A stretch of DNA of 64,000 nucleotides from Ectothiorhodospiraceae bacterium BW-2. GTDB taxonomy: Bacteria > Pseudomonadota > Gammaproteobacteria > Thiohalomonadales > Thiohalomonadaceae. The position numbers were made by a program, and so were the translations under genes. A model generated the notes under the pieces. It was given only the letters and a program-made list of their open reading frames with translations, searched no databases and was not told where the DNA came from. The stretch is from the NCBI GenBank assembly GCA_008375315.1, contig CP032507.1, forward strand, positions 3,496,071 through 3,560,070. Reading direction: 5' to 3'. Below, one piece after another: positions 1 to 64,000 of the stretch. Each line of letters begins with the position of its first letter. The stretch's first letter is position 1.

Positions 1-4
1 AGAC

Positions 5-34
5 AAAAAAAAGGGCGCAACAGATGCGCCCTTT
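5..34 (-). terminator. Rho-independent terminator after tRNA-Asp
   Basis: A 10-bp perfect stem (10-19 with 25-34) around a 5-nt loop is followed on the minus strand by eight T (12 down to 5). It lies directly downstream of tRNA-Asp and ends the hupB/tRNA transcript. Confidence 0.9.
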
Positions 35-39
35 GAGTT

Positions 40-116
40 TGGCGGAGCGGACGGGACTCGAACCCGCGACCCTCGGCGTGACAGGCCGATATTCTAACCA
101 ACTGAACTACCGCTCC
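40..116 (-). tRNA. tRNA-Asp (anticodon GTC)
   Basis: The minus strand folds as a 77-nt cloverleaf. The acceptor arm begins GGAGCGG, the anticodon loop carries GTC, the T-arm is GGTTCGAGTCC, and the 3' CCA is encoded. It sits 12 nt downstream of tRNA-Val and just before a strong terminator, so the two tRNAs are probably cut from one transcript that may start at hupB. Confidence 0.97.
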
Positions 117-128
117 AAAACATTAACT

Positions 129-204
129 TGGTGGGTGCTGCAGGGATCGAACCTGCGACCCTCGCCTTGTAAGGGCGATGCTCTCCCAGCTGAGCTAAGC
201 ACCC
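129..204 (-). tRNA. tRNA-Val (anticodon TAC)
   Basis: The minus strand folds as a 76-nt cloverleaf with a GGGTGCT acceptor arm, a loop CTTACAA giving anticodon TAC, T-arm GGTTCGATCC and encoded CCA. It starts only 25 nt after the hupB stop codon on the same strand, with no terminator between, which suggests cotranscription with hupB or a promoter inside hupB. Confidence 0.97.
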
Positions 205-229
205 AATCTTTACTCCAACTCAATGACGG

Positions 230-502
230 CTATTTTACCGCATCCTTTAACAGTTTACCAGCTTTAAATGCAGGAATTTTTGCTTCGGGTATATTAATCG
301 TCTCCCCACTAGACGGATTGCGGCCAGTACGGGCCGCACGAGTACGAACTAAGAAGGTTCCGAAGCCAACCAGACGGACTTCATCCCCCTCTTTTAAGGC
401 CGATATAACGGCGGCCGTCATGCCATCAATCGCTTTACCGGCTGCCTCTTTTGATATATCGGCATGTTTGGCAATGGCGTCAGCGAGTTCAGATTTATTC
501 AC
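230..502 (-). CDS. hupB: DNA-binding protein HU (beta type)
   Basis: A histone-like nucleoid protein that bends DNA as a dimer. The 90 aa match the family length. The N-terminal [11 protein letters not shown] helix and the DNA-binding arm with GFGTF (about 47-51) and GRNPSSGE (about 61-68) are intact. The start is GTG at 502, preceded by a GGGGGA ribosome site 7 nt away. Its position after lon, as the last gene of tig-clpP-clpX-lon-hupB, is the standard gammaproteobacterial order. It has its own promoter between lon and hupB, and the two tRNA genes follow at once. Confidence 0.97.
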
Positions 503-582
503 AGATAATCCCCCTGTTTTAGTAATAAAATTTCAGTAATCAAATAGGGTGTACCGCAGCCGCACCCCAGTTATGAGGCCAT

Positions 583-612
583 TTTATACCAAGTCGGCTA
601 AAAATGTGTCAA
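583..612 (-). promoter_or_regulatory. Sigma-70 promoter of hupB
   Basis: On the minus strand a perfect -35 TTGACA (607-612) is separated by 18 nt from a -10 TATAAA (583-588). Transcription would start about 75 nt upstream of the hupB GTG codon. It lies in the lon-hupB gap, so hupB can be expressed independently of lon. Confidence 0.75.
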
Positions 613-626
613 GAAGTTTGCCCATC

Positions 627-3035
627 TCAGTGAGTCTGTATCGGCAGGGAGGCATGTTCTCTGCGTGTCATCTCAGCCCCCTCCTGCACAGCCATATCGA
701 TATCATCGAGTGGAATCGGCTCGCGGGTCAGCGCTAAGCGAATGACCTCATCGATCCAGCGTACAGGGGTAATCGTTAGTGAGCCTTTGACATTGTCGGG
801 CACATCTTTCAGGTTACGCCGGTTCTCCTCTGGAATAATAACGGTTTTAATACCACCCCGATGGGCCGCTAGCAGCTTCTCTTTTAATCCCCCAATCGGC
901 AACACTTCGCCACGAAGGGTAATTTCGCCGGTCATGGCCACATCCGCTTTAACGGTAATGCCCGCTAGCGCCGAAATTAGCGCGGTGCACATACCGATAC
1001 CGGCACTCGGCCCATCCTTAGGGATCGCTCCCTCTGGGACATGGATATGGATATCGCGATTTTCGTAGAAATCGGCCGCAATACCGAGTGCTGCCGCACG
1101 GCTCCTAACGACACTAATCGCGGCCTGAATCGACTCTTTCATGACATCGCCTAGCTGTCCGGTGATGGTATGTTTGCCTTTACCAGGCATCACCGCAGTC
1201 TCAATCCGTAACAGCTCGCCACCGACTTCAGTCCAAGCTAAACCGGTCACTTGGCCGATCTGATCGTGCTCATCGGCTAGGCCGTATCGGTGGCGCTTAA
1301 CCCCCAGATATTCCTCCAGATCGGCCACCGCAATCACCGCTGTCTCAGAGCTCTTCTGCTGCAATACCCTACGAACGACTTTACGACAGAGTTTAGCGAG
1401 CTCCCGTTGCAGATTGCGCACCCCCGCCTCACGGGTATAGTGGCGAATAACGGCCATCACCGCCTCGTCGGTAATCTCCATCTCCCCCTGCTTGAGGCCG
1501 TTAGCCTGCTGCTCTTTGGGAATCAGATAGCGACGAGCGATATTTAGCTTCTCATCTTCGGTGTAACCGGCAAGACGAATCACCTCCATTCTATCGAGTA
1601 GCGGCGCGGGAATTTTCATCGAATTAGAGGTGGCGATAAACATCACATCAGAGAGATCATAATCTATCTCCAGATAGTGATCGCTAAAAGTGTGGTTCTG
1701 CTCCGGATCAAGTACCTCTAGCAGTGCTGAGGCTGGATCTCCACGAAAATCAGCCGACATTTTGTCGATCTCATCTAGCAAAAACAGCGGGTTACGAGTA
1801 CCAACTTTGGTAAGATTGTGAATAATTTTGCCGGGCATGGAGCCAATGTAAGTACGGCGATGGCCACGAATCTCTGACTCATCCCGCACCCCACCGAGTG
1901 CCATACGGACAAATTTACGGTTTGTCGCTCGCGCAATCGATTCGCCAAGCGAGGTCTTACCAACCCCAGGCGGCCCGACCAAGCATAAAATTGGCCCTTT
2001 AAGCCGCTTCACCCGCTGCTGTACCGCCAGATACTCTAAAATGCGCTCTTTCACCTTCTCCAGACCGTAGTGATCCTCGTCTAAAATCGCCTCAGCACGA
2101 TTGAGATCGTGGCGCACCTTGGTTTTTTTGCGCCACGGCAGCGAGACTAGGGTATCGAGATAGTTACGCACCACGGTCGCTTCAGCCGACATAGGGGCCA
2201 TCATCTTCAGCTTGTTAAGCTCAGAGTTAGCTCTCTTTTTCGCCTCGTCACTTAGGCCACCCTTCTCGATCTTCTCCTGAAACTCCTCGACTTCACTAGT
2301 TCCCCCCTCATCGAGATCGCCCAGCTCTTTCTGAATCGCCTTAATCTGCTCATTCAGATAGTACTCGCGCTGGCTCTTCTCCATCTGCTTGCGGGTTCGA
2401 CCATGAATCCGTTTGACCATCTGTAGCTTATCAAGCTCCTGCTCAATCAGATCGAGCAGTTCAGAGAAGCGCTGCTCAATATCGACAATTTCTAAAAGGC
2501 GCTGTTTCGCATCAATATCGAGCTCCATGTGGGCAGCAGCGCTATCAATGAGACGACCCACTTCGTGAATCCCCTCTAAGGTGGTAAGAACTTCAGCGGG
2601 AATCTTCTTATTAAGCTTCAGATACTCTTCAAACTGAGATAGAACCGCCTTAATCATCCCCTGCGCATCGCCACGGATCGGGCCGCTCTCCCCCATCTCA
2701 GCCACAGTCGCTTGATAGAAGCTCGCGGTCACATCAAAGTTGAGAACTTCAATCCGCTGTTTACCCTCGACTAGCACCTTAACCGTCCCATCGGGCAGAC
2801 GCAGTAGCTGCAAAATATTGGCTAGCGTTCCGACACCATAGACCTCACTCTCCGATCTCGGGCTCTCCTCAGAGGCGCTCTTTTGAGCCACCAACAGCAG
2901 TTTTTTATCGGCAGCCATCGCTGCCTCTAGTGCTCGAACCGACTTATCCCTACCGACAAAGAGGGGAATAACCATGTGGGGAAAGACGACGACATCTCGT
3001 AGCGGCAACACGGGCAAAGTACGGGAGTGGGGCAT
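627..3035 (-). CDS. lon: ATP-dependent protease Lon
   Basis: Cytoplasmic AAA+ serine protease that degrades misfolded and regulatory proteins. The 802 aa equal the usual length. The order is the N-terminal LON substrate domain (about 8-205), a helical linker, the AAA+ module with Walker A GPPGVGKT at 354-361 and Walker B LLDEID near 419-424, then the protease domain. The Ser-Lys dyad is visible as S677 in KDGPSAG and K720 in GGLKEK, two residues offset from E. coli S679/K722. It lies 37 nt downstream of clpX on the same strand, so the two may be cotranscribed. No anomaly seen. Confidence 0.98.
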   Translation of the reverse strand: MPHSRTLPVLPLRDVVVFPHMVIPLFVGRDKSVRALEAAMAADKKLLLVAQKSASEESPRSESEVYGVGTLANILQLLRLPDGTVKVLVEGKQRIEVLNFDVTASFYQATVAEMGESGPIRGDAQGMIKAVLSQFEEYLKLNKKIPAEVLTTLEGIHEVGRLIDSAAAHMELDIDAKQRLLEIVDIEQRFSELLDLIEQELDKLQMVKRIHGRTRKQMEKSQREYYLNEQIKAIQKELGDLDEGGTSEVEEFQEKIEKGGLSDEAKKRANSELNKLKMMAPMSAEATVVRNYLDTLVSLPWRKKTKVRHDLNRAEAILDEDHYGLEKVKERILEYLAVQQRVKRLKGPILCLVGPPGVGKTSLGESIARATNRKFVRMALGGVRDESEIRGHRRTYIGSMPGKIIHNLTKVGTRNPLFLLDEIDKMSADFRGDPASALLEVLDPEQNHTFSDHYLEIDYDLSDVMFIATSNSMKIPAPLLDRMEVIRLAGYTEDEKLNIARRYLIPKEQQANGLKQGEMEITDEAVMAVIRHYTREAGVRNLQRELAKLCRKVVRRVLQQKSSETAVIAVADLEEYLGVKRHRYGLADEHDQIGQVTGLAWTEVGGELLRIETAVMPGKGKHTITGQLGDVMKESIQAAISVVRSRAAALGIAADFYENRDIHIHVPEGAIPKDGPSAGIGMCTALISALAGITVKADVAMTGEITLRGEVLPIGGLKEKLLAAHRGGIKTVIIPEENRRNLKDVPDNVKGSLTITPVRWIDEVIRLALTREPIPLDDIDMAVQEGAEMTRREHASLPIQTH

Positions 3036-3072
3036 GGATTCTACTCTCTTATCAACTCTCTATTACAAAACA

Positions 3073-4359
3073 TTATCCGGAGTGGGCAATCGCGGCTAAA
3101 TTACTCTCTTTAGATTCATAGATTAACAGCGGCTCTGACTCACCCTCGACCACCGACTCATCGACCACAACTCGAGTCACATCGTTAGCTGAAGGGAGCT
3201 CATACATCACATCAAGTAGAATCGCCTCCAGTATCGACCGCAATCCACGGGCACCGGTTTTGCGCTTAATCGCCTTTCGCGCAACCGCCGTCAGTGCCGC
3301 TTCACGAAACTCAAGTTCAGCATTTTCCATCGAAAAGAGTTTGTGATACTGCTTAGTTAAGGCATTTTTCGGCTCGGTGAGAATACGAATTAGCGCCTCC
3401 TCGTCGAGCTCTTCGAGCGTCGCGTGTACCGGTAAGCGGCCAACAAACTCTGGAATGAGGCCATAACGAACTAAATCTTCGGTTTCGACCTCGTAGATCA
3501 CATCCGATAGCTGCTTCGACTCCTGTTTGGTCTTGACATCCGCCGAGAAGCCGATCCCCCCCGTCTCGGTTCGAGCACGAATCACTCGCTCCAGACCGGC
3601 AAAGGCACCGCCACAGATAAACAGAATATTAGAGGTATCGACCTGCAGATAGTCCTGCTGCGGATGTTTGCGCCCCCCCTGAGGCGGAACAGATGCGACA
3701 GTCCCCTCAATTAGCTTCAGTAGCGCCTGCTGCACCCCCTCACCAGAGACATCGCGTGTAATCGATGGGTTATCGGAGCGGCGGGAGATTTTGTCAATTT
3801 CATCGATATAGACAATCCCCGTCTGCGCCTTTTCGACATCATAATCACACTTTTGTAGCAGTTTTAGAATAATGTTTTCAACATCTTCGCCTACATAGCC
3901 GGCCTCGGTTAGTGTGGTGGCATCGGCAATGGTAAAGGGGACATTAAGCATTCTCGCTAGTGTCTCTGCGAGTAAGGTTTTGCCGCAGCCGGTCGGGCCG
4001 ATGAGCAGAATATTGCTCTTAGAGAGCTCTACCTCATCTCTTCTACCCTCATTGCTCTGCAGCCGTTTATAGTGGTTATAGACCGCTACTGAGAGAACTC
4101 GCTTCGCCTGCTCTTGACCTATCACATAGTCATCTAAGATCGCCTTAATCTCTTTCGGCTTCGGCAGCTTACGCTCGCCATCCGCTTCAGCACTCTCCTC
4201 CATCTCTTCACGAATAATATCGTTACAGAGATCGACGCAATCATCACAGATAAACACCGACGGGCCGGCAATCATCTTCCGAACCTCGTGCTGACTCTTG
4301 CCACAAAAAGAGCAATAGAGCACTCGGCCGCTATCCTCACCGTCGTAGTTACCAGCCAT
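3073..4359 (-). CDS. clpX: ClpXP protease ATPase subunit ClpX
   Basis: AAA+ unfoldase that feeds substrates to ClpP. The N-terminal zinc-binding domain has four cysteines (C16, C19, C38, C41). Walker A GPTGCGKT is at 121-128, and Walker B with VYIDEID follows. I place the start at ATG 4359 (428 aa) because a GGAGG ribosome site lies 7 nt upstream. The longer reading from a TTG at 4377 would have that ribosome site inside its own coding sequence. It follows clpP with a 72-nt gap, in the conserved clpP-clpX-lon order. Confidence 0.97.
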
Positions 4360-4431
4360 CCTATAACCTCCACACAAAAATTAACATAACCGCAACATTG
4401 CCCTTTAAGGGGACAAAATCAAGCCGACACT

Positions 4432-5079
4432 CTACTTCTTCTTCTCCGCCTCAGCTTCAACCGCGCGGCGCTCTAATACCTTATCGGCCAGACCATACTC
4501 AACCGACTCTTCTGCATTCATATAGTTATCTCGGTCAGTATCTTTCTGAATCTTCTTCATCGTCTGACCGGTGTGGTGGACTAAAATACGGTTGAGCTCT
4601 TCACGAGTCTTCAATATCTCCCGAGCGTGAATCTCGATATCGCTCGCCTGCCCCTGGTAACCGCCTAGCGGTTGGTGAATCATCACCCGACTGTGGGGCA
4701 GCACGAACCGCTTTCCGGTCGCACCACCGGCGAGCAGTACCGCCCCCATGCTGGCCGCCATCCCCATGCACATCGTACTGACATCAGGTTTAATAAACTG
4801 CATTGTGTCATAGATGGAGAGCCCAGCACTCACCGAGCCGCCGGGGGAATTAATATAGAGGTAGATATCTTTATCGGGATTTTCCGACTCCAGAAAGAGT
4901 AGCTGAGCCACGATCAGGTTAGCCATGTAGTCCTCTACCTGTCCGACAGCAAAGATAATTCGCTCTTTAAGTAGCCTAGAGTAGATATCGTAGGAGCGCT
5001 CTCCGCGTGCAGTCTGTTCGACAACAATAGGGACGAGCGCCGACTGAATTTCGGCAGCAGAGGCGTGGGGAAAACTCAT
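4432..5079 (-). CDS. clpP: ATP-dependent Clp protease proteolytic subunit
   Basis: Serine peptidase that forms the tetradecameric chamber used by ClpX or ClpA. The protein is 215 aa. The catalytic triad is visible as S110 in GMAASMGA, H135 in VMIHQPLGG and D184 in TDRDNYM. A short N-terminal region of about 15 residues precedes the conserved start LVPIVVEQT and is probably removed by self-processing, as in the E. coli enzyme. It is 10 nt downstream of tig on the same strand. Confidence 0.98.
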
Positions 5080-5089
5080 AATGGCTCCA

Positions 5090-6382
5090 TTACAGATTGT
5101 TAACTAGCTTTTCAAATGACGACTGAGTGGTGGTGACCTGGCAATTTTCAAGCACCCAGTCGATCACCTGATCCTCTATAACGGCCGATTCAATTTGGTT
5201 CATAGACTCCGGATGAGAGCGGTACCAGTCGATAATCGCCGTTGGCTGCTCATAGGCGATGGCGATCTCCTGTAGCTTATCGTCAACCCGTTGTCTATCG
5301 ATCGCGATATTGTTAGCACGAATGATCTCGCCTATCAAAATACCCAATTTAACTCGGGTTCTGGCCGCCTCGGTATAGGCCGAAGCGGAGAGTTTAAAAT
5401 CACTACCCTCAGGCATAGTCATGTTCTGCTTCGCCTGCTCTAAAAGCAGTTGAGTCTCCTGCTCAACCAAGGAGGTTGGGGCGGTGATAGGGTTTAGCTC
5501 CAGTAACTTACCCAGCACATTTTTCTTAACTTGCTGACGAATACGCTGCTTTAGCTCTCGCTCCATATTGGCTCGAACCTCGTTGCGTAGCTGCTCTAGC
5601 GAACCATCTTCGATACCAAACTTTTTCGCGAACGCCTCATCCAACTCAGGCAGAGAGGGGCGCTCAACCTTGTGGACAGTCACTTGAAAGTGTACCGGCT
5701 TACCGGCGACAGTGGTGAGGCGATAATCGTCGGGAAACTGTAGCTCCAGCGTCAGTTCACGACCCGCTTCGCCCCCAACTAACCCCTCTTCAAAACCGCT
5801 AATCATCCGCTTACCACCGATGGTCACGACATAGTTCGAGGCGCGGTTACCACTAAACTCCTCACCATCAATCGTACCGTGAAAGTCAACAGTGAGTCTA
5901 TCACCGTCGATAGCCGCCTCACTAATCTCCTCCCAGCTCGCCTGCTGTTTGCGCAGGGTTTCGAGCATCTTATCGAGGTCGGCATCGGTCACCTCAGCCT
6001 CTACCCGCTCGATCTCAATGCCCTCAAGGGGGGCTAGCTCCAGCTTAGGTAAAATCTCAAAGGTCGCCACATACTCAAACTGATTCCCCTCCTCCTTGAA
6101 CTGGCTGAATACGGGCGTATTGACCGGCCGTAACTCCTCCTGATGCAGCGCCTCAGCAAAACTTTGTTGAATTAATTCACTGGTAATTTCGTTACGAATC
6201 GAAGCGCCATACTGCTGTTTTAACACCCGAAACGGCACCTTGCCCGGACGAAACCCCTTCATCCGCACCGTCTTTCCCATCGAATTAAGACGACGTTCGA
6301 GCTGTGCTTCAACTCCTGCATCGGGAATTTGGACAGTTAATTTTCGTTCGATATCTCCCGTTGCTTCAACAGAAACCTGCAT
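5090..6382 (-). CDS. tig: Trigger factor, ribosome-bound chaperone
   Basis: Binds nascent chains at the ribosome exit tunnel and has peptidyl-prolyl isomerase activity. The 430 aa contain the ribosome-docking signature GFRPGKVP (43-50), an FKBP-type domain (about 155-245, with GTIDGEEF and a central GFEEGL), and a long C-terminal helical chaperone arm. It heads tig-clpP-clpX-lon. A TATAAT -10 hexamer on the minus strand at 6429-6434 is the likely promoter, though I see no good -35 for it. Confidence 0.97.
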
Positions 6383-6464
6383 AGATGGAACTCCTTAAAA
6401 ACAGAATAGTAGGGCAAAAACGGCGGCCATTATAACGATTAATAGGGTGCACCACTAGCGCTTT

Positions 6465-7085
6465 TCACGCTAACGGGGGTTTGTGTTGAGCTCTTTGGGC
6501 TAACTGCTGCTGCTGCACCTGCATCACATGGTGCTGAATTAGCTGCTGGTCGTCATCAAACAGATACTCAAACTCCATGCCGGTACGCCATAGCGACTCC
6601 TCTGGCTGCCATAGTGAGTAGATCACCTTGGCCACCACTTGTAGCGGCAGCCCGATAGCGGGTAGCTCTAGCTGCAATAGTAGCTGAGAGTCTCGCTCTA
6701 GCGGCTGCTGAAGCAGTAGCGCCATACCGCTAGCGCTCAAATTGACGCTATGGTGACCTCGGTTAGCAATATCGTTGTGCCGCTGATGGCGTTGGCGCAT
6801 CGCTTCAACCTCACCCCGCAGAGCGTCTATTTTGCTATTTAGCCGCATCAACAGTTCACCTAGGTCGGGATAGTGCTGCTCGACACGGTGCAGCCCCTGC
6901 AAAATCGCCTGCTCCTGCTGCAACTGCTCACCGGAGAACTCTCTTACAGCTAGGTAGTCGGTGCGAATTGCGTCAATCTCAGCCGCAGTTACCTCTCTCC
7001 AACCCACAGAGAGCACACTATCTACCCGAAAATGGCGGCGACGATTTTCCAACGCTAGCTTGTCAATCGCTCTAATTAGGCGCAA
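6465..7085 (-). CDS. PilZ-domain protein, probable c-di-GMP-responsive flagellar factor
   Basis: The 206 aa carry the split PilZ signature: an RRRHFR arginine motif (15-20) and NLSASGM (about 117-123), which in the family bind cyclic di-GMP. Between them is a glutamine-rich helical insert of about 90 residues, which is atypical of a minimal PilZ domain. The start overlaps the end of the PomB gene by 14 nt, so translation is probably coupled. Inference from context: a motor brake or stator regulator, analogous in logic to YcgR. It could equally be a general c-di-GMP adaptor. Confidence 0.8.
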   Translation of the reverse strand: MRLIRAIDKLALENRRRHFRVDSVLSVGWREVTAAEIDAIRTDYLAVREFSGEQLQQEQAILQGLHRVEQHYPDLGELLMRLNSKIDALRGEVEAMRQRHQRHNDIANRGHHSVNLSASGMALLLQQPLERDSQLLLQLELPAIGLPLQVVAKVIYSLWQPEESLWRTGMEFEYLFDDDQQLIQHHVMQVQQQQLAQRAQHKPPLA

Positions 7086-7944
7086 TCACCAGCTCAACGC
7101 GGCGGTTAATGGCACGATTCTCTTCGCTATCGTTCGCCACTAGCGGTTTGGTATCGGCTAACCCCTTAACCTCCATCTGATTCTCCCGCAGCAGCCCCGA
7201 CTGGAGCATAAATTGCAGGACTGAGACCGCTCGCGCCGAAGAGAGCTCCCAGTTAGAGCGAAAACGGGCGGTACTAATCGGCACATCATCGGTATGGCCG
7301 TTGACCACCACTCGACCATCGAGTGAGGCCACCTCTTCGGTAATCCGCTCCATAGTCGGTAAAAAGTCGTTCATTAATGTGGCCGAACCAGAGGGAAAGG
7401 AGCCGTTCTCTTTAATGCGGATAATCACCTTATCCTCTACGGTCTCCACCTCGACTAAATCCTGCTCAATCTCCCGTATTAGCTGCTGCTGTAGCTGTGC
7501 TGCGGTCTCCTCCGCCTTGCGTTCGGCCGCCTGCTGCGCCACCACTTTAGCTTCCGCCTCGGCTAATAACTGTCTCGCTCGCTCCATCTCCGCTTCGCTA
7601 AACTGTTTTCCCCCCTCATTAGGAGTCAGTTCGATATTCGGCTTCTCTATGGTCGTCGTCTGCTTGACCTCATTAATGGGTGTCGGTTGCGGCTTACCGG
7701 GGCTAAACTCTTGCGCAATAATGCTAGTCCCTTTCGGGGTATCTTCCGCCTTGACCTCCCGCTGCACCCCAAACGCCTTCTCTAGCGATCCGGCCACCAT
7801 TTTGAACTTTTGCGCCTCGATCTCCGAAAAAGAGAGCAGCAGCACAAAAAAGCACATTAACAGCGACATTAGGTCGGCAAAGGTCATCACCCAAGGCGGT
7901 GCCCCGGGTGGGGGACACTTCGGACAATCGCAACTCTCTGACAC
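7072..7944 (-). CDS. pomB: Flagellar stator protein PomB/MotB
   Basis: Peptidoglycan-anchoring stator subunit. The 290 aa begin with a Cys/Pro-rich head and one membrane helix (about 18-38), with the ion-binding aspartate at D24 in TFADLMS, the same number as in Vibrio PomB. An OmpA-like C-terminal domain (about 165-288) includes NGHTDDVPI. The middle is a Gln/Glu/Ala-rich coiled linker. The sequence around D24 is of the sodium-driven PomB type. It lies 9 nt after pomA, with which it forms the ion channel. Confidence 0.93.
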   Translation of the reverse strand: MSESCDCPKCPPPGAPPWVMTFADLMSLLMCFFVLLLSFSEIEAQKFKMVAGSLEKAFGVQREVKAEDTPKGTSIIAQEFSPGKPQPTPINEVKQTTTIEKPNIELTPNEGGKQFSEAEMERARQLLAEAEAKVVAQQAAERKAEETAAQLQQQLIREIEQDLVEVETVEDKVIIRIKENGSFPSGSATLMNDFLPTMERITEEVASLDGRVVVNGHTDDVPISTARFRSNWELSSARAVSVLQFMLQSGLLRENQMEVKGLADTKPLVANDSEENRAINRRVELVIAPN

Positions 7945-7953
7945 AGCTCTGCT

Positions 7954-8727
7954 CTACTCCTCTTCAACCTTGCGTTTAGAAGGGGGGAGATAGGTAGCGA
8001 GCAGCTCTTTGATAATGTAGGGGTTGTGCCCCGCCTGAATCGACTGCAGACCATCGATAATTAACGATTTGATCCGCTTTTCGTCTGCCGCACGCAGCCC
8101 CAACTTATCGGCCGCAGGCAGGGCGAACATATTGGCGATCATCGCGCCATAAAGGGTGGTCAGCAGTGCGACCGCCATCGCCGGTCCAATCGCTTTTGGA
8201 TCATCCATATTAGAGAGCATCTGCACCAGACCAATCAAGGTACCTATCATCCCCATCGCTGGCGCATAGTCGCCAAACCCTTTAAAGATGGAGGCCCCTA
8301 GCTCATGTCGTTCACTAGTCTGCTGCATATCCTTCTCCATCACACTGCGAATCATCTCCGGACTATGGCCATCGACCATCATCTGAATCCCTTTTTCTAA
8401 AAACGGATCCGAGATTTCGCGCCCCTCTAGCGCCAGCAGCCCCTCCTTACGGGCTATCGCCGCCATCTCCTCAATCTCCTCTACTAGCGTATCAGTGCTC
8501 GGCAGCTTGTTAAATAGCGCTTTCATAAAGACCTTCATGGCACCAAAAAACTGCGCCATACTGAACTTCATCATCACTGCGCCAAAAGTTCCCCCTAACA
8601 CAATGAGCATTGAGGGCGGGCTAAGAAACATGCCTGGACTCGCACCGAGAACAATCGCTGCAATCATGACCACCCAAGCCCCTAACAAACCAACTAATGT
8701 TGCTAAATCCACCCTCTCATACTCCAA
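7954..8727 (-). CDS. pomA: Flagellar stator protein PomA/MotA
   Basis: Inner-membrane stator subunit with four predicted membrane helices; the pairs lie near residues 5-50 and about 150-205. The cytoplasmic loop (about 60-145) is rich in Glu and Arg and contacts the rotor. The 257 aa and the start MDLATLVGLLGAW-like segment (here MEYERVDLATLVGLLG) match the PomA group. The C-terminus ends in a charged KRKVEEE. First gene of a pomA-pomB-pilZ unit. About 180 nt separate it from the upstream cytochrome gene. Confidence 0.93.
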   Translation of the reverse strand: MEYERVDLATLVGLLGAWVVMIAAIVLGASPGMFLSPPSMLIVLGGTFGAVMMKFSMAQFFGAMKVFMKALFNKLPSTDTLVEEIEEMAAIARKEGLLALEGREISDPFLEKGIQMMVDGHSPEMIRSVMEKDMQQTSERHELGASIFKGFGDYAPAMGMIGTLIGLVQMLSNMDDPKAIGPAMAVALLTTLYGAMIANMFALPAADKLGLRAADEKRIKSLIIDGLQSIQAGHNPYIIKELLATYLPPSKRKVEEE

Positions 8728-8908
8728 CTATTCAGAGAATCCCACCCGATACCCGCAGGCACACTCAACAATAATGCCACATTTGCAACTTAATCGTCAG
8801 TCGTCAGCAAAAACTTTAACCCCAAAAAGGGCTGGGGCGGCTACAGAGTTAATTCCACTGACCGGTCCGCAGTCACCTATCAACACAGCCATCGCGGCTG
8901 TTCAGCAC

Positions 8909-9376
8909 TTACTGGCTCTGCGACACCATATACTCAATCGCAGCCATCAGATCATCATCTGAGCAGGTACCACAAGTGCCCCGTGGCGGCATCGCCCCCT
9001 TGCCGCTAATCGCAGTCGCTAGCAGCGCCTCCATCCCGAGTGCGATTCGGGGTGCCCACGCCTCAACATTGCCTAAGAGCGGTGCCCCCGCCGCGCCAGT
9101 CGCATGACAAGCAAAGCAGGAGGCTTGATAGATCGCCTCACCCGATCTCGCCCCTCCGGCGGGCGCTGCCGGCTCTGCGGCCGCAACAACGATAGGATCA
9201 CCGGTATTGAGTTTACCCACCGGGGCGATGCGCAAGGCAACCGCCTCAGGGCTCATATCGCCACTACTCGAAGGGAGGTAGGCAGTCGTTATCAATCGAC
9301 TTAACCCAGCCAATACCAGCGCCAAAACAACAAAGATAGCGATACTCATCCCAAAATTCGTTGACTCTTTTTTCAC
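8909..9376 (-). CDS. Membrane-anchored cytochrome c5-type protein
   Basis: Single-heme c-type cytochrome facing the periplasm. From the GTG at 9376 it is 155 aa with an N-terminal helix (about 10-31), a low-complexity Ala/Pro linker, a heme site CFACH (C87, C90, H91) and a distal Met in GAMPPRG. A second Cys pair in GTCGTCS near the C-terminus is the disulfide typical of cytochrome c5. I prefer the GTG because GGAG lies 6 nt upstream; a TTG at 9388 is the alternative. Likely an electron shuttle to a terminal oxidase. Confidence 0.88.
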   Translation of the reverse strand: MKKESTNFGMSIAIFVVLALVLAGLSRLITTAYLPSSSGDMSPEAVALRIAPVGKLNTGDPIVVAAAEPAAPAGGARSGEAIYQASCFACHATGAAGAPLLGNVEAWAPRIALGMEALLATAISGKGAMPPRGTCGTCSDDDLMAAIEYMVSQSQ

Positions 9377-9614
9377 AGCACACTCCAAAAATAAGCTTTA
9401 TAAATAACGGTGCCAACCCAAACCGGACACCACACCACACCGGCAGAGGCACGCCCCCTGCCAACCGTTGTCGGCGATTATAGCAAATATCAGCAAAAAC
9501 GAATATGAAACCGTTTTGAAGTTAGCTGACAGCTCGGCGCACAGATAGGTTTAATTAACTAGCCAATCTCGTTACAATCGGGTTTTTCCATCCACCACTA
9601 CGGAACTCAAACCC

Positions 9615-10145
9615 ATGGCCGACAAAGATACCCCCCCCAAAACCGAGCACAGCACCGAGGATCCACTGCTAAAGGGGTACCAGCAGCTACTCGACTCAAT
9701 TGAGACGCAAAATCGACAACAACCCCTGACTCAACGAATCGACACAGCGCTAGAGAAGCTATCAGAACTGACCGAACTGACCCGAGAGGAGATAGATCAC
9801 CTCGGCGACTACCTAAAGCGGGATCTCCACGCCGTCGTCCACTACCTGCACGAAACGGGCAGCGAGCTAGAGAGCTGGCTCCAGTTCGACATGGCACTTA
9901 TTGAAGAGCGGCTCGCCGATATTGTGGCTCAACTCGCCGATCAGACCCAACTACAACTCTCACAACAACTCAACTATTTTGCCACTGAGGCTGAAAAGAG
10001 CCGCAATATCCACACTGGCCAAATTGTCACCCTCGGTACATTGGAGTGCCAACAGTGTCGCCATTCGCTCCACTTCTACAAACCGGGACGAGTCCCCCCC
10101 TGCCCCAAGTGCCACCACAGCCACTTTCAACGCACCACCTTTTAG
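9615..10145 (+). CDS. Zinc-ribbon protein of the DUF1451 (YbeL-like) type
   Basis: The 176 aa are mostly charged alpha-helix (about 15-135), with a C-terminal zinc ribbon made of CQQC and CPKC knuckles separated by about 16 residues. The family is widespread in gammaproteobacteria but has no assigned function that I know. A TACAAT -10-like hexamer (9573-9578) precedes it. It stands alone on the plus strand and converges with pyrB, with a 19-nt gap. Confidence 0.8.
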   Translation: MADKDTPPKTEHSTEDPLLKGYQQLLDSIETQNRQQPLTQRIDTALEKLSELTELTREEIDHLGDYLKRDLHAVVHYLHETGSELESWLQFDMALIEERLADIVAQLADQTQLQLSQQLNYFATEAEKSRNIHTGQIVTLGTLECQQCRHSLHFYKPGRVPPCPKCHHSHFQRTTF

Positions 10146-10164
10146 CCCTGCCCCTCCCCAAGAC

Positions 10165-11112
10165 TCAATCCACCCCTAGCAGCACCCGCTCAAGGAGCGC
10201 CATACGCATATAGAGCCCATTACGCACCTGCTGAAAATAGCGAGCCCTAGAGTCGTGATCGACTTTATAGGGGATCTCCTCATTGCGAGGCAACGGATGG
10301 AGAATAATCGCCTCCTGCGGTAGTAGCTGCATCACCTCATCGGTCAAAATATACTGCCCTTGGGTCGCCTGATAGAGCTCCGGCTCATCAAAGTACTCCT
10401 GCTGTAGGCGGGTGGTATAGATCACCTCGACATCTTCAGCCACATCGACCAGTTGACGACTCTCCTCAACCACCACCCCACACTGCCACAGATGCTCTAG
10501 CAGCGCCCTAGGCATGGTGACCGACTCAGGAGAGACCAGATAGATCTTTCTGACAGGATAACTAGCTAGCAGATAGGCGAGTGAGTGGATCGTGCGGCTA
10601 TGTTTTAGATCACCGACTAGGGCGATACCCAAATTATCGATATTACCGAACTGTTTGCGAATAGTGTACATATCGAGCAGCGCCTGGGTCGGATGCTCAC
10701 CCGGCCCATCACCGGCGTTAATTAAAGGCACCGGACTGACCCGTGCGGCCCGCTTCGCCCCCCCCTCCTTGTGGTAGCGCAGCACCACCACATCGCCGTA
10801 GCAGGCGACCGTTTGAATCGCATCTTCAAGCGACTCCCCTTTGGCATGGGAGGAGAAGTGCAATGCATTTTCGGTCGAAATATAGTGCCCGCCAAGACGC
10901 GACATCGCCGCCTCAAACGAGAGCCGAGTGCGAGTTGAAGGCTGATAGAAGAGGATCACCATCACTCGGTTAGCCAAGGTATCGGTGACGCCATTACGGA
11001 GCACCAACTCCTCCATCTCATCGGCACTAATAAAGAGATCGTTAAGCTCTGCGACCGTAAACTGTGCGGCATCAACGACATGATAGGGGGTAGCCACTTC
11101 GATACTCCTCAA
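10165..11112 (-). CDS. pyrB: Aspartate carbamoyltransferase, catalytic chain
   Basis: Joins carbamoyl phosphate and aspartate in pyrimidine synthesis. The 315 aa contain the carbamoyl-phosphate site STRTR (59-63), K91 in HAKGES, the HPTQ motif and HPLPR of the aspartate loop. No regulatory pyrI and no pyrC-like partner lies next to it. Its start overlaps the pssA stop by 4 nt, so it is the second gene of a pssA-pyrB unit, an unusual pairing of lipid and nucleotide genes. Confidence 0.95.
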   Translation of the reverse strand: MRSIEVATPYHVVDAAQFTVAELNDLFISADEMEELVLRNGVTDTLANRVMVILFYQPSTRTRLSFEAAMSRLGGHYISTENALHFSSHAKGESLEDAIQTVACYGDVVVLRYHKEGGAKRAARVSPVPLINAGDGPGEHPTQALLDMYTIRKQFGNIDNLGIALVGDLKHSRTIHSLAYLLASYPVRKIYLVSPESVTMPRALLEHLWQCGVVVEESRQLVDVAEDVEVIYTTRLQQEYFDEPELYQATQGQYILTDEVMQLLPQEAIILHPLPRNEEIPYKVDHDSRARYFQQVRNGLYMRMALLERVLLGVD

Positions 11113-11852
11113 TGATACTTGCGCTGACGACGCACCTTTAATCGCATCACCACCGTCAGCACCGGCCCCGAAAAGAGATAGATCACCACCGCAGCGAATA
11201 GCACCTGTGGAGGATCGATAGAGATCAGCACAAACACCATCACCACCAAAATCAGCGCGACAAAGGGGATACGGTGGCGCGGATCAAAATCTTTAAAGCT
11301 ATAGTAACGGATATTACTCACCATGAGCAGCGCCGCTAGCAGCGTGACCACTAGCGCCACCCAGCTAATATCGACCCCCGATAGGGCGTAATCTGAGCCG
11401 ACCCAAACCATCCCCGCCACAGTCGCCGCCGCCGCAGGACTCGCTAAGCCCTGAAAATAGCGCTTATCTGCGGTAGTGCTTTGGGTATTAAACCGCGCTA
11501 GCCGTAGCGCCGCCGCTGCGGTATAGACAAAAGCGACCAGCCAGCCAATTTTGCCAAGGCTGTACAGCGACCACTCAAAGATCACCAAAGCGGGCGCTAA
11601 ACCGAAAGAGATCATATCGGCCAGACTATCGTACTCGGCCCCAAAAGCGCTTTGGGTATTGGTCATGCGGGCTATGCGCCCATCGAGACCATCAAAGATC
11701 ATCGCCAAAAAGATAGCGATAGCCGCCTCGCTAAAGCGATCTTCCATCGCCGAAATAATGGCAAAAAAGCCGAAAAAGAGTGCGGCGGTCGTAAACAGAT
11801 TCGGTAACAGGTAGATACCGCGCCGACGCTCTCCCTCACTCTTCTGCTGCAT
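11109..11852 (-). CDS. pssA: CDP-diacylglycerol-serine O-phosphatidyltransferase
   Basis: Integral membrane enzyme of phosphatidylethanolamine synthesis. The 247 aa contain the CDP-alcohol phosphotransferase signature D-G-x2-A-R-x8-G-x3-D-x3-D (starting at FDGLDGRIARM, with the aspartates in AEYDSLADM). Several membrane helices follow, and the C-terminus is basic (KVRRQRKYH). This is the multi-span, type II enzyme rather than the soluble E. coli form. It is followed by pyrB with a 4-nt overlap. Confidence 0.93.
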   Translation of the reverse strand: MQQKSEGERRRGIYLLPNLFTTAALFFGFFAIISAMEDRFSEAAIAIFLAMIFDGLDGRIARMTNTQSAFGAEYDSLADMISFGLAPALVIFEWSLYSLGKIGWLVAFVYTAAAALRLARFNTQSTTADKRYFQGLASPAAAATVAGMVWVGSDYALSGVDISWVALVVTLLAALLMVSNIRYYSFKDFDPRHRIPFVALILVVMVFVLISIDPPQVLFAAVVIYLFSGPVLTVVMRLKVRRQRKYH

Positions 11853-11914
11853 AGCTCCCCCTGATGTGAATCACAATGGCACCCATTATCTCACCGTTAT
11901 CGGTGAAAGGGTAC

Positions 11915-11938
11915 AAAAAACCCCGCCTTAGGCGGGGT
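11915..11938 (-). terminator. Rho-independent terminator of the DUF2892 gene
   Basis: An 8-bp GC-rich stem (ACCCCGCC with GGCGGGGT) with a 3-nt loop is followed on the minus strand by six T. It lies between the DUF2892 gene and pssA and separates the two transcripts. Confidence 0.88.
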
Positions 11939-11969
11939 GAGTTGAGAATTTATCGCCGTCAAGCTAGCC

Positions 11970-12206
11970 TCAAACCGCAGGGGCATCGCCCCCCTTATCG
12001 CTCTCTTTTTTAAAGCCGAGCGCCTTGAGGATAAAAAACATCGGGCAGAGGCCGGTAAAGGCGGTCTGAAACAGATTCAGCCCCACAAAGGCGGTAAAGA
12101 AGAGCCAGTAGGAGTGGTGATAAATCGGACTCGCCTCCACTCCTAGCGCCAGACTTAACATGATGAAAAAGCCGGCCACGGCAAAAACGATACGCTCAAT
12201 AGACAT
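11970..12206 (-). CDS. Small membrane protein of the DUF2892 family
   Basis: The 78 aa hold two hydrophobic segments (about 5-22 and 33-60) with a central CP motif in [14 protein letters not shown], typical of DUF2892 proteins. In some bacteria the same domain is fused to rhodanese (YgaP), which suggests a role in sulfur or thiol handling, but the function is not established. The gene is monocistronic: its terminator follows at once, and fabI diverges from it. Confidence 0.82.
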
Positions 12207-12429
12207 AGTAGCACTCTCCTGCTTTGGTTAATGAGTAAAATCTAATTTGTTTATATTGAACCGGTTTGATCTCAAGATCAATAGCTGCGCCGTAACGCAT
12301 TAGCCATATTGTGGCGATATTTCACCGCCAATCAACCATCAGATATTCGCCGCTCGCCAAATAAGCGGGTATAATCCCCGCTTTCAGTCCGATATTTGAC
12401 CATATTTCAGCCATTAAGGAGAGAATCGC

Positions 12430-13221
12430 ATGGGTTTTTTGCAAGGAAAAACCGCGCTCATTGTTGGGGTAGCTAGTAACCGTTCTATTGCTGCCGGAAT
12501 CGCGACCGCGATGCACCGCGAGGGCGCCTCGCTCGCATTTACTTATCAAAACGATAAACTACAGAGCCGCGTTAGCAGAGTCGCTGCCGAGTGTGGCTCC
12601 TCGTTACTCTATCCTTGCGATGTTAACGACGACTCTGACATTGATGCCCTCTTTAGCGCACTACAGCAGCAGTGGGCTCAACTCGATATCTTAGTCCATG
12701 CGGTTGCCTTCGCCCCAGCAGGCCAGCTTGATGGCAACTATCTCGACGATGTCACCCGAGAGGGATTTCGCATCGCCCACGAGACCAGTAGCTACAGCTT
12801 TGTCGCCCTAGCTAAAGCGGCACGCCCCCTGCTGACGGCAGGTAGCTCACTCATGACCCTAAGCTACTTAGGAGCCGTGCGCGCGGTGCCTCACTACAAT
12901 GTGATGGGGCTGGCCAAAGCCTCACTAGAGGCGAATGTCCGCTACATGGCCTCCAATATGGGGCCAGAGCGGATTCGAGTTAACGCTATCTCCGCAGGGC
13001 CGATTAAAACGCTAGCTGCCAAAGGGATTAGCGACTTTAACAAACTACTCGACTATGGTGAGAGAAACTCCCCCCTGCGCCGCAATGTCACGATTGAGGA
13101 GGTCGGGAACGCAGCCGCCTTTTTAGGCTCCGATCTCGCCTCCGGCATCACCGGCGAGGTACTCTATGTCGATGCCGGCTACCATGTGCAGGCGATGTCG
13201 GTACCGGAGGAGGTTCAGTAG
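12430..13221 (+). CDS. fabI: Enoyl-ACP reductase (NADH), FabI type
   Basis: Reduces enoyl-ACP in the last step of fatty-acid elongation. The 263 aa show the SDR nucleotide site in the FabI form GVASNRSI (13-20) and the catalytic residues Y146, Y156 and K163, which match the E. coli numbering. An AAGGAG ribosome site lies 7-8 nt before the ATG. A TATAAT -10 hexamer is seen at 12370-12375. Its 3' end overlaps the convergent argH end by 7 nt. Confidence 0.96.
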
Positions 13222-14636
13222 CCCTGTTCGAGCTGCGCCCTAGCCGCCACAACTGCCAAACGCACCTGCGCCGGTGCGGTGCCCCCTAGGTGGTTGCGGG
13301 CGGCGACCGACCCCTCGGGGGTTAAAATCTCATAGACATCGGCGGTGATCACCTCGCTAAACTGCTGTAGCTGCTCTAGAGCCATTTCAGCGAGATCGGA
13401 GCCGCTCTCTACCCCTAACCGAACCGCCTTACCGACTATCTCATGCGCATCGCGAAACGCGACCCCTTTACGCACTAAATAGTCGGCTAGATCGGTCGCT
13501 GTCGAGAAGCCCTCCACGGCGGCTTGACGCATCCTCTGCCGATTAAAGCGCAAATGGGACTCCCCGCCCCCCCCCTCTTTCGGGCCGAGCATATCGGCAT
13601 AGACGCGCAAAACCCCTCTGACCGTATCGACAGTATCGAACAGCGGCTCCTTATCCTCTTGATTATCCTTGTTATAGGCCAACGGCTGCCCCTTCATTAA
13701 AGTTAGCAGACTCAGTAGATGGCCATAGACACGACCACTCTTCCCTCGCACCAACTCCGGCACATCGGGGTTCTTCTTCTGCGGCATAATCGACGAGCCG
13801 GTACAGAAGGCATCGGAGAGCTCAATAAAGTTAAACTGCTGCGAACTCCATAAAATCAGCTCCTCTGAAAAGCGCGACAGATGCATCAATAGCAGCGCTG
13901 CCCACGCCGTAAACTCAATCGCAAAGTCGCGATCGGAGACCCCATCTAGCGAGTTACTACAGACAGAGGCAAAACCGAGTAGCTGTGCCGTGCGCTGACG
14001 CTGAATCGGATAGGTCGTCCCTGCTAGAGCAGCAGAGCCGAGCGGCATCACATCGACCCGCTTGCGACAGTCCATTAGCCGTTCACTATCCCGTTGCAGC
14101 ATACTGTGCCACGCCAGCAGATGGTGGCCTAGGGTGATCGGCTGAGCGATCTGTAGATGGGTAAAGCCGGGCATAATCGTCTCGGCCTCGCGTTCGGCGT
14201 GGTCTATGATATTGCGCCGCAGCCGCTGTAGCTCCTGCTGGAGCAGATCGATCTCATCGCGCAGATAGAGGCGAATATCGGTCGCCACCTGATCATTACG
14301 GGAGCGGCCGGTATGGAGCTTTTTACCAGTCACGCCAATCAGCTCGGTGAGTCGCTGTTCGATATTCATGTGGACATCCTCCAGCGCCACCGACCACTGA
14401 AACTCGCCCCGTTCGATCTCAGCCTCAATCTGCTTTAGTCCAGCCACGATCTGCCCAGACTCAGCATCAGTCAACACCCCCACCTCGGCGAGCATAGTCG
14501 CATGGGCTATCGAACCGCGAATATCGTGCTGATAGAGGCGGTAATCGAACCCAACCGAGGCACCAAACGCCTCCACAAAAGCGTTAGTCGGTTCCGTAAA
14601 GCGGCCAGTCCACGGCTTAGCAGCTATTTGACTCAT
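13215..14636 (-). CDS. argH: Argininosuccinate lyase
   Basis: Last enzyme of arginine synthesis; splits argininosuccinate into arginine and fumarate. The 473 aa carry the fumarase/aspartase-family signature [12 protein letters not shown] with its flexible Ser loop, plus the TGRSRNDQ substrate motif and the HxQ motif in [10 protein letters not shown]. It is slightly longer than usual through its N-terminal MSQIAAKPW. It follows the hydrolase gene by 16 nt on the same strand. Confidence 0.97.
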
Positions 14637-14652
14637 CGTTTAACTCCGTGTT

Positions 14653-15360
14653 TTAACAGTTTTCGACCGCCTCGGGGCGCCAATATTTTAATAGCGAATC
14701 GCGTACCCGATTAAGACGACCATGAAAAAAGTGATCCGCATCGCTCATCCAGCGCAGAGTCGGCCGCTCCGGCTGCTGTTTTACCCACTCGGCCACTTTA
14801 ATCGGCTCAATAACCTCATCTTTACCCCCCTGAATGACCATCCACGGAACATCGATCTCAGGCAGGGTATTAAAATCGAACAGCGTTACCGGTGGCGCGA
14901 CGAGCAACAATCGCTTCGCACCGACCTGGTGATAACTCTTTAGTACAATGTATGCACCGAACGAAAATCCGGCCAACCAGAGCGGTGTGCGGGGATAGCG
15001 CCTTTGAAAATAGTGGCAGACAGCGATAAGATCCTCACTCTCGCCTCGGCCCTGATCGTAACGCCCCTGACTTCTGCCGACCCCGCGAAAATTAAAGGTC
15101 ACACTCATCAATCCCATGTTCGCAAAGGTCTCAGCTAAGATATGCACCACTTTATTTTTCATCGTCCCCCCATGAAGTGGGTGGGGGTGACAGGTAATAA
15201 CAATCGGCAGCTCACCCCGATAACAGTCGGGACAGGAGGTTAAAACCTCTATCCTACCGCTCGCCCCAGAGACAAAGATCGTCTCCCCGGTGCAGAGATC
15301 CTCCTCCAAGCCATCGTAAATATGGTGCAGGTGCAGATTATCAAAATAGATATCGCTCAT
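14653..15360 (-). CDS. Alpha/beta hydrolase, carboxylesterase-like
   Basis: The 235 aa show the alpha/beta-hydrolase order: HPHPLHGGTM (oxyanion region, near 57-66), FNFRGVGRS, the nucleophile elbow GFSFGAY, a late Asp in GGKDEVI and a His in DADHFFHG. This matches the small proteobacterial family often annotated as a DUF2920/CocE-like hydrolase. The substrate is unknown. Its start overlaps the ferredoxin stop by 1 nt, so the pair is probably translationally coupled. Confidence 0.82.
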   Translation of the reverse strand: MSDIYFDNLHLHHIYDGLEEDLCTGETIFVSGASGRIEVLTSCPDCYRGELPIVITCHPHPLHGGTMKNKVVHILAETFANMGLMSVTFNFRGVGRSQGRYDQGRGESEDLIAVCHYFQRRYPRTPLWLAGFSFGAYIVLKSYHQVGAKRLLLVAPPVTLFDFNTLPEIDVPWMVIQGGKDEVIEPIKVAEWVKQQPERPTLRWMSDADHFFHGRLNRVRDSLLKYWRPEAVENC

Positions 15361-15683
15361 TACAGCGATCTATCGACCAATAACCGCTCGACCACTTTGC
15401 CACGCTGTAGGTGCGATTCGATAATCTCATCAATATCATCGCGATCAACATAGGTGTACCACACTGCATCGGGATAGATAACGAGTACCGGCCCCGCCCC
15501 ACAACGATTCAGGCAGCCAGCACTATTGACCCGAACACCACGACCCTCTTGGGTCAAATTGAGCTCCTTACAGCGCTTTTTAGCATAGTCGCGCAACTTA
15601 TCGGCGGCAAAGCGGCCACAGCAGGGCTGCTCCTCATCGCGGCGATTTTGGCAAAAAAAGAGGTGGTGCTGATAGTATGACAT
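15360..15683 (-). CDS. Thioredoxin-like [2Fe-2S] ferredoxin
   Basis: The 107 aa have the cysteine pattern of the thioredoxin-like ferredoxin family. There is C11 in LFFCQNRR, a CC pair in QPCCGRF, then C58 and C62 in GCLNRCGAGP, ending with a typical VWYTYVDRDDIDEIIESH strand-helix. Such proteins serve as electron carriers or as subunits of larger dehydrogenases. No partner dehydrogenase is adjacent. The linked hydrolase overlaps it by 1 nt. Confidence 0.87.
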   Translation of the reverse strand: MSYYQHHLFFCQNRRDEEQPCCGRFAADKLRDYAKKRCKELNLTQEGRGVRVNSAGCLNRCGAGPVLVIYPDAVWYTYVDRDDIDEIIESHLQRGKVVERLLVDRSL

Positions 15684-15734
15684 GGCGCATCCAATAACAG
15701 ACTATGTTTAAGTTTAAGTTTAATTAGGGGGGAA

Positions 15735-15815
15735 AGCTCCGCTCGCCGCCAGCGGACGGCGAGGGGCTCAACCCAGACAATAGCTCGCCACGAACAGAGC
15801 GTTCACAGCGAGCTA
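15735..15815 (-). terminator. Structured 3' region of the response regulator gene, possible terminator
   Basis: Two hairpins occur just downstream of the regulator. One pairs 15781-15788 with 15808-15815 (8 perfect bp). The other pairs 15742-15748 with 15757-15763 (7 bp, extendable to about 13 with a bulge) and is followed on the minus strand by TTTCCCCCC. The T tract is short, so termination is only probable. Confidence 0.45.
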
Positions 15816-15844
15816 AACAGAGCAGGATGACAAGGTAACCGAAG

Positions 15845-16453
15845 TTACTCGATAACCCCGCGTTCCTGCGCCACTTTAATCGCCTCAGCGCGACTTTTGA
15901 CTTTAAGAAATTTATAGATTTGGGTCAGATGGGAGCGAATTGTCTTCTCTTGGCAGCCGATCTGATCGGCAATCTCCTGATTAGGCAGCCCTTGCGCAAT
16001 CAACTCCAGCACCTGGGTCTGGCGTCGGGTCAGATGACCTGTGCGCTCCCCACACAGCGGCATGGCCAACACCTCGCTAGGAATGTAGTGGCCACCGTAG
16101 TGAATAATCTTAAAGGCCGCCTCCATCTGCTCAGGGCGCATCCCCTTACAGACAAAGCCCCTCGCCCCCATTTTGAGCGCATCCCAAATCATTTTAGGAT
16201 CTCTTAGGGTCGAGACTATCACCACCGGATTACCGACACGACGCAGAACCTGCTCCAGACACTTCAATCCTTGGGTATCGGGCAAGTAGATATCGAGCAG
16301 CACCATGTCGAAGACATCTTGCGAATTAATAATTTCCATGGCATTTTCGCAGTCCACTGCGTCAACAAAATTAGCATTTTCATCGATGCTTTTCAGGATA
16401 GCTTTTAGGCCATGGCGTACAAATGCGTGATCATCAACAATTAAAATCTTCAT
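15845..16453 (-). CDS. LuxR/NarL-family response regulator
   Basis: The 202 aa combine a receiver domain (1-120: acidic D7/D8, phospho-acceptor D54 in LLDIY, S81, K103 in VCKG) with a C-terminal LuxR-type helix-turn-helix (about 137-198: LTRRQTQVLELIAQGLPN and EKTIRSHLTQIYKFL). It is a DNA-binding output protein of a two-component system. No histidine kinase gene is adjacent. Its start faces the candidate small RNA across an 18-bp palindrome, a plausible binding site for this dimeric family. GacA/UvrY-like logic is an inference only. Confidence 0.93.
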   Translation of the reverse strand: MKILIVDDHAFVRHGLKAILKSIDENANFVDAVDCENAMEIINSQDVFDMVLLDIYLPDTQGLKCLEQVLRRVGNPVVIVSTLRDPKMIWDALKMGARGFVCKGMRPEQMEAAFKIIHYGGHYIPSEVLAMPLCGERTGHLTRRQTQVLELIAQGLPNQEIADQIGCQEKTIRSHLTQIYKFLKVKSRAEAIKVAQERGVIE

Positions 16454-16521
16454 AAAATCAATACTTTCATCACTTTTAAGGTTAGTTAGTCAGGAAGGAT
16501 GTTAAGCCAAGAAAAAAATAA

Positions 16522-16539
16522 ACATTCATACATGAATGT
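16522..16539. promoter_or_regulatory. 18-bp palindrome, candidate operator
   Basis: ACATTCAT and ATGAATGT form a perfect 8-bp inverted repeat around a 2-nt centre. It is centred about 65 nt upstream of the predicted start of the small RNA and 77 nt upstream of the response-regulator start codon. That is the usual place for an activator site of NarL/LuxR-type regulators. The size equals that of known 18-bp sites of GacA, but the sequence differs. Confidence 0.6.
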
Positions 16540-16560
16540 CTTTAGACCATCAACAAAACA

Positions 16561-16589
16561 TTGGCAGCCGCATTTTTTTTGGCTAAGAT
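16561..16589 (+). promoter_or_regulatory. Sigma-70 promoter of candidate small RNA
   Basis: A -35 TTGGCA (16561-16566) and a -10 TAAGAT (16584-16589) are separated by exactly 17 nt. A start near 16596 would give a short transcript that ends at the strong terminator at 16706. Confidence 0.6.
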
Positions 16590-16595
16590 AGCCCC

Positions 16596-16706
16596 GTTGT
16601 GACAGCACATCAGAGTTTGACATCCCTACTTGGTTTTCATCTCCAGCTTCATTGAGAAGCTGATTTTCAAGCCTTCCCCTAGTGGCATGGGGGGAGGTTT
16701 TTTTTT
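16596..16706 (+). ncRNA. Candidate intergenic small RNA (about 110 nt)
   Basis: Bounded by a well-spaced promoter and a terminator with nine T. It has an unstructured CU/U-rich 5' half, then a perfect 7-bp hairpin (16644-16650 with 16656-16662), a short U-rich linker and the terminator stem. This is the layout of Hfq-dependent regulatory RNAs. A UCUCC segment just before the first hairpin could pair with ribosome-binding sites. GGA occurs only in the terminator stem, so it is not a CsrA-sponge type. I recognise no known RNA family. The opposite strand holds only an open frame that shadows the end of adk. Confidence 0.55.
16672..16706 (+). terminator. Rho-independent terminator of candidate small RNA
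   Basis: An 8-bp stem (16672-16679 with 16690-16697, one G-U pair) encloses a 10-nt loop and is followed by nine T (16698-16706) on the plus strand. No plus-strand protein gene lies upstream, so it should end a noncoding transcript. On the minus strand it has no T tail, so it does not serve adk. Confidence 0.8.
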
Positions 16707-16726
16707 GCCAGTTCAGTGCAGCAACA

Positions 16727-17380
16727 TTAGCCGCCCATCCCCAGCTTCTCCTTAATCGCCTCAACCACCGCATCGCTTGAAGTGGCGTTGACATTAAGCA
16801 GATTGCCCTCTTGCTGATAGAAATCGACCAGAGGAGCCGTCTTTTCATTGTAGGTGTCGAGCCGCTTGCTAATCGCCTCTTCGGTCTCGTCATCCCGCTG
16901 TACGATCGGGCTGCCACACTTATCACACACCCCCTCTACTTTAGGCGGCATGCTTTTGACATTGTAGATAGCCTGACACTCAGGGTTAACGCAGGTACGA
17001 CGAGTGGTGAGACGATCAAGGATGACATCGCGCGGGACATCCAGATTAACCGCGCCATCTAGCGCAATATCGAGCTTCTGCAACATCCCTTTGAGCGCTT
17101 CAGCTTGGGGAATGGTGCGGGGGAAGCCATCGAGCAGAAAGCCCTTTTGACAATCCTCCTGCTGTAACCGCTCCGCCATAATATCCAGAATCAGCTCATC
17201 AGGAACCAGATCACCGGCCGTCATATAGCCCTCAGCCTTCTGGCCTAGCTCAGTACCGGCACGAACCGCGCCGCGTAAAATGTCACCGGTGGAGATCTGT
17301 ACCGAACCGTCAAGTGCGGTTAACCTCTTCGCCACAGTCCCCTTGCCAGCGCCAGGGGCACCTAACAGAATCAATCTCAC
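16727..17380 (-). CDS. adk: Adenylate kinase with four-cysteine LID
   Basis: Interconverts AMP, ADP and ATP. The 217 aa have the P-loop GAPGAGKGT (7-15), the DGFPRT motif and a long-form LID. The LID carries four cysteines (C130, C135, C152, C155; spacing Cx4C and Cx2C) that probably bind zinc. Many enteric enzymes use a hydrogen-bond network there instead. Start and length are standard. It is followed by 20 nt and then the small RNA terminator on the opposite strand. Confidence 0.96.
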   Translation of the reverse strand: MRLILLGAPGAGKGTVAKRLTALDGSVQISTGDILRGAVRAGTELGQKAEGYMTAGDLVPDELILDIMAERLQQEDCQKGFLLDGFPRTIPQAEALKGMLQKLDIALDGAVNLDVPRDVILDRLTTRRTCVNPECQAIYNVKSMPPKVEGVCDKCGSPIVQRDDETEEAISKRLDTYNEKTAPLVDFYQQEGNLLNVNATSSDAVVEAIKEKLGMGG

Positions 17381-17616
17381 GAGTCAACTCTCCTTACAAT
17401 CAAATTTAGAACACTATTTGTGAAATGTAAGAGTATCAGAAACCGGCCAAAATGGAAAAGAAAATCGTACTTTTATTTCAATAAATTTGCCCCGATTTTT
17501 TCTCTAAAATGGACATGTTCAGAGACATTATAAACTTACTGACTCAAAAACATTAAGCTAACTTACGATGCTTATTAGGGTGTAAATCAGCGCCCACAGC
17601 CCATCAAAACCCACTT

Positions 17617-18906
17617 TTACGGCTCTTCGATTAGGCCTTGAATCGACTGCAAAATCTGCGCCTGATCCCACGCTATCGCGCGATTGACTGAGTAGCGGGC
17701 AGCGCCGCTGCGATCTAGGATAAATGAGCTAGGAAAGCTAAAGACCCGCCAAGCGTGCGCCACTCTACCGTCACTATCCATCATGATCGGAAACTCCACC
17801 TGAACCCGCTTAATGAACGCCTCAATCGTCGCCGTTGACTCACGAAAATCGACCGAGACCACCTTAAAATCGTTATCTGAGAAGCGACGCTGTAGTCGAT
17901 TCATCGAGGGAATCTCCTCCACGCAGGGGGGGCACCAGCTAGCCCAGAAGTTGAGCAGCACCACCTTGCCCCGATAGTCGCTAAGGCGTAGTAGCTCGCC
18001 ACTGACCGCCTCTTGCAGCTCAAAATGGCTATAGTGTTGCGGCGGCGATAGCGGCACCAGTTCGGCGACGGTGTGCTGCTGATTCGACTCTGGCAGCGGC
18101 TGCTGCGGTGCCTCGGCCTCAAGACTCAGCAGCAGAGTCGCATAGCGCTGTAGCAGCGGCGCTAGTCGATCAATTTGGTACTGATGCGCTGCACTCTGCG
18201 GCGGATGCATAATGTACCAGTCACGCACCCCCGGGAGTAGCTCAATAAAGGCCGGTCGCCGCTGCTGCCACAACTGCGCCATCACCGGCTCAATCAGCCA
18301 ACGGTGGGTACCCGCCTCCGGCTGTAGTACCACCAGAGGTAGCGTGGTTCGCTCCACAATCGGGGCAATTTGCGGCAGCTCCCCCGCCTGCTCAGCCAGC
18401 CGATAGAGATTAGGGTAGAGCAGCACCGCCCCCGCTAACCGCCCTCGTCCCTGCTGCTGTTGCCAAAGGTAGGCTCCCCTTAGTAGCGCTAACGGCATTC
18501 TATCGTACCCGACGAGCAGAATCCTCTTCTCGCTCTGTCGATGCGCCTGCTCGATAACGGCCCTTACCCCCTCGCCAGAGAGGTTGACCTCGTTCTCGGC
18601 GCTACGAGCTAAAAAGTAGTCGCTCAACAGGTCGATACGCCATAGCTCGATCCCCGCTCGATGGAGCTGCTGCACCACCCTATCTAGCCCCTCGCGGCGC
18701 TCTTGGTGATCATCGAGCCAGATGACTAATAGCTCCCCCTCAGTCGCCATCCGCTCGACGCTAATCTGATTACCTTCGTTATCGATAACCTCCATCGGGG
18801 TCGCTAGCAGCGGCAGCGCGACCGAACCGAATAACAGTGCCGTCAAAAATCGGTATAATAGCGCCCTGCCTCCGCTGTTATTCAATCGAGTTGTTAGTCT
18901 CACCAT
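17617..18906 (-). CDS. Exported TlpA-type thioredoxin with large N-terminal domain
   Basis: From ATG 18906 the protein is 429 aa. It has a signal peptide (LLYRFLTALLFGSVALPLLA), an N-terminal domain of about 240 residues, a Gln/Pro linker, and a C-terminal TlpA/ResA-like thioredoxin domain with the active site WCPPC (324-328) and a cis-Pro in FSFPSSF. The N-terminal part has an alternating strand/helix pattern like the alpha/beta-hydrolase fold of AcvB/VirJ proteins. The expected nucleophile elbow reads VGYDRMP, without Ser, so it would not be a hydrolase. Likely a periplasmic disulfide reductase, perhaps in cytochrome maturation. Its start overlaps a divergent small gene by 2 nt. Confidence 0.75.
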   Translation of the reverse strand: MVRLTTRLNNSGGRALLYRFLTALLFGSVALPLLATPMEVIDNEGNQISVERMATEGELLVIWLDDHQERREGLDRVVQQLHRAGIELWRIDLLSDYFLARSAENEVNLSGEGVRAVIEQAHRQSEKRILLVGYDRMPLALLRGAYLWQQQQGRGRLAGAVLLYPNLYRLAEQAGELPQIAPIVERTTLPLVVLQPEAGTHRWLIEPVMAQLWQQRRPAFIELLPGVRDWYIMHPPQSAAHQYQIDRLAPLLQRYATLLLSLEAEAPQQPLPESNQQHTVAELVPLSPPQHYSHFELQEAVSGELLRLSDYRGKVVLLNFWASWCPPCVEEIPSMNRLQRRFSDNDFKVVSVDFRESTATIEAFIKRVQVEFPIMMDSDGRVAHAWRVFSFPSSFILDRSGAARYSVNRAIAWDQAQILQSIQGLIEEP

Positions 18907-19096
18907 GTTTATCGCTCTCCTATTACACACCCTCATCGGGATCGTTATCGCCCTGCTGCTCAATGTAGGGGGCTGGTTCTATCTTGTCTGGATCATTCTA
19001 CTTCCACTGCTGCTGCTGCTGCTACAGTTAGCCCTACAGCGCTGGCGAAAGAGAGGCGATCATTCTAACGGCCACGATAGCACAACTGACCATTGA
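18905..19096 (+). CDS. Small two-helix membrane protein
   Basis: The 63 aa consist of two hydrophobic segments (about 2-20 and 24-45) and a basic, then His/Asp-rich tail (RWRKRGDHSNGHDSTTDH). No family recognised. Its ATG overlaps the divergent start codon of the TlpA-like gene by 2 nt, so each promoter would lie inside the other gene. The SspA-like gene follows 70 nt downstream. It could be a real small inner-membrane protein or a chance frame opposite a signal-peptide region; moderate doubt. Confidence 0.4.
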   Translation: MFIALLLHTLIGIVIALLLNVGGWFYLVWIILLPLLLLLLQLALQRWRKRGDHSNGHDSTTDH

Positions 19097-19166
19097 CCCG
19101 CAGCAGGCACAGCGTTACCCTGCTCACGACTCTTTGATAAGCCTAACCATAGCGACAGGATACCTT

Positions 19167-19838
19167 ATGAAACCGGAACTGATTAGCTTTAAACTCTGCC
19201 CCTTTGTGCAGCGCTCCCTCATTGTGCTGCTAGAGAAGGGGGTCGATTACGATATCACCTATATCAACCTTAAAGAGCCGCCCGACTGGTTTGGCCAAAT
19301 ATCCCCGCTCGGCAAGGTGCCGGTTCTTAGGGTGGGCGAGACGGTGCTATTTGAGTCGGCGGTGATTATGGAGTATCTCGATGAGATATCGCCCCCTTCG
19401 CTGCATCCTGCCGATCCACTCCAAAAGGCGCAGCATCGGGCTTGGATTGAGTTCAGCTCCACCCTGCTTATGAGCCAGCATGGGATGATTCATGCCGCCG
19501 ATAGCGATATGTTTACCAAAGCGCAACAGGAGTTAAAGGCGAAACTAGCCACCTTGGAGGCTCAAATTGACGGCCCACTGTTTGCCGGTGAGTCGTTACA
19601 CCTGATCGATGCCGCCGCCGCCCCCCTCTTTATGCGTCTAAACCTACTGGAGTCGTGGCGACCCATGGCGCTGATGGCCGATACCCCCCACACGGCCCAG
19701 TGGGCAGCGCAGCTACTACAACGAGAGGCGGTAAAACAGTCGGTAGTGCCCGAGTTTGCCGAGCTCTACTACCGCTTTGTCACCGGTAACGGCAGCTTCG
19801 GCGGCTCCCAATTTGCCACTGAGGGTGAGAGCGCGTGA
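19167..19838 (+). CDS. Glutathione S-transferase family protein, SspA-like
   Basis: From ATG 19167 (AGGA 6 nt upstream) the protein is 223 aa. It has an N-terminal thioredoxin-like GST domain with LCPFVQRSL (Cys at about residue 10), the cis-Pro motif GKVPVL, and [11 protein letters not shown] of the glutathione site, then a helical C-terminal domain. It may act as a GST or as a stringent-starvation-type RNA polymerase partner. The CPF motif is more typical of catalytic GSTs of the omega type than of SspA. Its stop overlaps the dcd GTG start by 4 nt. Confidence 0.82.
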
Positions 19839-20398
19839 CGATAAAAGCTGACCGTTGGATAAGAGAGGCGGCAGCGGCGGGGATGATCGAGCCGTTTGAG
19901 GCCGGTCAGATCCGCCAGCGTGATGGTGAGAAGATCGTCTCCTACGGCACATCGAGCTACGGCTACGATGTCCGTTGCGCCAATGAGTTTAAAATTTTTA
20001 CCAATATTAACCACGCTATCGTCGATCCTAAATCGTTTGATGAGAACAGCTTTGTCGATCTCTACAGCGATGTCTGCATCATTCCACCCAACTCCTTTGC
20101 CCTAGCGCGAACGGTGGAGTATTTTCGTATTCCGCGCAATGTGCTGACCATCTGTCTCGGTAAATCGACCTACGCCCGCTGCGGTATTATCGTCAATGTC
20201 ACCCCGTTAGAGCCGGAGTGGGAGGGGCATGTCACACTAGAGTTCTCCAACACCACTCCGCTACCGGCCAAAATTTATGCGAATGAGGGGGTGGCGCAGA
20301 TGCTCTTCTTCGAATCGGACGAGGTGTGTGAGGTCTCCTATCGAGATCGGGGCGGCAAATATCATGGTCAAACCGGCGTCACGCTACCTAAGGCGTAA
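19835..20398 (+). CDS. dcd: dCTP deaminase
   Basis: Deaminates dCTP to dUTP, the main route to dTMP in gammaproteobacteria. The 187 aa include the trimer/active-site motif GKSTYARCG, followed by [14 protein letters not shown] with the catalytic Glu. The start is GTG, overlapping the previous stop by 4 nt, so the two genes are coupled. It ends 12 nt from the convergent mutH. Confidence 0.96.
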
Positions 20399-20410
20399 CG
20401 CTGTTAGCAG

Positions 20411-21094
20411 CTAGCACTCCGAACTCAAAATCGCCGCAGTAAAGGCCGGTCGCAGGTAGAAACCGCGCGGATTGGTCTGAATCAGCTCCCCCTCGCTGCC
20501 GATAGCGGTGACTCGAACGCGGCTGTGGGCCGCTTTGGGGCGAATCTGTAGCACCTGCCCCATTTTGCCGTGAATCTGCTCAATCTGCCCCTGCAAAATG
20601 AGTTCGGTCAGCTCCTCCCAATCGCACTGTAGTCGCTGCTGCTGGCTCTTTGAGGGGCTCCAGAGCTTAGGCCAGCCGATACGCCGCTCGGCAACCGTTA
20701 AGGTTCGCTCCCCCTGTAGCGGCAGCCACAATACCCGTGACAGTTTTCGACTCACCCACGAATCGAGCCAGCAGCCACAATCCTCCCCCAACATCGGTAC
20801 GGTGCAGACATAGGTGCTCTCCAGCGGCTGCCCCGAGTGCGACAGCGGCACTGTCTTCAGTTCGACACCGATAGCGGTAAAATCGGGCTGCTGACGACTT
20901 TTGGCATCGGCACCTAGCGCCTGCTCTAATAGCTGTCCTGCCCACCCCTTATGGTGTAACAGCGTCTTTGGCACCTGATGGTGGAGCGAGTCGGCCAGCT
21001 CCGCCAAGCTGAGCCCAGCTAGCGCCAGCGCTCGCTGCCACAGCTCCGCCTCTGAGTGGGGCGCAGCCGCCTTAATCGGACTCGATAGCGCCAT
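20411..21094 (-). CDS. mutH: DNA mismatch repair endonuclease MutH
   Basis: Nicks the unmethylated strand at hemimethylated GATC during methyl-directed repair. The 227 aa show the catalytic D-x6-E-x-K set as D71, E78 and K80 (PDFTAIGVELK) and the conserved LESTYVCTVPML and lysine-rich RRIGWPKLWSPSK regions. Its presence implies a Dam-dependent repair system elsewhere in the genome. The 5' end overlaps the upstream membrane-protein gene by 23 nt. Confidence 0.95.
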   Translation of the reverse strand: MALSSPIKAAAPHSEAELWQRALALAGLSLAELADSLHHQVPKTLLHHKGWAGQLLEQALGADAKSRQQPDFTAIGVELKTVPLSHSGQPLESTYVCTVPMLGEDCGCWLDSWVSRKLSRVLWLPLQGERTLTVAERRIGWPKLWSPSKSQQQRLQCDWEELTELILQGQIEQIHGKMGQVLQIRPKAAHSRVRVTAIGSEGELIQTNPRGFYLRPAFTAAILSSEC

Positions 21095-21572
21095 CCTCTG
21101 GTGCCAACCCTTTAGGCCAAAGCCCCTGATTCGCCTGACTCAGCCCGCCATTACCGACCACCAGCGAGACAAATAGCGCAATAATCGCCGGCATCACCCC
21201 AATGCGAATGAGCGCCACCGCCAAGAGCTGCTGTGGGCTATGGCCGGTCACACTCGCTTCAATGAGATAGCTCAACAGCAGCAGCGCCACCGTTATCCCA
21301 TATCCGATAGCCATAATAGTGTACCGCCGCAACGCCAAGCGCCAGTGAGCGGCGACAAAGGGCGGCTGTGACCGATTTAGACGCTGTCGGGTCATAAGCC
21401 AAAATAGCATCCAGACCGCCAGCGGCAGCGCAATGCCCCAGCGCCCTAAATCGACAAACAGCGCCACCGGCCCGAGCAGTAGCTGAATACCGATACCGAC
21501 CATAAATAGCTCGTGCCCCTTTTTTGCCTGCCGACGCAGACTAAAATCTTCAACGACTACTGAAGTTGCCAT
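21072..21572 (-). CDS. Predicted inner-membrane protein
   Basis: The 166 aa contain four hydrophobic stretches (about 22-42, 46-62, 88-108 and 120-142), with a basic N-terminus and a loop rich in Arg (RQRLNRSQ, RLALRR). No family recognised. It overlaps mutH by 23 nt on the same strand and is probably cotranscribed with it. There is no evidence that it takes part in repair. Confidence 0.65.
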   Translation of the reverse strand: MATSVVVEDFSLRRQAKKGHELFMVGIGIQLLLGPVALFVDLGRWGIALPLAVWMLFWLMTRQRLNRSQPPFVAAHWRLALRRYTIMAIGYGITVALLLLSYLIEASVTGHSPQQLLAVALIRIGVMPAIIALFVSLVVGNGGLSQANQGLWPKGLAPEDGAIESD

Positions 21573-21773
21573 AGTTCACTCCTTGCTCTCAAACTAGGGG
21601 CAGAGAGTAGCATGAACGCCCATGTGGGGCCATATTTCTCATGACGACGGGTGTGATCGGCGACACATCGGTATAGCTTTCACATCGGGCTCTGGTAAAC
21701 CGCGCTGGCCGCTTGATCAGCTACGCCCACCTATGGCATAACACACACTTAAACCAACAAAGGAGTCCCTTTT

Positions 21774-22334
21774 ATGTCAAATACCCCCTCCACCTCCCTG
21801 CTTCTGCTCTCTGCACTCACTTTAGGTGCTACCACATCCGCTACCGCTAGTGGCTGGACCTTTGCCCCCTTTCTCGATGAGGGGTGGCAGGCTGAACCAA
21901 CCCTAGCCATTACCGCTGGCCCAATCTCGTTTGAAGATGAGAGTGAGAGCAGCTACGGCATACAGCTTTCACTAAACTGCCCCTGGTTTGCCCCGCCTGA
22001 ACTGCGCCTGCGACAGCAGATTAACTACCGTGTCAGTGATCTTGGTAATAGTAGCGACTATAGCTCACTGGAGATTAACCCCCGCTTCTTCTTCGACTTT
22101 GCGATGGAGGGGCTTACCTGGGGCATCGGTCCCGGTTTTGGCTATGCGTGGCTAGACGATGGTCAGAACAGAGAGGGTGGCTGGTCGCTACAGGCCGGTG
22201 CAGAGGTCGAGTATCGCAGCGGCGCCCTGTTTGCCGGAGCCGGTGTGCGTTATCAGGCGACCGAAGATTTGGAAAATAGTAACGATAATATAAATAACAC
22301 CACGGCCCAGTTAAAACTGGGGGTTAATTTTTAG
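21774..22334 (+). CDS. Outer-membrane beta-barrel protein (small, OmpA/OmpW-like)
   Basis: The 186 aa begin with a signal peptide (about 1-26, cleavage after TATAS). They continue as alternating short amphipathic strands (YGIQLSL, LRLRQQINYRV, SLEINPRFFFDF, LTWGIGPGFGYAW, SLQAGAEVEYR, LFAGAGVRYQ) and end in the outer-membrane sorting signal GVNF with a terminal Phe. This suggests an eight-stranded barrel. AAAGGAG lies 8 nt before the ATG. The exact family is uncertain. Confidence 0.78.
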   Translation: MSNTPSTSLLLLSALTLGATTSATASGWTFAPFLDEGWQAEPTLAITAGPISFEDESESSYGIQLSLNCPWFAPPELRLRQQINYRVSDLGNSSDYSSLEINPRFFFDFAMEGLTWGIGPGFGYAWLDDGQNREGGWSLQAGAEVEYRSGALFAGAGVRYQATEDLENSNDNINNTTAQLKLGVNF

Positions 22335-22344
22335 AACAGGGTGT

Positions 22345-22430
22345 GTAGGTCGGGTTAGCGCAGCGTAACCCGACAATCCTCCGAATCTATCCGGCTGTCG
22401 GGTTACGCCCCGTGGGCTAACCCGAGCTAC
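22345..22430. repeat. MITE-like long palindromic element
   Basis: The ends form a 15-bp inverted repeat with one mismatch (GTAGGTCGGGTTAGC against GCTAACCCGAGCTAC). Inside is a second inverted repeat, GTAACCCGACA/TGTCGGGTTAC. It begins 10 nt after the outer-membrane protein stop codon. Elements of this sequence type are dispersed in many proteobacterial genomes. A half copy lies at 23307-23337. Confidence 0.75.
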
Positions 22431-22442
22431 ATAGCTACATAA

Positions 22443-22813
22443 CTACCACGCTTTCGCTTTAAAACCTTTCCGGTTCACTAGCGCCGCCGAGCTACCGGTC
22501 GCACGAATACTGAGCAGGCCACGCTTTTCGACCATCTTCTCCGCACCAGCATCGGCCTGCAACCACGCCATAGCACCACGCACTCGACCATCTTCTCCGC
22601 ACCAGCATCGGCCTGCAACCACGCCATAGCGCCATAAATCGTGTTATGGCTATAAGGCTTTAACATCGTCTGGGCGCAGGGTGGTTTTGACTTCGATAAA
22701 GACCACTTCGTTGCCATTATGGGCGATGATATCAAACTCATAACTGCCACCATCTTTGCGTTGCCCCTTCAGGCGGGTGGTGGTATCGGCTACCTCGATA
22801 CCATAAGCGATCA
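22443..22813 (-). pseudogene. Decayed partial copy of the PD-(D/E)XK nuclease-like gene
   Basis: Nearly identical to the 3' part of the gene at 23342-23962 and shares its stop codon region. It lacks the N-terminal coiled coil. It also carries a 47-nt direct repeat (22528-22574 and 22584-22630, offset 56 nt, which shifts the frame) and a deletion of about 40 nt around 22658. The longest open frame (22478-22753) is therefore a frameshifted remnant. It is separated from the complete copy by the hicBA pair. Confidence 0.85.
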
Positions 22814-22828
22814 CGCACCACACACTAT

Positions 22829-23041
22829 TTACAGATCTTCTGGTTTTAACCCGGTATGTTTAGCAATACGCGCCAGCATATGTGGACCAATATCTTCTGA
22901 ATCATGAAAAGCGAAGGTAAAATTAGGCCAACCTTCACGCACCAAAGTTCGATGAGAACCGCTTTGGCGCTTTAGCAACCAGCCTATTCGTAGCAGAGCA
23001 GCATAGAGACGCCGAGCTTTAACCGAACCCCACTGGCTCAT
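22829..23041 (-). CDS. hicA: HicA-type toxin (mRNA interferase)
   Basis: The 70 aa have the compact HicA/YcfA layout: a basic N-terminal helix (KARRLYAALLRIGW), the motif GSHRTLV with the catalytic His, and a C-terminal strand-helix with IGPHMLARIAKHTGL. Family members cleave mRNA on the ribosome and are held by HicB. It overlaps the hicB stop by 4 nt (ATGA), the coupling usual for such pairs. The neighbouring nuclease duplication suggests arrival by recombination. Confidence 0.85.
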   Translation of the reverse strand: MSQWGSVKARRLYAALLRIGWLLKRQSGSHRTLVREGWPNFTFAFHDSEDIGPHMLARIAKHTGLKPEDL

Positions 23042-23259
23042 GCAGCTACTGATAATGAAAGGTTAATCACCACTGGCCCGGTTTCACTATTCTCCAACTG
23101 CTCTGCGACGACCCGAAGAGCCAAAATCTCAGCTCTGATCATCGCCTCACTCTCGGTTTGACCATAAGCTAACACACCAGGCAGTTGAGGCACTTCCGCT
23201 ATCCATCGACCATCATTTTCCTGTTCACACTCAAGGGTAAAATTCATTTTTTCACTCAT
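23038..23259 (-). CDS. hicB: HicB-type antitoxin, short form
   Basis: The 73 aa match the HicB partial RNase-H-like fold: FTLECEQENDGRWIAEVPQLPGVLAYGQTESEA, then an alpha-helix with alternating Ala/Arg. The C-terminal ribbon-helix-helix or HTH found in full-length HicB is absent, so autoregulation would need another factor. It is the first gene of the pair, with the antitoxin before the toxin. Confidence 0.83.
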   Translation of the reverse strand: MSEKMNFTLECEQENDGRWIAEVPQLPGVLAYGQTESEAMIRAEILALRVVAEQLENSETGPVVINLSLSVAA

Positions 23260-23306
23260 CTATAACTCATAATTTCGCTGCATTAAGGATCATCACTATC
23301 TATCAC

Positions 23307-23337
23307 AGATCGAATTAGCACAGCATAACCCGACAAT
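23307..23337. repeat. Degenerate half copy of the MITE-like palindrome
   Basis: The stretch beginning GATCGAATTAGCACAGC and ending TAACCCGACAAT matches the left half of the element at 22345-22430 with a few substitutions. It sits 4 nt from the end of the intact nuclease-like gene, just as the full element sits near the end of the decayed copy. The repeat therefore probably belonged to the duplicated segment. Confidence 0.6.
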
Positions 23338-23341
23338 ACCC

Positions 23342-23962
23342 CTACCACGCTTTCGCTTTAAAACCTTTCCGGTTCACCAGCGCCGCCGAGCTACCGGTCG
23401 CACGAATACTGAGCAGGCCGCGCTTTTCGACCATCTTCTCCGCACCGGTATCGGCCTGCAACCACGCCATAGCGCCATAAATCGTGTTATGGCTATAGCG
23501 CGGTACCCACTGTTCAATGTGGTTTAGTTTATGCAAAAACGCTTTAACATCGTCCGGGCGCAGGGTGGTTTTGACTTCGATAAAGACCACTTCGTTGCCA
23601 TTATGGGCGATGATGTCAAACTCATAACTGCCACCATCTTTGCGTTGCCCCTTCAGGCGGGTGGTGGTATCGGCTACCTCAATTCCATAAGCGGTCAAAA
23701 GTGGTACTAAGTCCCCTTCAACTAACGACTCCATTAACCGACCCCACTGGCTGGTAAAGAGGTCGTTAAGCTTTTTAATTCGCTTATCAGTCTCTTTAAA
23801 GCGTTTATCGGTCTCTTTAAAGCATTTATCGGTCTCCTCCCTTTGCTCTTTTATCAGGCGGTCGTTCTCCTGAATGCGGCGGTCGGTCTCTTTAGATTGC
23901 TCGGCCACTTCGCGCAGGATTTTCCAGACCTCTTCAGGGCCGACTCTCTCTTCTGTGTTCAT
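23342..23962 (-). CDS. Coiled-coil protein with PD-(D/E)XK nuclease-like domain (DUF3782-like)
   Basis: From ATG 23962 the protein is 206 aa; a TTG at 23968 closer to AGGA is the alternative. The N-terminal half is a heptad coiled coil with repeated KETDKR units (about 25-68). The C-terminal half has the restriction-like core D-x12-E-x-K: D118 in YEFDII and E131/K133 in FIEVKT (numbered from the TTG start). Such proteins are abundant in filamentous sulfur bacteria and cyanobacteria and resemble nuclease or transposase-associated domains. The function is unproven. A decayed paralogue lies beyond hicBA. Confidence 0.75.
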   Translation of the reverse strand: MNTEERVGPEEVWKILREVAEQSKETDRRIQENDRLIKEQREETDKCFKETDKRFKETDKRIKKLNDLFTSQWGRLMESLVEGDLVPLLTAYGIEVADTTTRLKGQRKDGGSYEFDIIAHNGNEVVFIEVKTTLRPDDVKAFLHKLNHIEQWVPRYSHNTIYGAMAWLQADTGAEKMVEKRGLLSIRATGSSAALVNRKGFKAKAW

Positions 23963-24400
23963 ATTCAACTGTTCCTAAAAACCTAAGCAAAGTTGCTCAT
24001 GGCGGTTTTTGGTAATTCGCTCTCCGTTGATAACACCCTTGCGGGCGAGCAACTGGAGTCCTGGTTGAGCAGTCCCAACCGGATGGCCGGTCAACACCGG
24101 CAACATGGGCAGTTTCAGCCATCGAAACCCAGCTTGCGCCATAAAAATTGCCTCGATGTTCATCCTGAACAGAGAACAACCTTGCGATTCGACTTCGACT
24201 CTAACCATGGCACGCAAAACTTTCGCGCTTGTAGATAACCTATCTACGGTGGAAAATTCTAATGACAAATAAATAAAAAATCAAGAACTGTTTTTTGCTC
24301 CTGTAGCGGTTCGGTTAAGCGTAGTCATTATAACCTGAACCCAATAAGTTGGGCACGCTGTGCTTCAACCCCTACCCGTCACAAAACAAAAGCACGATCC

Positions 24401-24429
24401 GCATTCCCACGCCAGAGCGTGGGAACGAG
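24401..24429. repeat. Short palindromic dispersed repeat
   Basis: TTCCCACG and CGTGGGAA form a hairpin around CCAGAG, flanked by GCA and CGAG. I have seen this motif as a dispersed repeat in other bacterial genomes. Only one copy is present here, just downstream of the truncated DUF1566 gene. Confidence 0.55.
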
Positions 24430-24497
24430 ATAAAACAGAGTCAACCATACCCCCACAGCCACAGCGGAAGCAAAGGATAAAAAATAAAAAATCAAAA

Positions 24498-24869
24498 TCA
24501 CTGTCCGCTACGAAACAGCCGCACACCGAAAGAGTTGGCACGGTTGCCGTTGTCGGAGTTGCCATAGTTGAAATCGACATACCAGGCATTGCCACTATTG
24601 TAGGCATTGGCCGAAGCCGACCAGACAAAAGCCGATGGCGTATTGGGAAATATCGTCTCATTAATGGCAGGATTGATACGACAGTTTTCCACCAAAGTTA
24701 ACAGCTCTTTAAGGTTGGGCAGGTGCCAATCTGTATACCCAGCAAAACCACCACCGGCATTTAGGGTTACCGGACGCTGTAGTGCTACATCCCAGGTTAG
24801 GTTTTCTGCACCGCCTGTGGCACAATCAGGATCACTTAAACCTTCAACACACTGTTTCCACATCAGCAA
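24498..24869 (-). pseudogene. 5'-truncated DUF1566 (Lcl-type lectin-fold) gene
   Basis: The 123-aa frame is the C-terminal part of a DUF1566 protein: LMWKQCVEGL, FAGYTDWHLPNLKELLTLVE, INETIFPNTPS, FVWSAS, and the closing GVRLFRSGQ. Intact members carry a signal peptide and further upstream sequence. Here an in-frame stop lies 11 codons before the ATG, so the 5' end has been lost. The C-terminal segment is rich in Asn, Tyr, Ser and Asp, as in lectin-fold variable proteins, but no reverse transcriptase is in the window. Confidence 0.7.
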
Positions 24870-25315
24870 TTCAGAGTCACCGCCAAACCAGCATCACTAC
24901 ATAGCCTTGCTTTCTTGGCGACAATAACCCCCCCTCTTCTCAACATTTCCTTGTTGAAAAGTCAGCTATTTCAAATTGTACAGCGGTGTTGAGTGAGCTT
25001 GTCTCCAGTGTGTAATGAGGGTTATCCCGAATTTCGGAGCGGGGATCTCCATCGTCTTTTAATTATGGCTCTGCGATAGCGGGAAATTCGTGGTTTAAAT
25101 CGGCCAATAGGGGCATCATATTCTCCGCTTAATGGGAGGAGCTGTTAACAGTTGTAGCTGCATTCGCTAGGCTGTTTAACCCGCTTACCCCTGCCCTATT
25201 CTCGAGTTTTTGGCTCAGGTGTTAGTTTTTAATGCGAATTTATCTCGATAACTGTTGCTTTAATCGACCCTACGATGATCAGTCTCATCTGACTATTTTG
25301 TAAGGAGTACATTCA
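24870..25315. other. Gene-free accessory spacer
   Basis: About 450 nt without a supportable gene or clear operon signal. It is more AT-rich in its right half and contains only short broken frames. It lies between the truncated DUF1566 gene and the orphan antitoxin-like gene, and is best read as decayed accessory DNA. Confidence 0.5.
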
Positions 25316-25546
25316 ATGACCGATACCGAAATCAGGCTGCGCGGCATGGAGCTTTTAGCTAATGGCCTCGGCGAGGTAGAAGCCGAGCGGTTTATTGCCC
25401 TAATGATGCGCGAACCCTTTGATTATACTCAATGGCGCCAAAATAACCTGCCACAAGAGACCTCGGTTGCTGAGTTAAGCCGGTTAGCGATGAAACATCA
25501 AGATATGATTCCCCCCTCCAACCTCCCCCCGCTGGGGGGTCCCTAA
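25316..25546 (+). CDS. Orphan antitoxin-like small protein, C-terminus replaced by repeat sequence
   Basis: The 76 aa start MTDTEIRLRGMELLANGLG and continue EAERFIALMMREPFDYTQWRQ. I associate this pattern with small antitoxin-like proteins encoded next to PIN or RelE-type toxins. A good AAGGAG lies 9 nt before the ATG. The last 13 residues (MIPPSNLPPLGGP) come from a GC-rich palindrome (about 25509-25542, CCCCCTCC...GGGGGG) of the kind that inserts into genes. No toxin gene follows. It may still be expressed, but as half a module. Confidence 0.55.
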   Translation: MTDTEIRLRGMELLANGLGEVEAERFIALMMREPFDYTQWRQNNLPQETSVAELSRLAMKHQDMIPPSNLPPLGGP

Positions 25547-25580
25547 CCGATCCTACACAGATCACGACTAGACTGCCGCC

Positions 25581-26333
25581 ATGCGCCACCACCGACTCTA
25601 CCAACCCCACCTGAGTGCGGCTTGTCAGCTAGCGCTCTCTGCTGACAATAGCCACTATCTTTGCCATGTCGTCAAAGCGCGTGTCGGGGAGTCGATTAGG
25701 CTATTTGACGGCCACTCTGAGGGTGAATATCACGCGACCATCGTGCAAATGGATCGCCGCCACTGCCTCGTCGAAGTCGGCGCTTGGCAGCCGGTTGAAC
25801 GCGAATCGCCTCTGCATATCACCCTGCTACAGGGGGTCTCTAAAGGGGATCGCATGGAGTGGGTCGTACAGAAGGCGACCGAGCTAGGGGTGAGTCGCAT
25901 CGTGCCCATTTTGAGCGACTACAGCGTAGTCAAACTCAACCTAGAGCGGCAGCAGAAGAAGCAGCAGCAGTGGCAAGCTATCGCTACCGCCGCCACAGCG
26001 CAATCGGGGCGCTGCCGTATCGCTACCATTGAGCCGTTGCAGAGCCTACAGGCGTGGTTACAGACCCACCCCCCCGAACCGCAGCAGCTGCGTTGGCTAC
26101 TCCACCCGACCCCCCTTGAGGCCCCTTTGCAGCCACCGCCTCCCCTCCATCCGGCCACGGCTCTGCTCTATATCGGCCCAGAGGGGGGGATCAGTGACAG
26201 TGAAATTGAGCTGGCACGACAGCAGCAGTTTATCCCTATTACCCTCGGTCGGCGGATTTTGCGCACCGAAACGGCGACGATTGTGGCGTTAAGCCGACTA
26301 CAGTTAGCCTTTGGCGATCTGGGGGGTGGGTAG
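25581..26333 (+). CDS. rsmE: 16S rRNA (uracil-1498-N3)-methyltransferase
   Basis: SPOUT-class enzyme that methylates the decoding region of 16S rRNA. The 250 aa show an N-terminal PUA-like domain (about 1-70) and the knotted methyltransferase signatures QKATELGV, YIGPEGGISDSEIE and LGRRILRTETA. No good ribosome site is visible. The 3' end overlaps the convergent hybrid kinase gene by 30 nt. Confidence 0.95.
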   Translation: MRHHRLYQPHLSAACQLALSADNSHYLCHVVKARVGESIRLFDGHSEGEYHATIVQMDRRHCLVEVGAWQPVERESPLHITLLQGVSKGDRMEWVVQKATELGVSRIVPILSDYSVVKLNLERQQKKQQQWQAIATAATAQSGRCRIATIEPLQSLQAWLQTHPPEPQQLRWLLHPTPLEAPLQPPPPLHPATALLYIGPEGGISDSEIELARQQQFIPITLGRRILRTETATIVALSRLQLAFGDLGGG

Positions 26334-29300
26334 CGAATCGTCACTCTCTGCCGTCACTGCCTGCTCAAACTGAGTTCGCTCCTGCTGTAGCTGCTCCCAC
26401 AGCGGCTGGTAGTGGGCTGAACAGTTCGCTTTGGCAGCCATTTCGAGCTGTAGCGCCGCTACTCTCAGCCTCTCAGCGGCGACATTGCCCGCCATCCCTT
26501 TTAATTTGTGGCAGGCTTGAACTAGCGCGTCGCTATCGGCTGCCACCACGGCGGCGCTAATCGTCTCCATCGTCTCTGGCAGTAGCTTGATCACCTCCGC
26601 TAACACTAGGCGCAAAATCGACCAGTCGCCACCGAAGTTACCCTCCACTAGCTTCGCGGCAGGCCAGGTCGGACACCCCTTATCCACCCACGCCAAGGTA
26701 GCTCCCTCTAGGTCGTTCGAGCCCTCGTCCGCCCCACAACCCTGCCCCTTCAGCCAGCGCTGCAATTTATAGCCAAGATCGGCTTCGGTCACCGGTTTAA
26801 GAACAAACTCATCTAGCCCCGCCTCTAACACCCGTTCGCGCTCACCGGCTAGGGTATTGGAGGTCATCGCAACCACGGGAACAGTCGCGGCTGTCGCCCC
26901 CCCTGAGCGTTGACGCAGCCGCTGAGTCGTCTCCACTCCATCCATTGTGGGCATTTGAATGTCCATAAGTACCGCGTCATAGGGGCTCTCGGCTAGCTGT
27001 TGCAGCGCCTCGGCACCACTGGCGGCGACATCGACCTCCAAGCCGAGGCGCTGCAACACCAACCGCGCTAACATTCGGTTAGGCGCGACATCATCGACCA
27101 CCAAGACCCGTCCATGTAGGCGGGTAACCGGCTGCGAGAGCTGACTCCGCTCTAACGGTAACATCACTGCGAATATCGTCCCCTCGCCTAACTGACTCTC
27201 TAGCTCAATAGAACCATCCATGAGTTGAATCAGGCGGGCGCTAGTTGCCAGCCCCATCCCCGCCCCCTCATAGGATCGCGATAGGCGGCTATCGAGCTGG
27301 GTAAGGGGCTGAAACAGCCGTTTTTGATCTGAAGCGCTAATCCCGATGCCGCTATCTTCGATCTTAAACCGCACTTTGCAGCCGTTTTGGGTCAGCTCAG
27401 CGAGACGGCACTGTAGTAGCACTCGCCCAGTGGGGGTAAATTTAAGCGCATTGTCGAGTAGGTTAGAGAGGAGGCGGGTGATGCGGGGCAGATCACCTCG
27501 CAACACTAGTGGCTGGTGGTGGAGCATATCGATCTCAAACTGTAGCCCCTTCGCTTCGGCTGGGGCACGAAACTGCCGCTCTAGCGAGTCTAGCAGCTCG
27601 GTTAGATCAAAATCGACCGGTTCTAGTTGCAGTCTCTCCTCTGCCGCTGCCGAAAAGTCGAGCACCTGTTCGACCAGATCTAGCAGTACCTTGCCACTTC
27701 GCTGTACTAGCAGTAGCGCTTGGCGCTGCTGCTGTGACAGTGAGTCATCGAGTAGCTGCTCACTCAACCCTAACAGAATATGTAGCGGGGTACGCATTTC
27801 GTGGCTCATCGTCGCCAGAAAGTGGGCTTTACTCTCGCTCACCTCTTGGGCAATCTCGACGCGACTCTCTGCCGCAGGGGGAGGCGGTTCGGGATCAACT
27901 TGGGGGGGGGTGTGGCTGCCCAACCAGAACTGTAGCTGCTGCAATAGCGCTTTTATCCCTATCGGTTTGGCGAGGTAGTCATCCATTCCCGCCTCTAGTG
28001 CCCGCTGCCTGTCGGAGCTCATCGCGTTAGCGGTCATCGCTACCACGACTAGTGGCACCCGCCCCTGCTCACTCTCCCACTGCCGCAGCCGTCGGGTCGC
28101 CTCTAGCCCATCCATAATGGGCATCTGTACATCCATTAATACCAGATCGTAGGGGTGCGACTCAATGAGCGCTAGTGCCTCCTGACCACTATCGGCATAG
28201 TCAACTGTTAAGCCGAAACGGGTTAGCATCATTCCCGCCACCATCTGATTCGCTTTCACATCATCGACTACCAGTACTCGCCCCTGCAGCGATTGTGACG
28301 GCTGCGGTTGCAGATCCGACAATAGGGCTCTTGCCTCTCCCTGTTCTAACCGCAGTTTGACCCGAAAGGTGCTCCCCTCCCCTTCATGGCTAGTGAAGCT
28401 AATGTCGCCCCCCATGAGCTGGGCTAGTTGACGACTAATTGCCAACCCCAGACCGGTGCCGCCATATTTGCGGCTCTGCGAGCTATCGGCTTGGGAAAAG
28501 GTCTGAAACAGTTGCGACTGCGATTCAGGGGGGATGCCGATGCCGGTATCGCTCACCTCAAACTGTAGCTCAATGTTGCCATCGGTCATATCGATCATGC
28601 GACAGCCGAGCCGCACCTCACCTTGTTCGGTAAATTTAAGCGCATTACCGAGCAGATTGGTCAATATCTGTCGTAGTCGGTGCGGATCGCCTAGTAGCCA
28701 GAGCGCTGGCGGCTCCACACAGGTTAAGAGTAGTCGTACCCCCTTTTGCTGCGCCTGCTCTTTAAATAGCGCCATCAGTTCGGTTATCAGCGTGGTCAGC
28801 TCAAAATTAATTCGCTCTAACTCGATTTTACCCGCCTCCACCTTGGAGATATCGAGAATATCGTTAATAAGCGCTAATAGCTCAGTGCTGCTTTGATGCG
28901 CTAACTGTAGCTGCTGCTGTTGAGTCGGATCCTGCTCACTCTGTAGCAGCAGTTCAAGCATCCCTAAAATAGCGTGCATGGGGGTACGAATTTCGTGGCT
29001 CATGCTGGCTAAAAACTGGCTTTTGATCTGATTCGCCCGCTCGGCCTCCTCCTTGGCCTGCTGTAGAGTGGTCACATCTAGCAGCCACGCTAAAACGGCT
29101 CGCTGCCTATCAAACTCAACCGTGGTATAGCTAGCCAATACCCATACCGCGTGGCTACGGCCGGGCAGCCGCAGTTCGACTAGGCGGTTAAGCACCGACT
29201 CCCCTTGGGCTAGCTGCTGCTTAATCGTCTCATACTGCGCCGGTTTGGCGTAGTAGTGGCGAATATCGTCCTGATTGAGGCGGGCATTTTCGATCTGTAG

Positions 29301-29825
29301 CAGTTCGACATAGGCGCGATTCATAAATAGCAGCCGATTATCATCAAAGGCGGAGATCCGAATAGCTACCGGTGAGACCGATAAAATTTGCGCCATCGTC
29401 TGCTGCTGCGCTAACTGTTCGGTCTCGGTCTGTTTGCGGGAGGTGATATTCAGATGGATCCCCGATATCCACTCCGGTTCGCCCGTTTCGGTACGGCTAA
29501 AGAGCTTACCGTGAACATAGATCCAGACCCAGTGCCCCTCCTTATGGCGCATTCGCAGTTCACACTCATACTGCGCTGTCTTGCCGGCAAAGTGGTCGGC
29601 TAGCGCCTGCTGCGCCAACTCTAGATCTTCGGGATGAACTCTGTTCGCCCATGTCTCAAAGGTGATCGGTGCTACCTCCTCTTGGGTATAGCCTATCATG
29701 CTTAACCACGGCTGGTTAAAATAGACCTCGCCGCTGGCGACATTCCACTCCCAAAAGGCGATATGCGTCCCTAGCAGCAGCTCCTGCATCTGCTGCAGTC
29801 GCTGATTATCATCAAGCCGCGCCAT
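26304..29825 (-). CDS. Double hybrid histidine kinase: PAS-PAS-(HK-REC)x2-HPt
   Basis: From ATG 29825 (GGAGG 5 nt upstream, overlapping the previous gene by 14 nt) the protein is 1173 aa without membrane helices. Order: PAS with PAC (about 15-130), PAS (about 140-255), HisKA with H277 (SMSHEIRTP), HATPase (N-box NLLGNALKF, DTGIGI, GGTGLGL), REC with D565, then a second HisKA with H675 (TMSHEMRTP), HATPase (NLLDNALKF, DSGIGI, YEGAGMGL), REC with D955, and HPt with H1106 (ACHKLKG). All phospho-sites in both units look intact. It follows the PAS-only and CheB-CheR genes, with which it probably forms one signalling operon. Confidence 0.93.
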   Translation of the reverse strand: MARLDDNQRLQQMQELLLGTHIAFWEWNVASGEVYFNQPWLSMIGYTQEEVAPITFETWANRVHPEDLELAQQALADHFAGKTAQYECELRMRHKEGHWVWIYVHGKLFSRTETGEPEWISGIHLNITSRKQTETEQLAQQQTMAQILSVSPVAIRISAFDDNRLLFMNRAYVELLQIENARLNQDDIRHYYAKPAQYETIKQQLAQGESVLNRLVELRLPGRSHAVWVLASYTTVEFDRQRAVLAWLLDVTTLQQAKEEAERANQIKSQFLASMSHEIRTPMHAILGMLELLLQSEQDPTQQQQLQLAHQSSTELLALINDILDISKVEAGKIELERINFELTTLITELMALFKEQAQQKGVRLLLTCVEPPALWLLGDPHRLRQILTNLLGNALKFTEQGEVRLGCRMIDMTDGNIELQFEVSDTGIGIPPESQSQLFQTFSQADSSQSRKYGGTGLGLAISRQLAQLMGGDISFTSHEGEGSTFRVKLRLEQGEARALLSDLQPQPSQSLQGRVLVVDDVKANQMVAGMMLTRFGLTVDYADSGQEALALIESHPYDLVLMDVQMPIMDGLEATRRLRQWESEQGRVPLVVVAMTANAMSSDRQRALEAGMDDYLAKPIGIKALLQQLQFWLGSHTPPQVDPEPPPPAAESRVEIAQEVSESKAHFLATMSHEMRTPLHILLGLSEQLLDDSLSQQQRQALLLVQRSGKVLLDLVEQVLDFSAAAEERLQLEPVDFDLTELLDSLERQFRAPAEAKGLQFEIDMLHHQPLVLRGDLPRITRLLSNLLDNALKFTPTGRVLLQCRLAELTQNGCKVRFKIEDSGIGISASDQKRLFQPLTQLDSRLSRSYEGAGMGLATSARLIQLMDGSIELESQLGEGTIFAVMLPLERSQLSQPVTRLHGRVLVVDDVAPNRMLARLVLQRLGLEVDVAASGAEALQQLAESPYDAVLMDIQMPTMDGVETTQRLRQRSGGATAATVPVVAMTSNTLAGERERVLEAGLDEFVLKPVTEADLGYKLQRWLKGQGCGADEGSNDLEGATLAWVDKGCPTWPAAKLVEGNFGGDWSILRLVLAEVIKLLPETMETISAAVVAADSDALVQACHKLKGMAGNVAAERLRVAALQLEMAAKANCSAHYQPLWEQLQQERTQFEQAVTAESDDSLPTPQIAKG

Positions 29826-30798
29826 CGTTCCCTCCAACGCTCTTGGTTTCGCTAGCCAGCCGACGAATATAGCCGTGCCACAGGGTGCTACCATCGGCCA
29901 TCCGCTCTGGGGTCGCCTCTCCTTCGACCCAAATCGTATCGCCACCTACTCGATTGATCCGATAGGTGTCGCGCCATAGGGTTAGCTGCGTCATGGAGGC
30001 CGTAATCGATTCGACCACCCGCATTAAATCATCGGGGTGGAGCAGTTTAAATACCGCGGCAGCATCACTCATCACCTGCTGCGGTGAGAGGCCATAGATA
30101 GACTCCATTGCCTTGCTAGCGTAGGGGAAGGCGGTACGACCATCGGGCCACTGCTGATACTGGTAGAGCACCCCCGGTACATGGTTAGCCATGCTCTCGA
30201 AGCGTCGTGTCGCCTCCTTTTGCGCCACTTCGGCGCTCTTATCGACCAACAGTAGTAGTAGCTGGCCGCTCTCCAGCTCCCTTGCCGACAGCGGCATCAG
30301 ATGAACATCTACCCACCGTCCTCTCTGATGGCGCTGGCTGCGCAGTTCGAGCGGGCCGACAGAGCGCGGCTGAGAGCTAGGGGTTAGGGCGCTAAAGCGC
30401 AGCAGCTCATAGAGCTGTTCGCGCGAGTCGTGTTCAAATAGTTGCAGTACCGGCTGCTGCTGTAGTGAGGCGAGGGCGCTGATATTGAATAGCTGCCGCG
30501 CCTGCCGGTTAAGTTCGATCAATACCCCGCGACTATCGACCACCAGCGCCGGCAGCGGCATCTGCAAAAAGAGCTGCCGATAGCGAGCTAGGTGGAGCGT
30601 CGTCTGCGTCTGTGACTGCAACAGCTCCTGATTCTGTAGCTCTAGTTCGGCCTGATAGAGGCGCAGCTCCTCTAATAGCCAACGCACCGACTCGGGATCC
30701 GAGGCGATCGCCTCCTCGCGTAACCACTCCCCCTGCTGCTTAAGCGCCGATTCTGCTCGCTGTCGTAGCTGCTGTAGATTAACTCTCGGTTTTGTCAT
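29812..30798 (-). CDS. PAS-only sensory protein
   Basis: From ATG 30798 the protein is 328 aa. An N-terminal amphipathic helix and coiled coil ([28 protein letters not shown]) precede a PAS domain (LPALVVDSRGVLIELNRQA) and a second PAS with a PAC-like end (MESIYGLSPQQV, HPDDLMRV). No kinase, cyclase or DNA-binding output is present. The first 190 residues are clearly paralogous to those of the hybrid kinase at 37264-40632. It overlaps both neighbours (about 20 nt with cheBR, 14 nt with the kinase), so it may be a detached sensor module of the kinase. The start codon among three close ATGs is uncertain. Confidence 0.85.
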   Translation of the reverse strand: MTKPRVNLQQLRQRAESALKQQGEWLREEAIASDPESVRWLLEELRLYQAELELQNQELLQSQTQTTLHLARYRQLFLQMPLPALVVDSRGVLIELNRQARQLFNISALASLQQQPVLQLFEHDSREQLYELLRFSALTPSSQPRSVGPLELRSQRHQRGRWVDVHLMPLSARELESGQLLLLLVDKSAEVAQKEATRRFESMANHVPGVLYQYQQWPDGRTAFPYASKAMESIYGLSPQQVMSDAAAVFKLLHPDDLMRVVESITASMTQLTLWRDTYRINRVGGDTIWVEGEATPERMADGSTLWHGYIRRLASETKSVGGNDGAA

Positions 30799-33757
30799 GG
30801 CTCTCTTCATCAGCGTACCAATCGGTAATGTTGACATGGCTCACCACCGCACCGAACGCCTCGCCTCGCACCGGCACCGCGTGCATTATGAACCAGCGCC
30901 GCTCCCCTGATGAGTGGCAGGGATACTCCATCGCAAACTCCGGCCGGCTCCCCTCTAGCACCTCCCGAATCCCCCACTCTGCGCGAGAGGAGTCACCATC
31001 GCCCATCAGTTCGCTATGCTGGCACACCTCTAGGTAGTTAGTCCCGACCCCGGTATGCGCCAGCTCCCGATCCCCGTTCGCTTTAGCAAACCGAATCCAG
31101 GCGCTATTGACCATCTCGATACGGCCATCAAAGCCCAACACGGCGATATGTTGCGGCAGCGCATCGAGCACCGCCTGTAGCCTGCGAGCATCGTGAATCG
31201 CTGTCACTTCGATAAAGGTCGCCACCGCCCCCAGCCTCTCAGAGGAGGGGATTTGGTAGGGGAACAGACGCACCAACCAGGTCTGCTGCTCATCGAGCGA
31301 CTCCACCTCCCGTTCAATCATCCGTCGCTGATTGAGCGTGGTGCGTAGATCGGCCATTAATGACGGATAGTCGAGCCGGTGGGAGATATCGTCCAGAGGC
31401 CGCCCTAAATCGCCCTCTCGGAGTTTGAAAATTTGCGTTGCATCGGGGCTATAGCGGGTAATCATCAGTTCGCTATCGACAAAGAGGGTCGCAATACCTG
31501 CGGCTTTGGCCATCCCGTCGAGATCGGCATTGACGCGGTTAAGCAGAATCACCTTCTCCTGAAACTCAGCGTTAACGGTACTCATCTCCTCGTTAACCGA
31601 CTGTAGCTCTTCGTTGGCGCTCTGTAACTCCTCGTTAGAGGCCATTAGCTCTTCATTGGTCGCCTGTAGCTCCTCATTGGAGGTCTCTAACTCCTCAATC
31701 GTCGCTTGCAGACTCTCACGGGTGGCATCGAGCTCCTGCTCTAGCGTCTGAATCCGCCCTAGCGTCTCTACTTCGACATTGATATTGACTAACGGCGGCG
31801 GGTGCTGAAGCTGTTCGGCCACCTCAAAACAGAGCAGCACTTGGGCGCTCTCATCACTGCCACAGGGGTGAACTGAGAGCCTTAGCCGCTCAACTCTCCC
31901 CTCCTCTAGCGGTAGATCGATGAGATCTGAGGCGAGCGAGCAGTGATCCCGAAACGCCTTGTGCAGCAGGGCGGTGGCGATTGGCACCAACTTTTCCGGC
32001 AAAATACGGTTAATGTGGAGGCTGGCGCTGCCAGATCGGGCACGAAAGTAGGGGCCTAGCTCGCCATAGAGGTGCACGACCTCTTGATTCTCATCAATTA
32101 ACAGCGCCGGCGGGGCGAACTGTTTAATCAGTGTTGAGAGAGCCCGCTCTTCAGGCCGCAGTTCGTTCTGGTCGGCAACACTGTGTCTGGTTAGAGGGCG
32201 TAGGGCGCTTTGACGACTTAGCGATGGGGTAAAGTAGCGCGGCAGCGGCGGCATCACACTACCGATGCGACGAAACAGCTTATGGCGGGCGCTGAGGGTC
32301 TCGAAGCCATCTTCACTCCCCGAGAGCGATTCGCTAATACCGAGTAGCAGCGCTCCCCCATCACGAAGGGCGTATTGCAAAGAGCGCAGCGCCCGATCTT
32401 GGGCGCCGTTACGAAAGTAGATGAGCGTGTTGCGACAGGAGACTAGATCCATTCGGGTAAAGGGGGGATCGGAGAGCAGGTTATGCCGGGCAAAGACGAT
32501 GCACTGCCGCAGCTCGTTTTTAACCACAAAGCTATCCCCTTTGCGAATAAAAAACCGCTCTAGCCGCTCCGGTGAGAGCTCTGCTGCGGCCGATTCGGGA
32601 TAGTGGCCGCTACCGGCGGTATCGATGCACTGCTGTTCGACATCGGTAGCAAATATCTTCAGACTCGGCCAGCGGCGCTGACTCTCAAACGCCTCCAGAA
32701 ATAGCATTCCCAGCGTATAGGCCTCCTCCCCTGTCGCCGTACCGGCCACCCAGATCCGAATCGTCTCCCCCACCTGGCAACTAGCAACTAGCGGCAGAAT
32801 CACTTTAGCGTTTAAGCTCGCAAAGACCTCGCTATCGCGAAAGAAGTTGGTCACCGAAATCAACATATCGCGCCGCAGCGTCCTTAGTTCGGCGGTATCG
32901 CTCTCTAGCAGATCGAGATACTGGTGCAGCGTCGGGGCGCGGCGAATCTGCATCCGCCTCTCGATACGGCGCATCACGGTAGAGGGTTTGTAGTCACTAA
33001 AATCGATCCCACCTACCGATATCAACCGCTGGATAATTTCGGCTAGCAGCTCCTCTTCCGTCATGGTGATATAGGGGATCGTCAGTCGCAAAGACTCACT
33101 CTCCTCATAGGGCTGCTGCTGTATGTGGGCCATCAGCCGCACAGGTAGCTCCTCAGGGGGTAAGATCGCATCGACCAGTCCGGTTGCGATCACACTTAAC
33201 GGCATACCGTTAAACGCGGCGCTATCGGGGTTCTGCGCTAACAGCAGCCCCCCGGCGGCATTAATCGTTACCGCCCCGCGAGTGCCGTCGGTACCGGTAC
33301 CTGACAAAATAATGCCGATTGAGCGTGAGCCGTAGGCCTCCGACATAGCGGTAAAGAAGATATCGATAGGCAGAGTTAGCTGGCGCGGCTTTTTAGGGGT
33401 TAACAGCAGTCGCCCCCGACTAATCCGCATCACCACCCCGGGCGGAATCAAGTAGAGGTGATTTTGAGTGATCGCCATTCCCTCCTCGGCCACACTCACC
33501 CCCATACGGGTGTGGCGGGCGAGCAGGTTGTTCATAATGCTTTTATGATCTGGCGAGAGGTGTTGAATCACCACAAAGGCCGCCCCGCTATCAGAGGGGC
33601 AGTGGCTGAAAAAGCGCTCTAACGCATCAAGACCGCCGGCTGAGGCGCCAATAGAGACAATATAGCCGCTAAAGGGTTCTGGCTCCTCATTAACTAGCAC
33701 CTCGCTAGTGTCGTCGCTCGTTGTGGATGAATGTTTAGTCTCTAGTTCGGTATCCAT
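30779..33757 (-). CDS. CheB-CheR fusion protein with coiled coil and PAS domains
   Basis: The 992 aa combine a CheB methylesterase domain (about 30-210; triad S39 in GASAGG, H66, D157 in GTGTDGTRG), a CheR methyltransferase domain (about 230-490; SAM motif [13 protein letters not shown] near 336-347), a coiled coil of repeated NEELQ-type units (about 690-750), and two PAS domains. The receiver domain that normally gates CheB is missing, so the esterase may be constitutive or controlled by the PAS part. Such fusions usually work with PAS-kinase systems rather than flagellar chemotaxis. First gene of the minus-strand set after the MerR-like regulator. Confidence 0.93.
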
Positions 33758-33929
33758 AGCTGACCTGAAAGTATCAAATTAGAGTGATCATCAGCTATTG
33801 CAACCGAGCTTTAGGCTCATGACACCCCTCTACAATAAATATTAGTTTTTCAGCCTATTAGCTTTTAATTAAGCGGGGAGTATAACCGAAAAGCCGCTTT
33901 TTGTACAGCATAAAAATATACAAAAAATC

Positions 33930-33979
<50 letters not shown>

Positions 33980-33980
33980 C

Positions 33981-34011
33981 TAAATGAAAAACCCCTATCC
34001 TCGCAAAGAGG
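33981..34011 (-). terminator. Terminator of the MerR-like regulator
   Basis: On the minus strand CCCCT pairs with AGGGG around a loop that includes the stop codon, followed by TTTTT and further T-rich sequence. The 5-bp stem alone is short, but the very long downstream T tract should aid release. Confidence 0.55.
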
Positions 34012-34951
34012 GGCACCTCGCCTCCGGTAGCGACATCATCTTCGACATCAGCGGCACCAACGGCTCTAAAGCCTCTATCGCCTCGGTCACACTATAAAAA
34101 CGACGACAGCGCGACGGTAACTGCACCACCTTAGCCGCTCCTGCTCCACCCAACCAGATTTCGCACTGCGGTGACAAGCCGCGCGACAGCGCCTGTAGCT
34201 GCCCATCCACCGCCCGCTTAGGGTAGGCAAGACTGATTGACAGTGCGACAATAGCCGGCTGACATAGCCTTGCGGCGTCAATAATCTGCTCTACCGGTAG
34301 CGAACTTGAGATTAGGGTGCAGGGGATGCCTCGCTCTAGCAGCACGGTATGAAACATCTTTAACCCCAGCGTATGCCCCTCTCCTGAGAGGGTCGCTAAC
34401 AGCAGCGACTGCTGCCCAGCGCAGAAGGGGTGGGGATGGAGTGCCCGATTGAGCAGACACTCCATGTGGCTAGTGAACAGGTGCTCTAAATGGACTGATA
34501 AGAGCCCCTTTGCCCACGCATCACCGACAGCTTGCGCTAACGGGGCGGCGCACTGCTCGATAAACTCTAACAGCGTCTCAAAAGAGAGCCGCGCCTGCTC
34601 CATCTGCTGATAGTAGCGAGCTGGGTGGTGGATCAGCGCCTCAAACAGCACGACCTCCCGTGGCGTTAACGAGGCAAAAATCGTCTCAAAATCACCCTCT
34701 AGCCGCGACTCAGAGTCAGCGTTAGTCGCCTCAGCAGCTAATATCTCCTTAATCACCCCCCCTACCCGTTCACCGGCGCGAACTCGTAATACTACCTGTC
34801 GCAGTAGCGCTACCTCCGAGTCGCTATAGTGGCGCTGCCCCTTAGGGTGGCGCTCTGGACGGGGAAACTGGTAGCGGTTCTCCCACTGTCTAAGTGTACC
34901 TACTTCAACCCCTAACTGGCGTGAAACGACACCAATTGACACCATACTCAA
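33995..34951 (-). CDS. MerR-type regulator with B12-binding domain (CarH/LitR-like)
   Basis: The 318 aa have an N-terminal MerR helix-turn-helix (about 3-72, IGVVSRQLGVEVGTLRQWENRY). A helical B12-binding domain (about 90-180) contains W and EH in the arrangement WAKGLLSVHLEHLF. A cobalamin-binding Rossmann domain (about 182-300) carries E-x-H-x2-G in GEGHTLG. CarH-type proteins sense light through adenosylcobalamin and repress in the dark. The His that follows the conserved Trp in CarH, as I recall it, is Ala here, so photochemistry may differ. It lies upstream of the signalling operon and is its likely regulator (inference). Confidence 0.87.
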   Translation of the reverse strand: MSMVSIGVVSRQLGVEVGTLRQWENRYQFPRPERHPKGQRHYSDSEVALLRQVVLRVRAGERVGGVIKEILAAEATNADSESRLEGDFETIFASLTPREVVLFEALIHHPARYYQQMEQARLSFETLLEFIEQCAAPLAQAVGDAWAKGLLSVHLEHLFTSHMECLLNRALHPHPFCAGQQSLLLATLSGEGHTLGLKMFHTVLLERGIPCTLISSSLPVEQIIDAARLCQPAIVALSISLAYPKRAVDGQLQALSRGLSPQCEIWLGGAGAAKVVQLPSRCRRFYSVTEAIEALEPLVPLMSKMMSLPEARCPSLRG

Positions 34952-35328
34952 CCCTCCAAAACGGTTTTTTATTGGCTATAACCACCGCAATCCAAATCAT
35001 TAACAGAGAGAGTACGGCCTGAACAGGGGGGATAGAGTACCTATTTTTGCAATTTTTTGCCACTCTTTACAGATTTCCGGGTGTGATTTAGGTTGTGCTT
35101 TTTCGACGGCCGCCCCTACCAAACCCGAAACCGCCCAGTTCGTCGATGTCCAAACAGAGGGCCTCACTAATCGTAGCTTAAACAGGCCAAAAGTAGCATA
35201 ATCTCCGGCAGGGGTGGGCAACCTGTGAGGTTGCTTGTTTTTTAGAAACTAAGCATATCCCCTTACCCCACCCCACTCTCCTTAAATTTTGGCGAAGCTA
35301 TTTTTTATACAACAGACAGGATTAAGTG
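34952..35328. other. Intergenic region between the MerR-like gene and phoD
   Basis: About 375 nt with no convincing gene. It contains a plus-strand terminator at 35218-35243 but no plus-strand gene ahead of it. This suggests a short noncoding transcript divergent from the MerR-like gene, or an attenuated leader of phoD. A 73-codon minus-strand frame at 35000-35221 shows no family resemblance. Confidence 0.5.
35218..35243 (+). terminator. Rho-independent terminator upstream of phoD
   Basis: A perfect 7-bp stem GCAACCT/AGGTTGC with a 3-nt loop is followed by TTGTTTTTT on the plus strand. It lies 85 nt before the phoD start codon. Confidence 0.75.
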
Positions 35329-37215
35329 ATGATGAATGGGCTGACAAGACGAGCATTTTTAATAGCGATGGCGCAGGCAAGTACAGCCTGTGTGATCTCT
35401 TTGGGTCTGACAGGATGTAACGACGATGATAAAGAGGCGAGCTTTGAGCATGGGGTAGCCAGCGGCGACCCGCTCAGCGATAGCGTGATCATCTGGACTC
35501 GCGTAACGCCAGTTAACAGTGGAGAGGTAGTCGTCTCTTGGGAGGTGGCGACCGATAGCGGCTTTACCAATCTAGTCAACACCGACAGCACCACGACTGA
35601 GGCTAGCAACGACTATACGATTAAGGTGGATGTACGGGGTCTGACTGCCGGCACGAAATACTACTACCGCTTCAAAGCCGGCAATAGCTATTCGGCAACC
35701 GGTGAAACCATGACATTGCCAACCGGCAGTCTGGATAGTCTCAAGATGGCTCTGTTCTCCTGCGCCATGTGGGAGCATGGCTATTTTCACGCCTACGCCG
35801 ATGCCGCAAAACAGTCTCCGGATGTCGTATTCCATAGTGGAGACTATATTTATGAGTATGCTAGTGGCAAATATCCCTCTCCAACAGGTAGCCCGATACG
35901 GGTATTTGAACCGACCCACGAGATCGTCACCTTAGAGGACTATCGTCAACGCTACGCCCAGTACCGAACCGATGCGGCGCTACAGGAGCTCCACCGCATC
36001 GCCCCTTGGATCGTGATTTGGGATGACCATGAGGTGGCCAACGATAGCTACAAAGAGGGCGCGGAAAATCATGATGAGTCAGAGGGAGACTATATCACCC
36101 GTAAAGCGGCGGCTCTTCAAGCCTATTATGAGTGGCTACCGATTCGTATCCAAAATCCGAATGACCTAGCGCAGGCCTACCGCAGTTTCGATTTTGGCGA
36201 TCTGCTCAGTCTCCATGTTTTGGAGACCCGGCTTCTAGCTCGCGATCTGTCGGCAGCCGGAAAGCAGAGCCAGCTAGCTCTTATCCAAGACCCAGCAGAG
36301 CGACAGGCAGCGATGGCCGATCTCACCGCGACACTAGCCGACTCTTCCCGCAAATTGATGGGAGAGACCCAGATGGCTTGGCTGCAACAGAAAATGAGCG
36401 CCTCAATGGCTTCGTGGCAAGTCTTGGGGAATGAGACAATGATGGCGCAGATGAAACTTCCACAATCTATTTTGCTATTTGAGCTAGATGCGACCGATTT
36501 TGCCGCTATCGCAGCAATGCTGCAATACAATGCCACCATGGGCGGAGCTCCAACGGCGGCAACAATGACCGATGATGGATTGGAAACTGCGATTGTGGCG
36601 GCTCTAATTCAAGCCGGTCTGAGCGAGGAGCAGGCCGCTGCTATGGCTCCCGAAAAGGTGACGAAGCTGGAAAAGCTAGCCCAAGAGACCAAATTGCCCT
36701 ACAACTTAGATGCGTGGGATGGCTACCCCTACGAACAGGCGACAGTGATGGGAATGGCCGCTCAGATCCACCAGACCAAGATCGCGGCGGGCATTCATAG
36801 CAACCTAATCGTGTTAACCGGCGACTCCCACAACTCTTGGGCTAACAACCTCCGTTTTGTCGATCCGACAAGCGGTGTTGAAACGCCGGTAGGAGTCGAA
36901 TTTGCCGGCAGCAGCGTCTCCTCGGTCGGACTGGAAAAGGAGTTGCAAGAGCTGCTAGTTAGCGGTGGAGTCATCACACCGGAGCAGTTTGATGCCGATC
37001 TATTTGCCGGCATATTTAACTACTATATCGAAGATAATCAGTTTTTGGATATGAAGCATCGCGGTTACACCCTAGTGACCTTCACCAAAGAGCAGGCTAA
37101 AGCGGAGTATCATCAACTAGATAATATTTTGACCAGCCACTACGACACCTCGGCCAAACGCATCACCACCATCACCGTTAAAAACGGTGCCCATAAAATC
37201 GACTCTATCGCCTAA
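35329..37215 (+). CDS. phoD: PhoD-family alkaline phosphatase/phosphodiesterase, Tat lipoprotein
   Basis: From ATG 35329 the protein is 628 aa. It has a Tat signal (TRRAFL) ending in a lipobox LTGC, so it is exported folded and lipid-anchored. A fibronectin-like N-domain (about 40-125) is followed by the PhoD metallophosphatase core with SCAMWEHGYFHAY, HSGDYIYEY, WDDHEVANDSY and LTGDSHNSW, which hold the Fe/Ca ligands. An Ala/Met-rich insert (about 370-440) is atypical. Likely scavenges phosphate from diesters. It sits between two signalling loci and may be their accessory or simply inserted there. Confidence 0.92.
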   Translation: MMNGLTRRAFLIAMAQASTACVISLGLTGCNDDDKEASFEHGVASGDPLSDSVIIWTRVTPVNSGEVVVSWEVATDSGFTNLVNTDSTTTEASNDYTIKVDVRGLTAGTKYYYRFKAGNSYSATGETMTLPTGSLDSLKMALFSCAMWEHGYFHAYADAAKQSPDVVFHSGDYIYEYASGKYPSPTGSPIRVFEPTHEIVTLEDYRQRYAQYRTDAALQELHRIAPWIVIWDDHEVANDSYKEGAENHDESEGDYITRKAAALQAYYEWLPIRIQNPNDLAQAYRSFDFGDLLSLHVLETRLLARDLSAAGKQSQLALIQDPAERQAAMADLTATLADSSRKLMGETQMAWLQQKMSASMASWQVLGNETMMAQMKLPQSILLFELDATDFAAIAAMLQYNATMGGAPTAATMTDDGLETAIVAALIQAGLSEEQAAAMAPEKVTKLEKLAQETKLPYNLDAWDGYPYEQATVMGMAAQIHQTKIAAGIHSNLIVLTGDSHNSWANNLRFVDPTSGVETPVGVEFAGSSVSSVGLEKELQELLVSGGVITPEQFDADLFAGIFNYYIEDNQFLDMKHRGYTLVTFTKEQAKAEYHQLDNILTSHYDTSAKRITTITVKNGAHKIDSIA

Positions 37216-37232
37216 TTGAAATTGAAGCGCTC

Positions 37233-37264
37233 GGGGGCTGAACTGTTCAGCCCCCTACCTTTTT
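37233..37264 (+). terminator. Rho-independent terminator of phoD
   Basis: A perfect 10-bp stem (GGGGGCTGAA with TTCAGCCCCC) with a 3-nt loop is followed by TACCTTTTT. It ends phoD just before the convergent kinase gene. Confidence 0.85.
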
Positions 37265-40200
37265 CACCCAGTTAATTTAGCCCCCAAACGCTGTGCTAGC
37301 ACCGTTAACTGCCGATGCGCCTCTTCATACTCAAACTCATCCACCAGCGCCGCCACCCGCTCTAGCTGATCCTGTTGTCGTGAGCCGAGCAGTTTAAACA
37401 GCGGCTGTAGCTTCTGTGCCGTATCGTACTGGTAGCACTGCATCGCCTGCGACACGCTATTGAGCTGCTCAGTTAACGCCTCCCTATCGAACGATGATAT
37501 CTCCGCTTCATCGCTATCGTCCCCAACGGGGGTTAGCTCCTCCCAATGACAGGCCTTTAGTGCCGCCATCACCCGCTCTAGCTCCTGCTTAAGCGCCAAA
37601 AACGACGACTCACAGTCAGCGCTCGACTCGCGGCACTGCAGCTCCAGCACGCTAGCTAGCTCAGAGAGCCGCTCGGCACCTATATTCGCCGCCACCCCCT
37701 TTAGGGTATGGGCTAAACGGATAAGTGTCTGCGGCTGCGACTCCTCTAACGCTTGGGTAAACGACTCGCTAAAGTGGCCTTGATTGTCAATAAATCGGTA
37801 GAGCAGTTTTTGATAGAGCTTCGGGTTACCGTTAGCCGCTTTTAGCCCCTGATGAACATTAATCACCCCTTCTAAAGGCGCTAAACTGCTCGCTACGCCT
37901 CTTAAGAGGAGATCAGCCTCAATCGTGGCGCTAGCTGGATTAACAGAGCCGCTCTCTGCCGCTAACCACTTCATTAAGGTCGCCTCAAACTGTTCGGTAT
38001 CAATCGGTTTCGTAAGATAGCCATTCATGCCGGCGGTAAAGGCGCGTTGTCGATCTTCGGCCATCGTGTTTGCGCTCATAGCAATAATCGGCACCTGAAA
38101 CGGCACTTGGGCAGAGGCACCGCGGCGCCGAATCTCCCGCGTCGCGCTGTAGCCATCCATCACCGGCATCTGAATATCCATTAAAATCAGATCAAACCGC
38201 TGCTGTTCGAACTGTTGCAGCGCCTCAGCGCCATTATTGACACTCACCACCTGTAGTGGATACTGAGAGAGCAGCTCTAGCGCTAACTCACGATTGAGAT
38301 CATTATCCTCCACCAACAGTACCCGTCGCCGAGGCAGGGAGTGGGGCACAGTCGCTCGCCGCCGCCGTGGCATATCACCGGCTACGATGAGTTTCAGAGT
38401 CGTGGTGGCCAACAGCGCCTGCTTTAACACCGAGGGGAGCAGCGGTTTATCGAGCACCGCCACCACACTCGGCATCGTTTGGGTCTGTTCGGCAACTAGC
38501 TGTGCATTGTGGCAGGTCACAAAGATCACCTTAGGCAGCTCGAAACGAGGTTCAATACACATTAGCCGCTGCACCAGCTCAACGCCGGTCATCTCAGGCA
38601 TCCTCCAGTCTAGCAGCAGGTGGGTGTAAGGCTCTCCGGCTCGCGCCTGCGCCTCTATTTTGGCTAACGCCTGATAGACTAAACTCTCACTCTCGAAACG
38701 GACACCCAAAAGCTGTAGCTGTGCCACATGGGCATTCATTGACACCCGATTATCGTCAATGACCAGCAGTTTAAGCCGCTGCAAGCGTTTACTATCACCC
38801 GCAGAGCTAACCACCCTCTGCCGCCCTAGTGTCACGGTAAACGAAAACCGACTCCCTTGGCCAAGCTCACTCTCTAGCCAGACCCGCCCCCCCATTAGCG
38901 TCACTAACTGCTGGACAATCGACAATCCTAACCCCGTACCGCCATATTGGCGCGTGGTAGTGCTATCGGCCTGCACAAAGGGCTGAAACAGAAACTGCTG
39001 CTGTTCAGGCGAGATGCCGATACCGCTATCACACACCGAACAGAGGAGCTCGACCGACTCAGGCGAACACTGTTCGTTAGCGAGAGAGATCGTGATCTCT
39101 ATCTCCCCCCCCTTAGGGGTAAATTTAATCGCATTTGCGCTAAGATTGGAGAGAATCTGCTCTAGGCGCAGTGGATCACCAATGAGATTGAGCGGTAGCT
39201 GTGGCTGTAACACGATATTGAACTCTAACTGCTTCTCCTTTGCCTGCAACCGAAGCTGATTAGCGATACTATCGAGCACCGACTCTAGGTTAAACTCAAT
39301 CTTCTCTAAGGTAATTTTCCCAGCCTCCCCTTTAGAGTAGTCGAGTATATCGTTAATAATACGCATTAAGTTTCTACCCGAGAGGTGGATCTTCTCTAAA
39401 AAGTTTCGCTCTCTGGCCTCTAACGACCCACTGAGCGCGAGTTGACTCATGCCGATAATCGCATTCATCGGGGTGCGAATTTCGTGGCTCATATTGGCTA
39501 GAAACTGACTTTTGGCTCGATTAGCGTTCTCTGCGGCGATAATCGCCTGCTCTAAACGCTGTCGGCTCTGCTTTAACTGCCGATCAGCCTCCTGCCGCTC
39601 GGTCACATCGCGATTGGAGGCGCGGCGGCTAATCTCGCCCGACTCGCTATCGACCACCGCGCGGCAGATATGCTCTAACCAGCACACACTGCCATCGGCT
39701 CGATAGATGCGAAAGGTGATCGCCCCGGGGGCCTCATTATCAAAGTGGTTCGCAAAGTGGTGCCTAACCTGTCGCTGATCGTCGGGGTGGACAATCTCTA
39801 GTAGTAGATCGGGCTGCTGCTGAAACTGCCTCTCATGGTAGCCGGTAATGTGGTAGCAGGAGGGGGAGCAGAAGAGCAGCTCACCATCGGCTCTAATCCA
39901 AGTCTCCCAATCTACCGTATATTGCAACACAGTGGAGTAGAGCTGCTGTGACCGTAACAGTTCGGTTGAACGCTCGGCGACCAGCCGCTCCAGATGTCTC
40001 TGGTGCTCTACTAGCTCGGCACTCGCTTGCTGTAGCGCAAACTCGGTCTCCTTATCAACTAACAGTAGTAGCTGCTGTCCGACCGCCGTCTCCCCTCCCG
40101 GCAGTGCCATGAGATGAATATCGACCACGCCCTCCTCGCCACGGTTGTCAAGCGATCCAGCTAGCCGCACAGGGCCTAAGGTATAGGGCTGCCCCTCGGT

Positions 40201-40632
40201 ATCTCGTTTCAAAAGCTCATGCAGCACCTCCCTATCTTGTCGTTGAAATAGGCGTAGTAGCGGTCGATGGAGAAGCTCGCTACTTTGTAGCTGAAACAGC
40301 TTTTGCGCCTGCTGATTTAACTCCACCAAAATACCACGACTATCGACCACCAGCGCCGGTAGTGGAATCAGATGGAACAGTAGCCGGTAGCGCTCTAAGT
40401 TGAGACTCGCCTTCGATTCGGCCACCAATAGCTCCTGATTCTGCTGCTCCAGCTCGGCTTGATAGAGGTGTAGCTCCTCTAAAAGCTGCTGCACCAGTGC
40501 CGACTCGTCGCTCAGAGGCTCGGTCGGATTATCGTGCTCGGCTAACCAGCGCTGATGGCTCTCCATCGCCTCTTTAACCCGTTGGCGCAAACGATGCAAA
40601 TTGACCTGTTGCCCCGATCTCTCTCTCATCAA
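37264..40632 (-). CDS. Hybrid histidine kinase: PAS-PAS-HK-REC-REC-HPt
   Basis: The 1122 aa have no membrane helix. Order: N-terminal coiled coil and PAS (about 1-195), paralogous to the PAS-only protein at 29812-30798; a second PAS (about 230-350); HisKA with H383 (NMSHEIRTP); HATPase (NLSANAIKF, DSGIGI, GGTGLGL); a first REC (D675 in LLDWRMPE); a second REC (D819 in LMDIQMPV); HPt with H975 (AHTLKG). The first REC keeps its Asp and Lys but has a looser fit. This is a cytoplasmic phosphorelay hub without an own DNA-binding output. It diverges from queC. Confidence 0.93.
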   Translation of the reverse strand: MMRERSGQQVNLHRLRQRVKEAMESHQRWLAEHDNPTEPLSDESALVQQLLEELHLYQAELEQQNQELLVAESKASLNLERYRLLFHLIPLPALVVDSRGILVELNQQAQKLFQLQSSELLHRPLLRLFQRQDREVLHELLKRDTEGQPYTLGPVRLAGSLDNRGEEGVVDIHLMALPGGETAVGQQLLLLVDKETEFALQQASAELVEHQRHLERLVAERSTELLRSQQLYSTVLQYTVDWETWIRADGELLFCSPSCYHITGYHERQFQQQPDLLLEIVHPDDQRQVRHHFANHFDNEAPGAITFRIYRADGSVCWLEHICRAVVDSESGEISRRASNRDVTERQEADRQLKQSRQRLEQAIIAAENANRAKSQFLANMSHEIRTPMNAIIGMSQLALSGSLEARERNFLEKIHLSGRNLMRIINDILDYSKGEAGKITLEKIEFNLESVLDSIANQLRLQAKEKQLEFNIVLQPQLPLNLIGDPLRLEQILSNLSANAIKFTPKGGEIEITISLANEQCSPESVELLCSVCDSGIGISPEQQQFLFQPFVQADSTTTRQYGGTGLGLSIVQQLVTLMGGRVWLESELGQGSRFSFTVTLGRQRVVSSAGDSKRLQRLKLLVIDDNRVSMNAHVAQLQLLGVRFESESLVYQALAKIEAQARAGEPYTHLLLDWRMPEMTGVELVQRLMCIEPRFELPKVIFVTCHNAQLVAEQTQTMPSVVAVLDKPLLPSVLKQALLATTTLKLIVAGDMPRRRRATVPHSLPRRRVLLVEDNDLNRELALELLSQYPLQVVSVNNGAEALQQFEQQRFDLILMDIQMPVMDGYSATREIRRRGASAQVPFQVPIIAMSANTMAEDRQRAFTAGMNGYLTKPIDTEQFEATLMKWLAAESGSVNPASATIEADLLLRGVASSLAPLEGVINVHQGLKAANGNPKLYQKLLYRFIDNQGHFSESFTQALEESQPQTLIRLAHTLKGVAANIGAERLSELASVLELQCRESSADCESSFLALKQELERVMAALKACHWEELTPVGDDSDEAEISSFDREALTEQLNSVSQAMQCYQYDTAQKLQPLFKLLGSRQQDQLERVAALVDEFEYEEAHRQLTVLAQRLGAKLTG

Positions 40633-40754
40633 CCTTGCCCTCTCCTAGAAAAAATCCCCCCTATATTCACTAGGGGTATTGTAACATAGCACTCTTGCGA
40701 ACCCTTTTTCCGTTTCGATAACGACCCACCAACACAGCAAAGGAGCAGCGCGGT

Positions 40755-41426
40755 ATGAAGCAAGCGGTTGTCATTTTATCAGGCGGGCAGGACTCCACCA
40801 CCTGCCTCTATTGGGCGCTATCGCGCTGGGAGCGAACGCAACTGACTGCACTCACCTTCGACTATGGCCAGCGCCACCGAGCAGAGCTTCACGCTGCCCG
40901 TCAGATTGCCGCACTAGCGGGAGTTAGCCATCTCGAACTGCCGCTAAATACCTTTGCCGCCCTCGGTGGCACTGCGCTAACCGAGGCCTCGATTGCTGTC
41001 GAGCCGCCGACAACGGGACTACCCAATACCTTTGTCCCGGGTCGGAATCTCATCTTTCTCACCTTTGCCGCCGCATTAGCTTGGCAGCAGGGGGCACACC
41101 ACCTAGTCACCGGTGTCGCCCAGACCGACTACAGCGGCTATCCCGACTGCCGCCAACCGACGATTGCGGCCCAGCAGCGAGCGCTACAACTGGGGCTAGA
41201 GTACGATATAACTATCCATACCCCGCTCATGGAGCTCACCAAAGCAGAGACGGTGACACTAGCACAACAGCTCGGAGCGATGGAGGCGCTCGCTTGGAGC
41301 CATAGCTGCTATAACGGTAGCATCCCCCCCTGTGGCCACTGCGCTGCCTGCCAACTACGAGCGGCCGGTTTTGCCACCGCCGGCGTGGTCGATCCACTAC
41401 GACAACGATTAGGCCTAACCCCATGA
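40755..41426 (+). CDS. queC: 7-cyano-7-deazaguanine synthase QueC
   Basis: Makes preQ0 in the queuosine pathway, using ATP and ammonia. The 223 aa contain the PP-loop SGGQDS (9-14), FVPGRNL, TDYSGYPDCR and a C-terminal zinc-binding set (C in SHSCYNG, then CGHCAAC). AAGGAG lies 9-10 nt before the ATG. Its stop overlaps the next gene by 4 nt, coupling it to the three-domain QueD-like protein that acts one step earlier. I see no preQ1 riboswitch in the 122-nt upstream region. Confidence 0.96.
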   Translation: MKQAVVILSGGQDSTTCLYWALSRWERTQLTALTFDYGQRHRAELHAARQIAALAGVSHLELPLNTFAALGGTALTEASIAVEPPTTGLPNTFVPGRNLIFLTFAAALAWQQGAHHLVTGVAQTDYSGYPDCRQPTIAAQQRALQLGLEYDITIHTPLMELTKAETVTLAQQLGAMEALAWSHSCYNGSIPPCGHCAACQLRAAGFATAGVVDPLRQRLGLTP

Positions 41427-42481
41427 GCAGCCCTCTCTATGCCGTAGCCACCGCATCGTTCGAAGCCGCCTGCCGCCTCGAATCGCTACCTGCCCACCAC
41501 CCGGCACGGGCACTCCACGGCCACTCCTATCTAGCGCAGCTGCGTTGTCGCTATCCCGATCATAGCGATCCCGAAGCGCTACGACAGCAGCTACAGCAGG
41601 CGGTTACCCCGCTCGACTACTGCGATTTAAATAGGGTGATCGCCGAACCGAGCGATGAGAATATCGCCCGCTGGCTGCATACCCAACTTAAACCGCTTCA
41701 GCCACAACAGATCGGCATCCAGAGCGTTGCCACCCAAGGGGTCGATCTCGATAGTCAAGAGAGTGCCCATATCTGGCATAGGTTCCGCTTTGAAGCGGCC
41801 CACCAGCTACCTAATGTCCCGCCAGGACACCCATGTGGTCGAATGCATGGCCACGGTTTTGAGGTCATTCTCCATCTACAACAGCCCCTCCATGGAGCCA
41901 TCATGGGCTACGACTATCGCCAGCTACAGCAGCTATGGCAGCCGCTACATCAACAGCTACACCAGCGCTGTTTGAACGATATTGCCGGACTGGAGAACCC
42001 CACCAGCGAACAGCTCTGCCGTTGGATTTGGCGCCAGCTAAAACCCAAACTACCGCTACTCTCCTGGGTAACTAGCTACGAGACCCACAGCTCAGGCTGC
42101 CACTATAATGGCGAACAGTACCATATCTGGAAAGAGCTGCGTTTTGAGAGCGCCCTAAAACGCGCCGTGGCCGGTCAACCACGACTCTATGGCCACAGCT
42201 ACCGTATTCGGCTCCATCTGACTGCCCCGCTCGATGCCGTTTTGGGCTGGACAGTCGATTACGGAGAGGTCAAACAGCTCTTTCAACCGATCTATCAGCA
42301 GCTCGATCACCAGCTACTAAACCAACAGCTTGCCGAGCCCTCGCTGCCCAACCTGCTCTACCACATTGAGGCGGCGCTAGTGCCAAGGCTACCGCAGTTA
42401 AGCCGAATCGATCTGCTGCAAACGCCCGAGATCGGGGCGGTGTTGCAGCGCGAGACGGGGGAGCCGGTGGTACCGGTTTAG
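41423..42481 (+). CDS. Three-domain QueD-like (6-carboxytetrahydropterin synthase) protein
   Basis: The 352 aa are three tandem T-fold domains of about 115 residues; E. coli QueD has one. Domain 2 (about 116-234) has the Zn set H127, H142, H144, the catalytic Cys C138 and E220, but its LDH dyad reads HQ (180-181). Domain 3 (about 235-345) has lost the Zn His and Cys (L245, Y256) yet keeps the dyad D295-H296. Domain 1 keeps H32 and H34 with Cys for the first His (C17), lacks the catalytic Cys, and has D65-Y66. So a complete catalytic set exists only across domains 2 and 3. Coupled to queC by a 4-nt overlap. Confidence 0.88.
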   Translation: MSSPLYAVATASFEAACRLESLPAHHPARALHGHSYLAQLRCRYPDHSDPEALRQQLQQAVTPLDYCDLNRVIAEPSDENIARWLHTQLKPLQPQQIGIQSVATQGVDLDSQESAHIWHRFRFEAAHQLPNVPPGHPCGRMHGHGFEVILHLQQPLHGAIMGYDYRQLQQLWQPLHQQLHQRCLNDIAGLENPTSEQLCRWIWRQLKPKLPLLSWVTSYETHSSGCHYNGEQYHIWKELRFESALKRAVAGQPRLYGHSYRIRLHLTAPLDAVLGWTVDYGEVKQLFQPIYQQLDHQLLNQQLAEPSLPNLLYHIEAALVPRLPQLSRIDLLQTPEIGAVLQRETGEPVVPV

Positions 42482-42502
42482 GCCAAAGGTGCCGAGTGTC
42501 GG

Positions 42503-45322
42503 TTATTGTGGGTCGTCACACTGGCTAAACGCCTCTTCTAACAGCTGCCGCTGCTGCACCGCGTGCAGCTTAAATGAACCGACGGCAGGCGCCGCACTAC
42601 AGGAGCGTCCCACATATTCAAGCTGCTGCTGTGGCAGCAGACATTGACGAATAGGGTGCTGGCTAGCATACCACGCCCCCTGATTTTTTGGCTCCTCTTG
42701 ACACCAAACGACCTGCGTGGTGTAACGGTAACGCTGTAACACGCCGGTTAAACACGCTTTAGGAAAGGGGTAGTGCTGCTCTAAGCGAATAATCGCCACC
42801 TGCTTGCAGCCTAGTTCACGCCGCTTTTGCAGCAGCTCGTAGTAGAGCTTGCCGCTACAGAGCAGCAGCCGCGTGACCTCTCGCGGCTTAGGGGCATCGC
42901 TATCATCCATCACAGTGAAAAACTCCCCCTGATAGAGCTGCTCTAAGGATGAGATCGACTCTTTGTGACGCAGCAGCGATTTGGGCATCATGACAATGAG
43001 CGGCTTGCGATAGGGGCGCACCATCTGCCGCCGCAGCAGGTGAAAGAGCTGTGCCGGAGTCGAGGGGAGGCAGACCTGAATATTCTGTTCGGCACAGAGC
43101 TGTAGATAGCGCTCCAGCCTAGCTGAACTGTGCTCCGCCCCCTGCCCCTCATAGCCGTGGGGGAGAAACATCGTCAGACCACACAACCGCCCCCACTTCG
43201 CTTCGCCCGAGCTGATAAATTGATCGATCACCACCTGCGCCCCATTGGCAAAGTCGCCGAACTGCGCCTCCCATACCACCAGCGTCTTCGGCTCTGCGGT
43301 AGCGTAGCCATACTCATAGGCGAGCGCCGCCTCTTCCGATAGCAGCGAGTCGATGACACTACACTCCGGCTGCTCCGGTGCAAGGTGTTGCAGCGGAATA
43401 TAGGCCTCCGCCTGATGTTGATTATGCAGTACCGCGTGGCGGTGGGAGAAGGTTCCTCGCCCCGAATCTTGCCCCGAGAGACGAATATCGAACCCCTCCA
43501 TAATCAGCGTAGCGTAGGCCAAGGTCTCGGCCGCCCCCCAGTTAATAGCGAGGGCACCTGCGGCCATTTTGCGCCGATCCTCTAACACTCGCGCCACACG
43601 GGGGTGGAGCTTAAACCCCTCCGGTAGCTGCTGTAAGCGCTCTGAGACTAGCCGCAGACGCGCTAAAGAGACCGCACTTTGACACGGCAGCTCCCAGCTC
43701 TGTTCTAGATAGGGACGCCAGTTGACCCGAAACTCACTCTCAATCCGGCTCGGCCCGATATCAAGCGCTACCACCTCCCCCGCCACTAGCCGCTGACGAT
43801 AGTCGTGCTGGAGCCGTTTTACCCCCTCTTCAGTCAATAGCTGCTCGGCTATCAGCCGCTCACTGTAGCGCCTCACCAGAGTTGGGTGGGTGGCGATCTT
43901 TTGGTACATCATCGGTTGGGTAATTGCCGGCTCATCGGCCTCATTATGGCCGTGGCGCCGATAGCAGACTAGATCGATAACCACATCTTTATGGAAGTGT
44001 TGTCGATACGCCAGCGCCAGCCGTCCGACCCACACCACTGCATCGGGATCATCGCCATTGACATGCAAGATGGGTGCCTCGACCATCTTCGCCACATCGG
44101 TCGCATAGAGGGTCGAACGGGTATCGCGGCGATGGCTAGTGGTAAAGCCTATCTGGTTATTAATCACAATATGGAGTGTGCCACCGGTGGTATAGCCTCT
44201 AGCCTGCGACATCTGTAGCGTCTCCATCACCACCCCTTGAGCGGCAAAAGCAGAGTCGCCATGCACCACCACCGGCACGACCCGCTCGCGACGATGGTCA
44301 CCATAGCGCTGTTGGCGAGCCCTCACCGAACCCTGTACCACAGGGGCAACAATCTCCAGATGGGAGGGGTTGAAGGCCAACACGAGATGGAGCGGTACGC
44401 CGGCGGTATTTATATTAGTGGAGTAGCCCTTATGGTACTTCACATCACCGGCACCGGGCTGCTCTAGCTCCCCCTCAAACTCATTAAAGAGCCGTTGGGG
44501 CGCTTTACCTAAGATATTAATCAGCACATTAAGCCGCCCCCGATGGGCCATACCAAGGACAATCTCCGCTATCTTCTGCTCACCTGAACGCTGTATTAGA
44601 TCATCTAGTAGCGGAATCAGCGCCTCCCCCCCTTCGAGCGAAAAGCGCTTTTGGCCGACATAACGGCTATGGAGATAGCGCTCTAGCCCCTCAGCCGCGA
44701 CAATGCGCTGTAGTAGCCGCTGTCGGGTCAGGCTATCGAGGGGGGGACGAGGACGCTCAATCCGCTGCTGTAACCACCGCTTTTCGGCCGTATCGCTCAG
44801 GTGCATATAGTCATACCCGATCGTGCCGCAGTAGCTCTGGCGGAGCTGGGCGAGGATATCTTTGAGCATTAACTCCTGCGGAGCGACTAACGAGCCGGTA
44901 TCAAAAAAGAGGCTCATATCCTCCTCAGTTAGCTGATGATAGGCCGGATTGAGCTCCTCGATACCGCTCGCTGGATAGTGCTTTAACGGATCGAGATCGG
45001 CACACTGATGGCCACGAACACGATAGGCGTCAATCAGCCGCAGCACCGCCCCCTGTTTAGCCGCTGTCGGTCGGGGTGCGGTAGTCTCGGCAACGAGAGT
45101 GGCCACAGGCGGTGGAGCGTTTAACTGCCTTGATTGTTCAATCGCTACTTGGGGCGGCGCTGAGGCGTGGGGATCGTCAAAATAGCGCTGCCACCTTAAC
45201 GGAACTCGCTGCCTATCTTGAAGATAATCGTCGTAGAGCGCCTCAATATAGGGCGCATTTGCACCATACAAAAATGAGCTGCCGAGCAGCTCGGTGACGC
45301 TTTTGCTCATCCTCTCACCCAT
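42503..45322 (-). CDS. sucA: 2-oxoglutarate dehydrogenase E1 component
   Basis: Thiamine-diphosphate enzyme that decarboxylates 2-oxoglutarate in the citric-acid cycle. The 939 aa match the family. They start with the E1o N-terminal segment (FLYGANAPYIEALYDDY), followed by GMAHRGRLNVL, GDSAFAAQG, the ThDP site region VNGDDP..YRRHGHNE, and the C-terminal pyrimidine domain with FGDFANGAQVV. A start at the internal ATG 45310 is possible. No sucB or lpd follows: the downstream neighbour is the convergent QueD-like gene. Confidence 0.96.
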   Translation of the reverse strand: MGERMSKSVTELLGSSFLYGANAPYIEALYDDYLQDRQRVPLRWQRYFDDPHASAPPQVAIEQSRQLNAPPPVATLVAETTAPRPTAAKQGAVLRLIDAYRVRGHQCADLDPLKHYPASGIEELNPAYHQLTEEDMSLFFDTGSLVAPQELMLKDILAQLRQSYCGTIGYDYMHLSDTAEKRWLQQRIERPRPPLDSLTRQRLLQRIVAAEGLERYLHSRYVGQKRFSLEGGEALIPLLDDLIQRSGEQKIAEIVLGMAHRGRLNVLINILGKAPQRLFNEFEGELEQPGAGDVKYHKGYSTNINTAGVPLHLVLAFNPSHLEIVAPVVQGSVRARQQRYGDHRRERVVPVVVHGDSAFAAQGVVMETLQMSQARGYTTGGTLHIVINNQIGFTTSHRRDTRSTLYATDVAKMVEAPILHVNGDDPDAVVWVGRLALAYRQHFHKDVVIDLVCYRRHGHNEADEPAITQPMMYQKIATHPTLVRRYSERLIAEQLLTEEGVKRLQHDYRQRLVAGEVVALDIGPSRIESEFRVNWRPYLEQSWELPCQSAVSLARLRLVSERLQQLPEGFKLHPRVARVLEDRRKMAAGALAINWGAAETLAYATLIMEGFDIRLSGQDSGRGTFSHRHAVLHNQHQAEAYIPLQHLAPEQPECSVIDSLLSEEAALAYEYGYATAEPKTLVVWEAQFGDFANGAQVVIDQFISSGEAKWGRLCGLTMFLPHGYEGQGAEHSSARLERYLQLCAEQNIQVCLPSTPAQLFHLLRRQMVRPYRKPLIVMMPKSLLRHKESISSLEQLYQGEFFTVMDDSDAPKPREVTRLLLCSGKLYYELLQKRRELGCKQVAIIRLEQHYPFPKACLTGVLQRYRYTTQVVWCQEEPKNQGAWYASQHPIRQCLLPQQQLEYVGRSCSAAPAVGSFKLHAVQQRQLLEEAFSQCDDPQ

Positions 45323-45377
45323 CGTTGCTATTAAACCGCGCTAACAGTACCACAACAGCTAGCCCTTGAGCCATACA

Positions 45378-45407
45378 TTGACACGCTGTTCATCATTCCC
45401 CTAAAGT
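45378..45407 (+). promoter_or_regulatory. Sigma-70 promoter upstream of mgtE leader
   Basis: A perfect TTGACA (45378-45383) and TAAAGT (45402-45407) are separated by 18 nt on the plus strand. The transcript would begin near 45414, about 210 nt before the mgtE start codon. Confidence 0.5.
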
Positions 45408-45413
45408 TGAGCC

Positions 45414-45540
45414 CTCCCCAGTCGATAGATAGGGTAACAATAGAGCTGGAAAAAAGCGTTACCAAGACGCCTGTTCAGCATAATCAGCCTGTCCTTAGCC
45501 TTGATAAAAATAACCCGCCCTCTGGCGGGTTCTGTTTTTT
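45414..45540 (+). ncRNA. Candidate small RNA or attenuated leader of mgtE
   Basis: Between the promoter and the terminator at 45512-45540 lies a 127-nt segment with a stem GGTAAC/GTTACC (around 45433-45462) and no open frame with a ribosome site. It could be a free small RNA, or a leader that controls read-through into mgtE, in the way magnesium transporter genes are often controlled. I do not recognise an M-box or any known riboswitch. The minus strand of the same segment carries the likely sucA promoter. Confidence 0.4.
45512..45540 (+). terminator. Bidirectional rho-independent terminator before mgtE
   Basis: An 8-bp perfect stem AACCCGCC/GGCGGGTT with a 4-nt loop is followed by CTGTTTTTT on the plus strand. 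On the minus strand it is followed by ATTTTTATC, so it can act both ways. It lies 83 nt before mgtE. Confidence 0.8.
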
Positions 45541-45622
45541 CTGATCTTACCGAACGCCCTTTGTTACAATCGGCCCCATTCTCGTCCCGATTCACCAAAA
45601 AGCACTTAACAGATGGCTACTT

Positions 45623-46981
45623 ATGGATAGTTACTACCCCTCACCGGCCCCCGATCTACTCACTTGGGTCATTGCCGATCTACACCACCAGCGCAGCGCA
45701 GAACTACAGCAGACGCTACTTGATATCCACCCGCAGGATATCGCCGCGCTACTCGAGGCGCTGCCGTTAGAGCAGCGGCTACAGCTATGGGAGATCACCC
45801 CGACAGCGCTGCACGGCGAGATATTGCCGTGGATACACGATGAGGCGCGTGCCACCATCATTAACCGCATGGCGCAGAGCGAGCTCGCTGCCGCCGTCTC
45901 TCAACTTGAAGGTTCAGATCTAGCCACCGTACTAGAGGAGCTCCCACCACAGACGGTCGAGCCGCTGCTAGAGAGCTTAGATGAGGACTACCGCCGCCGC
46001 ATCACCCAGACCCTCGCCTTTGAGGAGGGGAGTGCCGGACGGTTAATGAGCACCGAGCTGCTTAGCGTGCGTGCGAATGTTACTCTAGCGGTAGTGACAC
46101 GCTGGTTGCGCCGCCGTCACACCACCCTCCCCCCCTATAGCGATACTCTCATGGTCACCGATGCCGATGGCCACTACTGCGGCACCCTTACCCTAGCTAG
46201 CATAATCACCTCCCCTCCCGAGACGGTCGTGGCGGAGATTATGGAGACCCATCGTGAATCGATTCTACCCAATCTCCCCGAACGGGAGGTGGCGGGGCTC
46301 TTTAAGCGCCAAACGATTGCAGCAGTCGCGGTAGTCGATAGCGATGGCCGACTGCTCGGCCGAGTGACAGTCGATGAAGTGCTCTCTCTCATCGAAGAGG
46401 AGGTCGATGAGGCTTGGTTAAAGGGGACAGGATTGGATGAGGAGGCGGATCTATTTGCTCCAGTCTGGTCGAGTGCCCGCCGCCGCGGGCTCTGGCTCGG
46501 GATTAACTTAATTACCGTCTTTATGGCCGCTTGGGTGATCGGCCGTTTTGAGCAGGCGCTAGACGAGATTGTCGCTCTGGCGGTACTGATGCCGGTTGTC
46601 GCGAGTATGGGCGGTATCGCCGGCAGTCAGACGCTAACCCTAACCATTCGGGCTATGGCACTCAATCAGCTCGCGAGCGGTAATATTCGCTGGCTAACCA
46701 TGAAGGAGTTGGCGGTAGGGGCGATTAATGGTCTGCTGTGGGCGGCGGTGGTGGCTCTAGTAGCCTATCTCTGGTTCGGTAATAGTGGCATTACGCTCAT
46801 TATCGCCATCTCCATGCTGCTTAATCTGCTAGCTGCGGCGCTATCGGGAGTGATCGTACCGCTGACACTGAAGCGGCTCCATATCGATCCGGCGCTATCA
46901 GGGGCGGTGATCTTAACGACCGTGACCGATATTGTCGGCTTTCTCACCTTTTTAGGGTTGGCGACACTCCTGTTACTGTAA
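45623..46981 (+). CDS. mgtE: Magnesium transporter MgtE
   Basis: Mg2+ channel/transporter of the inner membrane. The 452 aa show the MgtE N-domain of helical repeats (about 20-130), two CBS domains (about 135-255) that sense intracellular Mg2+, a connecting helix, and five membrane helices (about 290-450). The pore signature is ALAVLMPVVASMGGIAGSQT. I see no strong ribosome site before the ATG. It is convergent with the E2-E3 gene. Confidence 0.95.
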   Translation: MDSYYPSPAPDLLTWVIADLHHQRSAELQQTLLDIHPQDIAALLEALPLEQRLQLWEITPTALHGEILPWIHDEARATIINRMAQSELAAAVSQLEGSDLATVLEELPPQTVEPLLESLDEDYRRRITQTLAFEEGSAGRLMSTELLSVRANVTLAVVTRWLRRRHTTLPPYSDTLMVTDADGHYCGTLTLASIITSPPETVVAEIMETHRESILPNLPEREVAGLFKRQTIAAVAVVDSDGRLLGRVTVDEVLSLIEEEVDEAWLKGTGLDEEADLFAPVWSSARRRGLWLGINLITVFMAAWVIGRFEQALDEIVALAVLMPVVASMGGIAGSQTLTLTIRAMALNQLASGNIRWLTMKELAVGAINGLLWAAVVALVAYLWFGNSGITLIIAISMLLNLLAAALSGVIVPLTLKRLHIDPALSGAVILTTVTDIVGFLTFLGLATLLLL

Positions 46982-47007
46982 CCGTTTAGCTATCGGTGAA
47001 TTTGCTG

Positions 47008-49983
47008 TTAATGGCCCCTCTTTTTGCTGCGATTAAGGCGTGAGGCAAGACGACGCGCCAGCTCACCAAACAGTTCGGTTTGGGTCGGATGGGGGTGGAT
47101 AGCGCGGCCAACCTGCTCTAAAGTCATCTCGCCACTGACCATCAGCACCGCCTCCCCGATGAGGGTATCGGTATGGTCGGCTAACAGATGCACCCCGATA
47201 ATTTTATGGCTCACCCTATCGGCCACTAGCTTAATCAGACCGTGGCTCTCACCGGTAAGCATCGCTTTAGCATCGATACTCATAGGAACCTTGATCTCAA
47301 CGGCATCGATCCCCCGCGCCTTGGCCTGCTCCACCGAAAGACCGACAAAACCGGCCTCCGGTCGGGTAAAGATAACCCCGGAGTCTTTGCTCTCATCGTA
47401 ATAGCTCTCCTCACCCAAAATAGCCGCTGCCGCAACGCGTCCCTGCTCTCCGGCAGTGTGGGCTAACATCAAGCCGCCAATCACATCGCCTACCGCAAAG
47501 ATATGCGGCACAGAGGTACGACAGCGGCTATCGGCTCGAATGACCCCCTTAGCGACAGCCACCCCGGCGTTTTCGAGCTTTAGTGGCTCCAATACCGGCC
47601 GCTTACCGGTTGCCATGATGACATAGTCGCACTCAAACTGGCGCGACTGGCCGTCACTATCGTCGAACTCCATCACCATCGCCCCAGGCTTGCCCCTAAG
47701 CTGGGTCACCTTAACGGAGGTATAGAGGGTTAAGTTAGGGTCTTGATTTAGAACCGCTGTGAGCTGTGTGGCCACCTCCGACTCTACTTCGGCTAACACT
47801 CTATCCTTGCCTTCGAGCAGCACCACTTCGGTACCAAAATCTTGGAAGATTTGCGCCATCTCCATTCCAATCGCACCGCCACCAATCACTCCGAGCCTCT
47901 TCGGTATCTCAGGCAGGCTCCAGACACTATCCGATGTGAGCAGGCCACCACAGCTCACCCCCTCATCGACGCCGGCAATAGGGGGGAGAAACGGCGGTGC
48001 GCCGGTAGCAATGACGGCGCAGCCGAAGGTTAGGTGACGCCCCTCAGAGCCATCGCCAACTAAGGCTCGCTGGTGGGGATTATCGGCATTCGCTGAGGTA
48101 TCAATGAAGAGCCTATGATCGGTCTCAAACCAAGCAAACCCCTGAATAACATCAATTTTAACGCCGCGATCAGTATTGAGTGCCATCTTACCGCGCGTCT
48201 CTAATACAGAACGGCGATGCTGCTCTAGCACCGGCCAGTTTAGCGTTGGCCGGTTCGTCCCTTCAACGCCTAACAGCGCATCGTGAGCGCGATCACGCAT
48301 CCTATCCGCGGCCGCCCGCCACGCTTTAGAGGGGATACAGCCGCGCCAGAGACACTCGCCGCCCGGATAGGGGGCATCATTAATCATAGCGATTTTCAGC
48401 CCGTGACCGGCCAGATCGCGGGCGCAATCCTCACCCCCGGGGCCACCGCCAATGACCACGACATCGTAGTCCCACTCCCCCTCTGGAATCGCAGGGCCTA
48501 ACGGCCCCATCCAGCTCTCAGGCTGCTCAATCTTCTCCTTCACCGTATTGAGCCAAGCCGCCACCTCCGCCCCGTTCACCACGCGGTGATCTGCCGTGAC
48601 TGTGACCGGCATGCCAGCAGCCCCCGCAGCGGCAATGGCGACAATAGCCGCCGTTCCGGGGGTAGGAATGGCATCGAAGTAGTCAACCCCCATCATCCCC
48701 ATATTGGAGATCATAAAGGTAGGATTGGCATACTCCTCTGGTGCAAGACGCCGCTTACGCGCCCTATCGACCAAATCTTTCCAGTTACTATGTAGCTCCT
48801 CCAGTGGCCGCGACTCCACCTGTCGGAGCACCGGCACGACTAGACCGTTCCCCTCGGCCGTCACCGCCATACCGATATCGACCTGACTGCGTTCGACAAT
48901 TTTATCGACCGGCTGATAGCACCAATTGAGGGAGGGGTGGGCTTTAATCGCCTCGGCACACGCCTTAGCAATCGCAATGGTCACCGAAACACCGACCCTT
49001 TTTGCCGCCTTAATCAACGCTTCGGGTTGAATCGTTCGGGTCACATGGAATGTCGGCATGGTGAGTGAAGCGGTCATCGAGGCTGAGACTGCTCGCTCCA
49101 TCGCGCTCATCGGCCGCCCCTCACCGGGCACCTGCACCTGCGGTAAAATATGCGCCGGCACCGGTTCGACAATTTGGGTCGGCCGACTCACCGGCTGGGC
49201 ACGACGCACATCCTCGGCGTTAATTTCGCCTTGGGGGCCGCTGCCGTTAAGATTATTCAAATTGACCTGCAGCGAGGCGGCCACCTTGCGCGCATAGGGG
49301 GTCGCGCTCTTATTGGCTGGACGAGGAGCCGGAGTCACCGCGACAGCCATCGCAGCCGGTGCGAAGGCGGGCGCTAGCTCAGATTGGGAGTTTGGTTTTG
49401 CAGCGACGGTGACAGTGACCGACTGCGCAACCACCGCCTCTCTGCTATCGACAAGGTAGGCGATCGCCTCACCGACGGCGACCACCGAATCGATGGCGGC
49501 AATAGGCCCGGAGAGATACCCTTCACGAAAGACCTCGACATCCATAATCGCCTTATCGGTCTCGACTTGGGCGACAATATCGCCTCGCTCGACTCTATCG
49601 CCAATCGACTTCTCCCAGCCAACGACCACCCCCTCGGTCATGGTATCTGAGAGCTGCGGCATCTTAATAGTATGGCTCGCCTTTGCAGAGGCCGGTTCCG
49701 GTTCAGCCACTGCGGCGATATCGCGCCCCACCTCTGCCGCACTAGCCACTAGATAACCGAGGGCCGCACCCACGGCAACTGTGGCGTCGATTTCGGCTAG
49801 CGGGCCAGAGAGATAGCCCTCCCGAAACACCTCGACATCCATAATCGCCTTGTCGGTCTCTACGGTGGCGACCACATCCCCCCGCTCGATCTTGTCACCG
49901 GGTTGCTTCTCCCAGCTCACCACAACCCCTTCGGTCATGGTATCTGAGAGCTGCGGCATCTTTATGACATAAGGTTCGGCCAT
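47008..49983 (-). CDS. Pyruvate dehydrogenase E2-E3 fusion: two lipoyl domains, acyltransferase, dihydrolipoyl dehydrogenase
   Basis: One 991-aa chain with two near-identical lipoyl domains (K45 and K144, each in ETDKAIMDVEVF), an E1/E3-binding domain (about 228-262), the E2 acyltransferase core (about 285-490) and a complete flavin disulfide reductase (about 503-985). The reductase has FAD motif GGGPGG, redox cysteines C544 and C549 (GGECLWRGCIPSK), NAD motif GGGAIGME, and the C-terminal His-Glu in HPHPTQTE. The E2 active-site motif reads DHRVVNG, with Asn (470) for the usual Asp. It ends the pdhA-pdhB-E2E3 unit, 43 nt after pdhB. E2 and E3 are normally separate proteins. Confidence 0.93.
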   Translation of the reverse strand: MAEPYVIKMPQLSDTMTEGVVVSWEKQPGDKIERGDVVATVETDKAIMDVEVFREGYLSGPLAEIDATVAVGAALGYLVASAAEVGRDIAAVAEPEPASAKASHTIKMPQLSDTMTEGVVVGWEKSIGDRVERGDIVAQVETDKAIMDVEVFREGYLSGPIAAIDSVVAVGEAIAYLVDSREAVVAQSVTVTVAAKPNSQSELAPAFAPAAMAVAVTPAPRPANKSATPYARKVAASLQVNLNNLNGSGPQGEINAEDVRRAQPVSRPTQIVEPVPAHILPQVQVPGEGRPMSAMERAVSASMTASLTMPTFHVTRTIQPEALIKAAKRVGVSVTIAIAKACAEAIKAHPSLNWCYQPVDKIVERSQVDIGMAVTAEGNGLVVPVLRQVESRPLEELHSNWKDLVDRARKRRLAPEEYANPTFMISNMGMMGVDYFDAIPTPGTAAIVAIAAAGAAGMPVTVTADHRVVNGAEVAAWLNTVKEKIEQPESWMGPLGPAIPEGEWDYDVVVIGGGPGGEDCARDLAGHGLKIAMINDAPYPGGECLWRGCIPSKAWRAAADRMRDRAHDALLGVEGTNRPTLNWPVLEQHRRSVLETRGKMALNTDRGVKIDVIQGFAWFETDHRLFIDTSANADNPHQRALVGDGSEGRHLTFGCAVIATGAPPFLPPIAGVDEGVSCGGLLTSDSVWSLPEIPKRLGVIGGGAIGMEMAQIFQDFGTEVVLLEGKDRVLAEVESEVATQLTAVLNQDPNLTLYTSVKVTQLRGKPGAMVMEFDDSDGQSRQFECDYVIMATGKRPVLEPLKLENAGVAVAKGVIRADSRCRTSVPHIFAVGDVIGGLMLAHTAGEQGRVAAAAILGEESYYDESKDSGVIFTRPEAGFVGLSVEQAKARGIDAVEIKVPMSIDAKAMLTGESHGLIKLVADRVSHKIIGVHLLADHTDTLIGEAVLMVSGEMTLEQVGRAIHPHPTQTELFGELARRLASRLNRSKKRGH

Positions 49984-50026
49984 CGGTTATGGTTCTCCGG
50001 TTTTGGTAAATACAGTTAGGTAACAA

Positions 50027-51010
50027 TCAGACTTTGCCGACTATCTTCAGCACAGCCTGAACCACAGCGCCAGCATTCGGTATCGCCGCCTTCTCCAGGC
50101 CATGGTTATAGGGGATCGGGACATTGGCGGCTGAGACCCGAACCGGTGGTGCATCGAGTTCGAAAAAGCACTCCTCGTTAATAAGGGCCATCACCTCAGC
50201 GCCGACACCCACAGCAGGCTCGGCCTCTTCAGCAATGAGCGCCCGATGCGTTTTGCTGACCGACTCACGAATACCTACCCGATCTAGCGGATTGAGGGCA
50301 TAGAGATCGACCACTTCGCAATCGATGCCATGCTTTTTAGCCAGCGTCTCTGCCGCCTGTAGGCACCAGTGTACCGAAACATTGTAACCAAACAGGGTGA
50401 TATCTCTCCCCTTGCGGGCCACTTCTGAGCCTTCGAGCGGGTGGAAGTACTCCTCATCGGGCACCTCGCCTTTCATATTGTACATCAGCTCATGTTCGTT
50501 AATAAAAACCGGATCGTTGCAACGCACTGCGGATTTAATTAAACCATAGGCTTGGCGTGGATTGGAGGGGGTCACCACGCGCAGGCCGGCAATCCCCATA
50601 AAGACCTTCTCCATTCGCGCCGAGTGCTGGGCGCCGAGCTGGTGCGCCGTGCCGCCGGGGGAGCGAATCACCACCGGTGCCTCTAGCTGACCACCCGACA
50701 TATAGCGCACTTTGGCCGCCGAGTTGACAATCTGGTCGGTCGCTAGCCAAGCGAAGTTAACCGACATAATTTCGATAATGGGTCGCACGCCAACAAAAGA
50801 GGCCCCAATACCGAGACCGGTATAGCTATTTTCTGAGATCGGCGTATCGATCACTCGCTCCGGGCCATACTTATCATAGAGCCCTTGGGTCGCCTTGTAG
50901 GTTCCGCCAGCGATACCGATATCCTCTCCCATACAGATGACTAAAGGGTCTCTAGCCATCTCCTCATCGTGAGCGCGACGAATCGCCTCCCAGTACATGA
51001 TCTCAGCCAT
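50027..51010 (-). CDS. pdhB: Pyruvate dehydrogenase E1 component, beta subunit
   Basis: The 327 aa from ATG 51010 show the transketolase-like pyrimidine domain (MGEDIG, the ThDP Glu in DTPISENSYTGLGIG, MSGGQ) and the C-terminal domain (ITLFGYNVSVHWCLQAAE). The start overlaps the pdhA stop by 1 nt (TAATG) and has GGAGG upstream within pdhA. This is preferred over the longer frame from 51034. It pairs with PdhA as the alpha2-beta2 E1. Confidence 0.95.
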   Translation of the reverse strand: MAEIMYWEAIRRAHDEEMARDPLVICMGEDIGIAGGTYKATQGLYDKYGPERVIDTPISENSYTGLGIGASFVGVRPIIEIMSVNFAWLATDQIVNSAAKVRYMSGGQLEAPVVIRSPGGTAHQLGAQHSARMEKVFMGIAGLRVVTPSNPRQAYGLIKSAVRCNDPVFINEHELMYNMKGEVPDEEYFHPLEGSEVARKGRDITLFGYNVSVHWCLQAAETLAKKHGIDCEVVDLYALNPLDRVGIRESVSKTHRALIAEEAEPAVGVGAEVMALINEECFFELDAPPVRVSAANVPIPYNHGLEKAAIPNAGAVVQAVLKIVGKV

Positions 51011-52002
51011 TATGCCACCCCTCCTTTGACCCATGGGTCGTTCTCCGCCAATACATACCGCTCTAGCTCCGCGACATCGGGCTCGGCTGACGCCTCACAG
51101 AAGGCGATAATATCGCGCTCAATCGACTCGATAATCTCCTTATCTAGCTGCTGATAATCGATATCGGTCATCTCTCCGGCCTCAATGAGGCGGTTGCGCA
51201 AAATCGTAATCGGATCGCGTTTGCCCCACATCTGCTCCTCATCCTTACTCCGATAAGCATTAGAGTCAGACATTGAGTGGCCACGATAACGATACGTCAT
51301 TAACTCCAGCATATAGGGGCCTTGACCAGAGCGAACATGATCGACCGCGATTTTGGCCGCCTCATAGACTTGATCGATATCCTGCCCATCCGCCTGCGCT
51401 GAGGGGATATTGTAGCCACAGGTGCGTTTGTATTGGTCTTGCACTGCCGTGGAGCGATCAATGCGAGTCCCAATCCCATAGAGATTGTTTTCAGTTACAA
51501 ACAGCACCGGTAGCTCCCAAATAGCCGCCATATTCATCGATTCGTGAAAGGTGCCCTGGTTATTAGCCGCATCGCCTAGAAAACAGATGGAGATCTCATC
51601 GCCCCCCTTTAACTTAATCCCCTTAGCCATCCCAACGGCTAACGGGAACGGGCCGCCAACCAGCGCATAGCCCCCCATAAAACGGTGCTTAACATCAAAA
51701 ATGTGCATCGAACCGCCACGCCCTTTCGAAGAGCCGCTCTCCTTACCATAGAGCTCCGCCATCACCGCCTTCGGATCAGCCCCGCATTTAAGCGCATGGA
51801 CATGATCGCGGTAACCGGTAATCACATAGTCCACTCCGGGTCGCGCGGCCTCCATCACTCCATGGACACACGCCTCCTCCCCCGGATAGAGGTGGAGGAA
51901 CCCCCCAATTTTGCGTTCTACATAGGCCTCGTAGCACCGCTCCTCAAAGCGGCGGGCAAAGAGCATCTCCCGCAATAGTCGTTTTTTATCCGCAGCGTTC
52001 AT
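51010..52002 (-). CDS. pdhA: Pyruvate dehydrogenase E1 component, alpha subunit
   Basis: The 330 aa carry the ThDP-binding motif GDAANNQGTFHES...NN and the RYRGHSMSD loop of branched-chain/pyruvate E1-alpha proteins. It decarboxylates pyruvate and passes the acetyl unit to the lipoyl arms of the E2-E3 fusion. The alpha/beta form of E1 differs from the single-chain AceE of E. coli. It follows purA by 21 nt, so the pdh genes may be expressed from the long hflK-purA transcript. Confidence 0.95.
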   Translation of the reverse strand: MNAADKKRLLREMLFARRFEERCYEAYVERKIGGFLHLYPGEEACVHGVMEAARPGVDYVITGYRDHVHALKCGADPKAVMAELYGKESGSSKGRGGSMHIFDVKHRFMGGYALVGGPFPLAVGMAKGIKLKGGDEISICFLGDAANNQGTFHESMNMAAIWELPVLFVTENNLYGIGTRIDRSTAVQDQYKRTCGYNIPSAQADGQDIDQVYEAAKIAVDHVRSGQGPYMLELMTYRYRGHSMSDSNAYRSKDEEQMWGKRDPITILRNRLIEAGEMTDIDYQQLDKEIIESIERDIIAFCEASAEPDVAELERYVLAENDPWVKGGVA

Positions 52003-52023
52003 ATCGCCTCTCTAGTTGTCGTC

Positions 52024-54565
<2,542 letters not shown>

Positions 54566-54623
54566 AACAGCCTATGGGCTACTTCCAGTTGGATTCCATA
54601 CCAAAACTCCTTAGTCGTCTGAA

Positions 54624-54812
54624 TCAATGCCTAATGACATAGAGCAGCAGCGCCCCTAGCACCATGCTGACCACACCCATGCTGCGCAAGGAGGTATGTG
54701 ACATTTGGGTCACTGCTGCCATGGTGCGCTGATAGAGCCCGGGCACAAGTGCGGGTAAGAGTCCCTCAATCACCAGCACTAGCGCTAGGGCTGCAAGTAG
54801 ATCATCCGACAT
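54624..54812 (-). CDS. Small membrane protein of the DUF2065 family
   Basis: The 62 aa have two hydrophobic helices (about 4-24 and 42-60) around a loop with YQRTMAAV. DUF2065 genes regularly lie between hflC and hisZ in gammaproteobacteria. The function is unknown. It is 12 nt downstream of hflC. Confidence 0.9.
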   Translation of the reverse strand: MSDDLLAALALVLVIEGLLPALVPGLYQRTMAAVTQMSHTSLRSMGVVSMVLGALLLYVIRH

Positions 54813-54824
54813 AGAAGCGACAGA

Positions 54825-55697
54825 CTAACGCCGAACCGGCGCAGGTGAAGGGGATCTATTGGTAAAGTAGCGGAAGAAGTCGGTGTTGGCATCTAGCAAC
54901 AACATATCGTCTTTACTCTGAAACGCCTGCTGATAGGCCTCTAACGAGCGATAAAACTCATAAAATTCGCGATCTTGCCCAAAAGAGGCCGCATAGATCG
55001 CCGCCGCGCTTCCATCCCCCTCGCCTCGTAGCATCTGCGCATCGCGCTCCGCCTCGGCAAGAATAACGGTTCGCTGACGATCAGCTTCAGCACGAATCTT
55101 CTCGGCCTTCTCCGCCCCTTGGGAGCGCAGCTCGGTCGCTACTCGCTGTCGCTCAGCCCGCATCCGTTGGAAAACCGACTCTGAGACCTCAACCGGCAGC
55201 TCAATACGCTTAATTCGCACATCGACCACATCAAGACCAAACTCAGCGACTTGGGAGACTATTTTTTCGGAGATAACCCGCATAATCTCGGCCCTCTCAC
55301 CCGAAATCGCCTCTTGAATCGTCCGTTTGGCAAACTCATTGCGCAGCCCCTCCTGAATGACCTTGCTTAACCGCTCAGTCGCATTGGCCTCTAAGCCTCG
55401 CATCGAACGGTAGTAGAGACCAACATCACTAATGCGCCACATCACAAACGAATCGACTAGCAGATTCTTCTTTTCGAGCGTCAGATAGGGCACCGGCCGT
55501 GAGTCGATAGTCATAATCCGCCGCTCAAATTTGCGCACCTTTTGGAAAAAGGGGATCTTAAAGTGGAGCCCCGGTTCGTAGTCACCGCGAACAAACTCTC
55601 CAAACTGGAACTTAATCGCCAACTCCCGTTCGGTAACGACAAAGAGCGACATTGAGACCAACCAGAGCAGGACAATCACTCCAATGAGTTTAAACAT
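54825..55697 (-). CDS. hflC: HflC, modulator of FtsH protease
   Basis: SPFH/prohibitin-type membrane protein that forms a periplasmic cage with HflK around FtsH. From ATG 55697 (GGAAGG 8 nt upstream) it is 290 aa with an N-terminal helix (about 1-20) and the band-7 domain, including the VRIKRIELPVEVSESVFQRMRAERQR segment split over two motifs. An ATG at 55712 overlapping the hflK stop is the alternative start. Confidence 0.95.
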   Translation of the reverse strand: MFKLIGVIVLLWLVSMSLFVVTERELAIKFQFGEFVRGDYEPGLHFKIPFFQKVRKFERRIMTIDSRPVPYLTLEKKNLLVDSFVMWRISDVGLYYRSMRGLEANATERLSKVIQEGLRNEFAKRTIQEAISGERAEIMRVISEKIVSQVAEFGLDVVDVRIKRIELPVEVSESVFQRMRAERQRVATELRSQGAEKAEKIRAEADRQRTVILAEAERDAQMLRGEGDGSAAAIYAASFGQDREFYEFYRSLEAYQQAFQSKDDMLLLDANTDFFRYFTNRSPSPAPVRR

Positions 55698-55711
55698 AGT
55701 CTTGCCTTCCA

Positions 55712-56959
55712 TTAACGCACCTCCCGCCGACGCAGTGTATCGCGCAACCGCTCTTCAGTGGAGCGGCCACTCTGACTCCCCTCCCCCATCTGGGAGAGCA
55801 GCTCCATTGTCTGCCGCATCGTCTCGCTATCGGCCGTAGTCGCTGAACGGCGTAGCTGATCAAGTGGCAGATAGACCATATTATTGCCACCTTCAACATC
55901 GATCATCACCTTGCTGCTACGGCTTAAAACCGACTGCATCGTATCGAGATAGAGTCGGGTACGCATCACCTGTGGCTCCTGCTTATACTCGGCTAATAGC
56001 TGATTAAACCGGCTAGTACGACCCTCAGACTCGGCAACCACCTGCTCTTTATAGGCGCTAGCTTCGGCGACAATACGAGCGGCCTTACCTCGCGCTTCTG
56101 GCAGAACATTATTCGCATAGGCCTCAGCCTCATTCTGGAATCGCACCGAATCCTCTCGCGCCTTGACGACATCATCAAAAGCCTGCTTCACCTGTTGTGG
56201 TGCTTGGGCATCCTGCATGGTCAACTGAATAATGTTCAAACCGGTTTGATAGAGATCGAGCGTCTCTTGCAATATCTGCTGCGCCTGAATCGTCACCGGA
56301 CTCCGCCCCTCGGTCAGAATGAAATCCATAGAGCTACGGCCGATCACCTCCCGTACGGCGCTAGCAGTCGCATCCTGTAGTAGTCGCTGCAATCGCTCCT
56401 CATGGCTGGCCATGCGACCATCAATACCACGCACATTAAACAGAAAGTCGCGTGCCGCTATCGGGCTAGGTTTAATCTGGTACTGCACATCGAATTTAAT
56501 GTCGATAATGTTCTCATCCTGAGTCAACATCAGCCCTTCGCTGGTCTGGTAACCGAGCTTAGCGCTACGAATACTGCTGACATCGACCTGCTCTACCGTC
56601 TGCAGCAGGCGGGGGTACCAGTGTAGCCCCGGTTCGGTAGTACTTTGATAGGAACCTAGCTGTAGCACGACGCCCCGATACCCCTCCTCGACGATATAGA
56701 GACCGGAGACAAACCAGATAAGCGCCACGACAATGGCTATCAGCGAGGCACCGATACGGCCAAGACGACCGCCGCCCCCGCCATCGGAGCCGTTGTTATC
56801 TTCCTTACCACTGCCACCCGCTCTCCCCCCTAATAGAGAGGAGAATCGCTGCTGCAGCTTACGCACTATCTCATCTAGATCGGGCGGGCCTTCACCACTA
56901 CCCCCTCCCCCTTGTCCCCAAGGGTCACGATTCGATCCACCCGGTTCATTCCACGCCAT
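55712..56959 (-). CDS. hflK: HflK, modulator of FtsH protease
   Basis: The 415 aa start with a Gly/Pro/Asp-rich cytoplasmic region (about 1-65), one membrane helix (about 70-92), then the SPFH domain and a long coiled-coil region with EAEAYANNVLPEARG. It ends in basic sequence. It partners HflC, and the genes touch: TAATG if hflC began at 55712. The usual upstream hfq-hflX are not here; prfB takes their place. Confidence 0.95.
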   Translation of the reverse strand: MAWNEPGGSNRDPWGQGGGGSGEGPPDLDEIVRKLQQRFSSLLGGRAGGSGKEDNNGSDGGGGGRLGRIGASLIAIVVALIWFVSGLYIVEEGYRGVVLQLGSYQSTTEPGLHWYPRLLQTVEQVDVSSIRSAKLGYQTSEGLMLTQDENIIDIKFDVQYQIKPSPIAARDFLFNVRGIDGRMASHEERLQRLLQDATASAVREVIGRSSMDFILTEGRSPVTIQAQQILQETLDLYQTGLNIIQLTMQDAQAPQQVKQAFDDVVKAREDSVRFQNEAEAYANNVLPEARGKAARIVAEASAYKEQVVAESEGRTSRFNQLLAEYKQEPQVMRTRLYLDTMQSVLSRSSKVMIDVEGGNNMVYLPLDQLRRSATTADSETMRQTMELLSQMGEGSQSGRSTEERLRDTLRRREVR

Positions 56960-57090
56960 AGAGTCTCTCCACTTGGCTAAATTTTAAAGTTCCCGCAGTA
57001 TTGCAGACACAAATTGGTCGCGATTCTACACTTTTTTGGCCCGTTTGTTGAGTCATCTTTACAATAACAGACCAAAATCACGCCTAAAAG

Positions 57091-58192
57091 CTACATTCCG
57101 CTCTTCAGGCTCGCCTCAATAAAGCGATCTAAATCGCCATCTAGCACCGCTTGAGTATTGCCGCTCTCAACGCCGGTACGCAGATCTTTAATGCGCGACT
57201 GATCGAGTACATAGGAGCGAATTTGCGAACCCCAACCGATATCGGCCTTGTTCTCCTCTAGCTGCTGCTGCTCAGCACTGCGCTTCTGTATCTCTAACTC
57301 ATAGAGCTTCGCTTTAAGTTGCCTCATCGCCTGCTCCCGATTTTTGTGCTGCGAGCGATCATTTTGGCACTGAGTCACGGTATTGGTCGGCAGGTGGGTA
57401 ATTCGCACCGCCGATTCGGTACGATTAACATGCTGTCCCCCTGCCCCTGAAGCGCGATAGACATCGATGCGTAGATCGGCTGGATTGATGTCGATCTCTA
57501 TTGAGTCGTCGATCTCCGGCGAGACAAAGATCGATGCAAACGAGGTGTGGCGACGGTTTCCCGAATCGAACGGCGATTTACGCACCAGCCGATGGACGCC
57601 GATCTCGGTACGCAGCCAGCCAAAGGCAAATTCGCCCTTAAAGTAGATAGTCGCGCTCTTAATACCGGCCACATCCCCCTCAGAGAGCTCCATCAATTCG
57701 CACTCATAGCCGTGCGCCTCCCCCCAACGCAGATACATTCTTAGCAACATATTAGCCCAATCCTGCGCCTCAGTCCCCCCCGAACCGGCTTGAATATCGA
57801 GATAGGCGTGATGGGAATCCATCTCGCCGGAGAACATACGCCGAAACTCCAACTGCGCTAGCTGTTGATTCAACCTATCGAGATCGACCCCCACCTCCTG
57901 TAGCGTCGCCTCATCGGCCTCCGCCGCCGCCATCTGCAGTAGTTCGCTACCGTCACGCAGACCGTTATCGAGGGCGTTAATAGTCTCGACCACCCGCTCC
58001 AACGCCACCCGCTCTCTCCCTAGCTGCTGCGCTCTAGCCGGATCGTCCCAAACCGAAGGCTGCTCTAACTCCCGATTGATCTCAAGTAGCTGCTCCGCTT
58101 TAGCCTCATAGTCAAAGATACCCCCTTAGCGCATCGGTGCGCTGTTGCAGCTCTTTGATTTGATTTAGATAGGGGTTAAGTTCCACACTCAT
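57091..58192 (-). CDS. prfB: Peptide chain release factor 2, with programmed +1 frameshift
   Basis: Recognises UGA and UAA. It reads as join(58115-58192, 57091-58113) on the minus strand: 26 codons ending CTT, then a +1 shift at the in-frame TGA, then 340 codons; total 366 aa. The first part begins [18 protein letters not shown], with GGAG 5 nt before the ATG. The anticodon-like SPF lies in RKSPFDSG and the hydrolysis motif GGQ in GAGGQHVNR. It is autoregulated: low RF2 makes ribosomes pause at UGA and shift. Confidence 0.96.
58111..58126 (-). promoter_or_regulatory. RF2 programmed frameshift site
   Basis: On the minus strand AGGGGG (internal Shine-Dalgarno-like element) is followed by TAT, CTT, TGA and C. 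This is the same 16-nt arrangement as in E. coli prfB. The slip is at CTT into the +1 frame. Confidence 0.95.
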
Positions 58193-58289
58193 CTCCTTAA
58201 ATTACGATTTTATTCACCGATGGCAAGTTTACCACAGTCGTGCTGGCGCCCCCACTAGACGCAATTCAATCAAGTGGGATATCATTAAC

Positions 58290-58331
58290 CCCACTACCCA
58301 CTACCCACTACCCACTACCCACTGCCCACTG
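58290..58331. repeat. Tandem 7-bp repeat (6 copies) before dapC
   Basis: Four copies of CCCACTA and two of CCCACTG stand head to tail and end 11 nt before the dapC ATG. The copy number is likely to vary by slippage. The pyrimidine-rich leader offers no ribosome-binding site. Confidence 0.9.
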
Positions 58332-58342
58332 CCTACCCCCTG

Positions 58343-59527
58343 ATGATTAACCAAGATTTAACTCAACTCCACCCCTACCCGTTTGAAAAACTGCGCCAAC
58401 GGCTAGGCAAGATCACCCCGCCTAGCCACCTAGAGCCGATACAGCTCTCTATTGGCGAACCACAACACGCCCCGCCCCCTTTTGCCACAAAGGAACTCTG
58501 TCAACAATTAGAGAGCGATCTCGCCCGTTACCCCCTCACCCAAGGGGAAGCGGCACTCAGAGAGGCGATAGCTCGCTGGCTACAGCGCCGTTTTAAGCTA
58601 AAGTCGGTTGACCCCGACACAGAGGTGCTACCGGTAGCCGGCACCCGCGAGGCGCTGTTTGCCGTCGCTCAAGCGTTAACCAACCGCGCCGACAGAGCGA
58701 TTGTGATGATGCCCAACCCCTTCTACCAGATCTATGAAGGGGCGGCGCTGTTAGCCGGTGCTGAACCCTACTACCTCCACTGCCACCTAGAGAATAACTT
58801 CCTGCCCGATTTAGAGTCGATACCCACAGAGATCTGGCAGCGCTGTCAACTCTTCTACCTCTGCTCACCGGGGAACCCTAGCGGCAGAGTCGCGCCGCTA
58901 GCGTACCTAAAACGGCTACTAGAACTGGCCAGACGCCACGATGTTACCCTCGTTGCAGATGAGTGCTACTCCGAAATCTACCCTAATGAGAGCGATCCCC
59001 CCCCGGGCCTACTACAGGCCGCTCAAAACGACTACCGTCACTGTCTGGTCTTTCACAGCCTCTCGAAGCGCTCTAACCTCCCCGGCCTGCGCTCGGGATT
59101 TGTCGCCGGAGATAGCCGACTCATTCGCCAGTTTCTAAGCTATCGCACCTATCACGGCTGCGCCCTCCCTCTAGCGACCCAACGCCTCAGCCGCGCCGCT
59201 TGGGAGGATGAGAGCCATGTCATTGCCAATCGCGACAGCTATCGGCAAAAATTTGCCGCGGTGACCGACATCCTCACCCCCCTCCTACCGATAACGCCGC
59301 CGGAGGCCGGATTCTACCTCTGGGCTCGTTGCCCCGGTGATGATACCGACTTTGCTGCCGAACTCTACCGCCAGTGCCATATTACCGTACTGCCGGGACA
59401 GTACCTCTCTCGTAGCGTAAAGGGGTATAATCCCGGCTTTGGCTATGTTCGCATGGCGTTGGTCGCTCCTCTGGAGCAGACAATCACCGCCGCTAAGCGC
59501 ATTCACCACTATTTGGCCACTATTTAG
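58343..59527 (+). CDS. dapC: Succinyldiaminopimelate aminotransferase
   Basis: PLP class-I aminotransferase of lysine/peptidoglycan precursor synthesis. The 394 aa include SIGEPQHAPP, the PLP-binding region PNPFYQIYEG, SPGNPSG, VADECYSEIY and the lysine loop SLSKRSNLPGLRSGF. Placement beside dapD and dapE supports DapC rather than a general aspartate aminotransferase. The ATG has no clear ribosome site; a CCCACTA tandem repeat lies just upstream. Confidence 0.92.
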   Translation: MINQDLTQLHPYPFEKLRQRLGKITPPSHLEPIQLSIGEPQHAPPPFATKELCQQLESDLARYPLTQGEAALREAIARWLQRRFKLKSVDPDTEVLPVAGTREALFAVAQALTNRADRAIVMMPNPFYQIYEGAALLAGAEPYYLHCHLENNFLPDLESIPTEIWQRCQLFYLCSPGNPSGRVAPLAYLKRLLELARRHDVTLVADECYSEIYPNESDPPPGLLQAAQNDYRHCLVFHSLSKRSNLPGLRSGFVAGDSRLIRQFLSYRTYHGCALPLATQRLSRAAWEDESHVIANRDSYRQKFAAVTDILTPLLPITPPEAGFYLWARCPGDDTDFAAELYRQCHITVLPGQYLSRSVKGYNPGFGYVRMALVAPLEQTITAAKRIHHYLATI

Positions 59528-59538
59528 CCACCTACTGA

Positions 59539-59571
59539 CCCCCACTAAACCCCCACTAAACCCCCACTAAA
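59539..59571. repeat. Tandem 11-bp repeat (3 copies) between dapC and dapD
   Basis: Three perfect copies of CCCCCACTAAA fill most of the 55-nt gap and end 11 nt before the dapD ATG. The CCCACTA core is shared with the repeat in front of dapC. Confidence 0.9.
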
Positions 59572-59582
59572 TTGGAGTATTT

Positions 59583-60407
59583 ATGTCGCAACTACAAACA
59601 ACGATTGAACAGGCTTTTGAAGATCGAGCCACCCTTACCCCCCAAAACGCCCCCGTAGCGCTGCGTGCAGCGGTCAATGAGGTGATGCTACAACTTGATC
59701 GGGGTGAGGTGCGTGTCGCCGAACGGCGTGGCGTTGGCGACTGGCAGGTCAATGAGTGGCTAAAAAAGGCGGTACTGCTCTCGTTTCGGATAAATGAGAA
59801 TGAGATAATAGCCAGCGGTTCGACCACCTATTTCGATAAAGTCCCCTCTAAATTTGGCGCGATGAGCCGCGATGAGGTGATTCAAAGTGGTGTGCGGGTA
59901 GTACCACCGGCGATGGCGCGACGCGGTGCCTATATCGCCCCCGGTGCGGTACTGATGCCCTCCTATGTCAATATCGGTGCCTATGTTGACAGCGGCACCA
60001 TGGTCGATACTTGGGCGACGGTCGGCTCCTGCGCCCAAATTGGCAAAAATGTCCACCTCTCCGGCGGAGTCGGTATCGGCGGGGTACTAGAACCGCTACA
60101 AGCCTCCCCAACCATTATCGAGGATAACTGCTTTATCGGTGCCCGCTCTGAGGTCGTTGAAGGGGTGATTGTCGAAGAGGGCTCGGTCATCTCCATGGGG
60201 GTCTATATCGGCCAATCGACCAAAATCTATGATCGTGACAGCGGTGAAATTCACTACGGTCGCATCCCCGCCGGCTCGGTCGTCGTCTCGGGCAACCTCC
60301 CCGCCAAAGAGGGCAACTATAGCCTCTACTGCGCTGTCATTGTCAAAAAAGTCGATGAAAAGACCCGCTCTAAAGTCGGCATTAACGAACTGTTACGCGA
60401 TATTTAA
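59583..60407 (+). CDS. dapD: Tetrahydrodipicolinate N-succinyltransferase
   Basis: Transfers succinyl from succinyl-CoA to tetrahydrodipicolinate. The 274 aa form the left-handed parallel beta-helix of hexapeptide repeats (about 105-240, for example [20 protein letters not shown]) after a helical N-domain. GGAG lies 6 nt before the ATG. It is the middle gene of dapC-dapD-dapE, which together run the succinylase branch. Confidence 0.96.
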
Positions 60408-60430
60408 CCCCCCTATTTAAGGAGTCCACC

Positions 60431-61561
60431 GTGAGCCCAACCCTTGATCTGGCGCGACAACTGGTCTCACGCCGCTCCCTCACCCCCGACGATGGCGGCT
60501 GCCAGCGGCTACTAGCCGAGCGACTCACCCCGCTCGGATTTACTCACCACCCCCTCCCCTTCGGTGAGGTGACCAACCTCTGGAGTCGGCGGGGGCAGAG
60601 CGCCCCCCTATTCTGCTTTGCAGGCCATACCGATGTGGTACCGACCGGCCCCATCGAGTCGTGGCAACACCCCCCCTTTGAGGCTGTCATCTCTGATGGC
60701 GTGCTCCACGGTCGGGGCAGCGCCGATATGAAAGGCTCCCTCGCCGCCTTTATCACCGCTTTAGAACGCTTTATTGCCGACCACCCCGACCACCTAGGCT
60801 CCATCGCACTGCTCATTACCAGTGATGAAGAGGGGGCGGCCACCCATGGCACTGTCAAGGTGATTGAGACCCTACAGCAGCGCCAAGAGAGGATCGACTG
60901 GTGTCTAGTCGGAGAGCCGACCAGTGTTCAGCGGCTCGGTGATGGGGTCAAAAATGGCCGCCGAGGCTCATTGAGCGGCGAACTAACCCTCTATGGTACC
61001 CAAGGTCATGTCGCCTACCCCCATCTAGCCGATAATCCGATTCATCGCGCCGCCCCCTTTCTAAGCGAGCTGATCGCGATTGAGTGGGATAGAGGCAACG
61101 ACCACTTCCCCCCCACCACGCTCCAGATCACCCATATGAGTGCCGGAACGGGGGCCGGTAATGTCATTCCCGGACAGATCGAGATCGACTTCAACTTTCG
61201 CTTCTCGACCGAACAGAGCGCTAGCGGCCTTCAGCAGCGGGTGAGCGAGCTGCTACAGCAGCACCAATTAGAGTACGATTTGAGCTGGAACCTCTCGGGG
61301 AACCCCTTTCTCACCCCCACCGGGGAGCTACTCTTAGCGACAGCGGCCGCCATAGAGGAGATCTGCCACCTTCAGACCGACATCAATACCGCCGGCGGCA
61401 CCTCTGATGGCCGTTTTATCGCGCCGACCGGAGCACAAGTGGTCGAACTAGGGCCACTCAATGCCACCATTCATAAAATTAACGAACAGGTTGCCACAGC
61501 CGATTTGGAGATATTGAGCCGCCTCTACCAACGCATTCTCGAAAAGCTGCTTCTCCCCTGA
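60431..61561 (+). CDS. dapE: Succinyl-diaminopimelate desuccinylase
   Basis: Zinc peptidase-fold (M20) enzyme that removes succinate to give LL-diaminopimelate. The 376 aa show the metal ligands in [11 protein letters not shown] and GRGSADMKG, the catalytic Glu in SDEEGAA, and the C-terminal His in NATIHKINE. The start is GTG with AAGGAG 6 nt upstream. It is 23 nt after dapD. Confidence 0.96.
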
Positions 61562-61612
61562 GCGCTAACGGTTATAATGGCTGCCAATCGTCGCAGCGAC
61601 AGGAGCATATCT

Positions 61613-64000
61613 ATGGTTCAATTTAACGATAAACCCTTGCGTACTCGGGTAAAACTGTTTGGTAACCTGCTAGGGGACATACTGCAACAACACGCCGGAA
61701 GCGAGGTACTACAGGCGGTCGAGACCCTGCGCAAAGGCTATATTAGCCTGCGCAAGAAGGAGGGATTTTTTAAACGCCACCGTCTGAGCCAATTTATCGA
61801 AAAACTCGATCAAAACACGCTCAACCATGTCATTCGTGCCTTTAGCATCTACTTTAGCCTAGTTAATATCGCCGAAGAGTCCTACCAACACCGCCAGCGG
61901 CGGCGCATTATGCGCAGAGGTGGCCCACTCTGGTTCGGTTCGTTTGACTATGTTATGCGTCAATTTCATGCCGAAGGGGTCACCCCAGAGCAGCTACAGC
62001 AGCTACTAGAGCAGCTCACCTACACGCCCGTATTTACCGCTCACCCCACCGAATCGAAACGGCGCACGATTAAAGAGAATCTGCGTCGAATCTTTATCAC
62101 CAGTGAAAAACTGAACGATCCTCGTCTTGGCAAAGAGGATAAAGATCGCATTACCGCTGAACTTAAAGCCGAAATTCTGGTGCTCTGGCGCACTGATGAG
62201 GTTCGTAGCCACAAAATTGAGGTAGCCGATGAGATTGAAAATGCCCTCTACTACTATCGCCACAGCCTGTTTGAGGCGGTTCCTACCGTCTATCGCAATC
62301 TCAACAAGGGGGCTGTGCGTCTCTATGGCCAGCCGCTTGAGGTGCCGACCTTTCTGCGTTTTGGCTCGTGGATAGGGGGAGATCGCGATGGCAACCCCTT
62401 CGTCACCCCCGATACCACCGCTCTCGCCGTACGGCTCCACCATAAAGAGATTGTGCAAGAGTATATTCGCCGCATAGAGCACCTTAGCCATATTCTGACC
62501 CACTCCTACCGCCTCTGCCAGCCGAGCGAGGTATTTCTCGCCTCGTTAGAGCACGATGAGGCAGCCTACCCCAACATTTTTGCCGACAAACCCACTCATC
62601 TGCAATATGAGCCCTATCGGCGCAAACTCTATATCATGCGCTACCGCCTGCGGCGCAATTTGGAGCTAGTCTTAAGTCGTATTGAGGGGAACGATCCGAG
62701 CGAGCAGGCGACCGGTGCCCGCTATCGCACCGAAAAGGAGTTTTTAAACGATTTAAAACAGATCTACCAATCACTCCTCTCCCACAACGATCAGGCAGTG
62801 GCCGAGGGCGAACTGCTCGATCTGCTGCGCATGGGAAAAACTTTCGGCTTCTATCTAGTACAGCTCGATGTGCGCCAAGAGTCGGTCCACCATACCGAAG
62901 CGGTCGCCGAACTGCTAAAGAGCCGCGACAACCAGTTTGACTATCTAGCGCTAAGTGAGGAGGAGCGACTCACCCTACTCGGTGATCTCATCGCCAGTGA
63001 AGAGAGCTTAAACTCCGATCGCAGCCATCTGAGCGAGGCCACCCGCCAGACCCTAGCTGTGTTTGAGGTGATGCATAAAATGGGCGAAGAGATTAGCGCC
63101 AACGCCTTCGGCAGCTATGTGATCTCCATGACCCACGCCGCCAGCCATGTCATGGAGGTGATGCTACTCGCCCGCTGTGCCAAACTGATTCAGTGCAAAG
63201 GGGGCAAACTACAGTGCCGCATTAGCGTCAGCCCGCTGTTTGAGACCATCGAAGATTTAAGCCACATTCAGCCGGTGATGGAGCAGCTCTTTCACAACCC
63301 GACCTATATCCGCCTGCTGCAGCAGCTAGATAGAACCCAAGAGGTGATGCTCGGCTACTCCGACTCCTGTAAAGATGGAGGGATCGTCTCCTCTAGCTGG
63401 AACCTCTATCGCGCCCAGCAGCAGCTAACCGAGTTGGCCAAAACGCACCAAATTCGCCTCCGACTCTTTCATGGTCGTGGCGGCACCATCGGTCGCGGCG
63501 GTGGCCCGACCCACCAGGCGATTATGGCCCAACCGGAAGGGACTCTCTCCGGACAGATCAAATTTACCGAACAAGGTGAGGTGCTCTCCAATAAATATAG
63601 CAATGTCGAAACAGCCGTCTATGAGCTGGCGATGGGGGTGACCGGACTGATTAACGCCAGCCGCCACCTAATTACCTCCGCCCCTGAACCGCAGCAGCAC
63701 TATCAACAGATTATGGAGCAGCTATCACAGCTAGGCGAACAGGCCTATCGCGACCTGACCGACCGCTCGGAGGGGTTCCTCGACTACTTCTATGAAGCGA
63801 CACCGGTCACCGAAATTGCCCAAATGAATATCGGCTCCCGCCCCTCCCACCGTAAGCAGGGAGATCGCTCCAAAAGCTCGGTTCGCGCGATAGGCTGGGT
63901 CTTTGGCTGGGCGCAGTCGCGTCACACACTACCGGCTTGGTATGGTATCGGCTACAGCCTCTGTCAGTGGATGGGGGAGAATCCAGAGCGCCTAGCGCAG
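61613..64000 (+). CDS. ppc: Phosphoenolpyruvate carboxylase (3' end outside window)
   Basis: Carboxylates PEP to oxaloacetate, an anaplerotic step. The frame is open from ATG 61613 (AGGAG 8 nt upstream) to the end of the window: 796 codons of an expected 900 or so. The catalytic His in [22 protein letters not shown], the [12 protein letters not shown] motif and the flexible loop [13 protein letters not shown] are present. It follows dapE by 51 nt and may be transcribed with the dap genes. Confidence 0.96.

Follow-up and report, generated by a model that had tools for sequence, protein, structure and literature searches.

The 352-residue chain described here is predicted to be QueD, the 6-carboxytetrahydropterin synthase, which acts on dihydroneopterin triphosphate early in the route to the tRNA base queuosine. 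Most probably (at roughly 0.85) it is the QueD of its genome in the form of a covalent trimer, whose one composite active site would lie where its second and third domains meet. It is encoded in a stretch of 64,000 nucleotides from Ectothiorhodospiraceae bacterium BW-2, which is referred to below as the window. The features concerned, in window coordinates, are:

40755-41426, forward strand: queC (Pfam QueC 237 bits; TIGR00364 224.9 bits against a cut-off of 150.3)
41423-42481, forward strand: triple-domain QueD gene, 352 aa, ATG start; predicted covalent trimer with a single composite site
41423-41761, forward strand: domain 1 (residues 1-113), a pseudo-domain with C17, A28, H32, H34, D65-Y66, D78 and S101
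41762-42118, forward strand: domain 2 (residues 114-232), the zinc/Cys/Glu half, its own dyad degenerate (H180-Q181)
41801-41854, forward strand: codons of H127, C138, H142 and H144, the zinc ligands and catalytic Cys, in C-x3-HGH
42080-42082, forward strand: codon of E220, equivalent to E. coli E110, the pterin anchor
42119-42478, forward strand: domain 3 (residues 233-352), the Asp-His half, its zinc/Cys half lost
42305-42310, forward strand: codons of D295-H296, equivalent to E. coli D70-H71

In the proposed mechanism, the three tandem T-fold domains would close into one barrel ring, with a single chain taking the place of the native homotrimer, and one of the three equivalent sites would have been retained after triplication. 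Domain 2 would give the zinc ligands (H127, H142 and H144), C138, PTSE and E220, and domain 3 would give D295-H296 together with the Gly-Trp...Asp...Phe helix face. The interfaces 1/2 and 3/1 would be broken on both sides, with domain 1 mainly structural, and two chains would probably be stacked head to head in the manner of the native hexamer. We infer the meeting of the two halves at one site, and likewise the chemistry and the oligomer.

The start of the triple QueD gene overlaps the end of queC by 4 nt (ATGA), and Pfam returned PTPS in three stretches of the chain (160 bits) with no other Pfam match; the reading frame, its three QueD domains and its coupling to queC, as named in the original prediction, were thereby confirmed. 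The source genome consists of one contig of 4.07 Mb with a completeness of 99.7%, in which a profile search found three PTPS matches, all of them domains of this protein. The second, single-domain queD that was to be looked for is absent from that contig, the triple protein holding the only PTPS domains of the genome. A queE gene is located elsewhere, at position 1791108 of the genome (TIGR04349, 310 bits), and queF and tgt are also encoded. Going by what is known of the pathway, the triple protein must be the QueD of this genome if preQ0 is made by the known route. Around the gene, no RNA family matches were found, promoter-like matches stood at chance level, and terminator-like sites numbered 3 against 1.4 +/- 1.5 expected, which is not clearly above chance. 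The window also encodes, at 47008-49983 on the reverse strand, a 991-aa E2-E3 fusion in which two lipoyl domains, an E3-binding domain, the E2 acyltransferase and a complete dihydrolipoamide dehydrogenase are joined in one polypeptide, beside a transketolase-type E1-beta at 50027-51034.

Assessed with the TIGR03367 model of QueD, the whole chain scores 135.3 bits and passes the cut-off of 89.25, whereas its isolated domains 1, 2 and 3 score 26.9, 71.5 and 45.5 bits, none of them reaching that value. The QueD annotation is therefore earned only by the sum of the three domains, each being under the cut-off alone, and an annotation trap is exposed in which three sub-threshold domains add up to a pass. 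The full set of QueD residues, namely three zinc His, the Cys in C-x3-HGH, the Asp-His dyad and the Glu, is likewise obtained only by pooling domains 2 and 3; no single domain of the window protein holds it complete. Linkage to queC/queE and the Q pathway is found in the overlap with queC and in the queE, queF and tgt genes of the genome. An ordinary QueD has one T-fold domain per chain, identical subunits and equivalent sites, but the present chain has three non-equivalent domains, and for this reason it is filed as a variant of QueD and not as an ordinary member. It also stands apart from bimodular QueF, with Pfam giving PTPS only and queF being a separate gene in the genome.

A search among relatives yielded three full-length triple homologues with 42-51% identity, and 18 of 369 genomes of the same class were found to carry a triple besides the window's own. 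A contig scan with the domain 3 alignment, using patterns around GW..D and IWK of that domain, gave 340 hits, from which 80 loci were kept. The compared set comprises 96 distinct triple proteins, the window's included, which are mostly gammaproteobacterial; the named sources are Thiothrix, Thiocapsa, Thiorhodococcus, Halochromatium, Competibacter, Contendobacter, Methylotetracoccus and Magnetococcales. Triple QueDs constitute a large and apparently undescribed family, and searches of the literature did not find a description of a triple QueD, in agreement with the earlier remark that none was known for such a protein. Scanning viral sequences with the domain 3 alignment gave no match, and among plasmid records the only matches were single-domain QueDs aligned over part of the query, with no triple. 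Triples were also observed in short contigs from MAGs assigned to other phyla, namely L069 (Planctomycetota), L084 (cyanobacterial) and L038 (Nitrospinaceae); mis-binning is the likely explanation at least for L084, which sits among Competibacteraceae in the tree.

The genomic context of the family is consistent, with queC directly upstream in 71 of the 96 triple loci, queE directly downstream in 70 of the 96, and one or both adjoining in 86 of the 96, several of the remainder having short flanks. It is hardly credible that these proteins possess another PTPS-family activity (PTPS-II/III-like or unknown) in place of that of QueD. The paralogues of COG0720 do serve several pathways (PMC5041015), and the isolated domains do score under the QueD cut-off; however, the whole chain at 135.3 lies above that equivalog cut-off, its C-x3-HGH is like that of E. 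coli QueD, and the triples occur in queC/queE operons, with no PTPS elsewhere in 16 of the 18 other triple genomes tested. As separate observations, the triple genome G340 also encodes a complete single-domain QueD-like protein (815-1309 of L158, reverse strand) scoring 95.2 bits, above the cut-off, which represents a natural redundancy, and G347 encodes a divergent PTPS paralogue (718-1221 of L159, reverse strand) scoring 47.4 bits, under the QueD cut-off, directly upstream of an ORF that resembles, by eye, a short-chain dehydrogenase. The G347 paralogue possibly serves a pterin pathway unrelated to queuosine.

Residues were assigned by aligning each domain of the window protein with E. coli QueD. 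Domain 2, with 50% identity to P. aeruginosa QueD, has H127, C138, H142, H144, T194-S195-E196 and E220, and H180-Q181 at the dyad position. Domain 3 has retained K237, G275-W276, D279, F287 and D295-H296 and is altered elsewhere, carrying L245, Y256, P309 and Q333 and having no Cys. In domain 1, the first zinc His is replaced by C17 and the Cys by A28, H32 and H34 are kept, the dyad reads D65-Y66, and D78 takes the place of S85; E. coli E110 is matched by S101 in this domain and by Q333 in domain 3. The residues listed for domain 2 in the original prediction (H127, C138, H142, H144 and E220, with H180-Q181 at the dyad) are correct in this alignment, as are C17, H32, H34 and the missing Cys of domain 1. 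The claim that domain 3 had kept D295-H296 stood as well; its companion, that the zinc site there had been lost, holds only in part, for H258 remains, and the position of Y256 is occupied by His in 90 of the 96 relatives.

This division of residues is shared by the homologues, as the composite reading had called for. H127, C138, H142, H144, E220 and H296 are each found in 96 of 96 triples, D295 in 95 of the 95 that are readable (one being unknown), the PTSE of domain 2 in 96 of 96 and K237 in 94 of 96. Position 180 is occupied by His (55), Asp (36), Gln (2), Asn (2) or Glu (1), and position 181 by His (46), Tyr (21), Leu (12) and others; Asp-His is still present in domain 2 of 16 of the 96 proteins, and this is counted against the composite-site reading. 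When the scored active-site positions were left out of tree building, no change was recorded at 127, 138, 142, 144, 220, 295 or 296, against 21 at 180 and 27 at 181; some forks of this tree are poorly supported and some branches are long, so that the counts are approximate, but the contrast with zero is not. The outcome on which the idea was to fall, a normal queD elsewhere combined with poorly conserved C138 and D295-H296, did not occur, there being no other PTPS and the residues being invariant. At the level of sequence, a site composed from domains 2 and 3 is thus supported by complementary conservation in the 96 proteins, by the lack of another PTPS, by the queC/queE operons and by the domain tree.

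One might argue instead that domain 2 alone is the enzyme, assembling with itself or using H180 or another group as the base, and that domains 1 and 3 are scaffold only. The 50% identity of domain 2 to P. aeruginosa QueD, its intact zinc, Cys, PTSE and Glu positions, and the His or Asp found at position 180 in 91 of the 96 proteins all speak for such an arrangement, which is nonetheless very unlikely: D295-H296 and the helix face are invariant in domain 3 despite its lost zinc site, while the dyad of domain 2 changes 21 and 27 times, and a mere scaffold role would not keep D295-H296 fixed.

The split extends beyond the residues named in the original prediction. Comparison of 15 single-domain QueDs gave 48 reference columns with a conservation of 90% or more; in the triples, 15 of these columns hold that level only in domain 2 (H16, C27, R29, F35, G79, L80, N82, T84, S85, E86, W93, E110, T111, C116 and G120) and another 10 do so only in domain 3 (K8, S34, G50, W51, D54, F62, D70, H71, L100 and P101). 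Domain 2 retains residues of E. coli 16-35 and 75-120 and has lost G50, W51, F62 and mostly D70-H71; domain 3 retains G50, W51, F62 and D70-H71 and has lost H16, C27, T84, S85, E86 and C116. Domains 2 and 3 together cover 40 of the 48 QueD-conserved columns, compared with 31 for domains 1 and 2 and 29 for domain 2 alone, the best single domain. A contrast as strong as the one observed between the middle segment (E. coli 44-73) and the remaining columns arose in 17 of 20000 column shuffles and in none of 47 circular shifts. As a check on ascertainment, the columns K8, G50, W51 and D54 were dropped, since the scan patterns contained them in domain 3; the contrast was then reached in 153 of 20000 shuffles for all proteins and in 22 of 20000 for the 19 HMM-only proteins, the model that found these 19 having itself been built from four triples. 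The way in which the loci were collected does not account for the split pattern.

Run with 70 family sequences, AlphaFold2 produced a model with a pLDDT of 91.9 and a pTM of 0.90, in whose secondary structure the beta-beta-alpha-alpha-beta-beta module of a T-fold, arranged edge to edge, occurs three times over, the last strand of each domain being joined to the first strand of the next by a linker of about 4 residues. Superposition of domain 2 on 4ntn, a structure of E. coli QueD, gave a VIA Z of 13.4 (1.2 A, 118 residues). On the tandem T-folds of urate oxidase, domains 1 and 2 superpose as one body with Z 11.5 (208 residues), and domains 2 and 3, taken from a separate model (pLDDT 83.6, pTM 0.81), do so with Z 12.8 (211 residues), the rmsd being about 4 A in both cases. 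Because the domain pairs superpose in this fashion, the modelled domains are neighbouring staves of a T-fold barrel, and the ring arrangement is supported by the AlphaFold model and the urate oxidase superposition together. QueF was not among the best 50 structural matches of the model of domains 2 and 3.

The sites of native PTPS and QueD lie between subunits, one of which gives the zinc ligands, the Cys and the Glu, and the next the Asp-His dyad. Nar et al. are said to have reported in 1994 that one PTPS subunit supplies Cys42 and Glu133 and the adjoining one His89, a partition that matches the split between domains 2 and 3 exactly. PTPS is a dimer of trimers with its sites between three adjacent monomers (PMC7546909), and the title of Burgisser 1995, as it stands in the reference list of the same paper, names an "intersubunit catalytic triad" of PTPS. 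Homology and the conservation pattern make it most likely that site 2 faces domain 3 and not domain 1. In urate oxidase, Phe159, Arg176 and Gln228 lie with Asn254. The sites of that enzyme are formed between protomers, Thr57 and Asn254 being on different protomers, with a Lys10*-Thr57* dyad contributed by the partner (PMC7792999). The domain pair of urate oxidase matches the forward order of the model, and its sites should therefore be at the next forward interface; by this analogy, the downstream domain would give the first-strand Lys and the helix residues, and domain 3 keeps the K8 and G50-H71 set, with the remainder kept by domain 2.

Pairing in the reverse sense, in which each zinc half is set against the Asp-His half of the domain before it, would generate two non-canonical sites (Zn2 with D65-Y66, and the pocket of domain 1 with D295-H296) for new chemistry or regulation. 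The fixed residues of domain 1, namely HGH (96/96), Y66 (93/96), D78 (96/96) and S101 (93/96), could be cited in its favour, and so could bimodular QueF, where the motif is in one domain and the Cys/Glu are in the other (PMC5372742). Such a pairing is extremely unlikely, however, as genomes that have a full Q pathway and this protein as their sole PTPS would be left with no canonical site, and the geometry of urate oxidase favours the forward direction. The QueF motif is in the N domain, which would speak for the reverse direction if the two domains of QueF join in the forward sense.

Outside the proposed composite site between domains 2 and 3, domain 1 is a conserved pseudo-site and is not in plain decay. 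Across the 96 triples (L005-L007 and L037-L116 included), it has HGH in 96, S85D in 96, H71Y in 93 and E110S in 93, and the position of its first zinc ligand is occupied by Arg in 56, Cys in 33, Leu in 6 and Ser in 1, never by His. The notion that domain 1 might hold metal is unsupported as a family trait by this distribution and was set aside. Pure structural decay does not account for the kept HGH and the fixed substitutions, and these are counted against the composite-site reading. Domain 1 may do no more than complete the barrel, or a second function may belong to its pocket. It is conceivable, though doubtful, that the two lost sites have been repurposed, such that HGH, Tyr66, Asp78 and Ser101 of domain 1 would form, with a neighbouring domain, a conserved non-catalytic pocket for the binding of a pterin or deazaguanine effector or for the docking of QueC/QueE. 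Were this true, QueD would here be allosteric or channelling, and each covalent trimer would contain one catalytic site together with one or two regulatory ones.

In the domain tree, each domain type forms one clade (SH-aLRT 100, 99 and 98), and the three clades group together, apart from the single-domain QueDs (SH-aLRT 88, from few columns), with domain 2 having the shortest stem. These sequence relationships fit a history in which a QueD was triplicated internally once, long ago, and its domains then divided the labour. The triple is found in 0 of 19 other genomes of the window's family (G001-G019), 18 of which encode a distantly related PTPS with one domain (about 31-37% identity), and this suggests that queC and the triple queD were acquired together by transfer in the window's lineage and that the other form was lost.

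If the composite-site reading is true, the protein would be a textbook homotrimer turned by nature into one covalent chain, with two of three equivalent sites discarded and the last shared by two non-identical modules. The split would separate the contributions of each side of the intersubunit PTPS/QueD site, which a symmetric enzyme cannot show, and function with one site per ring would become testable by simple point mutants. QueD would also gain a parallel to bimodular QueF within the same pathway.

Among known systems, single-domain QueD (E. coli 4ntk/3qn0; P. aeruginosa 2oba; TIGR03367, COG0720 PTPS-I) shares with the triple protein the T-fold, the zinc His triad, C-x3-HGH, the Asp-His dyad, the Glu anchor, PTSE and the queC/queE context, with domain 2 being 47-50% identical; it is, however, a dimer of trimers with six equal sites, whereas the triple has three domains per chain and one complete residue set spread over two of them. 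Rat and human PTPS (1gtq, 3i2b) have the same fold, the zinc site and, going by the title of Burgisser 1995, an intersubunit Cys-Asp-His triad, but they are single-domain homohexamers of 24-26% identity. Urate oxidase and GTP cyclohydrolase IB carry adjacent T-fold modules in each chain and match domains 1 and 2 as well as domains 2 and 3 with Z values of about 10-13, yet their sequence identity is 5-12%, their chemistry differs, and they have two modules and a larger barrel. Bimodular QueF of the E. coli/V. cholerae type resembles the triple in belonging to the same pathway and in its duplicated T-fold, split site elements and interdomain site (PMC5372742); it differs as a nitrile reductase of another family with two domains and no closed tunnel, and by analogy it may be regarded as the nearest published precedent for a split-site T-fold.
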